Below are positions 1-64,000 of a DNA stretch of 64,000 nucleotides, in pieces. The stretch is from Nymphaea colorata (Eukaryota; Streptophyta; Magnoliopsida; Nymphaeales; Nymphaeaceae). The number at the start of each line of letters is the position of its first letter. Within the stretch, counting starts at the first letter, position 1. The notes beneath the pieces are model-generated. The model did not search any database. It was not told the DNA's origin and worked only from the letters and a program-made list of their open reading frames with translations. The translations under genes were made by a program, and so were the position numbers. The stretch lies in contig NC_045147.1 of assembly GCF_008831285.2 (NCBI RefSeq), positions 4,550,001 to 4,614,000 on the forward strand, written 5' to 3'.

Positions 1-410
1 AAAACGAAATGAGCGAGGGCAGTCGGACCTATTGGCGCGGACATTCATCTGCGAATTTCTGTCGGACCTCGAGAATGTCCGTGCTCTCGGTTGCGTGGGG
101 ACTCACGGTCGTAACGTTCTAAAAGGACTTTGATCGATCACGATCCGCATTAAAAGGGAAAAAAAAAAAACAGTTAAAAGTAGATCAGAGAGCAAAGGTC
201 TTAAAACAAATTTTAATCGGAGATTTTATGCTTGCTCGCTGGACAAAAGCAATTTCAATTAGCTTAGTAAGAAACTTGGTTAAGTGAGATGAGCTTCACA
301 GCCTTCAACTATGAGAATTTTGAGAACTGTTCTTCGCCTTTTTTTTCTGCTAAAAGTCGGATGCCCACTAAAAGGTAAGCGATCTATTTCGCTTAAGACC
401 AACAGTTATT

Positions 411-442
<32 letters not shown>

Positions 443-1979
443 AAACCTTGACTGACTAATGGCAATCTTTTGGTCTAGATACTTGATTTCACTTCATCAA
501 GTATCAGAAAAGACTGGTTGCCAAGGTAGGTGTAGGTTACACGTGGGCAATTGTCCACATGGACTCTCCAAAACTTTTTTTTTTATTTTTATATTGATAT
601 TTTTGAGTCATTTTTTTAGAGCCCTTAAATTTAAAATTATATATACCTAGTGTTTCTTAATCAAAATTTTCTGATTCCACCCCTGGTCTTGAAATTGAAA
701 CAAGTATAGGTTTTCCTTTTCTTCACAAGATCAGTCTCCTCTATGATCGGAAATTTCACAAAAGACTGGCTTTAATTGTAAGATCTTCCTAGTAAACATG
801 AGAGTAAGTATCAAACTTTATCTGCATAATGAGGGTAGGACAGCTGAGATGCGTGCTTGTCTGGAAAAGGCAATTTGCAAATGCATAGTGCAAATCAAAT
901 GTCCTATGTTCAGTATTGGTTTGAAAGGTTCCCTCACTTTTCTCTCCTTCCCTTCCTTTCCTTCTTGCCATTGGCTCTCATGGTCTGTACCAGATGGTGC
1001 ATGGAACAAATATGAGTGAAAAAAAAAGAAACGTTTTGGATATTTTAATAATTTTTTATAAAAAAAATATTTTTAGACTTTTAACTTTTTCATAACGTTT
1101 TTTTAATCTTTATAAAATGGCTCTCATTTGTATTTAGTTAAGGATATTTTAGTCATTACAAACTCCTATACACAATTTTTTATACATGGGTTATGTGCAC
1201 ATAACCAGTTTATTGTCTAAATCTTACTGGTGGAGGCTGTATTGATACAGATCTAGTGATAATATGGATTTGGATCCACATAAGTTTGGCCAATTGATGG
1301 GCCAACCAGGCAGGTTATAAGACCTGACCCACTTCCTAATCTCATCTTTATCACGCCTACGTTTTCTTCAAACTATCTTGTTTTGTTTCGTTCTTATCAT
1401 GGGTGCTTCCTGAGAATCCAGCGTGTCCAGGATAATGGTGAGCTTAGGAAATGGAGGAAATTTACAGGCGGCTTGGGAAGGCGTGCAACGGCAAGACTCG
1501 AGAGATCGACCCTTGATGTGTGTCAAAAAGCCAACGGTCTTTTGGCTTTGAAAATGCCTTTTCTCTCCTCTTGGATGTAGAATAACACTTTGGATGCGAA
1601 CATCGTGGGTACTTACCGAGAATCTAGCATCAGTGTCTCATCGTCTCGGTTCTGCTACCACAGGGAGGATTAAAATATGGAGACGAGTGGTGTTGGGAAC
1701 TGCATGGAGTAGAAGCCTGAAAAGTCGTTGCAATAAATAATAGGGGACTATTTTGGAGTCGGGTGAAACGCGGCGACTTCAGTTTCAATGCCGTGGAAGA
1801 AAAAATTGCAGGATGTAGGGGCAGGAGCGAAGGGAGAGAGTACCCACTACCATGACCTCTTAAAAGAAAACCTTGGGAAGATTTTGTTGCCATCTTCTCT
1901 TTCAAGGGAAAGATAGGGGGGAAGGTCCATCTGCTTCCCCCTAAGCCAGTTCATTTTATGTTATTGGCCTCCCTGCATT
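1..1979. other. Intergenic DNA, no gene recognised
   Basis: No reading frame here resembles a known protein; the short open frames overlap on both strands and have no consistent codon use. The first 130 bases are relatively GC-rich and could be the edge of a gene lying to the left, but nothing in them can be identified. A TA/CA microsatellite lies at 411-442. From about 1000 onward the sequence is AT-rich. Confidence 0.5.
411..442. repeat. (TA)n(CA)n compound microsatellite
   Basis: A run of alternating T and A passes directly into alternating A and C. It is simple sequence with no coding value. Confidence 0.9.
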
Positions 1980-3497
1980 CCTTTCTGGGTAAGAGAGTCT
2001 TCTCAGGCCGCTCTCAATTTCTGCAACTCGTTAGAGAAACAGAGAAAGAGAGAAAGAGCGCAAACGTGGCCTGACATTGTCTTCTTCGTGTTAAAGAGGT
2101 ACAAGATGGAGTGGAAGAGATATGCTTTGTTCTAACTTTTAGTTCCTTCCATTTTTTCATTAAAAAAAAAACTTCCAATTTTTTTACTTTTCAGATGTAA
2201 AGCAAAGACGAGTGGTAGAGTCTTTGAATTAGAGAAATGTTGCTCTTTCGCTGTTTTGCGTGCTTTTGGTGATCTTGATTACGCCATTCATTATATCCCC
2301 TTCTTTTGCATCTTTTTCTGTTTGCTTTCCTTTTCCTCTCAAATCTTTCACTCAAGTTCGTCTCCTCATTTTGTTTTTAGCTGTTCGGAAATTTCCGCTG
2401 TGTTCTTGTGCTTGATCTGATTTCTCTACTTCATTTTCGTTAGGAAACTTTGCCCCCTTGGTGCATAATGAGTTTCAATAGGTTGAACGGTAAAGCCTGA
2501 TTGATGATCTTCGATCTGCCCAGGATGGAGGATTTCCTAGGAATGCCTTGTGGCCATGCCATTGTACGAGAATTTTCACTCCGCTGCATAATGAAATCCG
2601 CTCTTTATGACTTTATGGCTTCTTGATTTTGAATCATTTACGCATTCTATGGACCTCAAAATTTTTAGGCATCACTTTTGTGCTAACCGATTTTCTCATA
2701 TGCTTGAACGTATGGATGCATAAGATGGTGCAATGGCAAAACATCTAACTTCGCTGTTTCTTCACCGGTTGCACTCCTCCCTCTATTTAAACATAAGGCT
2801 TGAGCTTGGGTATATGAGCAGTGTCGTTCTTGAGCAAGTCCGATTACTATTTCATAAGTCAAAAGGATTTTTTTAATAGTGTCTGTGCTCCCTTTTGGCA
2901 ACTCCATTGTGATTTTCCTTTTTCTATTCTCAGAGTTGTCAACCAGGTGGTCAATCGTACTTGGTGTGGTTCATGCAAGGAAGCATTTTGTGCTGGACAA
3001 ACCTCTTCAATCTCTTCGCCTCTCATTCTAGTTTGGAAAACTAGACTCCGATGTTCTTTGTTTCCTATTGGTCGAGTAGCTTGGTCCGCAGACTACACAA
3101 GTCAATGAATGCTTAGATTTGTGGGAAGGACCCCCAAATGAATTTTGTCGCATTGGTCTTATTTTACTTGGTATTGCACACCTGTCTTGAATTTGTTTTT
3201 TTTCTTCAACCTAGTGTCCAGCTTAAATGTAACGGAAAAAGAAAAGTATGTAGTACATTTAACATTTGGAGAGAGCATGTAAAAACGACAAATGCTCCTA
3301 ATTTGTAATTTCAGTAATTCTATTAGTCCTGCTTACGTGGAGTTTTTGACCTTTTCTGTAGCAACCTAATTGATAAGTGGTAACAATAAAAGACAAAGGG
3401 CATGCTTTGACTATCAGCAGATCTTTCATTAATGAACAGTAGTAGATGAACTTATTGTTGTTTGGCTTTTCAGACATTACCTTGGCTAATTAGAATA

Positions 3498-3516
3498 TGA
3501 ATAAATAAATAAATAA

Positions 3517-3550
<34 letters not shown>
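3498..3550. repeat. (AATA)n followed by (TA)n microsatellite
   Basis: Several AATA units run into a TA dinucleotide tract ending at about 3550. Confidence 0.9.
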
Positions 3551-3551
<1 letters not shown>

Positions 3552-3629
3552 CTTCTTTTTTTCCATCTTCTTCTCCCAACTGTCCATATATAGTAAATTA
3601 ATAGTCTAGATAGTTCCTCATGGGTCTAG

Positions 3630-3802
<173 letters not shown>

Positions 3803-4899
3803 GTGTTTTATCTTTTGTCATAAGCTGAGCCCAATACTTATTTCTTACTTAGATAGTCAGTGTAATAATACAGTATTTTGTCCTTTGCCATTGTCTGATG
3901 ATGAAATTCGATATGCTCCTTTTATAAGTTTTTTCGAGAAACCCTTCTTTATCAGTCATGAACATGATCAAGTTCAGGTTTCCTACGACTCATTCGTTTA
4001 GGTCTTTGCTTTGGATCAGAGTATAAGACTTCCATTTCCTTTTCCCATTCAATTTTTGTGTTTTTGCCGTGTATCAGGGTCTTTTGTTGTTTGATCAGAA
4101 AATGCTAAAGGCAACAAGCAAGAGGGAGAACACAAAATCATGCTATGAAAGTCAAATGGTTAAAATCATCTGCCTATGGCTCTTGGTCTATAAATTTCCT
4201 TTTCACTGTTACCATTACCATCAAACTGATTCTGGTGCATTCTGAATGAATAGTTAATGATTGTCAAGCTGGAAGCAGGTGTAAGTGGGAAGAATAATAA
4301 GCTAGCCAGCTACAGATCACTTTTACTGATATCACATTCTAGAAGTCAGCTTGGTAGATTGAGAGTGAGTGACAAGGAATTGTATTCATAAGTGGTGTAT
4401 TAAGTTGTCATCCTTCCTGTTGATATGTTATTGTTGAATTTGGAATTTGTATAACTGCCAGTAATTCATCGAAGTGACATTTTTGTCAAGTTCAACAAAC
4501 ATTTGTACCTCTGGAGGATCCAGTGGTGAGGAGGTGCCTTAAGCTGAAACCATAAACCTTTGTAGATTACTTTAAGCTTAAAATTTTCTGAAATTAATTG
4601 GATATGCTTTGTCAGAATGCAGAAATTCCTTTTCATGCTACAAAGTTAGAACAAGTTGAAGCTGCAGTCATTGAAGATCACCATCAACCTCTTATTGGTA
4701 CCAAAGAAATGTCCTTGAGCAACTTAGATGCTTTGTTATGCTTCATGATATGTCGCATACCATCTTAAAAGTGGTCGCAATTTCCTCATAGTTCCAGAGG
4801 TAATTGGTTGTGTATGCAATCGTTGACCAGAATATAAAAATAACTAGTAAAAAGTTTTAAATGTCAATCAAGTGGTGATTTTCTATTTCTATATTGCAG

Positions 4900-5005
4900 G
4901 TACATTAAAGAGACAAGCACGTGAGAAGCAAGCAGGTCTTCGTCCTGAAATTTTTTACTTTTGGAAATAGTGGGTGCTTTGTATTGGGAGATCAGAGATG
5001 TAACC
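4900..5005 (+). other. 5' untranslated exon segment of the SINAT gene
   Basis: This segment lies between a convincing acceptor (polypyrimidine stretch and TTGCAG ending at 4899) and the first ATG of the coding region. It contains no in-frame ATG upstream of 5006; the open frame reaching back to 4961 begins at a TTG codon, which plants do not normally use. The left boundary depends on the acceptor being used. Confidence 0.5.
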
Positions 5006-7690
5006 ATGGCACCAACTGGGGGCATATGCAAAGAAGATCCTGAATACTATGCTGCAATTGCAGATTATGATGTATTGACCACAGCTTCAGAAACTGATAA
5101 TATACAAGGAAAAGCATCCAGTGCATGTGGCAGTAAGATGGGCATGTCTTCAACAAATGGCGTGCATGAGCTACTTGAGTGCCCCGTTTGCACAAGCTTG
5201 ATGTACCCTCCAATTCATCAGGTTTTGTGCACTATTTTCTTTTGTTCCATGTTGTTCCAGAATGCATGCAACATTTCTGGTTTTAGTGTCAGACGAAGCC
5301 AGTGGTATGGATGTGACAAGAAGACTGAGATTGATTGGCCAACTAAGAACATAGGTTAAAGGAAATTTAACATTCTGTATTTTCTTTTATTGGTTTAGTT
5401 TGACTCACTTAGCAGTTATAATTAGAAAACAAATGCTTCAAAGGATTTCTTTCAGGAAACTATCAAGAAAATGCCCGGGCACGGTTTTCCTATTTCAGAA
5501 CCAAAGGTCATAAAATATGTCTGCACAGGATTCTGAAGAAATAAATGTCCTACTCTCTGAGAAGTAAATTTTGTTTTGATTTCCCATCTCTAAATTATTG
5601 ATTTATCCCTTTTGTTATCTTTTACGCTGAATGCTAGTTCGAACCAATTTCGTGACAGCTTTTTTATTTTGTGATTTTTGCTCAAATGGTACTTATCCCA
5701 GATGCATACGATATTCTCACCCCATAATTCTGTATTTTTTGGTCGCACCTTGATCTTTGATATGGCAACTTTATTTTGTAGTTGGTCATGGCTGAAGAGA
5801 TGAGATTCATAAATTAAGCCATTATATGGCCATAAATTATCTAAATTTTTTGTTGCTATTCACTTTCCTTCTGCAGTGTCCTAATGGTCATACATTGTGT
5901 TCAAACTGCAAGTTGAGAGTTCACAACTGCTGCCCAACTTGTCGTTATGAATTGGGAAACATAAGGTGCCTGGCTCTTGAGAAGGTCGCAGAGTCCTTGG
6001 AACTACCTTGCAGATATCAGAACTTAGGTTGCCATGACATTTTCCCTTACTATAGCAAGCTAAAGCATGAGCAGCAGTGCAGGTTTCGCCCATATAGCTG
6101 CCCTTATGCTGGCTCAGAATGCTCAGTCACTGGTGATATTCCATATCTGGTTGCTCATCTTAAAGATGATCACAAGGTTGATATGCATGATGGGTGCACA
6201 TTTAACCATAGATATGTGAAATCAAATCCACAAGAGGTCGAAAATGCCACGTGGATGCTAACTGTGAGTTCTTTTGCTTTTATGTGCAACTGAAAATTTT
6301 GTATGCTTATTTCTGATCCCTAGCCTTTGTATATTTCTGAAGTCGTGGATTTCCAAATGCTACTGGATTTTATGGGCATTCAGTTGAGGTCTCCTTCTAA
6401 AATAAAATGGTATATGCAGTTTGCTACTTGTAAACCAGCTATTATGATTATAACTATCAATTAATCTTTTGCTTTTGCAATAGATAGTCTGTAACTTATC
6501 ATTTCAGGGTTAATGCCTTTCATGTTTGATATTGAGCATGTTCTGCGCATAATTTTGTTAGGATGCTGAGGAATTGGTTTCTCTTAGGTATCCTCCATGT
6601 TGATAAAAGATTCTGAAAGGATAAGTTACTGATCTATTGGAAATACGAAACAGTAGTTGATGACGGTAATCTCAATAAACTGGTTTACAAGTAGCAAACT
6701 GCATATAATTTTTATCTTTAAAGGGGACCTCAACTAAATGCCTACAATGGACCATTTTTTATGATATTATATATTGAACATTACTTCCTGTAGTGCAATG
6801 CAGATGGCAATGCAATTAGCAACAACGAAGCTAGTGTATTGAGTCTCTTATAAGGAGATCATTTTCATCTAAAGTCTAGAAGGACCTTCATGAATCTGCG
6901 CCAGTAATTTCTCTTTTTGCTGTTTGAGATGAAAATTTGGGATGTCATTGGTTTAGATGGGGAGCCCTGAGCCATATTGAGTGTAGCCATGTCGAGGTAG
7001 GTTAATTATGAAGATCTTCGCGGCTATGCCGATCATGACCGACTGTTCTCGACTGAATGAAGGAAAGAAAGAAGAGGAAGAAGTGGAAGGGTGAAAAGAA
7101 GAAAGAGGTTCATGAGACCTTTGAAATAGACTCAGTTACTATCTCAAGTGTATATATATATAGCATGAACTAAATTTAAGTGTGCTATTTTTTTTTTGAT
7201 GCAGGTACCAGTAAATTAAGTGAAAAAAGTAGCTATGTTTCTGAAGAAGATTATAGCTCATTTTTTAATTAATGGACTAAATTGTGTAGCATAATCTAAA
7301 TGAAATAAATAATACTCTTCAAACCGGTTTGTTGATCAAATCGCTCAGTATCTTGACCTATTGTCTCAGGTATTCAATTGTTTCGGCAAGCAATTCTGCT
7401 TGCACTTTGAAGCTTTTCAGCTTGGAACTGCACCAGTATACATGGCGTTTCTTCGTTTCATGGGTGATGACAATGAGGCAAAAAACTTCAGTTACAGTCT
7501 AGAAGTTGGAGCAAATGGACGGAAACTAACATGGCAAGGTGTGCCTAGAAGTATCCGTGATAGCCACCGGAAAGTTCGTGACAGCCTGGATGGGTTGATC
7601 ATCCAGAGAAACATGGCACTATTTTTCTCAGGTGGTGACAGGCAGGAATTGAAGCTGAGAGTGACTGGACGCATTTGGAAAGAGCATTGA
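5006..7690 (+). CDS. SINAT: SINAT-type RING E3 ubiquitin-protein ligase (three exons, 307 aa)
   Basis: Coding exons are 5006-5221, 5877-6263 and 7370-7690, all joined in phase 0 at GT/AG introns of 655 and 1106 bp. The protein is a plant SEVEN IN ABSENTIA homologue, a family that transfers ubiquitin to target proteins and works as dimers. A C3HC4 RING spans residues 59-94 (Cys59, 62, 73, His77, Cys80, 83, 91, 94), interrupted by intron 1 after residue 72. A SIAH-type double zinc finger follows (Cys117, Cys124, His136, Cys140; Cys147, Cys154, His166, His171). The C-terminal TRAF-like substrate-binding and dimerisation domain occupies roughly 175-300 and ends in the family-typical VTGRIWKE. Length matches the family (about 305-325 aa), all zinc ligands are present and there is no frameshift, so the gene looks functional. 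The start at 5006 has a good context (AACCATGG) and matches the usual MAP- beginning. Extra Cys90 beside Cys91 is a minor oddity. Which SINAT paralogue it is cannot be settled from one sequence. Confidence 0.96.
6374..6743. repeat. Inverted repeat (fold-back) inside SINAT intron 2
   Basis: The left arm 6374-6438 and right arm 6680-6743 are reverse complements. The inner ~28 nt, including GCAGTTTGCTACTTGTAAAC, pair perfectly and the outer ~35 nt pair with several mismatches. The spacer is about 240 bp. The whole unit lies in the intron and does not touch splice sites. It may be a decayed miniature fold-back transposon; no clear target duplication is visible. In the pre-mRNA it could form a long hairpin. 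Confidence 0.85.
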
Positions 7691-7779
7691 AGGTACGGCT
7701 TATTCTTTCGGCTCGGAAACGAAGAAAGATCTTTCTTTTGCATCTCAGTAGGAGCATGAACACATCATATATATATATG

Positions 7780-7810
<31 letters not shown>

Positions 7811-8060
7811 GACGACCTGTAAGTTGATCTATTGATAGTTTCTAGTTCAAGACTGAAACTCTATCATCTGAGTAGGTGCTTCACCAAATTGATATTGCAA
7901 AATAATGGTCGATATGAGCCTTTATTCAGCTTCGTTCGATGTATATTTCCCTTCTTTTAGGCCGATGATCTTTTGGCCCTGTTTCCTGGACCAAATTGGC
8001 CCGTGTCTTTTCAGTGATGCATCTCAACAAGGCGCTGGATCTTGGATTAATCATGTGCTG
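7691..8060 (+). other. 3' flank / probable 3' UTR of the SINAT gene
   Basis: This follows the TGA stop. It contains an interrupted TA/TG microsatellite at about 7767-7810 and an AATAAT-like A/T stretch near 7900 that could serve as a near-upstream polyadenylation element. The exact 3' end cannot be placed. Confidence 0.4.
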
Positions 8061-10930
8061 ATTGGATCTTTGGAAAAGTAAAAACTTACATGTGGCTGGA
8101 ACAAAGCAGAAAGTCCTGAAACAATTGGATGAAAATAAGAATAGTGAAATTTTCGTTTTAGAGGTGTCTTTTGTATGTTTTAAAGAAAATTACCTTCTGA
8201 TCGCCTGGTGTAAGAAGTGGGGGCTGCAGATGTGCCTCCAGCACATCTAACCTCTTCCTTTTACTTTTTATGGAAACTGTCAAATGAGGACCTGAAGTGA
8301 AATTCCATGAACTTAAGCGTAAAAAATCAGCTGCACCATTTTCATCGTTACCCTTTATGACCAAGTTGCATACTCATCAATTTAGTTGGCTTTTCTTTCT
8401 TTCTTTCTTTTTTTCTTGGTTATTTAGGTTTACAAAAGTGTCCTTCAGGCCCTTATATGACAACCTATTATGAAAAGCGTGGCTTTTATTCGAGAAATTG
8501 TGGAAATAGTTCTTTGTTTCAAACTCTTGCTAAAAGATAGGCTCATAAATAGAATTAACCTCTTCTTTACAAATTGGCGTTTGATTATTGATATATTCGA
8601 TTATACTAGATATAACAATGTTAATATTGCCTATACACCAAATTCCATCCGCTCATGAAAAGAAGGCTAAACTAACGTGAAAACATTCTTTATTTTTAAT
8701 TAAGTTAAATTAGTATTAAGCTGACAAACAAATATGCTGATTCAGACGGACCCAATTCATTTTATATTTAGCCATGGACGTTTTATATTTTGCTATAAGT
8801 TTCACAATTTTTAAAAGGAGATGTTATGGTTTCTTCAAAAAGTAAATTTGGATAATAAATATTTGGAACATCTAGGGGGCGTCATACGAGCAATATTAAA
8901 TGTCTCGCATGTTGACAACCTGAAAAATAGTATTATAATTAGCGTGGAACATCCAAAAAGACAACAATATTACATTGGAGGAATTAATGTCCCTTTTCAT
9001 TGTTCAGTAGACATTATTTATAAATTGAAAACTTTATGTAAGAAAAACATACTCAAGTATGAAAAGGTTTTCATTCAAGTACTTCTTGATGTAAATGGCC
9101 AACTACAATCTGGTCAAGCATGGACATGTTTCTCGTTATTATGTTAAAACTTGTGCATATTTCTCCAGATATTTTCAGAAAGTAATACAATCAGGTCTTG
9201 ATATTTTTTGTTAATTGATGTCAGTAATTTTCTTCCGGATAAGTACATTTGCATGGGAGAGCAGCAGCCTATTACAGTGGTTTTAGAGAGCAACCCGACT
9301 CCCACCATAGCAGGCTAAGTGCTCCATTTACCTCATTATTCCTCAATCTTTGCCAAAAGTCAACTTTATGTGCCAGGTTGCCGCTAGTTCTAGCTGTCCA
9401 AATTATCATAAATAAATAAATAAAGGTTTTTGTGGTTGAATGCGGGACTACCCATTTGGTAAACTATGATGTGCCTTGGGAATTGTACCCAGGTTTTGTA
9501 CTAAAGATTACTACTAGAAGTTGGCTTTTGTGGAAGTAGATACATGTAAAAATCATTGGCGTTGCTTTAAGCTGTGGCATATGTCAGTGCAAACCAAGTT
9601 GGGTGGTTGGGTTTGTCTCCGAAGGTCCTGGTATGGCATGAGCTTCTTTAGTCACTCATTCCTTTTGTCTGCACTAGCCTACCCGTAGCTTCCGAGTGGC
9701 ACAAAAGCCCATGGTTCTATTACGTTTCTGTTTTGTTTTGTTTGGAGAGAAAGGCATCTCTCTGTCCCTCGACCTAGATACCTAGAGGGGCAAGTTTACC
9801 ATTTCGGTGATGCTGAGTGGTTTGACCCTACTGCTACAATAGTGATCTGAGATATCACATAAGACTTCGCTGTCAGTTACCCTTGATATAATTGATTTCT
9901 TTGGTGAAGTTACATTATGTTCTGCATGTGTATTGTGCCGATAAGGCTTTTTGCAGATACTCATGATAACGATCATGACAAATGCTTGATGAATTATCAG
10001 TGTAGTTGTTTTATAAGTCATGAGGGTTCTGCATCCATGTCTAGTGGAATGAGTTATGACTCAAGTGTGTCTTTGAACCTTGAAATATTTGTATGGTTGT
10101 TATGAGCTTTGACTTTGTTTTGACATGGTTTTGGATTATCATATTTATTTACTTTGCGAAACCTTGTTCTATTAGTGTTTGGGTATTTAGTTTACACGTA
10201 AAATTTTTCAACCTTACATGCAGATTGTAATAAATGAGATATCATTACATATACTCACCTCCATTTGTTTGGGATTTCGAGAGACGGGACCTCACTTGTT
10301 GGTAGGAGGTATGACCATTCCATTCCTAGGACCTTTACTAGTGGTAGTCAGACCAAAGACTAGACTAAAGTGTTCTATTGAGTAAGTCTAAATGCTATCC
10401 AAAACCTAAGGAAACAAACATGCCCTAGTTTTGAAATCGTGTATGTTTTAAAATCTGAATAGATCTCAAAAGTAGACTGATGAATAAAAATAATTAAATT
10501 TTGATGTCTGCTCATGTTTGGATCATCATATATCAATGTAAATCGATATCCTAAATCCAATACAATGCATGCAAAAACTAAGTCCTGTAGACCTAGAGTT
10601 CAGTCTCTACTAGGACTAGGATGTAGGGCATAGACCTATTAGGAAAAAATTGGATCTGAATCTAGGACTTATAATCATGATATGAGAAGTTTTACATAAT
10701 CTTTGCCTGAAATTTGAAATAACAGATGTTTGTAGAAGTCAAAATATCATTTCCGTGATTGAGACTTAAGAACCAAAATGCAAGGTCAAAGATCCATTAA
10801 ATTTGATCTTATATATATGATTGGATCTTTGAAGATCCAATTTCTGTAAAGATAAATCCAAATTTCATGATTACAAAGTTTAAAATAATGTTTTTGGGTT
10901 TGATCATGTGGGGATCGATCCTAGGTTTAG
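8061..10930. other. Intergenic DNA, no gene recognised
   Basis: AT-rich sequence with scattered short open frames that resemble nothing known and have no splice-supported continuation. The longest, an ATG-initiated 108-codon frame at 8821-9147, sits in strongly AT-rich DNA and has no recognisable motif. Confidence 0.5.
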
Positions 10931-10934
10931 GATC

Positions 10935-11215
10935 ACATACTCATTTGCTTTGAAATGGAATCCAAGATCAAAGATCTGATATTTAAGATCCAAGATCTGA
11001 AATCTGGGGTCCGAAATCCATAATCAATAATCCATCATCCAAGATTTATGATTTGAGGCTCGTATGTGAAATCTGATTCAAAATCCAAAGTCTAAAATCC
11101 AAGATCTAAAATCTAAGATTTGAGATCCAAAATCTGATGTCCAAGTTCCAAAATCCAAGACCCAAAATATAGTACTTGTGATCCAATATCCAATACTTGA
11201 GATCTAAATCCAAGT
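10935..11215. repeat. Degenerate GATCCAAAATC-type short tandem repeat
   Basis: About 280 bp are built from many diverged copies of a roughly 10-15 nt unit of the form (G)ATCCAAAATC / AAGATCTGA. Copies vary in length and sequence. The region is non-coding and low in complexity, and looks like an old minisatellite. Confidence 0.75.
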
Positions 11216-11800
11216 AGGTTTGACTTAGGTTAATGTCATTGTTTAAATCAGCATACATGGATCTCATTTTTTAATTAATTCTAACACATCTCAACAAAGA
11301 AGAAAAATGGTGTTGATAGGGATTGGGCTTTTAGTTGGATTAACTGTTCTCCCATAGTTTTCTGGGTGGGGTTTGAATCCTCAGATCCGAGATTTAAGTG
11401 GAAAGACATGGCTGCCGCCACTGCGGCCAGATATATATATAAACAATCAAATGAATCCACACCAGCCACCAGATAGCTCCACCACTGGACCAAACCCACA
11501 TCAGTTCTCCTTCTCTCTAACCCAATTTCATACATCCCTTGTCTCTAGCAGTACAAACAAGCCGAATTGTAACGGAGATTAACCCTTCTGCCGTCACTGG
11601 CGACCAGAAATATATATATATATATATATATATATTAGTAAATTTTTATTTTAAAATCTTAGAGAGCGACATGACCCCTACCAGCCTCTCTTTTTGGCTC
11701 CGCCCTTGGCTCTATTGAGCTTAATCGAGCTTTCGCTTGACCAGTGGTGGAGCAATTATCCACACCAGCCCACAAGAACTGTATTAGTTATATACTTAGT
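11216..11800. other. Intergenic DNA with short TA tract
   Basis: No gene is recognised. A TA microsatellite lies at about 11611-11635. The short open frames overlap one another and appear spurious. Confidence 0.5.
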
Positions 11801-11801
11801 C

Positions 11802-12430
11802 ACCTGGGTGTGTTTCCCAGGAGCTCGCACCCGCACCGACGCGTTGCGGGTGCGGGTTCGGGTGCACTCTAGGTGCACACCCAATCCGCACCCGACGCGT
11901 TGCGGGTGCGGGTTCGGGTGCACTCTAGGTGCACACCCAATCCGCACCCGACGATGAGGCGCACCCAAACCGCACTTAGGGGAGTTGGATCAAGTTCCGA
12001 GTCGAAACCAAATCCAAACCAAGTTCAACTGCGTGTATGGTTTGGATCTGGATCTGATTTCGGGATGAAACCAAATTAAAAATCCACAAAATCAAATTCC
12101 CATCTGCCATTGCATCTAATTTAATACATCTATAGATATATTATATGTTCTCTTTTCTCTTTCAAAAGAAACGATACAGGACTAAAAAATGGTGGCTTTC
12201 ATAAAACGATCTGTTTGCCTTTTTTTTCAAACATTTCTTTTTTGATTTTTTCCCACTATCATAAAAATGTATAATTTTAATTGTGTTATTCAATTTCTAC
12301 GAAAAATTAATAATAATAATATTAATATTAATAAAATATCTTCACCGCACCGCCGCACCTAATTTTTTTGAGATGTGCCGCACCCGCACCGGCACCGGCA
12401 CCGGCACCGGTACCCCGCATTCAGGTGACA
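11802..12430. mobile_element. Candidate non-autonomous DNA transposon with GC-rich ends
   Basis: Both ends are rich in GCACCCGCACCG-type motifs in opposite senses and enclose an AT-rich core. The terminal words are similar in inverted orientation (CACCTGGGTG at the left, CACCTGAATG read from the right). Plant hAT relatives often have such repetitive subterminal motifs. I could not find a matching 8-bp target duplication, so the boundaries are approximate. Confidence 0.4.
11838..11960. repeat. 56-bp tandem repeat, two full copies plus a partial third
   Basis: Units start at 11838, 11894 and 11950 with GACG and contain GCGGGTGCGGGTTCGGGTGC followed by CTAGGTGCACACCC. The first two are essentially identical and the third breaks off after a few bases. 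The array is the GC-rich subterminal part of the candidate element at 11802-12430. Confidence 0.9.
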
Positions 12431-13420
12431 TAGGTTATATATTAATAACTACTTACACTTCTTGTTATTTGCATATGGATGTCCCTCAAAGTTTAAGATT
12501 TAAACTCTTAGTGCCCCTTAGCCAGAAATTTTTTGCTCTGCCACTGGGCTTGGCTCATGTAAGCTCGAGTAAATTTGAATAATTTTTTTTTTATGATTTT
12601 AAAAGCTCCATGCTTAGGACTTCAACTTCAAGTGGTTGGAAGATCGGGACGGCGTTCATTGATATTACAATTTTAGCTACGATAATGTAGAACTGCATAT
12701 GTATATATGGGTGTGTTGCGGGCAAGTTAGGTTAAGGACAAAAACCAGACAGTGAAATATATATTGACCAAGCATAATTGAGCTCAGGATAGGACACCAA
12801 TTCCTGCTTGACTTGTGTTCTTATGCAAGGAAAAACAACCCAAGTTGATAATAGAGTTTGAATCACATTAACTCAATCTATGCATCTAAAATTGACCCTA
12901 CAAAGCAAAGAAGAGAGTCCCACTTACAAAGATATATGATTCTATCACATCTCGAGTGAGCAAAATTAGTATTTTATCCTACTGCACAACAACAAGAAGG
13001 GTCTGGGCCTATACTAAGTGTCCCAATATGCTTCAGCTTACATATCAGTACCCCCTTATTACACGACAAAAAATTGGAGCCTCGAGAATTCAAAACAAAG
13101 ACTGTCAGCTACCAGCCACACTCTGCTGTTGTGCCAGCCCCCTCGGGAATAACTACCACACATTGGTTTCTCAATCTAGCCACCCATGCATTCGATGTTA
13201 ATAATGGACAGTTTCTTTTGATAGTATGTGGACTAGAAATCAATTTTTCAAATTGGTTTTATGCACCTATAGTCCTAAGCAGTTTTGCGTCACAAAGATA
13301 TTCAAACCACATATCGCAATTGATTTTATTCCTAGTTTGATCGACCATAGATTTTAGTTTGAATATCTTGCTAGAACAGCAAAACCATGTTATGAATTTA
13401 AGATCCTTACTTTACAAAGA
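12431..13420. other. Intergenic DNA, no gene recognised
   Basis: Unremarkable AT-rich sequence. The short open frames overlap in different phases without any recognisable protein. Confidence 0.5.
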
Positions 13421-13422
13421 CG

Positions 13423-13423
<1 letters not shown>

Positions 13424-13477
<54 letters not shown>
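13424..13477. repeat. (TA)n microsatellite
   Basis: About 54 bp of perfect TA dinucleotide. Confidence 0.95.
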
Positions 13478-13483
<6 letters not shown>

Positions 13484-13612
13484 GTTTGTTATGGGCAAGA
13501 AATATCCACAATTTGTTAGAAACATTTTGAAGAGTTGCATTATGTTTATATTAAAGTATGATTATCTATTCCACAGGAGGTCCAAAGTTGAAGAGAGTCC
13601 AGAGCATAGAGA

Positions 13613-13697
13613 TAAGCCTGGGCACCGGGCCAGGCTGCCACCGGGTACCCAATACCTTGCTTGACTCTCGCCCGAGCCCGGCCAATGCCCATCCTTA
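13613..13697. mobile_element. 85-bp micro-relic of the element-A hAT family
   Basis: The left end, TAAGCCTGGGCACCGGGCC, nearly equals the right-end inverted repeat of the hAT element at 27186-28325. The right end read in reverse (TAAGGATGGGCATTGGCC) resembles that element's left end. Only about 45 bp lie between. No 8-bp target duplication is evident, so it is probably an internally deleted, decayed copy. Confidence 0.6.
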
Positions 13698-13699
13698 AA

Positions 13700-14100
13700 G
13701 TTCCTTGTCTTCAAGTTCGAAAGCCTTAATTTTTTTTTTTTTTGGGGGAATCTTGGTGAATATTGGAGATAAAGGTCATTTCTGCCCTTGTTATTTCTGA
13801 ACTCTTCCATGCAGCGTGAGAATTTTGACTTGTAGGCCACTTTTTTGCGCTGTCAAACGCTGGGGCCTTAGGCTTCTTCATACTAATCCTTTAGTCAGAT
13901 AGATGACGGCTTTGTTGGGTGGAAATTTTTGGCTCTTTTAATATTCTTTCACATGCAGGTTCTACAGAGAGGAACAAATAATCATCCATAGAAATTTTTA
14001 AAGATCAAGAAAAAGATTCAAACTAAGAAAAAATTAGGTGTTTTTTATCCAAAGAAGCAAGATTAATTTCCCACTAACAACCAGAATTGAACAGCTTGTT
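13700..14100. other. Intergenic DNA, no gene recognised
   Basis: Nothing identifiable; a poly-T run lies near 13730. Confidence 0.5.
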
Positions 14101-14105
14101 ACCAG

Positions 14106-14350
14106 TAAAGCTGCGCATCGGCCCGCCCAGCCTGATTAGAAGTCAAGCTCAAGCTGGGCCATAACCCAGCCCGACTCCCTTCAACCCAGGCCAGATGCCC
14201 ATAAGTCATGGGACCAACTCTAGCCAACTCTGACTGACCTGTTTTAATATCTTATCAGCCAACCCAGTGCCCGTATTTAGGGCCCATGCTCGGGCCATGT
14301 ATCAGGTACCTGTTGGCACTCGGTCCGGTGCGCACCCATACCGCTCCTTA
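14106..14350. mobile_element. Decayed hAT relic, element-A family
   Basis: The left end TAAAGCTGCGCATCGGCCCG resembles the TAAGGCTGGGCATCGGGCC terminus of element A. The reverse complement of about 14290-14340 follows that element's other end (a GGGCACCG-like word, then GGTACC and GATA), with many substitutions. Interior AGCCCGACTC and CTCGGGCC motifs fit the same GC-rich subterminal repeats. The boundaries are approximate. Confidence 0.5.
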
Positions 14351-14629
14351 AAAGCATATGAGCTCTACACCGACAAGGTGCTTATCTTGGCTCGACTCAT
14401 AGATGCCAGCTTATTTATGTGTATTTTCATGTAACTTAATGCATTGCATGTACATATTATGTTTATAATTTATTTTTATCTACGTTGAAAATTTTGAAAG
14501 ATTATAATAGATGCTTCTCATAAAAGATAATCACACAAGCGAAGTCATTAGCCAATTCAAGATGCTCAAATATAAGATTCTCACTTAATTTTACACCACG
14601 TTCTGAGAAATGAGGCTTCCTACCGTTGA

Positions 14630-14640
14630 TTTCTTATCCC
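14630..14640. repeat. Target-site duplication of the SINE (left copy)
   Basis: TTTCTTATCCC here is repeated exactly at 14870-14880, immediately flanking the SINE body. Confidence 0.85.
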
Positions 14641-14869
14641 ATTTCCGGGTGAGCAAGGGGTATTAATCCCACCGCCCGAAAAAGGCCCGAAGGCCCCCCC
14701 ATTCCCCCTGCCTCCGGGGTCCTGAGCTGCGTCGGTGTCGGCGATAGCAACGGTGCACCCTTCATCTTAGATGCCGCGCCCTACCGCCTTAAGACACAGG
14801 AACATAACGCCCACGGGAATCGAACTAGAGACCTGCCTTAGTACAGGCCCCTAGCTCAACCAGCTACGC
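14641..14869 (-). mobile_element. tRNA-derived SINE retrotransposon (about 229 bp)
   Basis: Read on the minus strand the element starts GCGTAGCTGGTTGAGC, which resembles a tRNA A box (plus-strand 14854-14866). About 30 nt later comes AGTTCGATTCC, a good RNA polymerase III B box (14816-14826). The body ends near 14641 without a long A or T tail. Exact 11-bp direct repeats flank it, as expected of LINE-machinery insertion. It encodes no protein. The A/B box spacing and the non-tRNA 3' body argue against a functional tRNA gene. Confidence 0.82.
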
Positions 14870-14880
14870 TTTCTTATCCC
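14870..14880. repeat. Target-site duplication of the SINE (right copy)
   Basis: Exact second copy of TTTCTTATCCC, next to the 5' (A-box) end of the SINE. Confidence 0.85.
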
Positions 14881-17800
14881 CTTTAGTAAACAAATATAAC
14901 CTAATTTTTTTAGATGGTGGCCCGATTTGATTCTATCTTTGTTTGTTCTGTTTGAAAAGAGGAAGGATCCCAAAGAATCAATCTTTCTTTTAGTTGTGGA
15001 ATCTGTGTTTCATTGATCAATGCATGATATTCCAAATTCTCATTACTAATGGAAACAAAATTCCCTCTCTGGATTGGTCAGAAGATCCTTCTAATTTGTT
15101 ATAATTTGTTACTTGAACGAAAATAAATCTTGTGGAATCATATTGAATATTTGACAATACATTCTGTACCTTACTAAAAAACCGATCCTTGTTTACCAAC
15201 CACATATTGTCTAACCAAATCAAAGAGTCCTTGTTAATATTAAATTAAAAGATGGCCGACAATTGACTTGTTAAGGCAGGCTCCAGGGATGAACTCAAAA
15301 AATTCTGGCTAAAGGGTGCTAATTAGAATTTAAATTTTTTAAAAGCATCAATATGTAAATAAAAAAAATTACCTTGAAATATCTATATGTAAGCACTTTT
15401 TGGGCATTGTGTAGGCAGTTGCCCACAGAGTTCCTACACCTGTAGTCCGGTTCATGAACTGTTCTTCTTAGGTAAAAAGAAATATAAAGAAAAGATAAGA
15501 TTGCGGGTGGACCAATAATGGTAATCGATGGAGAATCACCAACGCTAACATCCCATCGTTGCTTCCTTGATAATGAATCATGTTGGCCATGAATATGACC
15601 TCATATCATATAAATTGTGCGGTTAGCAACTAACTACACCAACTTTTGGTGCCGTGAATTTCTCAACATGTTTATCATCATCTTCTTTATCAGCATGTAT
15701 GATTCATGCGAATACAAGTAACTTTTTATTTGAGTCTAAACTCCAACTTGGCTATTATTCTAAAATAATGGAACCATATCTTATAACACGACACTTCATG
15801 ATGCAATCATATAGATATCCCTTTCATTATAATATTACTGCGGCATTATCATACAAGCCCCCATTAATATATAGTAAAATGGGTAAAAATGAACAATATT
15901 TTATAACAATATAAACATGAGTTTCTTATGAAAAATATCATATATTGGGAGCTTGAATCTGAATGGAAATCACTGATTAATATCACCACTGTCATGTTAG
16001 GTATCTCTTTTTGGATTTGGAATTTCTCCAAACAAAATGTCCCATGTTTGAAAAAAAAAATCCTTATGTTCTTGGGAGCAACTTGAAAAAGAAAAAAAAA
16101 AATATTTCATGCCCTTATAGAATTACTATGATTGAAAAAAAAGAAAGGAACACTCCAAGGCACAATAATTGTGGTAACGCGATGACCATAATCACACAAA
16201 TATTTTACTCAATCCAAATCTTTGCCAAAAAAAATCATAATAATTCGTCTAATATTTTTGAATATACCATTTATATTTGTGGCGCTAAATTTGATTCTTC
16301 GCTCAATTATTGCACTAGAGTACTGTTCCATAGAATGAGTTCAAGATAACGTCCAAGTCTTTCCTTGACCCACCCCTGCCTGGCACGCCAAAACTGACAT
16401 TCGTCGTCTTTTTCTTGACAAGTTGCTGCTGTATCAAACCCCAAATGGTTGGGTTCATGGAACAATGCGTATTATGAATCAGCGATGTTGGGATTCTTGA
16501 TGTGATCGGCAACGTCTATTATGAACCCTAAGGTAAATCAGTGATGTGGAATTCTTGATGTGATCTTTTCATTATGCCCATGCGGTGGTTCTATCATTAG
16601 CATTATGAAGATTAAAAGCAACATATTATAAGCATTTTAGCGTTATTTCAAGGTATATACTTTCTTTGGATTTGACACTTGCTACGTTCCTTTCTTGTGT
16701 GCCCTATGCTATGTTTAGGCAATGAAGCATAATGTGTTTTTTGGGTGAATAAAAGAGAATAAAAGGAAGGAGTAGAGAATAAGCAAAGCATTTGTTTATC
16801 ATCTTTACGAGAAGATATTGTTGTTTTTGGTTGGCTTGTGTGTAGTTTCAAAAGAAGAAAAGCTTTCATTTAGGACCCACTTCTAAGACTTGCTGCTACC
16901 AATTTTAAGTATGGCCTTAATATTCCTGAATTTTGTGATTGAATCATATTGGTAGTTACGATTTATCATCTCGGGATACATAACATTGATAATCTTTTTG
17001 TTTGGTCCTGATTGGAAAATATTTTTCAAGCTCATGAAAAAATGAAGAATGTTAGCACTTAGCAAATTAGATGGTTAAGAAATGGATGACAGATGCCAGA
17101 ATACTGCGTGAAATCCTTTTTTTTTTTGAGTTGATTGAATACTGAAACCGCCTTTTGTTGAGCAGATTTTGTAATGGTGAATTGGTCACATAGACTGTCA
17201 GATTAGATGTTGAAGGAATTTGCAATTTCAGCCGTCCATTTCGGTGATGTATGGAATGCCAGAGACACTGGTATGCATCTTCTTCTTCTTCTTCGTCAAT
17301 CATATACAATCATATCTATGCCTTTTTTCTAAGATCGATGGAAGAGGGGTCGCTGAAATAAAATATGGGTTTTCTTCTTTAATTGTATTGATGCACACCC
17401 AAGGGTTTGTCAGAATGCTCAATGTCAATAGCATAGAGCCATGTACGCTCTCCTGTCTTAGCTTGTGGAACGATGGATTCTTGACCTTAAATTTGAAGGC
17501 TTTGATTTAATGATCTCATGGATTCATGGCTACAAACTTAATTCAAGCTATTCTTATTTTGTTTGAGATTTTGGACGATCATGTAAACAGCCTCTTTAGT
17601 TTTTCTTATGACAGTAAATTTTACTGTATAATTCAAGCTGAACTGGTGAGATCGTGGGTTGATTGGTCAAATAAGCTCCTAACACGGTGATAATCACATC
17701 ATCGCAGGTCTGTAAACGTAGATGTTATCTTGTGCCTGTTCGTGATGTGGGCATCAAAGCCTAGTAAAACGTGATTGCTGATTGGTGTTCCAGATGCCTA

Positions 17801-20420
17801 AAAGCCTCTTTTTACTGTTTCTTTGATATAAACAGGGACGTCAACATTCCACAGATCAGGGGCTCATCTCCAAGGATTCCTCGGTACAGAATGTGAACAC
17901 CTGCATGTCTTGTTTTCTAGTTTCTACCCTCAAGCATTCATCTTCACTGTAGATGGTTTGTTGCAGCTGCTAAGATTGTGAACCTCACAGCATTCAAGAA
18001 TCTTCCCTGTATATATGGAAAACTTCTTTCTCCATTGTTTGATACTCTTTCTAACTTCACCTCATTCTTTGGATTATTTATCTTTTACTAAATCCGAAAC
18101 TATGAAGCTTGCTCTGAAGAAGAGAAGTCTCTCCTTTGAAAAGGTTCAATCAATGCACAGCTTTAGATCCCCAATGGAATCCAAGTGTAGTCCTAGTTGT
18201 GTTGCAGAGAGCAGCGCTATTGAGAGCTCGCCTACACTAATATTGGCATAAAAGTTCTTAGTAGTTAGTGGTATGTAAGGGAGAATGTTCAAACCAGAGG
18301 AGTTTGGTGAAGCGTAACTATATATCTGTAAAGAAAACCCAACTCTTAATATGCTTGGGTATGCTCATGAATTGTTCTATCTGCAATTTTCAAGTATGCA
18401 ACTGCTTGATCTTTGTATGAAATGCGAAAAGTTTGCTGAAGATAGTGTCTGATGCTTCTTCCACTACCTTCTGCTGAAGAGGAAAAAAGACAGGTGATCT
18501 TGAAGTGTTCTTGACAATCAAATTGCATATTCTTCTTGATCGCGTTGATCCTATGTTTTTTGGAGATTTGTATGTGGTGCAATAGCTTCACTGTTTCTGA
18601 AAATAACATGTTTCAGATGTCTTATTTCTTAAAGAAGAAATGGGTATTTTCTCTGACATGTTGATCGTGCAATTTCTGGTTTCTAGAGGGAGAGAAAAAG
18701 AAAGTGAGAATATTTTATTCGATTGCATGTTTCGTATATATTTTATTTGATTTTTTTTTATCACGTTTATTTTAAGTTTCTCATGTGCGGAGAGAACTAT
18801 ATAAAGAGAGAATATTTTTGTTGGCTTGTATCCTTTTTAGACGTTTTATCAAATATTTTTTGCATATGAATTGTAGGTCATTCCTATGTGTAGAGAGAGA
18901 AAGGGAGATTATTTTTATTAGTTCATATGCTTTTATACGTTTTATTGTGTGTCTTGTTATAAGGAAACAAACGCAAACTAACAAGTTGTTCACATGGACA
19001 AGAACCCTTTTCTCCTTAGAACACATGTTTCAAGGACGGGTGGATTTAGATCCAAACATTCAACATTCTCCAAAGACTAAATAACCAAAAAATCCATATC
19101 TCGAAGATGAATCAATCCTCTTACACTTCAAGAGGGCATTTGGTTCTTTATCAATTAATTTGTTCTTAGATCCTTAGGGTTTGAGCCTCATGAATTTAGA
19201 CCTCCTCTCCATATGATAATCTCGTTATAAGTGTGAATTATAGGTAAGTTCTTAATTTCTTAAACCATGTACTTTAGTATAGATCTTTTGCCAAATCAGA
19301 TCCATTACCCACATATTATAGATTACATTTTACAACTCACAACAAGGCCTGACCTTCATATTGTGCTGCAAACATGTTTCCCATTAATGAGAAATGAGTT
19401 TTGGGTTACCACTAACTAGAAGCTCTAAAGACTTTGTTTAAGTGGTGGAGCAGCCGTTTCCAAACCTATCATTTCCATTCAAACACGATGCAACGTGTCA
19501 AAACACAAAAGATTAAGGGGGCATCTGATGGCCACAGATTTGAGACTCTCAGGATTTGAAAACCAGGTTCGACCTTTCCCTCGATCTTAAATCGGTCCTT
19601 TTTTTTTAATGCAAAAAAATAAAGTAAGAATTTTACCATGAATCTTTTGTCACATTAGCAAAAGCATGTCGGCATCGTATCCACGTAGATTTGAAATCCG
19701 GAGTAATCAAACACTGACAGTTGTATGACTTTCTTCACCAACAACTAAGCACCCCCATGAGGTAAAAGGTGTTGCACCTTCGAAGATCAATAAAGACGCA
19801 AAAAACTTTCATGCATAGAAATCATAACCAGGTCTCTTCCAATATGTTCAAAAGAAAAAAGCTTCAAAAAAAAAAGAAAAAAAGAAATCTATGGAGTACA
19901 ACATTCAAGAGCCATTAAAAAGTGTAGTAACAACCAGGCCTAGATCTGGATCCAAATCCAGTACTCTTTGAAACCCTAGACATGTTTTAGCTCAACTAAA
20001 TATGCCTTATTTTACTGGTCTTGCTCATATTTAGCTCATTAACTTGTTTAAGTGAGTTGATCGGATTCAGATACACATCAAATTCAAAATTCTATTACAA
20101 ATAAATATCCTATATCCAATGTCCATAAACTTTGAAAATCGTTTCTTCAGTTTTGTATTTAAAAAGTTGGATTCAAATTCAAAAGTGCAAATACAAATCA
20201 GATTCATGTATGGTATAGACTTTTTTCATTCGTCATTTTTCGAATTTGAATATATGAATATCTAATAAATAAAAAAAGGTAGATCCAATTCAAGTCCATT
20301 CTTTTGATATCTCTCGTGGTTTTCCTGTGCCATCGATTGGGAAAAAAACCATGATACTCAAGGGGAACCTTGTTAGACAACAACGTACTTTAACAAGTTT
20401 GGGCTCATTTTAAATAGGCC
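14881..20420. other. Intergenic DNA, no gene recognised
   Basis: Long AT-rich stretch. An ATG-initiated 50-codon frame at 18102-18251 has mixed composition but no recognisable motif and no supported splice partners. Poly-A and poly-T runs are frequent. I see no transposon termini here. Confidence 0.5.
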
Positions 20421-22060
20421 ACATTTGCCAATTCGATGGATCCATTAGATATATGGATCCAAGTCCAGTCTCTGAACAACACTGCCAGAGAAAACAAGCA
20501 AAACTGTTTTCCTCTGTGTGCGTCAGGATATTCTTCTTCGATCTCACTCTTCTGCCCACCCATCTCCTCGAATCTTTCGTTCTCGGAAGTTCTTGTAGCT
20601 GGACAGGTACTTCGTCTCCTTCTTCATAGTTCTCAGTGCTCTTTTGTTTCTTTTTGTTCTGTTTTTTCTACATCTGTTGATGGAGATCTCGAACGCTTTT
20701 CACGACGGAATCTGGAGTCGCGTCCAGATGAACAGCAGGCGAGTCTAGGTAATTCACTCAGATGAAATGATTGATCAATGTGATGCTTAGCTTTTAGTGG
20801 GATCTAGTTGAAGTTGTCATCAAGAAACTCAACTGGTCAGTTTTCGAAATAGATCGAGTACTGTGAGGAAATTCAAGAATATCTGACTCCATTTCGCCTT
20901 ACCATCAAACAAATGGTAGTGAATTTTTCAGGGATAACTCATTTCTATTAAATTGCTGCTCAATAATCTGTAATATGTCTTGTATGAAGAGTTGGTATTA
21001 ATATTATTCCGAATTGAAATGTGAAGTTTGGAATTGACAACCTACTGAATTTTCGTGATTGTTTTTGTCCAGACCAGTAGCGGAGCATTAAAGCTCCCAT
21101 TGGAAAGGAGCTCCACGTTCGCTGCTCTGCTCTCCAACGACATTTTCTGCCCATGCCAGACTTGGGTCGGGCCCCACGTTCGCTGCTCAAGTCCGAAACA
21201 AACATCGTGAGACGTGAGTTCTTCTTCTTCTTCTTCTTGAGTCGTGAGTTCATTGAATCTGTGTTGCCATATCTCGTTTCGCAACTCGATTTGATTGCTT
21301 TTATTCAATGTCGGTTGCGTGACTGCGTTAATAAGGCTGGTGTTGGCCCTGTTGGGTTTTTCGTTTTTGCCCCCCCTTTTTCAACGCTTGTTTTGTTTCC
21401 GTCGTTTTATTTTCTCGTTTAATCGTATCTTAGTTCCACACTTCCACTTCTCTCTGTTTTTGTTCTTTTGTGATAATTTTGATGCGGAATATGAATACTT
21501 TTTGGACTGAGTTTTTCTCCTTCACTTTTGGGTTCTTGGGGACTTAGGGTTTTGGTGTCTTTGTGAGGTAGAAATGAGTGGTTTATGTCAATGATTTGTG
21601 AATTCCATTTCTTCAATTTGATGTAAATGAAGGGATTTGTCCTTCTCTAACTGGTTGAGTGGTTTCTATCTTTTTCATTTTCTGATGGAAACTGATATCA
21701 ATTTTTAATGCATTCCCGAAAGAAAAGCGAGAACAAATTGAAATCTACTTGAGGTATGCTGCTTGATTTTATTCAAAAACCGCTTGTCATATAATGAAGT
21801 GACTGTTTCAAGACGAGAACAGTGAATGATGAGATGTGGATTAGTTCAATGAAGCTAAATTGGTTCAAAGGCTTGTTCATTTTCCATTACAAGAATAAGC
21901 AAATCACAGCCATCGGATCAAGCAGCCGGAGAGTAGACAGTTACTTGCTTAGGTATTGTTTTTCTCCTTTCGGTTGCCTCAGATTTAAGATTCAATTCAG
22001 TGCTCATTTGAGATCTGTGACGAGATTGTGGGATTGCATTTTTACTTTATGATCTTCAGT
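20421..22060 (+). other. Leader-like, pyrimidine-rich region with possible non-coding exons
   Basis: The sequence has plant 5'-leader character: TC-rich stretches, then possible splice donors such as GGACAG|GTACTT near 20606 and TCTAG|GTAATT near 20750, and a TTC repeat near 21225. CCACGTTCGCTGCTC occurs twice, at about 21111 and 21172. None of the open frames is recognisable. It could be the start of an unknown transcript or an alternative leader of the RabGAP exon at 26 kb; this is inference only. Confidence 0.2.
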
Positions 22061-24227
22061 TGGCCGATTTCCGTGTGAAAACATCGTGCCCGACATTGTT
22101 CAGACTTGTAACCATTAATAGCTGCTCCTCTAGTTCCAGTTCTATACAGAGAGACACTAGAGAGAGAGAAAGAGAGCTGAATTTTTGGTTAGTTACCAAC
22201 ACTGTAGCCTAAATTCGACAGTTTTCTTTGCCAAAGGGATACTTGAAAATGGAAGGATATTAATGGGTTCAGAGTTTAAATGATGAAATTGCCACTAACT
22301 TTGAGTTGCAGAAACACACAAAGTATTTATATCTGATCTACCAAGATAGTGAAATTGACACAAGAAGTGATATGTGAAGTGAAAATGTCTAGAATAATGG
22401 ATAGGATTAAGCGGGGAAGCGTCATGAAGCGAGACACGAAGGAGAGCAAAGTTGGGAAGCGAGTTTCCCTACTAGTGGACTTCACATATTAGGACAAAGC
22501 CCGTTGAAAAATTCATGCTGGTGCTAGACAACTTGTAGATAGCTGTTAGTCAATTTTTAATGTTGGTTTACTTTCTGCCATTACCACATGCTTAGACAGT
22601 TAAAGATTTGTAAGTTTTTGAGACAAATGAAAGTGTTTTCTTATGATTTTTTGGCCATTATTTACAACAGCCACCGCTCTTCATGTATTAGCTTATGATT
22701 ATCTGCTTTATTTTTAAAATAACATATATTTTAATTTGATTTTTTTTCACGTACTATATGCTAATGCCCCATAGCCAAAAATTTCTGGCTCCACCACTGG
22801 TCCAAAGTCTCCAGACGTGCACATTTGGACAGGTGAGGTGCATTAACTTAGAATCAAAATGTAGCTCAATATGCAAGTTTCTTATCCTCGTCTGGGTGCT
22901 GACAGAAAGGCCTCATCGTCCAGAATGGGTGCAAATATAATGATTAAGAAAAGACTTCAGATAAACAATACATTGAATATTTGAGTTTGTATACATATTT
23001 TGTTGGAATTTTTAAAACTTCTGATGAAGTTTGGTTGTGTTGATCGGACCTTAGAAAGTTGAAGCATCGGACACAAGTATCTGGAAATCACAATTAACAT
23101 AAACAAGCTTGTTTCACGTATTTCTTCTCCTTTTTTCCTTGAATCTCGTGATAGGACTTGAGGCCTTTTCTTCATCTTTCAATTTTTTGATGTACACAGG
23201 CATAATGTCTTTTTTTAGGGAAGTATACTAGCTGTACACTTTCACAATGAAAGGACTTAGATGTACACTTTTTTATTTTCTTGAAAATTAGGTGGAAGAC
23301 TAACAGGGAGTATAGTCTTTTCCAGAGTTTGATTTGTTTAAAAATATGAAATTTAGGAGCTATATTCTTAGAATATGATGCATGAAGCAGACATCATATC
23401 TACTTTCAGTTCCGTGCTTTGTGCTTCTTGAGTAGTATATAAGGCTGTAAGCTGTCAGATTGGTCTACAATTTTTTACCTGTGTAAGTATAGTGTATGCT
23501 AGAGACTTGGAACAAAAAACTAGAGATCAAGTTTTTTTTTTCTCTTTTTCTGCTATGTTTTCACTCAATTTTCTTGAGAATTGAAAAGACCTAAGACCAG
23601 TCGAAGCCTTTACTTTCTATTGCTTTAGTTGGCAGCCAGGTGTCTATTGTTTAATTGATCTAAAGTGCTAGTGAAGCGCCAGAGATGGCGGATTAATTAA
23701 CTTTTAATATGTTAAATTAAAATATGAAACAAGTTTTTCAGAAAAATGATTTCTCACGAATCAAACAGAACAAATTTAATTAAATAATATAATTTCGACG
23801 TTCAAATCAGTATTGTCATCAAAATTGGCCTACCCATTTGGTTCCATAGCCAATTCAATAGTGCCATGTGTCAACTTTTTGATATTTTAAAATATTTTAA
23901 GAATTTTATAAACACACCGAATGCTTTAGGATTATATAATAACCACCAGTGGCAACGTCAAGATCATCATCTCTTGCACTTGCTATTTTTCCAAATCAAA
24001 CAATAATCTGCCGTCCACAGCACGGTACAGTATATAGTCTGAAGGTCCGACCATCAGGCCGTCCTCAACTTTGACTGAGTTATATATATATATATATATC
24101 GAGAGAGAAGACTTGGCCACATCAAAACAACTCTCAACGTAAATCAACACTCTTTCATACCATTAAGATAATACATTTCAGAAGCAAAATGGGGATCTAG
24201 TTAATATATGCGCGCTGCCCATAAATG

Positions 24228-24275
<48 letters not shown>

Positions 24276-25575
24276 CTCAGAAGTGCGAGAAAGAAAGAGA
24301 AAAAGAGGAATATGCTTGGAATCTGATGAGATTTGGCAACACAGAAAACCAAGTTCTCAACGGCTCTTTCTATGTGTATGCTTTGCCAAAATTGCTCTTG
24401 TTCTTTTTCTGAATTTCCTTGCACTTTCTTCACAAGGAGATTAATTGGGTAGAACTGTAAAGTGGTAGGGTCGGCATTTGATCCAAGGTTTTCATCTCAG
24501 CACTTCACGACTCCCTCTTTTATTTGTTTTTTGAATCAGCAAGCAAAAGGTTACAGTTCGAACAACTATTAATGGTAGTTGCCTTGTCAATAAACGAAAA
24601 CTGCGTCACAGCTGAAACTGTTCTTCTTTCTTTTTCTAAACTAAGGCACCAAGAACAGAAATTTAAAATTTTATTTTTATTTACTAAGAACAGAGACGAA
24701 TTGAATGTTATGATCTAAGGGGTCATGTCAGTTTTCTCTTATAATGAGTGAGTACATTTTATTGAGAAATGCAAAAACACATGCCCCATTTTTGTCATTT
24801 CGTGTAAAGAAAAAAATAGTGTGTTTGATAGTAAGCTTTGCGGGAAAATGACATTCTTGATATTTGTTTTACAAAAAATGATTAAAATCCTTATTTGTCT
24901 TGCATAACAGTAAAATTTTAATGAGGCCCAATGTATTAGAAATGGGACTCAATTCTATATGGTAATGGTATAGTAAAAAACTCAAAACCACATTTATCTA
25001 TATCGTGTGCGTGAGACTGGGACTCCCTTGTATACAAAAAATCATATAATTATCTTTTTTACCAAGTAATCCAACCCAAGAGACGTGTTCTCAAATTGAA
25101 GAAGATGTTCTAGTTCATTTTTGCACCAAGAAAGTAAAACGCACAAAGAATTCGCTTGACGGATGTTTTGGAGCCAGTAGTTTCCATGTTTGCAGAAATG
25201 ACAAACATGTCCTGAAGATAAGCTTTTTGGATGCATGTTGACCACATCAACCTGCTTTGGAATAGAAAAAGATGGCAACCAAACTGGAAGATCCGTAATT
25301 TTTTTTCTTTGTCAAACATAAGAATGTTTTTATCAATGAAAAGAAAAGCTGCAAATGATAAAGCCAAATCGAATTGTATTCAATTTGAACCGAGACAAAG
25401 TAAAAAAACGTAGACTGAGATTGGAAATTGAGATGTAGGTGACTCCAACTAACAGGAAAAAATTAATGAAAACTGAAAAAATGGAAATTAAAATTAAAAT
25501 AGGTAATTGACTTTCCTCTTTAATATGCGGGTGGCGTCTCCCTTTTGAGCAGCCGTTCCCAAGCATTACACGCTA
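22061..25575. other. Intergenic DNA, no gene recognised
   Basis: AT-rich, with a TA run at about 24081-24099 and a GA tract at 24230-24271. No protein resemblance was found. Confidence 0.5.
24230..24271. repeat. (GA)n microsatellite
   Basis: About 40 bp of perfect GA dinucleotide. Confidence 0.95.
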
Positions 25576-25853
25576 GCGAGAGAGAGAGAGAGAGAGAGAG
25601 ATTTCTTGCCAGATGATTCATTCGTAGGGTTGTTGAGCTGGGTACATCGTTTTTGCTGTTTGCTGTTAGATTTTGGTTAATTGAGCAATTGCTTTGCCGA
25701 AATCTGCTTCTTGGAGAGAGAGAGAGAGAGAGAGAGAGATTTCTTGTAAGATGATTCATTCATAGAGTTGTGGAGCTGGGTACATCGTTTTTGCTGTTTG
25801 CTTTTAGATTTTGGTTAATTTGAGCAATTGGTTTGCCGGAATCTGCTTATTGG

Positions 25854-25909
<56 letters not shown>

Positions 25910-26033
25910 CTTGTAAGATGATTCATTCATAGAGTTGTGGAGCTGGGTACATCGTTTTGCTGTTTGCTGTTAGATTTTGGTTAACTTGAGCATTTGGTTT
26001 GCCGGAATCTGCTTCTTGGAGAGAGAGAGAGAG
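25576..26033 (+). repeat. Triplicated leader unit (three ~140-160 bp units, each with a GA tract)
   Basis: Three consecutive units, about 25576-25713, 25714-25856 and 25857-26018, each consist of a GA run, then TTTCTTG, an AGATGATTCATTC block, GAGCTGGGTACATCG, TTTGCTGTTTGC, a TTAGATTTTGGTTAA block and AATCTGCTTCTTGGA. They differ by a few substitutions and by GA length. A fourth GA run directly abuts the RabGAP start codon, so the units form its leader or proximal promoter. The recent triplication and GA-length differences suggest slippage or unequal exchange seeded by the GA tracts. Confidence 0.92.
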
Positions 26034-26230
26034 ATGTCTGTAGTCCAGAAAGAGTTGAAGGATTCAGGATCGTCGTCTCCCTCACGCCCCAATTCAGCTG
26101 ATGGGTCGTCTCCTACCGCGCGGTTCTGCAATCTCAGAGGTGTCCAGTGGCGTATCAATCTAGGGGTTTTACCATCCATTTCTTCCTCAATTGACGATCT
26201 TCGACGAGTGGCTGCGGATTGTCGGAGGAG
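26034..26230 (+). CDS. TBC1D5-like Rab GTPase-activating protein, first coding exon (partial)
   Basis: The exon encodes 65 complete codons plus two bases before a donor (GGAG|GTAATC at 26231). Residues 30-48 read RFCNLRGVQWRINLGVLPS and are followed by SSIDDLRR and a basic end. This is the hallmark N-terminus of plant TBC1 domain family member 5 homologues (Ypt/Rab-GAP of the gyp1p superfamily), which speed GTP hydrolysis by Rab GTPases in membrane traffic. The first ~29 residues are Ser/Pro-rich linker. No ATG lies in frame upstream; the open frame reaching to 25977 begins at TTG. The catalytic TBC domain (arginine and glutamine fingers) would lie in later exons, none of which I could find in the next 38 kb. 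Either the following intron is very long and filled with transposons, or this is an orphan exon of a broken gene. Confidence 0.82.
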
Positions 26231-27177
26231 GTAATCCATGGATAACATTTCATTTGTTCTCTTTTGTATGACTTTTCATGAATAGAAGGAAATTCGCTAG
26301 TTGGGTTTCCCTTTGGCGATAATGTTCTTCCGTTGGATGATATGAATGTCGTCCCATTTGGAATATGAATTCCACTTTTCTTTTATGCTTCTTCTTGCAT
26401 GTTTAGATGACGAACTTGGGTGTAAAGCTCGGCATCTTCTATTTGAAGACGGGATTATACGGACCTCTTTGATGAATGACGTAGATTAAGGCTTTCATGG
26501 TTTCCTTGTTCTATTAGAAGGGCGGCTCCATTGTCTGTGGAAAGGAGTTGTTTTTTGTCTTTCAAAAAGATGAATTTGTTATGCAGAAATGGTTGCTGAT
26601 GCTTTGTTTGTTTAAAACTGAATTTTGTTATGCATTTGACATGGTAGCTTTGAATAGTTTTTTCGTTTTAGGAGAGGCTTTGAAAGTTCATTTGATAGGG
26701 CATAGAAATTACGGTTTTTCTCATTGTATGGATTTTGGAGCTCTTAAGAAGCAGGCTGTACGATAAAAGGTTGGTCTTTATTAAACTTTGATGTTAACTG
26801 CTGCAATTTTGGTTCTGGAGGAGAGGAAATTCAGCATTTTCTCCTTTTTTCAAAGTGAGAGTTGCTTCTACATAAAAATGACATTTGTTTCTTCTTTCTT
26901 TAAAACTGTTTTCTCCTTGTTCTTCTTTAACGACTTTGCAATCTGTAACTTTCAGGATGTGTGAGAACGTGCAGTACTGTGTCTCTCTTTCAAAATTGGA
27001 TTACATAATTGATGGTTGCAAACGTTAGGTATTTTGTGGAAGGTGAAAATTAAGTTATTGGTATGTTGGTTTTACAAGATTCACGTTCAATACATCTTAA
27101 AATTGGTTAATGATGAAACTTAGATATGCTCCCGTAGGTGGTGTATGTTTCAATAACCGAGAGTTTCGGGTGCCCCC
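26231..27177 (+). other. Probable intron or flank after the RabGAP exon
   Basis: T-rich sequence typical of plant introns begins at the donor. The expected second exon of the family (starting YADLRRRLL-like) is not present. A 72-codon open frame at 26548-26766 has no recognisable content. Confidence 0.4.
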
Positions 27178-27185
27178 TTTACAAC
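27178..27185. repeat. 8-bp target duplication of hAT element A (left)
   Basis: TTTACAAC, repeated exactly at 28326-28333. Confidence 0.9.
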
Positions 27186-28325
27186 TAAGGCTGGGCATCG
27201 GGCCGGCCCGGCCCGAAAAAATTGACAAACCCTGAGCCCATTAACACTACCGGGCCAGCCCGAGACCCGGCCCGTTTGTAACCGGGCCGGGCCGGGCCGA
27301 TGAACTATCGGGCCTCGGGCTTGAAATTACGCCCGAGGCCCGGCCCGGCCCAATTATTGACGGGCCTGGTGTCGGGCCGCGCCGGGCTTCCCTCTTGCTA
27401 CTGTCGTGAACGGCCTTGCTGCTACCGTGAAGGGCCTCTTGCTGCTGCCGTGCCGTGAAGGGTCTCACTTTCAAGCCTTTCTCCCTTCTTTTTCCGTTGT
27501 TTTTTCCTCCCCCGCTTTTCATTTGCAAGCGAACACTCCACGGGTTCTTGTTGGCCATACATTCCCTCTTCAATTTGATGACTGGTTGCAATGCGAGGTT
27601 GTTGTGCAAGACAGACAACAAAAGCAGGATGTTGTTTGGCTAGGCAGTTGAGAGTGAGACTCAATGCCTCTGCCTCTGTTGTAGTATGATAGAAGTAGAA
27701 GAGGCGGAAGGAAGACATACCTCTCTCTCCCTCTCACCCTCTGTGTTCTTGGTTCTTTCCCCCTTTCCTTGGTTGTTAGAATGATGGAGATAAAAAGGAG
27801 AAGAAAGTCAGATGAAGAATCACTCGTCATCATCAAAGGACTCACCAGAGGAAACAGCCGGAGGGGATTGTGATCCACAAAACAGCAAATTTCTGAAAAC
27901 CCAAACCCCAACCTCAATCCGAACAGAGCGGACTGCTCATCCCACGCAACCTCCACTCTGCTGGCGTCCTCTTCACCTGCCACTTCCCATCACCAACCTT
28001 TGTTGGCATCCTCTTCACTGCCAGTCAGCCACTTCCCAGTGGCGATGGCAGATTCCTCATCCCCCGCAACCTCCACTTACTCTCCCTCCCCACGACTTTC
28101 CCTCTCTACCGCCTTCGACATAACCTCTATTTTTTTTTAGATAGTCGGGTTTATCGGGCCGCCGACGGTAACATGTTCAAGCCTGAACCCGGCCCGTTAA
28201 AGTAACGGGCCGGGCCGAGCCCGATAAAACGGGCCCGATAACTAATTTTTCTAAGCCCAGGCCCGGGCCCGAACCGGGCCGGGTATCGGGTACCCGGCGG
28301 CGGCCCGGCTCGGTGCCCAGGCTTA
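27186..28325. mobile_element. Non-autonomous hAT transposon, element A (1140 bp)
   Basis: Terminal inverted repeats are TAAGGCTGGGCATCGGGCC (left) and TAAGCCTGGGCACCGAGCC (right, read inward). A perfect 8-bp TTTACAAC duplication is the hAT-superfamily signature. Both subterminal zones are packed with GGGCCGGGCCGG motifs, on both strands. The interior (about 27400-28110) holds TC-rich sequence and a possible splice donor on the minus strand, but I could not identify a captured gene and there is no transposase. The element must therefore have been mobilised in trans. Confidence 0.9.
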
Positions 28326-28333
28326 TTTACAAC
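28326..28333. repeat. 8-bp target duplication of hAT element A (right)
   Basis: Exact copy of TTTACAAC at 27178-27185. Confidence 0.9.
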
Positions 28334-28369
28334 CTGTTGTTGCTCCTGTAGAACAGTCACAAAAGTGGA

Positions 28370-28928
28370 CTAAGACCTTCGTAATTGCTCTAGGCACCTA
28401 TCTATCTCAAGACGAAGCCCTTCGACAAGTGCGTTAGGGTCTGGTAGGGGCATTGTTATTGGCTGCCAGTATTGGTTATTGAACTCAGGTGGGTGGCCTC
28501 CTCTTCTGTTATCATATGCCCGTCGGTCACAACAAGGTATGTGGTCAGAATTTTCCCTCAAACGTGAAACCGTAGGCTCCCATTCTTGTTGGTATCTTCT
28601 CAAACGGTTGGCTCCACTTCTGCTCTCAATATCATATGCCCGTCGGTCACAACAAGGTATGTGGTCAGAATTTTCCCTCAAACGTGAAACCGTAGGCTCC
28701 CATTCTTGTTGGTATCTTCTCAAATGGTTGGCTCCACTTCTGCTCTCAATATATCTACAGGTATACGTGTGACAACCGCTTGACCTTTTCCTTGGCTGGA
28801 ATAATCTAGCACCCACTTCAGCTCTTAGTCTGTATTTGATCCCCCTATTTTCTGAACGTCTCCCTCTGTAAATTGTAGGTACCGATTTGCTACCATTTTT
28901 CGAACCGAGAGGAGGGTGCTGTGATCGG
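28370..28928 (-). pseudogene. 3' part of the gag-like reading frame of the interrupted element
   Basis: The frame is open on the minus strand from the insertion point of element B to a TAG at 28370-28372. It is rich in Arg, Glu and Ser, and ends in a predicted helix with LEIDRCLEQLRR. It includes an in-frame 40-codon duplication (28511-28750). The open frame continues past 28937 only because it reads by chance into the inserted element. If element B plus one target copy (3717 bp, a multiple of three) is mentally removed, the frame stays open across the site up to a stop at 32738. No family is recognised. Confidence 0.45.
28511..28750 (-). repeat. Exact 120-bp tandem duplication (two copies)
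   Basis: Copies 28511-28630 and 28631-28750 differ at about one position (CAAACGG versus CAAATGG). The unit is 40 codons long, keeps the minus-strand frame and encodes segments such as RRYQQEWEPTVSRLRENSDH. Such near-identity means the duplication is young relative to the decay elsewhere in the element. Confidence 0.95.
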
Positions 28929-28936
28929 GAGATAGG
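28929..28936. repeat. 8-bp target duplication of hAT element B (left)
   Basis: GAGATAGG, repeated exactly at 32646-32653. Confidence 0.92.
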
Positions 28937-29132
28937 TAGGGCTGCACAACGAGTCGAACCAACTCGGGCTCGACTCGAACTCGCTCGAAAAAGCTCGGCT
29001 CGAGCTCGACTCATTTATAAACGAGTCGAGTTCGAGTTGAAAGTTAAGCTCGAGTCAATAAACGAGTCGAGTTCGAGTTGCAAGAACTCGACTCGTTTAA
29101 ACTCGACTCGACTCGTTAATTGAAAATTAGAT

Positions 29133-29155
29133 GAACCGGTTTTCGAAACCGGTTC
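29133..29155. repeat. 23-bp palindrome near the left end of element B
   Basis: GAACCGGTTT and AAACCGGTTC are perfect inverted 10-mers separated by TCG. It lies just inside the subterminal repeats, so may be part of the transposase-binding structure or a capture junction. Confidence 0.85.
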
Positions 29156-29400
29156 AGCGGTTTAGGGTAAATTTGTTTTTTCTTTTGGCTCTCGTCTAAT
29201 CTCAATCCCGCGCCGTCTGCTCTCCCTCTTGGCTCTCGTCTTCTCAATCCTGCGCCGTCTGCTCTTCCCCTCTTCCATCGACCAGAGGCACCCTCTCTTC
29301 CGCTGCTCCGCAGACCGTTGCTGGCTTTCTGCCGCGGCCTTCTCTTGCCACTGGCCCCCGCGCCCCACCCCACTCTCGCTGCTGCTGCCTGACCTCACAG

Positions 29401-29665
29401 CTTGCTGGACTCCTGCTCCCACCTTCACGCCAGGTACCTCTTCAACCTTCGTTTCTTCTTCTCCTTGTTCTTCTTCTTCTTCTTCCTCCTCCCAACTGAT
29501 TTTGCCCAAATACCGCTGTTGCCTCAGTCAGACGACGCATCTATCGCCTTTCCCCTTCTCTCGTTGTTGCTGCCTCACAGCCTCAGGCGCGTCCCTCTCA
29601 CTCTTGCTGGACTCCTGCTCCCGCCTTCACGCCAAGTACCCCTTCAGCCTTCCTTTCTTCTTCTT
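29401..29665 (+). repeat. Diverged direct duplication inside element B
   Basis: A block of about 60 bp starting CTTGCTGGACTCCTGCTCCC at 29401 recurs near 29602 with a few substitutions. Both copies run into GCCAGGTACC/GCCAAGTACC and then TC-rich sequence. It is leader-like and lies upstream of the captured chromodomain exons. Confidence 0.75.
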
Positions 29666-29718
29666 CTTGTCGTTCTTCAATAATGTTCTTTCTGATAAGT
29701 TAGTGATAACTATAGCAG

Positions 29719-30292
29719 GAGCGGGAAGGCGAGATTCAGCCGGAGCTACCCAAACTCGACGAGGGTTTCTACGAGATCGAAGACGTCAGGAAGAAGCGGA
29801 CGAGGAAGGTATTCAAGGGTGCGGGTTGGCTTCCCTTTTTTTCTGGTCAAGTCTTTCTTCTTTTGATTTTGAGCTTCTGCTTGTTGTCTTTGCAGGGTCA
29901 GGTTCAGTATCTCATAAAATGGTACTTCTTCTTCTTTTTCTTTCCTCCTTCTGCAAGTTTCTTTTTGTTCCTTCTTCTGCAAGACTGCAACTAATTCGGG
30001 CCCTTCTCCTTCAACGTTTTTCTCAAGGCGGGGATGGCTGGAGACAGCGAATACGTGGGAGCCGGAGGAGAACCTCCAGAGTTGCCGAGATATCCTCGAA
30101 GCTTATGAAGAGAGGTTTGCTTTACTCTGGATGTGTGATCTGTATATGTTTTTGGTGGTTTAGTTATGGGGCAATTGTTGATTCTGGGGGTGCCACTTCG
30201 CTAGATCTTCCAAATCGGTCCGGAAGCGCAGAAGGAAAACTCACCATTCAATCAAGAAGAAAAGAACTGTGCCTTTCATAAATATGGCATAG
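29719..30292 (+). pseudogene. LHP1: Captured LHP1/TFL2-type chromodomain gene fragment (four exons)
   Basis: Exons 29719-29808, 29896-29921, 30028-30114 and 30205 to about 30292 are separated by introns with usable GT/AG signals. Read together they give the acidic lead-in and PKLDEGFYEIEDVR start, RKKRTRKG, then VQYLIKW, then [18 protein letters not shown] with CRDILEAYE, and finally a Lys/Arg-rich segment (VRKRRRK). These match the chromodomain and following basic region of plant LHP1, the Polycomb-associated reader of H3K27me3. The aromatic-cage positions of the fold (Tyr of FYEIE, Trp of IKWRGW, Trp of NTWEP) are present. The upstream exon start and the chromoshadow domain are missing, and exon 4 reaches a TAG within about 29 codons. 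Retained introns show capture from genomic DNA, not from a transcript. Whether a chimeric transcript is made cannot be told. Confidence 0.85.
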
Positions 30293-31980
30293 GCTTTGAA
30301 GCATAAGCATTCATTTCACCATAGCTTGTCAAAGAATAACATAAGAACAAAAAAAAAACAAATACATAATGTGTGAATTAATAAAAGTAAGAATATACCA
30401 AATATAAATAACAGAAGAAAAATGAGGAGGAGAACAAATGGGTAATGGAAGAAACGACAAAAAAAAAGAACAAAATGTAAGAAGAAAAAACGGAAAAAAA
30501 AAACAGATTAGAAAGTAAGAAAGAAAAAGAGAACATAAGAATACAAAGAGAAATATCAGAGAAAGATGATGAAGAAGAAATGGTATGCTGATGGCTCTCT
30601 TTTGCGGTTTTATGTTTTCCTTTTAGCACATAGATTTGTTGTGTGAAGGCTGTGTCCATGTTTGACTAGTTTCAACAATAACTTATGCCTCAATTTTCGG
30701 GTGCACTTCATAGAAAAGTGCATCTCAATTCACTGTATAGCTATGTAGCAGTATCTGCCACTACTTCTTGCATTTGTACCTGAGAGAGCATTGACAACAA
30801 TAAATCTGCAGTCTTTTGAAACTGGGAGGAGTCTCTCACTATAAGAAATAATTATGAAAAAGATCTCTTTCGTTGTCTAATATATTGCTTTTATGTTTGA
30901 AGTTTCTTTTAACTTTATAAGAATTATTCCATGGTACATTGTGAGGTTTCAGGGTACATATAGCACTATAGTACTACAGTTCTCTCTGCGATTCACTTGA
31001 GTGAATTTGGTGTGAAAAATTGTCTCTGTGTTGTGGAATTGAACTGTCATTATCTCTGAATGGCTGGGTTTGCTGTAAATTGGTATCATCAATATAATGA
31101 ACCTTGTTTACTTCCAGAAAATAGACCCGTTACCTTCCTTTTGTTGATATAAGCAATGCCACATGGTTGGTGTACGTATCTGATGTCTGCATCCCCACTT
31201 GATCCTGACTGAGAGTGAGAAGGGTCTACCTGTTGGTCTGCAAAAATCTTACAACTGTAGCCCAGCTACTTATGGCTTTTGCTTGAGGCAACTTTTCCTA
31301 GTCGTTAATGTGCTCGACTACTAATGTGATAGACACAGCCTCTCTCTTCTCTCTCTCCCTCTCCCTCTCCCTTTCTTATGGCTGTGTGTGTTTGAGAGGC
31401 AAGAACTGCAACCTGAAAATAAGCAAATTAAATTGAAGAGTTTAGGGACAGGCAATTGAGACACCAGAATGATTAGTAGAGCAGAGTAGCTCAAGTGATA
31501 GTCCTTGCTTCAGCTTTCCACTGCTGAGATGGATAGATCTTGTTCATGGAGTCTGATTTGTGCCTTTCTATCAGATGTACTTTATCTTCTGCTCATGCAC
31601 CAAAATTGCCTCCGGTTTAAGGTCAAATGTTGTTATACATGCAATGCATTCGGTCACATTTCATGAAAAAGCTTCTGGACATGTTCTTCATTTTTCTTTA
31701 TTTCTTTTGGTTTTAAATTGCTTTGTTTGTTAATTGCTTGGTAAGGTAGCAAGAACTAAGATATTAGGTGCATGTTAGTTGATGTGGTCACCTTCTGACT
31801 GACCAGTTGCTTGGGCTACGTAACATTACTGTGTAAAGTTGTAAACCATCTTATGCCTGTGCATGCATTTTTTGCTTCTTGTGATACTTGTGCTACACCC
31901 TGAATTATTTTTAATATTTTTCTGTCATGCCACACAATACATTTGGAAGCTCGTGAGATGTTAATCATGTATATTTACAG
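30293..31980 (+). other. Interior of element B, probably captured intronic DNA
   Basis: AT-rich, intron-like sequence between the chromodomain exons and a further exon candidate. It contains a CT-rich simple stretch at about 31338-31378. No reading frame is recognised. Confidence 0.4.
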
Positions 31981-32041
31981 ATGACCAGGCTGATTCCTGC
32001 GTATTGTTCGTTGTTGTTGGTTTCTTATTCCACATTCCCAC

Positions 32042-32277
32042 AGGACATTCATGAGAAGACCGGCTTGCCTGGGGTTGATATGGGAGTGAAGGAGGCTACT
32101 GATGAATTTTCTCTTATGACTGTTCTAGAGCCTAAAATATGTGAGTTGCAAGCGGGTCAGTTGATTTTACAAGAGGCCCCTAGAGATAGTAGACTCCAGG
32201 GATGCTGGGACAGGAAATGCAGCTCTACAAGCAATAATGATTGTATCCTGTGGCTTGACAAGATTGTGCAACAATGA
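32042..32277 (+). pseudogene. Possible additional captured exon in element B
   Basis: An acceptor-like CCACAG precedes an open frame beginning near DIHEKTGLPGV and containing DEFSLMTVLEP, ending at a stop at about 32275. Composition is coding-like. If capture was collinear it may be a later, poorly conserved LHP1 exon, but I cannot recognise it and it could come from another gene. Confidence 0.3.
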
Positions 32278-32645
32278 AAGAACTATGTGGCTTGATCATG
32301 CTTCAGCATTATCACTCATAGAAGGCTAAAGGATTTAAATGACTAAATGAGCTAAACAAGTAAACTAGTTAACATTGAGCTAACCAAGTACTGAACGAGT
32401 TAAACGAGTCAGCACTGAAACGAGCTAAACGAGTTAAAGTTAAAAAAGTAAATTTTAAACAAGTCAACGAGTTAAATGAGTTAATCGAGTCGAGCTCGAG
32501 CTCGACTTTGTTTAGTCGAGCCGAGCTCGAGCTTGTTGTAAGAAGCTCGACTCGAGCTCGAGTCGAGTTTGAGCTCGAGTAATCTTAGCCGAGTCGAGCT
32601 CAAGCTGGCCAAGCTCGGGCTCGGCTCGGCTCGTGTGCAGCCGTA

Positions 32646-32653
32646 GAGATAGG
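32646..32653. repeat. 8-bp target duplication of hAT element B (right)
   Basis: Exact copy of GAGATAGG at 28929-28936. Confidence 0.92.
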
Positions 32654-33500
32654 TCCCTTACCCCAAACTCCTTGGTGCCTTTGTCCATCCAAATCGGAAA
32701 CTGTTTCCAATTGACGCGAGGGTGATCGAAGACTACATCACAGTGTCGATGTCGCCCCACTAGTAATCTGAATGGTTGGCTGCGATCTATGTATGGTGCA
32801 GGGGCTGACTAAGCTCAACCTTCGATTGGAGAACCCCATTTCGAGATCCGGTGAGAACAGGAACCATCTTACTTCGCTGCCAGGTTTGGCTTTTCTTGTA
32901 TCTTCTCGCCAAACTCCCCCGATTCGGCTGCTCATATTCACTCCACTGCTCCTTATCAACATGCCCACCATTCATCCTCTTGCTCGGTTGGATAACAGTC
33001 TCTCACTCGAGTAGGATGGTTGGCTGAGTAATGAGGCTCAACCCATCGCCCCACTTGGTCACCTAACTCGTCAACACGGTGGTATTCATACAAATGATTA
33101 GAACCTTTCTCATCCTCTTGATCTTCCCGGCCGCATTCAGATTCATGAATATGTGGTTCATGGTTCCCTTGGGCAGTGTATACCCTGTCATAACTATGCA
33201 CATGATAATAAGCTAGATAATGAGACTCGTTGGTTCAATGTTCTATATAGCTGCTATCTTGTTTCTCATAGTAATCTCCGTAACAGCCTTCTCCTCCATA
33301 ATAATCCTCCACGGGTGAGCTGTAATGTAGTAAGACCCACCATTAGAATTTTTGTCTTTCCATTCAGCCATACTTGAAGCTTGAAGATGTTAAACTTGAA
33401 GACATATGACTGTCCCACAACAACACTTTCACCTACCTCACAATGGTGGCTAGTACAAGGGTTTCCGGTCTGCACAAAGACCTTAGATGTTCCCAAGGAT
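32654..33500 (-). pseudogene. 5' part of the gag-like region of the interrupted element
   Basis: Minus-strand frames here are rich in Tyr, His, Glu and Gly (for example a frame at 33201-32956 containing HVHSYDRVYTAQGNHEPH-like composition), and shift phase several times with stop codons between. They fit a decayed low-complexity gag-like protein. No zinc knuckle or enzymatic motif is seen. Confidence 0.35.
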
Positions 33501-36070
33501 GTTTACATTCAGCCCATCCAAACCTCACCACAATTTCTCATATTTACATAAAAGGAAAATGACTTTAAAGTTTACATCAACGCAGCGATACAAGGCATAA
33601 ATCTCTCTCAATTCACTCAACAATTCATGCCCATTGTCGCTTCAAACCATGCCCTAAGTACCCCAAGGTGAGTCTTTCCCACTGTAGGGCTGTGTCCTCT
33701 GCAAGGTGCAGGAAGAGGAGCCCAAAACAGGGGTGCCGGTGGCGAGTTAGATCAGGAACAACACCCTTTCCCTCGCAGCTATAGGGAGGCTCAAGTAATA
33801 CCTCGCCGGAGCTATGTCCGGCGTCACCACTGAGGATGAAAGCCAAATCAGACCTCGGTATTCAACAGGTCCTCTTCAGCTCACAGCAAAACCTAGAGGA
33901 TCATGATCTTTCTAAAACAGTAAGTAAGTGCAGGAAAACATGAAGGTTCTGCACTTCACTGATTCACATTGGAGCCCCTATTTCAAAGATGATGTAGGGG
34001 GAACAATCGCCGGATTGGCACCAGCGAACGCCTCTTCAAGCAGCTGCTAAGTTGCTTCAAGAATCCAGCAGCTCCAAGGCAGTTTCTGTTGTCCTCCATG
34101 CTCAGTTCCTCACCAAACGATCCAGCTCGCAACAATGGACAGAATCAGAATTCCAGAAAAGCTATAGAAATGAATCCAAATAGCTAGGATCGTCACTGTG
34201 TTTAAAGGATAACCCAAATTGACATACAGATTTGGGGGAGTGAGAAAGTATCCCCCTTGCAGGTCTGGTTCCAACAGCAGGCAGGAAGAAGCTCCACTCA
34301 CAGATTTTTAGAAAATCACAAAGAGCTCCACAATTCCCCCAACCTTGGCAGTAGGTAGCCGACACCTCCAGGAGTGGACCGCAGCTCAGCTCCCAATGAT
34401 CTCTCTGGGAGGATTTGTGAATTCCCCCAGCTCCAGTTGTGCCTAACAGCTTCTCTTTTCACTGCGAGACAGCTCCCAGCACAGCAAAACTCAAACAACA
34501 GGTAAAATCAATAAGAATTGTGCTTGAAAAGTCATGGAGAAGTCACTGAATGCTCGAGTAAACCCCTAGAGAAGATGTGACGGGGTGAGGCAATCATCGA
34601 AAGTGCCGGCGAACGCGTATTCTCCCTTGGAGCTCTGGTATATCAGGAATCAAGCAGGCTGTCACTCCAGGGACCTTCGCCCTTCAAAAACCGATACCTC
34701 CTTGTTGGGTTGTCCAAAATTTCTGAAATTTGGATTAAAAATTAGTAGACATCTGGGGCAATCCGGAGGTACCAAGCTCGTTGTCTGGTTAGATCCACAG
34801 GAACAGTCGAGCGCAGGAGAAGTGACGCCTCAGGTTGGTTCTCCCGTTGAGTTTCAGGTTGTTCTCAGTCACAGGAAATGCCTCCAGACAGTCTGCACTC
34901 AAAAATCTGCTGTGCCCTGGGTTCAACTCAGAAAAATCTAAAACTTGGAGGGTAGGTGGCCAAGACGTAGACGAATCTAACGGTTCCAAGTTAGTCTCAA
35001 TCCGTGGCTGGAGCAAATAGCACTGACGATCTGAAAATCCATCAAAATCTGGTTTTCCACTGGCTAAGCAAAGCGTTCTCAGGAGCCTACAGGGGATAAA
35101 AAATTTACCCAGCCTTCACCAATTCTCCAAAAATTTTGTAATCGCGTGGGAAGGCTTCCAAGACACTCGGGAAGAGGATCGTTCAATGCTTGTCAGCCAT
35201 CGTCTCCTCTGCAAACAGCGCCAAGGACCCAAAGTGCCGCCGGTGTCTGCCTGTTCTGTTCAAACACAACTCACTCTCAGATGCAGGATTCTGCCCAGAG
35301 TAGTCTCAACTCCAAAATTCGCTACGTCCTGGTGCTGGCTCAGAAAAATATCAAACTTGGAGGCAGATAGCCAAGATCCAGACGATTCCAACGAATCTAG
35401 ACTCGTCCCAAACTGCTGCCGAAGAATCAGCGCTGGAGTTTTGAAGTTAGAGAAGATTCAGAACTGTCCACCGTCTCAGAAGGGTGAAACAAGGAAGAAT
35501 CGGGCAGTATCCTGGCCCGACACGTGCTTCAGGGGTTCGGGACACTCGGACACGATGTCGCCCACGTTGTAAGGAGCCCGACTCGTGTGGACGCGGTGGT
35601 GCGCGACTCGACGGGACTCACATGACCCAAAGTGTCGCCGGATTCTTCAAAATGGTCGGAATCCCTCATCCGCGCCGGAAAAACAACAGACAAGTTCGAC
35701 GAACTTCAAATGGCCATATCTCCTCAGATCCTAGGTGGATTTCTTCTTTTCTGTTCTCCTTCCTTTTGGATAGATGGACGCGATTCAGCGTCGATACCGC
35801 TTGCACCGGAAAGCTCGGGTATCGCCGGAAAAGAGGGAAAACAGCGCCTGAAAAACACCGCCTCTTCAAAAATCGATTTCTCCCCAACCGTAGCCCAAAA
35901 AATCCTGAAAATTTTTTTGGAAGATTCTTGAGACTCAGTCGATTCCAATGGTCTAGCGCTCGACAGCTAAATCGTCAAGGAGAAACAACACCGGGGCTCT
36001 GAGTCACCATGTTTTGGCTGCTTCCCTACTCTTGCTCTGGCGTCTATACCCTGTCTACAAATCTTGAACC
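33501..36070. other. Non-coding leader-like body of the retroelement with degenerate internal repeats
   Basis: Two related blocks, about 34900-35020 and 35310-35435, share CTCAGAAAAAT, AAACTTGGAGG, GGCCAAGA/AGCCAAGA and CGAATCTA in the same order, suggesting an old ~405-bp tandem duplication. The sequence is GC-richer than its surroundings. Open frames exist on both strands but none is recognisable, and phases do not persist between repeats. Confidence 0.4.
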
Positions 36071-36086
36071 GCCAGAAGCCGAGCGC

Positions 36087-36284
36087 GCTCTGAGACCAAC
36101 TTTGTTAGAGGTATCAGAGCGGCGTTGAGTGGAGAAGGATTTGTATGGGCCGGCTTGCTGTTGCTGCTCAAAGGGATTAGGCGCTCAAGCGAGACGCAGT
36201 GGTCGGAGGAACATTCTGCTGAACTCTTCCAACACAAAACAGATATGCCAAATGCCGGAAATGTCGAGCGATGCTCTGATACCA
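36087..36284. other. Cluster of three initiator-tRNA-type primer-binding-like motifs
   Basis: GCTCTGATACCA at 36273-36284 is TGGTATCAGAGC on the minus strand. GCTCTGAGACCA at 36087-36098 is a one-mismatch copy in the same orientation, and GGTATCAGAGC at 36110-36120 is on the plus strand. The last two form an inverted pair around AACTTTGTTAGA. TTTGTTAG and TTTGTTGG follow the two minus-oriented copies, so an LTR/PBS junction of about 190 bp appears duplicated. Confidence 0.6.
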
Positions 36285-36290
36285 GCTTTG

Positions 36291-36967
36291 TTGGCCCGGA
36301 ACCGTCGGGAGGTGCCGAGAGGCGCCGACCCCAACCTTTTTTCTTAACCTCCCAAGATCTCGCTCGGCGTGGCTGGGTGGACGAAGAATGAAGGTCTATG
36401 CCCTGTGGAGTTTTCTTCTTCTTCAAACGCTGGAACAGGGTCACAGAGCTCGGGTGGAAACGGGCACCAAAGGAGATGGAATGAACTTGTGTGCATTGGA
36501 GGGCGATTGTGGAGGTGATGGCGACTGTGATGGAACGGAACGTCACTGGGAAACGATGAAGGTGTGAGCGGAGGGCAATGGAACAGTGATGGTGGTGATG
36601 GAGTTCCACCTCTGTCGCAGGACAGGGGCAGGGGAGGTGTTGGTCAGTCGTGGCAATGTTTATCCATTGTTGGCAAGTTCTCAGTTCCACAAAGATGCTT
36701 ACCTGTATGTCGTAGGAGTAAAGATGCTTACCTGTGTGTCGTAGGTGTCGTAGCTGCAAGGACTCGTCGGAGAAAGACCATGTTGCCGGAGAGACTCAAT
36801 GTTGTTCATCCATCACCTTCCACTGAAGAAAACCACGCTTCAGCCGTCTTACAGAGTTTCGAAGGGAGATTGGAAATCAGCCTATGCTGGCTATTTTGAT
36901 TCAAACCGCCAGCAGAATGTGTCTCGCCGGAATCTTCTCATTACGAGGGATTACAGTCTACTTCAAT
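36291..36967 (-). other. Candidate LTR of the retroelement relic (one boundary seen)
   Basis: The sequence begins TGTTGG next to the primer-binding-like site and is GC-rich and non-coding. The outer end may be near 36967, where another repeat starts. Without a second copy the LTR assignment is provisional. The minus-strand open frame across it is not credible as a protein. Confidence 0.3.
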
Positions 36968-38180
36968 AATGTTGTAAAAGGCGAGAAAGTGAGGCGAGAC
37001 GTTGAGCCTCTTATGAGGTAAGGCGAGGCGAGGCATAAGCTTCACGGAAAAATTTATGAATTATATAATATTTATAAAAATAACAACAAAACTGAAAAAA
37101 ATGATTACAATCCTAAGCATATCAATAAATAACAATGGTTACCCTATCAAGCTAACCACGAAGCAAGCCTATGCTTGCTGCCGGTCCAGACCCAATTTAA
37201 ATTGAGGGAATTGAATCTCATTTTCTCGACCTGATAAAAAAAGAGCTTGATAAAATCCGACCCAAAACTGGTCTTGATCAAGCCCCCCACCTTTAAAAGG
37301 GGAAGAGGAGGGAAGGAAAGGATATCGATACAACTGAAAATTGTTGAGTGTATCATTAGAGAAGGAAATTGCCCCATTTGTTGTTCCAAATGGGAGATGT
37401 TTGATGCTCTCAGAGTTTTCAGGCGTCTCTGCAGCAACAGGCTGGTTCAGGAGTTGTTGTCGCTGACAGATTTTTATAAAATTCGTCTGACCTCCAATTG
37501 AGCTGAAAATTGGTCCACAGGTTATATGATTAGGTATAGACGCCCAAAATTTGGTCTCAATCCGATACTTCTACAAGAATCGCGCCCCTCTGGAAGACCT
37601 TGAACTATCGCAGGATAGAACAGGCAACCGCTGGTGCTCCTCTTCGATTCCGCTCAATTTTCGGCGAATTAAAAGAAAAATCCCCAAATCAAATGATAGG
37701 AATAGATCAAATCAACTTCAGAAAAGATTATACGAAAGTCAGATCACTAGATTTGGAGTTTTCCCCAATTTCAAACGAGATTGGGTCACTGCCACTGACT
37801 GGCGGTGGAATTTTGGAAATCGCCGTCAATGTCCGCTGCATTCCGGCCGTGTAGGATTTCTCCACGGTTTGTTGTCGGATTTGCCGCAAAATTTGTCCGG
37901 AAACTCCTTAGGATGTGAGGAAGATAACCACGGTGGCCGATTGCTCAAATGTTCCACCAATTTGCCGCAATCCTCGACTGATCAGGTATGGGTTGGGGAG
38001 ATGTCCTTGAAGCATATGCCTCAAGCATTGAACGGCCTTCGATGGAGGTGTACGCCTCTACCATACGAGGCGCATGCTTCAGGGATGTGTGCGCCTCACA
38101 CCCCTGCCTCAAGGCATTTTTTTGAAAAAACGCCTTGAGTCGCTTTTATTTTGTAAGAAGCCTACGCTTCTTACAACATT
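36968..38180. mobile_element. Candidate DNA transposon relic with GAGGCG subterminal motifs
   Basis: The ends AATGTTGTAA (36968) and TTACAACATT (to 38180) are exact inverted 10-mers. Inside the left end lie AAAGGCGAG and GGCGAGGCGAGGC; inside the right end lie several GCCTC and CGCCT words in the opposite sense. This layout resembles hAT-like elements with subterminal repeats. No flanking target duplication is recognisable, so the call is tentative. The interior (37150-37990) is not recognised. Confidence 0.5.
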
Positions 38181-38256
38181 GGCCTAGATCAAAAAGCCCC
38201 TCCTCCATGTTGCTCTCATTTTTAAACAGAGCGGGAGGAAGGAGAAAGGAGAAAGG

Positions 38257-38388
38257 GACGGGTGGGAGCTCGCGCGTGCGAGCTCACGCGGGTGTCCTAC
38301 CGCCGTCCCGGTTCGACAATCCGACGGGCGGGAGCTCGCGCGTGCGAACTCACGCGGGTGTCCTACCGCCGTCCCGGTTCGACAGGAT
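38257..38388. repeat. 66-bp tandem repeat, two copies
   Basis: Units begin GACGGG at 38257 and 38323. They share GGAGCTCGCGCGTGCGA, CTCACGCGGGTGTCCTACCG and CCGTCCCGGTTCGACA with only two or three differences. Confidence 0.93.
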
Positions 38389-38400
38389 TGTCGAACCGGG
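38373..38400. repeat. Perfect 28-bp inverted repeat
   Basis: CCCGGTTCGACA and TGTCGAACCGGG are exact reverse complements separated by GGAT. It terminates the second 66-bp unit and might be a transposon end or recombination-prone hairpin. Confidence 0.93.
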
Positions 38401-39000
38401 TGGACTCACATAGAACCGCCCAGGTCTCTCTTTGAAGCCCGGTTCCGAAACCAACTCAAAAAGAACGGGTCCGAACCCTGTCCGAAACCCCCAAAATCCC
38501 ATGCCCGGATCCCCAAGGCAGCGCCTGGATCCGGGTCTACAAAAGCCAGCGGTCCAACCCGCATTACAATTCCTTCCCATGTCCGGAGAAGCCCCAGGCA
38601 CGTCCCACTGCGGTGTCCTCCCCCGTGTCCCGCCTCATCGCTGGTCGAATCCCGTCAAACCACGAAGGTCGCCCACCATCATGTCCCACCATGGTGTCCC
38701 GGCTCGGCAGAAGAGTCCCGCGATACAGCCGAACGTGTCCCGCCAAGTTCCTTCAACTGCATCCCACCTGTGTCGTCTTGGCCGTGTTTGTCCCTGCTCG
38801 GTGTGTCCCGCCTTGCATACAAGCATGTCCCGTTCTTTGCCGCTACGTTCAGTTGCTCACACGTCCCTCCCCCCCATTAGCTAGCATGTCTCGCCTTACT
38901 CCAGCAACGTGTTCGTCCCGGAACCCAGCGACTGAGCTCTCTTCCCCTAAGCAGATCTGAGTCCTCGTGGGTTTGCTGGGCAGGTCTCACCCTGGACCGT
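38401..39000. repeat. GC-rich region with interspersed TGTCCCGCC motif
   Basis: Between about 38600 and 38920 the word TGTCCCGCC or a one- to two-base variant (TGTCCCACC, TGTCCCGGC, TGTCCCGTT, TGTCTCGCC) recurs roughly every 20-40 bp, at least nine times. Reading frames through it change phase and are not recognisable. It looks like repeat-derived sequence. Confidence 0.6.
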
Positions 39001-40130
39001 TTGAAGCAGTTGTGACATGCGGTCTCGCCTGATGATTAGCCTCACTTGTCCACAAAAACGTTTAGGGGATTTGGCTGGAGATGATTTAGCCTCCCTAGCA
39101 TGCGGAATGGCTGAGTGGTAATTAGTCTCCTTGGCTGAGCCGAGGTTAACCTCTGCAGGCCGAATACGGCACCCATCCGTATTGGCCTCGACTTCGGCCT
39201 CTGCCCTCGATTCCACCTTGTGCTGGCCGATTAACCTCCCTAGTATGTGGGAGGACCTCTGAGGAATGGGAGAGGCGCCTTCCATCGTGTCTGAGAGCAT
39301 GATAGCCTCCCTGGCGTGTTGGCTGGCCTCTGAAAAGGACTAGGAGGTGCTTTGCATCTGGTCCCAAATGGCTGAGATACGGCCAGTCCTCGGCCATCAT
39401 GGCCGAGCGGGGATTGGGCCGTATCACTAGGGGACGGGCCCACCACTAAGGAGCTGTCACCTATGTTGGGCCAGCCAGCACACCGACCTGCATGGATCCC
39501 ACATGCCACCATGGGTCGCTTAATTCCCTCAAAAGCTGCTAAATCAACTGGCAATAGGCACTCTCCACTACCTCTTGACCTGCCAACCAGGCAGGGTTCC
39601 TAGTTACACCCTACATTGGGTGGATGACGCTCTAGCCAATGGCCAACAAGGGCCGGGCCTAGTGAATGCCATGATCAGTCAGTGGCCTTGCATGCCGCCT
39701 GGGTGCATAGCGAGCACTACTTTTCTTTGACTCGACAATAGGGCAGCCTCTTGGCTGCACTCTGCCACGCTGGACCAGCCAGTGGGTTGGGATGCAGCCG
39801 TAGCCAATGGGGGAGCCAAGACCTAGCCTAGTGAACGCCATGCTGGACCATTTAGCACCTTTGAATGCCACCCAAGCCCTCCTAAGGCCACCACATCAGC
39901 CAGACTGCCCTCTCTACAGGCCACATGGGCAGGCCCCTGCCATCATGGACCAACCACCTCTCCTACATGCCGCCCCAACCAATCATGCGCCAGTCTGCAG
40001 TGAGTCAACAGGGCCAACTTGGTCAATGCAACTATGGACCAATCCCTACCCTAGCATGCCGACCCAGCTAACAAAGGACCAATCGCATGCCAAAATTTGG
40101 AATTATAAATTTACGCTTGAAGATCTTGAT
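39001..40130. repeat. GC-rich degenerate repeats, origin unknown
   Basis: Recurring words include CTCCCTAGCATG / CTCCCTGGCGTG and GGCTGAG in the first half. In the second half ATGGACCAAC and CATGCCGCCC occur about every 70-90 bp. The change from this GC-rich sequence to AT-rich DNA near 40100 is abrupt, suggesting a repeat boundary. No protein is recognised in either strand. Confidence 0.45.
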
Positions 40131-41870
40131 CATATTGATGACACAAAAGCAATAATGAAGAATTATTAAGAAATCATAAAATATATTTTCAGTCATGAAT
40201 GAGTAAACATGTAGTAGATAACTAATAGAAATGTAGCTTGTTAATTCTTAATTTTTGGATGCAAACAAACACACTCACACCCATCCCCACAACATCCACA
40301 CCCACACACGCATGTCATCATCACCACCACCACCATACCTGCAACCCATGTTTTTTTAACAATGTTATATTTGCATCCACACAAATAAGACTATAAATGT
40401 ACTTGCACACGCATACTTCTAATACAAAATAACATGGAACACCAAAAACGTGAAAATTCTAAAAAAAACAAAAGTAGAAAAAAATCCAACGAAGAAAAAG
40501 GAACAATATGAAAGAAAAATATTATTCTTTCATTAGAAAAAAATTTTCAGCTATTGAGTGCCAAGCATTTTAAGATGACAAGTCACCTAAAAAAGCAATT
40601 AATCAGGCCTGAGAGTCTAGTGCAAGGGCTAAGCAAGCTTTTGACGACACATGCCCATACATATAACCATAAAATATACAGATCGACTAAATATAAGGAT
40701 TACATGAGCTGCAATGAGTTATTCAATCATTTTAATTGACTGATCATGAGGTACCACGTTAAAGCAACATTTTTTTTTCAATTTAAAGGAAATTGCATTC
40801 GGCATAGAACTCCTACGGTAATACCCTTACATCTCCGAGGTTGTAGCTTGCTTCCAGGTCTAGATGGACGTATGTAACGCAACATTTTCAAAAAGGTGAA
40901 TAACAACTTGCATATCAACTTTGAAAAGAAAGAGAAAGAGGTGCGGACTAATACTAAATGATGAAAACACCCATCACCTTTTTTTGTTTTTTTTTTCAAC
41001 TGTCTATCACAATGGATTATGTATATATATATATAATTGTATGTGAATTGATATAGAAACTGATGGGTGGTTGTTTTATAGAAACGTGATTAAATTTGCT
41101 TATTCATATAACTTTTTTTTTAATTTTCACAATTTTTTTTATCTTTAAACTGCCTAATGCGCCTAGTCTCCCTTAAGCATCTAGGCTCTAAATAGCACTT
41201 TTAATAACATAAAACGAAAGTAAACATATTCATCCTGCATAGCGAGACATGGTTTTAACGTAAAGAACAATGAATCACAAAAACGCATGACACAATTTGT
41301 TGTCTTCATAAGAATAGGCATTGTACCCACATGCACGATGGAGAAGCCTAAGAACATTCAATTTTGAAAGTCATATATAAAATTATTGAGAACCAAGATA
41401 CCTTGGTCAAAGTCCTAAATTAGTTGATTTAGGCTTGTTATTGGTTGCCTTTATGAAGCTATGAACAAAGTAAAAGAGGTTATTCAATAGCATACCCTGA
41501 GTGAAGATCATAAAATTGCTTGACAAGTAAGTCACACAAATTCTTCCATTCAGTCGCTGCACTTCAACTCGCCTAGAGTGTGGATGAAGCAACCAACAAT
41601 TTGCTCTTTGTCCGTTAAGACATTCATTGAAGCATGACTTACTGCTTGTCCATTTCCTTGTTTGTGGACAACACATCTCCAGCAGCACCGCAGCCTCCTT
41701 TTCTCCAACTCTATCGTGCCCTAGTCCTCCTTGTCTTTTAATAAGAATCCCATTAACTAAAAAACAACAGCACTTAAACATAAATTACAAAAGACGTCAC
41801 GGCACCCAGCCCTAAAACTGGACTGCACGACTCTAATATCAAAAGCATATTGGATCCAGATATGGATCAG
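40131..41870. other. AT-rich intergenic DNA
   Basis: No gene recognised. A CA/CAC-rich patch lies at about 40268-40340 and a short TA run at about 41020. The last few hundred bases may include the 3' end of the copia relic that follows. Confidence 0.45.
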
Positions 41871-41879
41871 ACCCATATA

Positions 41880-43085
41880 CTTTTTCACCCCTCTTCAAAG
41901 TGTCAACCATGAACAACTTGCTTTTCAACATCCAAACTTTTCCTTAGTGAGGCCTTTAATGAAGACATAGGTTACTTGATCTTGGGTGCAGATAAATTGA
42001 GGCTTGATCTCTTTTTCTTCGACATTGTGTCGAACAAAATGTAGATCAATCTATGTATGCTTAGCACGGCTGCGATGAATAAGGTTGAAGCACTTTGATT
42101 ATCACATATAAGACTACAATAGGAGATATTTTCTCCAACTTCAGCCAAAAGATATGGCACCCATGTTACTTCAGTAGTAGCCGCAGTCATTGACCTATTT
42201 TTGCTTCAGTACTGGACCAAGTCATGGCTTTCGGCTTTCTGTTGTTCCATGACACTAGATTTCCTCCATTGAAAACACTACATCCTGAGACTGGCCACCG
42301 TTCATCATAATCTCTTGCCCAATCTGCATCATTGTGTACAATCAGTTTATGTCCTACTAGATCTAACTGTACTTGTAGGTCAACCCATCTGTTACTATTC
42401 CTTTCAAATATCTCAATGCGTGTTTCACAACTTCCATATGTGAGGTGTGGGGTTCATGCATGAAATGAGATACATGGTTAACAACACAAACAATGTCTGG
42501 TTGTGTAAAGGTTAGATATTGGACATTCCAACTAGACTCCAATATTCAATGGGGTCAGCATCAGGGTCACTATCCCATGTCCCCATTCATCCCTGCTTTA
42601 CCCATACACATCTAGCAGATATTTATGCTGCAAGAGGGACATCATGCCTTTTTTCGATGAACTTCAATGCCAAGAAAACATCTCAAGTCCCCAAGATCCT
42701 TCATTTTCAACCTCTTATTCAAGAGTTTCTTCACCACATTTATATGGATTTCTGAATTTCCCGTAATGATGATGTCATCAACATAAATTAAGAGAGTTGA
42801 GACGCCAGACTTACTGTAGAAAGAATAAATGCCCTAACTGTGAACTTCGAAAGTCGACACTTTTGAATCTCCATAGCCAAGCTGTCAAACCAAGATCTAG
42901 AGGCTTGTTTAAACCCATATATAGTTCTTTTTAACTTACACATATATCCCCATGAATCACCTTTCATATCTAGGTGGTTGTTCCATGTATAACTAATTTT
43001 TGATAAAAGTAACTGCCATAATGACCTAGTCTACTATACCAGACATTTGACTTATTAAACTTAGACACATTAAGGACAAGTTAAA
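41880..43085 (-). mobile_element. Ty1/copia retrotransposon relic (gag-pre-integrase, RT and RNase H fragments)
   Basis: Minus-strand order: WYSRLGH of the gag-pre-integrase domain (43021-43041), then at once the RT start (YMEQPP), KLKRTIYGFKQASRSWF, the catalytic YVDD at 42774-42785, KMKDLGDLRCFLGIEV, then SLVG, QPDIVCVVNHVSHFMHEP, RYLKGIV, DADWARDYDER, and the RNase H tract (CSVFNGGN, WSSTEAK), ending with a GLTKEKF-like tail near 41950. At least three frameshifts and several stops break the frame. The integrase core, expected between the pre-integrase motif and RT, is missing, so an internal deletion lies near 43010. LTRs were not found. Confidence 0.9.
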
Positions 43086-43089
43086 ATTT

Positions 43090-44190
43090 TTCAAGAGACT
43101 TGCACTTGAGCTTCAAGTTGGAAGAACTGCATCTTGCGCTCGTAAAATTCTTTTCAACATGACAACTGCAGAATTAAAATGTGTCTTTGACTCTCTACAA
43201 GTTTTAATAATTTCAAATCAAATAACTTCCAAAAAGACACAATGTACGCGGGTGATTAACAATGAAATTTCTGATATTTTTTGCATCTCTTTCTAAATCT
43301 TCAATCCATGAAAATAACTCCTACCTAAGGATGTTCTTCTTAACTTGGAGGGTTGCATATATCCTTTAGTCCTAAGTTTAGAGTATGTGCAACACATGAG
43401 GTCCAAAAGATGTGTGAAAAATCACTTCTTAAACTCAATCAGCCCTTTGGCATATAGCAGCGTTGTCTGTGATACACCCATTAGAGATAATTTATACACC
43501 AGTCACGTTCCATTTGAACATTCTTAATACACTTTGCTCGACATCACTCTTCTCATCCTTAAGAAGTGACGTTCCCAGCCTTTCTAAACTCAGAGGCACA
43601 TATCCTGCTAAATTGATATTTGCAAGTGTGTCACAGACTTCTTCCAGTATGGATTTGTAGTTACATTGAAAGGAATACAACTAGAAAAGAAAATTTTAAC
43701 AGCTAATTTATTTAATTCTGCTCTTCCAAAAAAAATCTAAACATGTCTTTGTAGTCTTTCTTTTTTTATCAACTGTCTTAGGAAGCATGGAAGCATTTGT
43801 CAGACTAGCACTTGCTTTCTTGTAGTTTTCGATTGCATCAGCATGGTCTTGCAACTTCTTGAACTCTCTAGCTTTTTCTATAAATATCTAATTACATGCT
43901 TGAATTCTAAAATGTGGCAACTTGATCAAACGTGCCTTCACTCTTGTGTAAGATCCAACAAATGAAATTTGACAATGTGAATACACAAAACATACATTTC
44001 CATCAACACTACCTGCATCTTTTGTGACCACTTTTTCTTTCCACAATGGTTCTTCTTCACTTGCATATGCTTCACCAAGTTGTGAAGCAGTCTTTGAAAC
44101 ATTAATATCATTCACACTAGATGAACCTGTTGCTAGAGAATCTAAAGCAACTTACTTTCCTTTCCTTTTGTCAACCATCGTGCAAATTTT
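43090..44190 (-). mobile_element. hAT-superfamily transposase relic (BED-type and DUF659 regions)
   Basis: On the minus strand 44115-43888 reads EEPLWKEKVVTKD, then GNVCFVYSHCQISFVGSYTR and VKARLIKLPHF, which matches the BED-like zinc-finger start of plant hAT transposases, although only part of the zinc-ligand set is intact. Further on, 43680-43492 encodes ILEEVCDTLANINLAGYVP and NVTGV of the DUF659 core. Then come HIFWTSCVAHTLNLGLKDIC (about 43400) and FNSAVVMLKR (about 43150). Frameshifts and stops separate the pieces and the C-terminal dimerisation domain is not seen. It cannot be active. It abuts the copia relic. Confidence 0.85.
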
Positions 44191-46940
44191 ATTTTTTACC
44201 TTCAGAATGGAAAATTCAAATTTAAGAACATTTAATGTAACCACATTATAATTAAAGTTGATATAAGAGTATACATGAAGCAATAACATTACAATTGTAA
44301 TCCAATTACAAAGTAACAAAAAACTATGACAATTGATATACATGATATGTTATGATGATACGGTGATATGTAGATTTACTAGAGTATATATAACATATAT
44401 AAATTTTAAACATATATAAAAAAACTCCATGACATTACAAATAACAGCATGAGCATGCATATATTATTATTACAATTTAGTTATTAATGTATATAACATA
44501 CTTGCATACAAGCATATCAGAACAACATATATAATATATTATATATATATTAATTTAGTAATATAATGTACTAATATAGAGCCAAAAAATTGTTAGAATC
44601 ATAGAAGCAGAAACTAAAATCAAAACTTGAAAAGAAGAACAAGGCTGCATATATACAAAAACTTATATTATATATTATAACTCGACAATATATCAGTTGC
44701 AAATTTTGGCTTTTTTTGTGTATGGAAAAAATTTGTGAGTTGAACTTTAATACTTTTATAGGAGATTCAAAAACGAGCATCTAAAAATGCTAATAAGACA
44801 AACTGTTAGCCATGCACCTTAAAATTTGTCGACTGTCTTAATGTGGCAGATAAGTGAATGACATCATAGCAATTGCAGTGTATACCATAGAACATAAGAA
44901 CTGTATAGGTGTATAGTGTATACCACAATGGCACGATATGAAGCAGCAGTAAAATTGTAAAACAAAATGTTAAAACAGAGAGTTATAACTCACAACTGTA
45001 TAATGTATACTATGAAAACAACAACCAAACAATGACATATTTCAGAAAAAACAATTATAAAATCCTGAGCATCACAAAAAACAACTGAAGAACAACACTG
45101 GAAATGCAAATGCCAAATGGAGTTGCAGCGACACCAATCAAAGTTAAGATCGAATCATCCCCAAAAGATAAAGGTAACAAAAGCAACAATTGAATTAAAG
45201 ACAAACAATGAAAGAAAATTACACAGTGGGCAGCAAGAAATTGAATAGATGGAGCGATTCCTCCTCTATGGAATCCGGGTGGTCAAGTTCTGGTAGGTCC
45301 AGGAGGTCGAGTCTGTTTTCCAATGGGTTTGGGTGGAGACCCAGCACCCTTTGCCGCTATAGGAGATGACGATGAATAGGGCGGACTGAAGGTTGTTGAA
45401 GAACCCCAATTGTCTGCAGCAAAGAACAACTGAAGGTTGCCCCCGGTTGTTGGAAGATAGCCGCCAGTCTCAGGTCACTGGAAAACTGTGAGGATCGCTA
45501 GAAGGTTGGAGGGAGCACACGCACAGCAAGGAAGGGGCGAAGGGCTTCTACTGAAATCAGAGTTGAAGCCCTAACGCCCATTTTTTTAAGTTTTAACAAA
45601 TGATTAAAAAAATAAAAAAAAGGACACATCACATGTAGAGTCAATGCAGGTTGGCCACACACGACTTGTATTTGTATTTGATGCAGGTCGAGTGCGTGTC
45701 AAAATCAGACATTTTTTATCAGGTGCAGACTGTATCTGACTCTCATTGACTAGGAAATCGACATGGGTGTGGCACCAAAAAAGCAATGTCCGTGTCACAT
45801 AGCTGGGAGTTGGGTTCAATGTCATACACACAGGCAGCACTTTATGGTTAGACTACCCTATCAAACAATCAATAAACAAAATTTGCATTGGCATGCATCA
45901 ACTGAACTGAAACTCCTAAAAATCAACCAGAAAGTTAACAAATTATGGAAGTCCACTCAAGGGTGTTGCATGTCTATCAGGCATTTTGGAAACATTAGGG
46001 TCATTCCCTTCATTCTAAACTGACTGACCAATCCACTGATCTATTAATTCCCTTCAAGTTTCCAGTTACTTTACTTCTGTGATTGCCTACCACCCAATTA
46101 ATATGCACTACCACAAAGCAATGATCCATACTGACACCATCTCGGCGTAACTTAAGTCACACCAACTTTTATTTTTCTCTTCAAAGGAATATATGGCCCC
46201 TTATAGCCAAAGCTCATAATCACTCTTAGACACACAGAGGATCCATCAGAATGGATGAAATGAAGAAAGCAAGGTTAGGGCCATAAACCAACACAAGCAA
46301 AATGCATAGGAGAAACTAAGGCTCTGCTTGAGAACCTTGCATTCTGATGGAGTCAGAATTTCCATGTACTAGAAAAGCGTTCTGCTCACCCCACATTTCT
46401 GGAATCCCCTTAACATTTTTGAGGTAGTTTTCTCCATACAGAAAAAATGGAGCTTGACAGTCACTTCAGTAACATTGCTTAAAAGCATTATCTTAGCAAA
46501 ATGACTATATCTATAGGATGGTATGAGCTGTTGAGAAAAACCATAACGCATTCTTCAGTCAATATTAACAGCCTCTTCACAAACAGGGAAAATAGAAGGG
46601 AAAGAAAACGGAAAGAATGTTAAACTACACATCCATGAGTTAAAGTGAAATAGAAAGATTCCCGCATATCATGTGATGAAGAAGACAAAACAGATATCCC
46701 ACAGCAAGTAGTTTAACATCACGAGAATAGAGTCATTATTATAATTGGTACCATTATGCTTAGCTGGTTCATTTTTTTCTTTAACTAGATACAAATATAA
46801 GCAGCTATTCTTTCAAATCATCAACTAATTACCAGAAGTACCGTTTGCAAAAGTATAGCAATCACAAACCATAGAAGTCAACCATATTTTGAAAGCCAAA
46901 TTATTCTCCAACGTATAATAACCACACCCTTCTGACGAGT
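44191..46940. other. AT-rich intergenic DNA with a GC-richer patch
   Basis: 44200-45200 is very AT-rich with TATA-like runs. 45240-45600 is GC-richer, with sequence that could be part of the hAT relic's terminal region or an unidentified leader. No recognisable protein is present. Confidence 0.45.
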
Positions 46941-47021
46941 AAAGATGTCACAAAACGATGATCCCAGATAGAAAAGGAGGCGATTTGATGAAGACGATCT
47001 CAATCAAATCCCCACATGAGG

Positions 47022-47046
47022 TATTTTTGCTCTTTTCTATTTGCCC
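47022..47046 (-). repeat. 25-bp exact match to the 61.9-kb fold-back repeat, at the gene's 3' end
   Basis: The plus strand here is identical over 25 bp to 62015-62039. It includes the final GGC AAA codons and the TAG stop of the neighbouring membrane-protein gene read on the minus strand. Confidence 0.85.
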
Positions 47047-47429
47047 GCCTCCAAGCCACCAAGCCTGCGGTGAAGGACCATAAAGGCCAAGGCAGCGACC
47101 GCCGGAACAACGCAGGATAGGGGAACAACCCAAGCCCTCTCCGTGGGAACAACCATCCAAGCCCTAATCAAAAATCCAGCGCCCGTCAACGTGAACAGGC
47201 CAACGACGGTCTTGACACTCCGCTCCTTCTCCTTCTCGGACAGTGATTGGCTATAGAAAGTGAACGCGATCGATATCATAGTTGTGATGAACACGGCCAC
47301 AGAGAAGGCTGAATCTAGAGGATTCTCGTTGACTCGCACCTGAAAGTAGGTAACGGCGGCAAAGAGGAAGATGGACACCACAACAAGGACCTTAAACATC
47401 CTGCCCAGGATCAAATCGCAGAGACCCAT
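47037..47429 (-). CDS. Predicted 130-aa membrane protein with four transmembrane segments, family not recognised
   Basis: The intronless frame starts at an ATG (47429-47427, context TATCCATGGG) and ends at TAG 47039-47037. A longer open frame begins at a TTG 20 codons upstream, which is unlikely to be used. Hydrophobic segments lie at about residues 13-31, 41-61, 73-93 and 100-119. A charged loop SEKEKERSVK (64-73) separates spans 2 and 3, and the tail HRRLGGLEAGK is basic. Codon use is GC-richer than the flanks and the frame has no defect, so it looks like a real gene. The small size and four spans suggest a bilayer-embedded protein, but I cannot assign a function. The last two codons and the stop fall in a short dispersed repeat. 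Confidence 0.7.
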   Translation of the reverse strand: MGLCDLILGRMFKVLVVVSIFLFAAVTYFQVRVNENPLDSAFSVAVFITTMISIAFTFYSQSLSEKEKERSVKTVVGLFTLTGAGFLIRAWMVVPTERAWVVPLSCVVPAVAALAFMVLHRRLGGLEAGK

Positions 47430-47600
47430 GGATAACCGTCTCTTCTCTCCTTCTCGGACCAGAGCTCCTTCTTCTCGGAACTGTTGCAAGGAAGAAAATG
47501 CACAGAGGAAGATTCCTCCAACTTTCGCCCACCTTTAAAACGGTTCAGAAGCCCACCTTTAAAAAGTTCTGGGATTTTCTTTTTTGGGATGAAGTGAAAG
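47430..47600 (-). promoter_or_regulatory. Probable 5' leader and core promoter of the membrane-protein gene
   Basis: On the minus strand the region upstream of the ATG holds two copies of TTTTAAAGGTGGGC (the TTTAAA words lie at about 47535 and 47560), possible TATA-like elements, followed by a GA-rich leader. This is composition-based inference. Confidence 0.3.
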
Positions 47601-47928
47601 AGAAGCAAAGAAAAGGGAAAGATAGAAGTACTTGTTCATAAAATACATATTAGGGAAGAAGAAAATGGAAAGGTTCAAACTTATTGTGTTTGGATGATAA
47701 AGAAACAGAAAGGAAATGAAGGAAAAAGTTAGATAGATGATGTTTATAATCTTGACAAAATTTATTGCCTGAAAAAAAACATAGGTAGTGAATTGGTTTT
47801 GAAATATTTGTTTATAGTTTTTGGGTACTTGAAATTGATGGTCTGTGTCTCAACATAAATTGTTCCTGTAATATGCCATTGTAGTTGGTAAGTTTTCCAT
47901 GTACTTTGTGCATGAATTTTCTCTATCT
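47600..47928. other. AT-rich intergenic DNA
   Basis: Nothing recognised between the membrane-protein gene's leader and the tandem repeat beginning near 47929. Confidence 0.45.
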
Positions 47929-48222
47929 GTGTGTGTGTGTGCCCCCAAATTGATGATGAATAAATTTGCTTATAACTTATCATTCTGCTAATATGAATGT
48001 AACCATATGGTGGCATAACCTATTGAAATACTGTGTGTGTGTGTCCAAACTGATGATGAGCAAATTTGCTTTAACTTTTCATTCTGCTAATATTAATGTA
48101 ACCATATGGTGGCATAATTTATTAAAATATTGTGTGTGTGCCTAAATTGATTGTGAATAATTTTGCTTATGACTTATCATTCTGCTAATCTGAATGATAT
48201 GGTGGCATAATTTATTGAAATA
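47929..48222. repeat. Three tandem ~98-bp units, each beginning with a GT run
   Basis: Units at about 47929-48030, 48031-48129 and 48130-48222 each contain (GT)n, AAATTGATGATGA-like sequence, TTTGCTTATAACTTATCATT, CTGCTAAT and ATATGGTGGCATAA. They diverge by roughly 10-15%. The third has lost part of the AATGTAACCAT segment. Confidence 0.9.
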
Positions 48223-51200
48223 CATATTTTATTTTATTTTATGCAATAAAACGTTGAATCAAACCTTTTGTGTTGAAAGGTAGATTAAATCTACTTATTT
48301 TTAGAATACACACACACATACACAAACCCAAGAAAGAAGAAACAGATTATAAGTTACCTACACATACATATACATATGCATGAGAGAGATGACATTAGTT
48401 CAACCAAATACTTTTAACCAAAATGTACCGTGCACACAAATAAATATGAATATAATTGAAAATGACCAGTCAAATTAAAAAACAAAAACAATTTGGAGGA
48501 AATATTTTTCAAATTAACATTAAAAAAATAAATTCTATAATAGATTAGTATATATTTATTAAAAAAAGATATATTGTATTTCTTATATACAAAAATTTAT
48601 TTATATCTGTTGTTTCTTTTTTCATAAAATTGGGATGTGTGGAAGAAAAATCATTTGGGAGAGCCAGCTTCTAGTGTATGACTTTTCAATCTATCATTCA
48701 TATTGACTGGCTTATTGTACAGAGAGAAAGAGAGAGAGCGTATATATATATAGTGCGAATGAGAGATAGAAAACTACTACAATCAAAATAGGAGTTTTAG
48801 GGGAATTATTATCAATCAAGTTAAATCATTTCCATTCATTTCCTTTGCACAACTAAACAAATATAATTTTTGACCTTTCATTTTATTTTGTTTCTCCAAA
48901 CACGCTTTTAAAACAATTTTGATTTGAAAGTTTAAACCTAGGTAGAATTTTGATTTGAAACTTTAATCTAGGTAGATTTCATGTATATTTATGATGTGAT
49001 AAGATTAGACTGAGCATACAAGTACCCCGAAACTTTTTTTCACATCTGGGCAAAATCATCTAGTTTCAGTACATGCATTATATACCATTTTTCCTGTATA
49101 AACCTAAGTCTTATGTCTAATATACCTAAGTTTAGGTCATATGTAACATGTATTTGAACCCATGATCCTAGAACCAAGGTCAGTTGAGGCCGCACCTGGT
49201 TAGGCCTAGGCTGAAGATGGAACTTACTTAGTCTAAAGTCATTTTGAACTGAAGCTACCTAGCCCAAGTATTTGCACTACATATGTTCTCAAAATGTTCA
49301 TCTAAACTGATGAACAAAGCATGAAATATTCTTCTAGAACTCTTCAATTGAAGTCTACGAGTTTCAGATCTCATTTTTATGGAAAATCAAGTATGAAGTA
49401 TTGAAAAGACAATTGAAAGACAAGCTTAATGCATGTTGTTTCCTAAGTTTAGTTGAATTAACCTAAGTTTCAAAATTCATGATTTCCCAAGCAAAATTTT
49501 GTCAAGCTTGCCCGTCTTAGAGAGTTTTTCTCTCTCCACACACTATGAAAAGAGGTTGTCCCCTCTCCCTTGAGGAGACAAATTCTAAGACTACTCTATG
49601 GCAAAGAAATTGGGAGCAATTCCAACGAAGTGCTTTAAAAATTTTATTTTCACTCTAAAAGCCTGCATTGAGTTTTGCTTCAAGTTGCAAAAGCGACAAA
49701 TAAAGCACCTGGACTCAGGGCTCTGTGAGTCAGGTTCCAGTTCAGGCCTAGGTCAGGTATGTAGGAGTCGTCAGGTTCATGTAATTTTCTTTCTTCTTTT
49801 TTATGTCTTTGTTATTTTCTGTTTCCTTAGTTTTCTTTATGTTATTCATTTCTTTTCTGCTTAGTCTAAGATAGATTGCTTTTGATTCTTATGTTCTAGG
49901 CTAGTTTCTTTTCCTATTTATCTGATATAGAATTTAAATTCTACCTCCTAGCTAGGTGGTGGAGGTTAGGGGCATCCCTCTTCTTTTCTTACTTTTATTG
50001 TATGATTTTTTTTTTCAATATTATATTTTTGCTTATAGTTTCTTTTTAAAGCTAATTGTTTAGATCTAAAAATATATCTACACCATGTTTTACAAGATGC
50101 ATTATGGTCTGCACGATTGAAATATACACCACAATTCATTTAGAAGTTAAGTAAAATAAAATTAATATTGTGCTCTTGACAATAGCAAAGGCTCATAAAA
50201 CCCTAATTTCACTTGACCTCCATTTGAACATACTTTAGAACTCACATTTTCCAAAATGATATTCAAAATCAAACCTTTTTGAAACTTAGTATTCAAAAAC
50301 CTTAGGAACATGCATCATCAAGATAAACCCTAGATTTAAACTTTAACCTGAGGTCAAATCAAGACTGATCTTAGAACCTACAAACATATTCACCACAAAA
50401 CACTAGAATTGCCAAACCCTAAGTTGACCCTCCCCTTGGATTCCTAACCCGAAGGTCTGATGTGATCGAACATTGGAACCTTCTATTATGAAACCCTAAC
50501 ACTTAGCTGGCCCAAATATACATGGACCGTCCCTTTGTTTTATAGCTCACTCTCAGACCAAAAATATGTTTTGAGCTTGAACCACTCACTATAACGCGTC
50601 GGCGACCAATTCGACCCAATTCGAATTTAAAACGAGCCCAAAGTCACTCAAAACGGAATTGGCCTTCCCATTTGAAATAAAAATCATTTTTATACACATT
50701 TAAAAAAAATGGTTTAATGTTTTTTTATATACAAACAACTCTTTCTTTTTTTCTTTTTTATTTATTTAATTCATTTTATTTGATTTAAATTTTTTAAAAA
50801 AATTTAGTCGCTGGCGAGTCACGTGCGACGTGCATTCGCGCGCGACCACACGACTCTATCTCTCACATGCCATTGCACTAGACCACCCAGCACGCAATAG
50901 CGCAGGACCACCTATGCCTGCTGTAGCGTGCCATTCACCGATGCACCAAGTGCTGTTGCACCTGGCGTGCGATAGCATCACACGCTGCCGCGCGCCATTC
51001 GCCGATGCGCCACGCAGCGCATGCTCCATTTTATTGTCAAAACCGCCCCGGTTTTAGCTCTCTTGGGTGGGCATTAGCCCTGCCAACACCCCCAAAGGAG
51101 CATTTGCAGGCTAATGGCCAATCCCACTTAGTCAAAACCTATTCTCTAAAAAATATGAAAATCATCCAAAAATACTTAGAATTCGCATGAAAATCTTGTT

Positions 51201-52372
51201 AAATTAAAAAAAATTAAATTTTGAGTTTTGGCTCTAAAACTCTCTATAAACACCATCACAATCTTCTCCCTTGGGCATGAGCTAATCCTTGGGGAAACCT
51301 CTAGTGCTTTCTCACTTGAAATCTAGACTTTTCCTTAGCTCTCTATTTCTATTTTTCTCTTTTTCTTTTCTTCTTCTTCAACCTTGAGAGCAAGCTTTTA
51401 CAACTTCCACTCTCCAAAGGAGCAAGCCCCCCCATTCGAGGAAGCTTTGGGATCATCCGAAATAAGAGATTCGTCTTCAAAAATCATTCTTGTTAGAGAT
51501 ATGTATTCAATATCCCAATCCATTTCTTTTTCTTACATTCTCCATTCTTCATCTCTTCATGACTATATAAGATAACCCTCAAATCTCCTTTTCGAAATCA
51601 AGAACTATTCTGGAGTGCACCAGGAGTATGAACAAGGTGAAATAGATTCTATTCCTTCATTTATCTCTAGAAATATGCTTGTTATATTGTTTGCTCATTT
51701 TTTATGTTTGAAATGATGCTCATATTTGATGTGTTAATTTTCTTTAATTAATGAAAAAATGCACGGTGAGAATGAGAGTCTGGTTTGAGATTTTTCTTTA
51801 TTATTATGTTGATTTTGAGGTTGAGAATAGTCCAACCCGAGAAAACTATTTACGAATGTGTATATATTAAAATGCATTTTTATGTCATCCTCACGTTTAG
51901 TTTTTTTCTTAATCACTCGATTGGGAATCCCAATGAGTGCTTTATTACGGTGTTTGATTTTCTTTCATACCTAACAATGGGGAAAAGTATATCTTCTTGT
52001 AATAAACAAAATAATTATATTTTATGTTCATGTATGAAAATATTTGAAATTATAATTTTCAAAAGATTTTCTAAAGCAAGAACGCTCTTTAATGAGATCT
52101 TGGAGACTTAGCTTAGGTTCTTGCATGAATTTAAGTTCCTCTCCAGCCTACATAAAAATAGAACTTGGACATTCTCAAGTCATTTCTTGATTTCAACCCT
52201 CATGAAGAGATATACATATATACATGTTATACATGTATACGTGCACATGAATATCTTTATTTGTTATTCTTTTTATATGGTTTAATATATTATTTTATGA
52301 ATTTTTCATATACACATGAATGCATATATATATATATATATATATGTTCCATTTTCCCTTTTTAGAATCTTT

Positions 52373-52403
<31 letters not shown>

Positions 52404-53470
52404 TCCTATAAAATCTCTTTCCTTTTTTCTCTCTTTTTCTAAGATCTCATTCTCCCTCTTCATTTGAGTTAATGTTTTCTTTTCACAAGTTTTCATATAC
52501 ATACATGTGCATATATGTATACATATATATATATATGAATGTATATACGTAGAAAATACATATAAAGATACTATATCTCTATCTTTTTAAATCTTTTATT
52601 TGATGATCTTTAAAATCTCTGTCTTTCTTTATCTCTATGAAAGTATTTGAACTTTTTCATTCTTTTGGATATTCCAAGATTTATGGTTTTAAATTTTTAT
52701 TTATTGACTTCACCAAGACCAAAAATCAAGTAATGATCAAATATTAGAATTATGCTTAATAGTCTACAACCTCATTCCATTTTCAAAAACTTTTCTATTT
52801 TCATAAAAATACTCATGACGATTTTATAAATAAAAATAAGAAATTAGATGTATGTGATGGTAGGAATGCTTCTAGATGAATGTCATGCTAGGAATGAATG
52901 ATTTCTTTTTAATCATGTAGGATAACTGCATTCATGCATTTACATTCACTTAACATCACAAATGATTACAAACACATCTCTAAAATAACTTAAGTAAGAT
53001 AAGATGAAACTCTAATTATGTAGTAACCGAATTAGAGCAAAATGTCAAGCCTACTTAAAGTGTTAAGAGAACACTAAATTGATTCCAAAAAGTGAGCTCC
53101 AAAAGTTTTCAATTAATATTTGTAAGGACTTCTCAATTCAAAATTTATCAAATTAAAATGATTTACATTATCAAGTGATTCTTCAAAACTTTTTTAAAAT
53201 CTTGAAACATCAAATCGTCAACATTTTCTCAAACACTACTCTACATTTAAAATAAAAAGATGTTTAAGATAGAGTGAAATGCATCAAGAATAAACATATC
53301 TCTTGGATTGGTTACCCCCACTAAAGTCACCCGGAACAATCAATCCTCATATCGATGAGCAAGCTCCTTTTTCTCTCATTAAATCTAATTTTTCTGGAAC
53401 ACTCTAAAAACAAAAAATTTTTGGGAATGCGAACATACATCCTTGAAAATCTCTCATAATCAACTTTTAG
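48223..53470. other. AT-rich repeat-derived DNA, possible LTR fragments
   Basis: No protein recognised. GC-richer sequence at 50800-51070 and a CTCTATAAACACC word at about 51242-51254, followed by a T/C-rich leader, resemble an LTR promoter and R region. The opposite LTR and any polyprotein are absent. Short TA tracts occur at about 52321-52345 and 52384-52403. Confidence 0.35.
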
Positions 53471-53471
53471 G

Positions 53472-53989
53472 GTGTTACAATCCACCTCATTAAGGGACAC
53501 ACATTCGTGTGTGTGGAATCTCAAGTTTGAGTGTTGAAGCATGCTCTGATACCACAATAACAACCTAAATTTTAACTTTTTTTGTAATAATGAATGAAAT
53601 TCAATTTTCATGAAATCAAGCTTTTTAAAAGGCAATTGGGTGTCATTAACAAAAAATGTTAGGAATAAGGACAACTAACCATTTTAACAACCTCTTTTAT
53701 AAATCCTCGAAGATCCCTCACAATCTTCAATATGAAACTAAACTTTCGAGGTGTTACAATTTACCTTTTTAAGGTACACACATCTGCACGTGTGGGATCC
53801 CAAGTCCGAGTGTTGAACCATGATATGATCCTACGTAATGATCCAATCCACTCCAGGCTTGTACCCCTAGTTTGGCAGATTCCAACGACACCAAAAAGGT
53901 TAGGAACCAAGAAAACTAACAACTTTAGCAACCTCTTTATAATCCATTGAAGATTTCTCACAATCTTCAATACGTGACTAAACTTTTGG
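53472..53989 (-). repeat. Diverged tandem repeat of an LTR/PBS-like unit
   Basis: Units begin GGTGTTACAA at 53472 and 53750, and a third start is at 53990. They share ACACACAT, GTGTGGGATCCCAAGT-like words, GAGTGTTGAA and CCTCACAATCTTCAAT-like sequence. The first unit holds GCTCTGATACCA (53543-53554), the minus-strand primer-binding motif TGGTATCAGAGC; the second has a decayed version. It appears to be a duplicated retroelement end, with no polyprotein nearby. Confidence 0.75.
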
Positions 53990-57200
<3,211 letters not shown>

Positions 57201-57203
57201 CTT

Positions 57204-57237
57204 GGGCAAATGGAAAAGTGCAAAAATAGAGAAAGAG
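57204..57237 (+). repeat. Dispersed copy of the fold-back arm motif
   Basis: The 34-bp segment beginning GGGCAAATGGAAAAGTGC and ending AATAGAGAAAGAG matches the reverse complement of 62006-62039 apart from two or three bases. Confidence 0.7.
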
Positions 57238-59391
57238 GCGATCGCTAGAAAAATTATACTTGCCTGAGAATTCCTTCCCTCTCCGTTTGTTTTCGCTGAT
57301 TTCCTTTGCCTACCTCGAAAGATTTACACGACGAGTTCCATTTCTCCACCCTTTCTGAGATAAAAGAACAGGAAAGAGATCAGAGGGCATAATAATCCCT
57401 GCTATGTGCGTGCACGGAGAAGAGAATCAAAATGACGCCGTGTTCCTCTTTCAGGCTTCTGGGAAATTTCGTCTGATTGAGATTGAAGTCTTGGCGATCA
57501 TTCTTTGCAGATTGAAACTTCCACAGCTTAATTTCGTCTGACCAGGTCAATGGGTCGTCCCATAACAAGCAGGGACAGAGGCTGTGGCCTGTGGGCATTG
57601 TGTGAGAAATTGTCCAAGCAGATCCAACAAAATTATTTATTACACAATTTTTTATTTGCATAATGGTGCCCCTTGTCCTTTAAAAAATTTAAATATGACT
57701 GGTACCCCGTCAAAATTTTATAACTCGGCCCTTGATAATAACAAGATACCTAGCTATAGCTTAGATCTAATTGCACCACCTTCTCTTTCTCCTTTAATAA
57801 TTCTAGTAGAGATGTCGTTTGAGCCTGTAAATAATAACATGGCTGGTGATCAAGCAAACTAGCGGCCGAGTCGAATGGAATGCGAGCTGCAGCCGTGAGC
57901 AAAGATGAACAGAACACAGGTTGCCAGTTTGTTTTTTGTCAAAAATTTGGTCTTGGAAATGTTTCTGTAATAGTTAAGATCATAAAATCAACGATAATAT
58001 TAGAAGTTCGTGACTGCCAAATGTGCACTTATATACACTTCTTATATATGCATATAGAGTGTATATAAGAAGTGGATTCCCCAGGGCGCCTAGAGGAATT
58101 AATCGGGCTTCTGTCACACATTACTTCCGATGCAACCCACATGTGCGAGCTCCGGAAGGCACTAGGAATCTAGCATGAATGTAGTACATATCTTAATTAA
58201 CCAGGCCAAACAAGCCGATCGAGATGACGCTGCAAGCAGCCGACCACTTACTGGAATAGGCAAACAAGCAGAGCTTTTTATTAATTTGCTCAGTGATGAG
58301 CCCCTTCACAAGTCAAGCTACCAAGCAAAACCGAAACGTGAGTAGCTTGGTTTTTTTAGGCATATTAGGAAGCAAGCGATCAAGTTGAGATGGGAATTCC
58401 CTGCCACAAAATTAGCAACAAGAGAGAAACGTAGCTCTCTATACAAGCATATGGGAAGCTAGAAAGGAAATGTTTAAGAAACTAGTTTGAAGTATAGTAG
58501 GAAAGTATACGGAAATAAGTAGGAAATGACATGAAAATGACTATGGAATGTGATCTATCTCTGTTTATGAAACATAACAGAAGATTCTCCATTGCTTTCC
58601 AAGAAAGATATACTGAGGGACGCACGCCAGCTGCTTACTTCTGGTTTCCTGGCAGTCTTCCCATACAACTACTAATTAACAAAATTCAAAATGTCAACAT
58701 CAAATGCTAATTTCCCACACGCTTCCATTTCATACTTTGCTGAGTAGTTTCAACTTGTCTCAACAATCACTGCCACTACTTGTTGACTTTTGCATTTCCC
58801 TTTTCATCAATAATTTTCTTCGAACTGTACATACAACCGCGCGCTAGTGCTCCACGCTTCATTAATTCTCTTTTTAATTTTTTTTTTTGTGTGAAAAGTT
58901 TAAGAATGGTCATGAGTTCTGATATTTATATAGGTCTTGGTATTCTAATTTACTGAACCGATGCTATGAGAAATCAAATATTACTAACATGAAAGCAAAA
59001 GACCACAGTAAATGGAAAAAATCTTTACTTGCATGCTGTGACTAAACAAGTAGTGACACACTTGAATAGTGATGCAGAATATAGTCGTGTTTGTTAAGGC
59101 ATTCTTCATCAATGGCATAGCTAGAAGCAAGTCACAGAAGACTTGGCTTCAGCGATTGCAATAATGACACTTTGGCCTTTTATATATGTCAGAGAAGATT
59201 AATTTGTTAATGTGTAATTTTGTGCTTTTGAACAATCAACCAGAACTTACCGCCAACTTTATCCAGGCAAAAACTTCATGAATAATGACAGAGAAAAAAA
59301 AGAGAAGGGCCGTGGTCCAACAGACCGATAGAGAGGGAGAGCGATAGAGAGACAGCTGTATGGGAGAGATAGAGTCATCAATCATTAAATG

Positions 59392-59392
<1 letters not shown>
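57238..59392. other. Intergenic DNA, no gene recognised
   Basis: The stretch at 57250-57480 has leader-like TC-rich character on one strand, but no coding frame follows that I can recognise. The remainder is AT-rich with short palindromic patches, such as TATACACTTCTTATATATGC near 58030. Confidence 0.45.

Positions 59393-59450
<58 letters not shown>
59393..59450. repeat. (TA)n microsatellite
   Basis: About 58 bp of TA dinucleotide. Confidence 0.95.
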
Positions 59451-59453
<3 letters not shown>

Positions 59454-59534
59454 TTAATGTAGCCATATATGGTCTTTTTTTTTTGTTTCTACATCTCTCA
59501 CAACAAAAAAAGAAATAAATGGATCGATGCATTA

Positions 59535-59740
59535 CGAGCCCGAGTCGAGTTTTCTTGAGTCGACTTCAATGAACTGGAGCTTGTTTTGGTTAAAAAAATG
59601 AAGCTTGATTTGGTTAAACAAATGAGTTCTTATAAAAACTCAAGCTCGACTCGTTTGTGAACCCTGTCAACGAACTCAAGTTCGAGACGAGCTTTACTGA
59701 GTCCAATCCTAGTTACTTGACTCGATATTCAAGCCTACCT
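59535..59740. mobile_element. Relic of the element-B hAT family (GAGTCGAG subterminal repeats)
   Basis: Words such as GAGCCCGAGTCGAG, CTCAAGCTCGACTCGTTTG and AACTCAAGTTCGAGACGAGC are the same subterminal repeats seen at both ends of element B. No clear terminus or target duplication is present, so this is a fragment. Confidence 0.6.
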
Positions 59741-60476
59741 GCACCGGCCGACATCTACTTCTTCCTCCATCAACCTCCCAAGTTAAGTGGCCCTGCCAAT
59801 TTTCCCTTCTCTTTCATTGATGGAGACCAATCTTTCTCTCTCTTGTTCTTTTTTCCTCTCCATCACTGGTTTTTAGTGATAGAAAGGGTGATGTCTCTTT
59901 TCTCTCTTGTTTTTCTCTTTTGTCCATTCTTCCACTAGTATTTATTCTCGTTGAAAGCAACAATAAATCTAGACGACCGGCTTCATCACTATCACAACTC
60001 GTCTAATTGGCAAGAACAAAATATAAATTGGTCTTGCGACTTACTGCTAATCCTAACATAATCTTTGCAAGGAACGAAAAAGATAAAAAAGAAGAAGCCT
60101 GTTTTATTTGGTTCGTTTGGCAATCACCTACGTCCACGAAGAACCTCCTCTATTCACAGCTTGATTGCAGTGTAGATTGAAATTCATTCTATTATCAGTC
60201 CAGCTCAACCACTCTCTGATATGAGGGGCTCATGATCGGCTACGAATCTTATTATCACAACATAACACTAGGTAATGGCTTTGATTTAAGAATGTAAGTA
60301 ATCCATGAAACCCGTGCAACGGCAGCGGCCATGCAAACAATGTTCAGCTTCAGCAGTAGAGGGTGCAACTGTTGGTTGTTTCTTAGCGGACCATGAGATG
60401 CAAGTAGTCCCAAGTAACGTGCAAAAACCTGTGTTGGAATGACGAGTATCACTCAGAGAGTCACCATTTTTAATTT

Positions 60477-60530
<54 letters not shown>

Positions 60531-61940
60531 GTATTTTAACGACTGTTTCTATCTTGGTGATGGTAGGATGGTTTGATAATCTTAAATAGAGCGGCTGATA
60601 CGATCGTCCAACGAGGGTAAAAAAGGTGGAAGCAGCATGCCAATTTTGCCTTCGTAGGAGAAAAATGAAAAAAAGAAACCCCTGTATATAATATCACTAC
60701 TTGAAAAACGCTATATATATATATATATATATTTGATATACATATATATATATGTCAAATTAACCGGCCAAACTAGTGAGGAGGGCGCAGAACTTTCTCT
60801 CCGTGTTGTGTCACACACGGTGCGTGGACCTGCCTCTCAAGGGAGCCCCGCCCGGTGCGTGTTTGTTGGTCAGTAACCACATTAGATATGTATCATGGTT
60901 ATTCAAGATTGCCCCAGCGTCTACGCCACTGGATGGGACCACGTTGAAGGTTAATTGTTTAACGTGCTTGATGTATTAGGATTCAAGAACTAAAAATTTA
61001 ATGTTCTGAAACTTCAGACGTGGATTGGCATGGGTTGCTGATGCAGTGACTTTGAACGAGTCGTCAATAACTCAAATGCACTTTTAACTGTATAAATATG
61101 GGGCCATTGCGTCTAATTCACGTTCTGATTGGGTCAGCAGTTGGCTGAATGTTCGACCACTTGTGTTTTATTGGCGTTATCGTCATGCATGTAAAAATTG
61201 CAATTTATCACGCAGGCCAAGCTTGCGCAATGTGCCTTTCATTTTGAGGGATTGTCATTTTAGAGGTAAATACATGCCCTGGCTGACTCCTAATCTACCG
61301 CTATATAGGTTTGATGAGTCGGCAGCCAGCTGGATTGTCATTTTGCCTTCAGTTGTTGAATGCCGTTATTTTTCGAATTGTGAAACATCACAAACTTTAC
61401 TAAATATACACAAATACTTACATTACTTATTATTCAGTTTTAATTGATAAAAAAATAAAATCCTCACAAACTTACCTTCTTTATCTACTTATGAAAAACA
61501 TACACTATATGATTTAACCAACTTTTTGACCCGGTGATCTTTAACCAACGTGAGTGGGAGTTTTGCCAACAATGGTTTCACATTCATCATTTTCCTTTCG
61601 CTTTCTTTAGCATTAGCATGAATGGGTGCTAAGTTGTAAGTTTGACAAGTCTAATCCTCCTCAAGGACGAAACAGCTTGAAATGACCATGAAATTGCAAT
61701 ATTATATATGGCATCCGTTTCTCAACATAAATTTCCTAGCAAGAACATCAAAGAGAGATAAAAGGAAAAAAATAAGTCTTCGTTGACCTCACTCCTATAT
61801 ATAGATTGCTCCTTCATAAGATCACCTCGCAGCACAGGGGTGATCACAAAGTCCTCTCCCTCCTGCCCTCTTCTCAAAAGAGGGTGGAGGGAAGGAACTA
61901 TATATCCTTTAGGTTCATGGGTTGGGTGTCCTGGTTTTAG
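59741..61940. other. Intergenic DNA, no gene recognised
   Basis: Contains (TA)n(GA)n at 60480-60531 and TA runs at about 60714-60731. A 16-bp direct repeat GGATTGTCATTTT occurs near 61249 and 61331. Short open frames show no recognisable protein. Confidence 0.45.
60480..60531. repeat. (TA)n(GA)n compound microsatellite
   Basis: About 32 bp of TA run directly into about 20 bp of GA. Confidence 0.95.
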
Positions 61941-62043
61941 AGATGGGCAGATGGAAATGAGCAAAAGTAGAAAGAGAGACACAATCCTGATGCAAACATT
62001 TTCATCTCTTTCTCTATTTTTGCTCTTTTCTATTTGCCCATCT
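61941..62043. repeat. Small fold-back element, 39-bp arms
   Basis: Arms 61941-61979 and 62005-62043 are inverted copies matching at 33 of 39 positions, beginning AGATGGGCA. The 25-bp spacer is non-coding. The right arm is shared with 47022-47046 and 57204-57237. It would form a strong hairpin in RNA or single-stranded DNA. Confidence 0.85.
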
Positions 62044-62091
62044 CCAAAGCCCCCCAATCCTTGAACCTGCAGGGTTGACCCCTTCTTCTTC

Positions 62092-62093
<2 letters not shown>

Positions 62094-62136
<43 letters not shown>

Positions 62137-62188
62137 ACATATATATATATATATATATATATCTGTGTGTGTGTGTGTGTGTGTGTGA
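62094..62188. repeat. (CT)n(TA)n(GT)n compound microsatellite
   Basis: About 40 bp of CT, then about 23 bp of TA, then about 26 bp of GT, nearly contiguous. Confidence 0.95.
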
Positions 62189-64000
62189 GCAAGCAGCTGC
62201 CTGTGGTTGGTAGTTCTGTTTCCTTCCTTTGCTTAATTGTGTTGGCGGTTTTGAGGTAAAGCAGGCTTTAGTGTTTCTTTTCCTTCTCCTCGTAAATAAG
62301 AAGTGAAGCCTTCGTATTTTTAATCGGTGTAAGAATTTCCTCCTGTCAATGATTTGACTAAAAATTTCCAAGGGATCCCTCTCGCGGGAAGTGTTGACCT
62401 CTTTTAAATGAAAATCGTATGTGAAACTTATAGATCTCTTGGGTGTGCCGACATTATTTATGAACTAAGACAAATTTCTCTGATATTTTCAGTCCCACAG
62501 CGACCAGCATGAGAAGCCTCGTTTTACAAATGGAACTCAGAGAAACGTGGTCCCAAGACAATTGGGTAATGGAGGTCAATCATACCTTGATTTTGTTCAC
62601 GGCAGAAAGATGACTGGTGGGGAGCTGCGATAGCTAGATCAAGATGGTGACTCGTGTTCCTTCGTAGATCTGGTTAACTTTTGGTCGTGTTTGGAAGCAA
62701 AACCAACTTGCTCGCAATCTTCTAGCCACTGGATGTAATTTAGTCCACATGAATTGATTAAATATAATTTGGTTGACATGAATTGATCAATCACCCTCTT
62801 TCTGTTTTTTCGATTAGATGAATTGATTGGATTATAAATACAATATGAAAATTATCTATCTAAACTCATCTGTCATCACAAGCCGATCAGTAAATGGCAA
62901 TGGAAATATGCATGATTGCCAATAATTGCTGGAGCTTCTTAATCCTTCTTTATTTGCTACAGATTCACTTGAGTTGTCAAGTTTCCAATATATATATATA
63001 TATATATATAATGGCGGCCGAACACTCGGCTGGTCTGGGTTGTCCATGTGGACGGCCCACTGTTAAATAAAAAAAAAAAGAGCCCGACACTTGAGCGCCT
63101 GACGCTTGAGCATGGGCAGATGGAGAGGCATCGCCTCCCCTGCCTATTCGACAAGGGGGAGGGCATCGGCCTTCCCCATCGTTGCTGCCGGCATTTTCTC
63201 GCCAGCGGTGGCATGAGGGAGGCATCCCCTTTTATTTTTTATTTTTTGACATTTTTCTTAAAAAAAGGATGAGGCAGCGGTCAGTGACCTCCCGCTGCGT
63301 TGCCCTCCCCGGTGTGTCGGCAGCCTGCAAGGGCAGGGAGGTGTAGAGGTAAAAATTTTTCATGAGCAGGACCTAATTAAAATTTTTAAATTTTGATTAG
63401 AATTAAAATATTATTTTCCAAAATTTTTATATAAATTTTTGTGAAGTGGGGCCAAAGCACATGTAAGCCCTACCTTTCTGCCTCTAGAGCGGTGGGAGGT
63501 CACCGCTCGAGGAGTGGACGGCCTCCCCTGCCTAAAGTTTTCCTTTTTGAAGGAAAAAATTATTGTCAACTTTATAACGTTCTATTATGCACATGTTCAT
63601 TGGGTCTTGTCCCAAAAAAGTTTGTGTTCACATCGTTTTGGCTTGCATCGTCTTGCGAACATGGAGGCAGAAATGATGTTGCATTTCTAAGGCAGTCTAC
63701 AAAATACATATAAGCAGTATTGATCAACAGGCTTTGAAAACATGTAATGGGAAAATGGGATATATTGATAAAAAAATTAGAGTAATTTACAATCATTTTT
63801 GCGCGCTCATCATTTATCAGGCGTTTGTCTTTTCACAAGTTTGTTTAAATAAACCCGACCACCATGCACTTCCTTCTAAATGTTACGCAAAAAAAAAAAA
63901 ATAATTATATATTTGTGGTGCAAAAGAAAAAATTAGGTTGCATGGGTGAACAAGATACACCTATCCACCGTAAACTTTGGCCAAGTCTTTTTTATCCTGT
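62189..64000. other. Intergenic DNA with GC-rich patches, no gene recognised
   Basis: GC-rich segments at about 63010-63340 and 63440-63540 share GGCCTCCCCTGCCTA-like words and alternate with AT-rich DNA, suggesting diverged repeat copies. A TA run lies at about 62989-63010. No protein was recognised up to the window end. Confidence 0.45.

Follow-up and report, generated by a model that had tools for sequence, protein, structure and literature searches.

Non-autonomous hAT transposons that combine terminal inverted repeats and target site duplications with captured genic DNA, the Pack-hATs, have been described in maize and rice, where one maize Pack-hAT extends a host exon (PMC8903248). In grapevine, copies of Hatvine-6 have shared termini and variable inner DNA, both genic (introns and exons) and non-genic (PMC2528002). 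Capture of gene pieces by hATs is already known, and the element described here, from the early-diverging angiosperm Nymphaea colorata, is a further case. The initial annotation of this locus was fair in calling such capture less often noted for hATs, yet Hatvine-6 and the Pack-hATs are in print.

How DNA transposons acquire unlinked gene fragments is unsettled. Animal Pack-TIRs resemble the present element in their breakpoint microhomology and in the models applied to them, gap filling in place and FoSTeST (template switching, then transposition), which can be told apart; the authors deem an application to plant Pack-MULEs worth exploring (PMC8277862). A 2026 review describes a model of neighbouring insertions and still allows for an undiscovered mechanism (PMC13317346).

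Compared with the Pack-hATs of maize and rice (PMC8903248), the element analysed here is alike in being a non-autonomous hAT with inverted termini, a target site duplication and captured genic DNA. It differs in that two donors are joined directly, the ends group with two subfamilies, the junctions favour template switching over neighbouring insertions, and the host is Nymphaea rather than maize or rice. Unlike Hatvine-6, whose copies share transposase coding sequence (PMC2528002), it contains none that we found.

A single hAT insertion

The window, by which we mean the whole stretch of 64,000 nucleotides analysed, corresponds to C10:4550001-4614000 of N. colorata; the genome searched comprised 407.8 Mb in 783 contigs. 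The element and its borders are as follows.

28929-28936, unstranded: left 8-bp target site duplication, GAGATAGG
28937-32645: whole hAT element, 3.7 kb, one insertion, non-autonomous
28937-28948, plus strand: left terminal inverted repeat, TAGGGCTGCACA, a motif also present in other family copies
32634-32645, minus strand: right terminal inverted repeat, TACGGCTGCACA read as the reverse complement
32646-32653, unstranded: right 8-bp target site duplication, GAGATAGG

The duplication GAGATAGG is perfect on both sides of the element, as the initial annotation had described, and the two termini agree at 11 of 12 bp. When the flanks were joined with one copy of the duplication and used as a query (5/5 candidates scored), paralogous sequences spanning the insertion point were retrieved on C1 (80%) and C6 (78%), each carrying GAGATAGG once and unbroken. 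Thus, 28937-32645 is one insertion. A composite in which the termini and the duplication belong to two separate insertions is ruled out by the perfect target site duplication together with the two empty sites.

Directly to the left of the insertion, the window contains a 116-bp near-tandem duplication (28517-28752, 99% identical). A SINA-type E3 ubiquitin ligase gene lies at 5799-7687, where the scores of the Sina zinc finger and the TRAF-like domain exceed the cut-off and that of the Sina RING falls slightly short of it. Two ORFs flanking the element gave no Pfam match above the cut-off.

The hAT family and its transposase

Genome loci holding family copies or donors were fetched and are labelled L034-L049 and so on. 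The whole-element search returned at least 90 matches, with the best 40 of 2437 candidates scored, and family counts are therefore lower bounds. Among the fetched loci, both ends and a perfect 8-bp duplication were found in 11 copies, that is, in ten besides that of the window; both ends are also present in L039, L040 and L046, where a matching duplication was not seen. Two relatives by their ends, L035 and L034, encode the hAT dimerisation domain PF05699 (1.4e-29 and 2.6e-29, respectively). The match between the window element and the transposase-remnant copies L034, L035 and L038 is confined to the end parts, and Pfam detected no hAT domain in its spliced LHP1 frame or in the ORF at 31957-32274. 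The element is thus non-autonomous, lacking a transposase of its own.

By its 8-bp duplication, its short inverted termini and the PF05699 domain of its relatives, the window element belongs to the hAT superfamily; with no transposase of its own and with copied host DNA whose donors lie elsewhere, it is a Pack-TYPE element, specifically a Pack-hAT. Elsewhere in the family, the 915-bp copy L043:1001-1915, flanked by a perfect duplication, retains no more than about 23 bp of the family left end. A near-minimal left end of this kind may be sufficient for transposition.

A piece of LHP1 captured with its introns

The first captured fragment and its exons are located as follows.

29715-30279, plus strand: LHP1 fragment of 565 bp, captured from C12:8666651-8667215
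29719-29808, plus strand: LHP1 exon 1, a 5'-truncated coding exon without ATG
29896-29921, plus strand: LHP1 exon 2
30028-30114, plus strand: LHP1 exon 3
30205-30279, plus strand: LHP1 exon 4, 3'-truncated at the capture junction

Alignment to the LHP1 locus of the same genome is ungapped, with 19 mismatches in 565 bp (96.6% identity). A genome search with 29700-30300 recovered only the window and the C12 LHP1 locus (2/2 candidates scored), which rules out a closer donor in a second LHP1-like copy. The genome's LHP1 gene is accordingly the closest match, and the concern that the genome might hold no LHP1-like gene nearer than generic chromodomains falls away. All three introns are of the GT..AG type in both element and donor, and all six of their splice sites are kept; the piece was therefore copied as genomic DNA, and origin as a retrocopy is ruled out. 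The capture of an LHP1-type chromodomain with its introns, as initially proposed, is thus borne out. The description of four exons with intact splice sites holds for the six intron borders and not for the outer limits, exon 1 being truncated at its 5' side and exon 4 cut by the junction. The AG ahead of exon 1 has no counterpart among the splice sites of the donor, where this position is AA and lies within a coding exon.

As in LHP1/TFL2, the captured exons encode an LHP1 chromodomain: the spliced frame matches Pfam Chromo (6e-18), and of the sequences of solved structures a chain named LHP1 comes closest (8xag, 1.7e-27), with a second LHP1 chromodomain chain, 7vyw, also among the matches. We take both chains to be from Arabidopsis. 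In the donor gene, exon 1 starts with an ATG upstream of the captured stretch, and open frames carry the next exons and, judged by eye, what is presumably a chromoshadow region. In contrast, the captured piece has neither an in-frame start codon nor the part of the gene downstream of exon 4, and one amino-acid difference from the donor changes Pro to Leu adjoining RGW. The part of the literature listed for hAT gene capture together with LHP1 yielded no report of LHP1 capture.

Coding potential of the LHP1 piece

The initial annotation envisaged a mobile H3K27me3-reader module, and a functional, expressed chromodomain gene competing with Polycomb would indeed be in keeping with the intact splice sites of all three introns and with a spliced frame that stays open across the chromodomain. 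However, this frame contains no Met, an in-frame stop lies just upstream (29713-29715), exon 4 is truncated, and the element is a single copy. Among its five ATG-started ORFs of at least 50 codons, none is in the chromodomain frame, as judged by eye. Element and donor differ at 8 coding positions, six of them non-synonymous, the direction of change not being polarised. Among these eight is the difference at 29718, which is coding in the donor and silent.

Because of the missing Met, the upstream stop, the cut exon 4 and the six non-synonymous differences among eight, a chromodomain product is improbable. A working H3K27me3 reader encoded by the element is, on these features, unlikely, and we give a functional gene hardly any credence. 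Most likely, the piece is a passenger in decay that yields no protein, and the choice of LHP1 as cargo was an accident of capture. At most, the piece could serve as a source of small RNAs, as 294 of its 545 21-mers are identical to the donor region, compared with 506 of 1960 for the second captured piece.

A second captured locus joined directly to LHP1

A second locus, which the initial annotation left unmentioned along with the mosaic ends described below, contributed over half of the element (30280-32256).

29679-29714, plus strand: left filler, 36 bp between the element end and the LHP1 piece
30277-30279, plus strand: junction overlap CAT, 3 bp common to both donors
30277-32256, plus strand: second captured fragment, from the minus strand of C12:13410681-13412829
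32257-32324, plus strand: right filler, between the second capture and the right end, its last part like L045 (30 bp, 93%)

The second fragment differs from its donor by 105 mismatches in 1948 aligned bases (94.6% identity), plus indels that include 159 donor bp missing from the element. A search with 30280-32256 (4/4 candidates scored) gave long matches at the window and at one donor only, the two others being about 50 bp. This donor lies 4.7 Mb from the LHP1 donor, both on C12. No Pfam family above the cut-off was found for two ORFs of the donor or for one ORF of the element; the donor is likely a gene, and we assume that it resembles one for a plant gar2-related protein.

At the CAT junction, each donor simply runs on in the genome, and no element sequence separates the two captures. 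Joining the two donor regions at random gives an overlap of at least 3 bp in 6.3% of cases, so that CAT alone is weak evidence. The left filler had no significant match in the fetched loci besides the window's own copy, and the right filler was matched only partly.

The divergence of the LHP1 introns (11/283) is statistically indistinguishable from that of the second piece (105/1948; Fisher p 0.39) and is therefore compatible with one capture episode. The comparison of the whole LHP1 piece (19/565) with the second piece is borderline (Fisher p 0.06), and two capture steps are therefore also possible.

Two subfamilies in one element

The outer parts of the element come from the hAT family.

28937-29678, plus strand: left end, L034/L035 (transposase-remnant) subfamily, with CTCGAG-type subterminal repeats
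32325-32645 (query 3389-3709), plus strand: right end, L041/L042/L043/L045/L046/L049 subfamily

The first 200 bp of the window element are 97.0% identical to L034 and 96.5% to L035, compared with 86.0-86.5% for L041/L042. For the last 180 bp the order is reversed, with 95.0% identity to L041/L042, 84.4% to L034 and 83.8% to L035. Of the two trees, each of 13 copies, one groups the left end with L034/L035 (98/99), and the other groups the right end with L041, L042, L043, L045, L046 and L049 (100/100). AU tests, for which the groups were named after the trees had been seen, reject L034/L035 as partners of the right end (p 1e-4) and L041/L042 (p 8e-4) or five L041-type copies (p 2e-6) as partners of the left end. 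A broad grouping of the right end with all six L034-type copies is not rejected (p 0.13). As far as the sequences of the copies indicate, left and right end come from different subfamilies of one hAT.

Support for the deep split in the left-end tree is low (63/81). L040/L044 combine left ends of the L041 type with right ends of the L034 type; the subfamily borders are therefore not clean, and these two copies may themselves be mosaics.

Further captures by sister elements

Besides the window element, the family appears to have captured DNA at least twice. In L049 (L049:1000-3918), a 1.28-kb piece matches C10:2157914-2159232 (donor L055) at 90%, and an open frame encodes an elongation-factor-type GTPase domain (PF00009, 4.7e-26). 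The inner part occurs at five places with 95-100% identity (38/38 candidates scored), one of them on a small contig and maybe an assembly duplicate. The inner part of L045 (L045:1001-4494) matches several separate places of the genome (40 of 53 candidates scored).

In L041 (L041:2034-5499), found at no fewer than three places (40 of 62 candidates scored), 1.4 kb matches C3:936814-938237 at 93%; no long open frame was found in this C3 donor. Copies on C4 share both flanks of the C3 stretch and lack the stretch itself (same 40 of 62 candidates), and the seams were read against one C4 copy and the C3 donor (L059, L060). At the first seam, the joined sequences overlap by about 4 bp (GCTG); at the second, a 1-bp overlap leads into a 45-bp stretch of the same C3 donor, that is, a templated filler; the third returns into the element with a 6-bp overlap (CTGTGA); and the last is ambiguous, with 1-5 bp. 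By comparison of these loci, not polarised by an outgroup, L041 would be a C4-type copy with part of it exchanged for C3 DNA plus filler. The short overlaps and the 45-bp templated filler suggest template switching.

Origin of the element

The window holds a single hAT insertion containing fragments of two loci that were copied as genomic DNA and whose donors are still in place. We estimate at roughly 80% the probability that this is a Pack-type hAT that formed as a template-switch chimera of subfamilies and two donors and was inserted as a unit, with the LHP1 piece as a passenger without protein. DNA repair or replication would have built the chimera by switching template from an L034-like element to LHP1, from there to the second locus and finally to an L041-like element, with switches at short overlaps and with some filler. 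In a last step, hAT transposase acting in trans would have inserted the chimera as one piece.

Ends from different subfamilies, as seen here, would also be allowed if two family members flanking host DNA were mobilised together and carried the intervening DNA along, a model put forward for Pack-TYPE elements in maize and rice, Pack-CACTA among them (PMC8903248). However, two loci 4.7 Mb apart are joined here with no element sequence between them, and L041 contains templated filler inside a single element. Furthermore, the model would lead one to expect family ends near the donors if traces survive, yet a search at E 1e-5 with the first or last 300 bp from 14 copies detected none in 15 kb around the LHP1 donor or in 10 kb around the second. 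The direct join of distant loci, the two-subfamily ends and the filler in L041 are better explained by serial template switching than by neighbouring insertions, which we regard as distinctly improbable.

The window element is a single copy, both captured pieces being found at the window and at the donor only. This would agree with capture in place, in which a resident element broke, its gap was filled from the two donors and no later move took place; gap filling is reported for most single-copy animal Pack-TIRs (PMC8277862). A single insertion is compatible with insertion before or after capture, and the sister elements L049 and L041 are present at five and at least three places, respectively. 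However, under capture in place both duplication-flanked ends stem from the original element, which must hence have been mosaic already, and none of the 11 other copies compared at both ends, a part of the family, pairs a left end of the L034 type with a right end of the L041 type. The mosaic ends could be older than the capture. Unless the starting element was already mosaic, mosaic ends within one duplication favour switching followed by transposition over gap filling in place, and we consider the latter rather unlikely, less so than neighbouring insertions.

Template switching followed by transposition might extend to the family as a whole. With somewhat less than even confidence, we propose that this plant hAT family repeatedly gains unlinked gene pieces by serial template switching among subfamilies and host loci and then moves as chimeras. 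Where several captures, donors that can be identified and capture-free copies occur within one family, the seams become directly readable. If true, serial switching would provide a junction-level plant case for the kind of capture mechanism that the 2026 review calls possibly undiscovered (PMC13317346).
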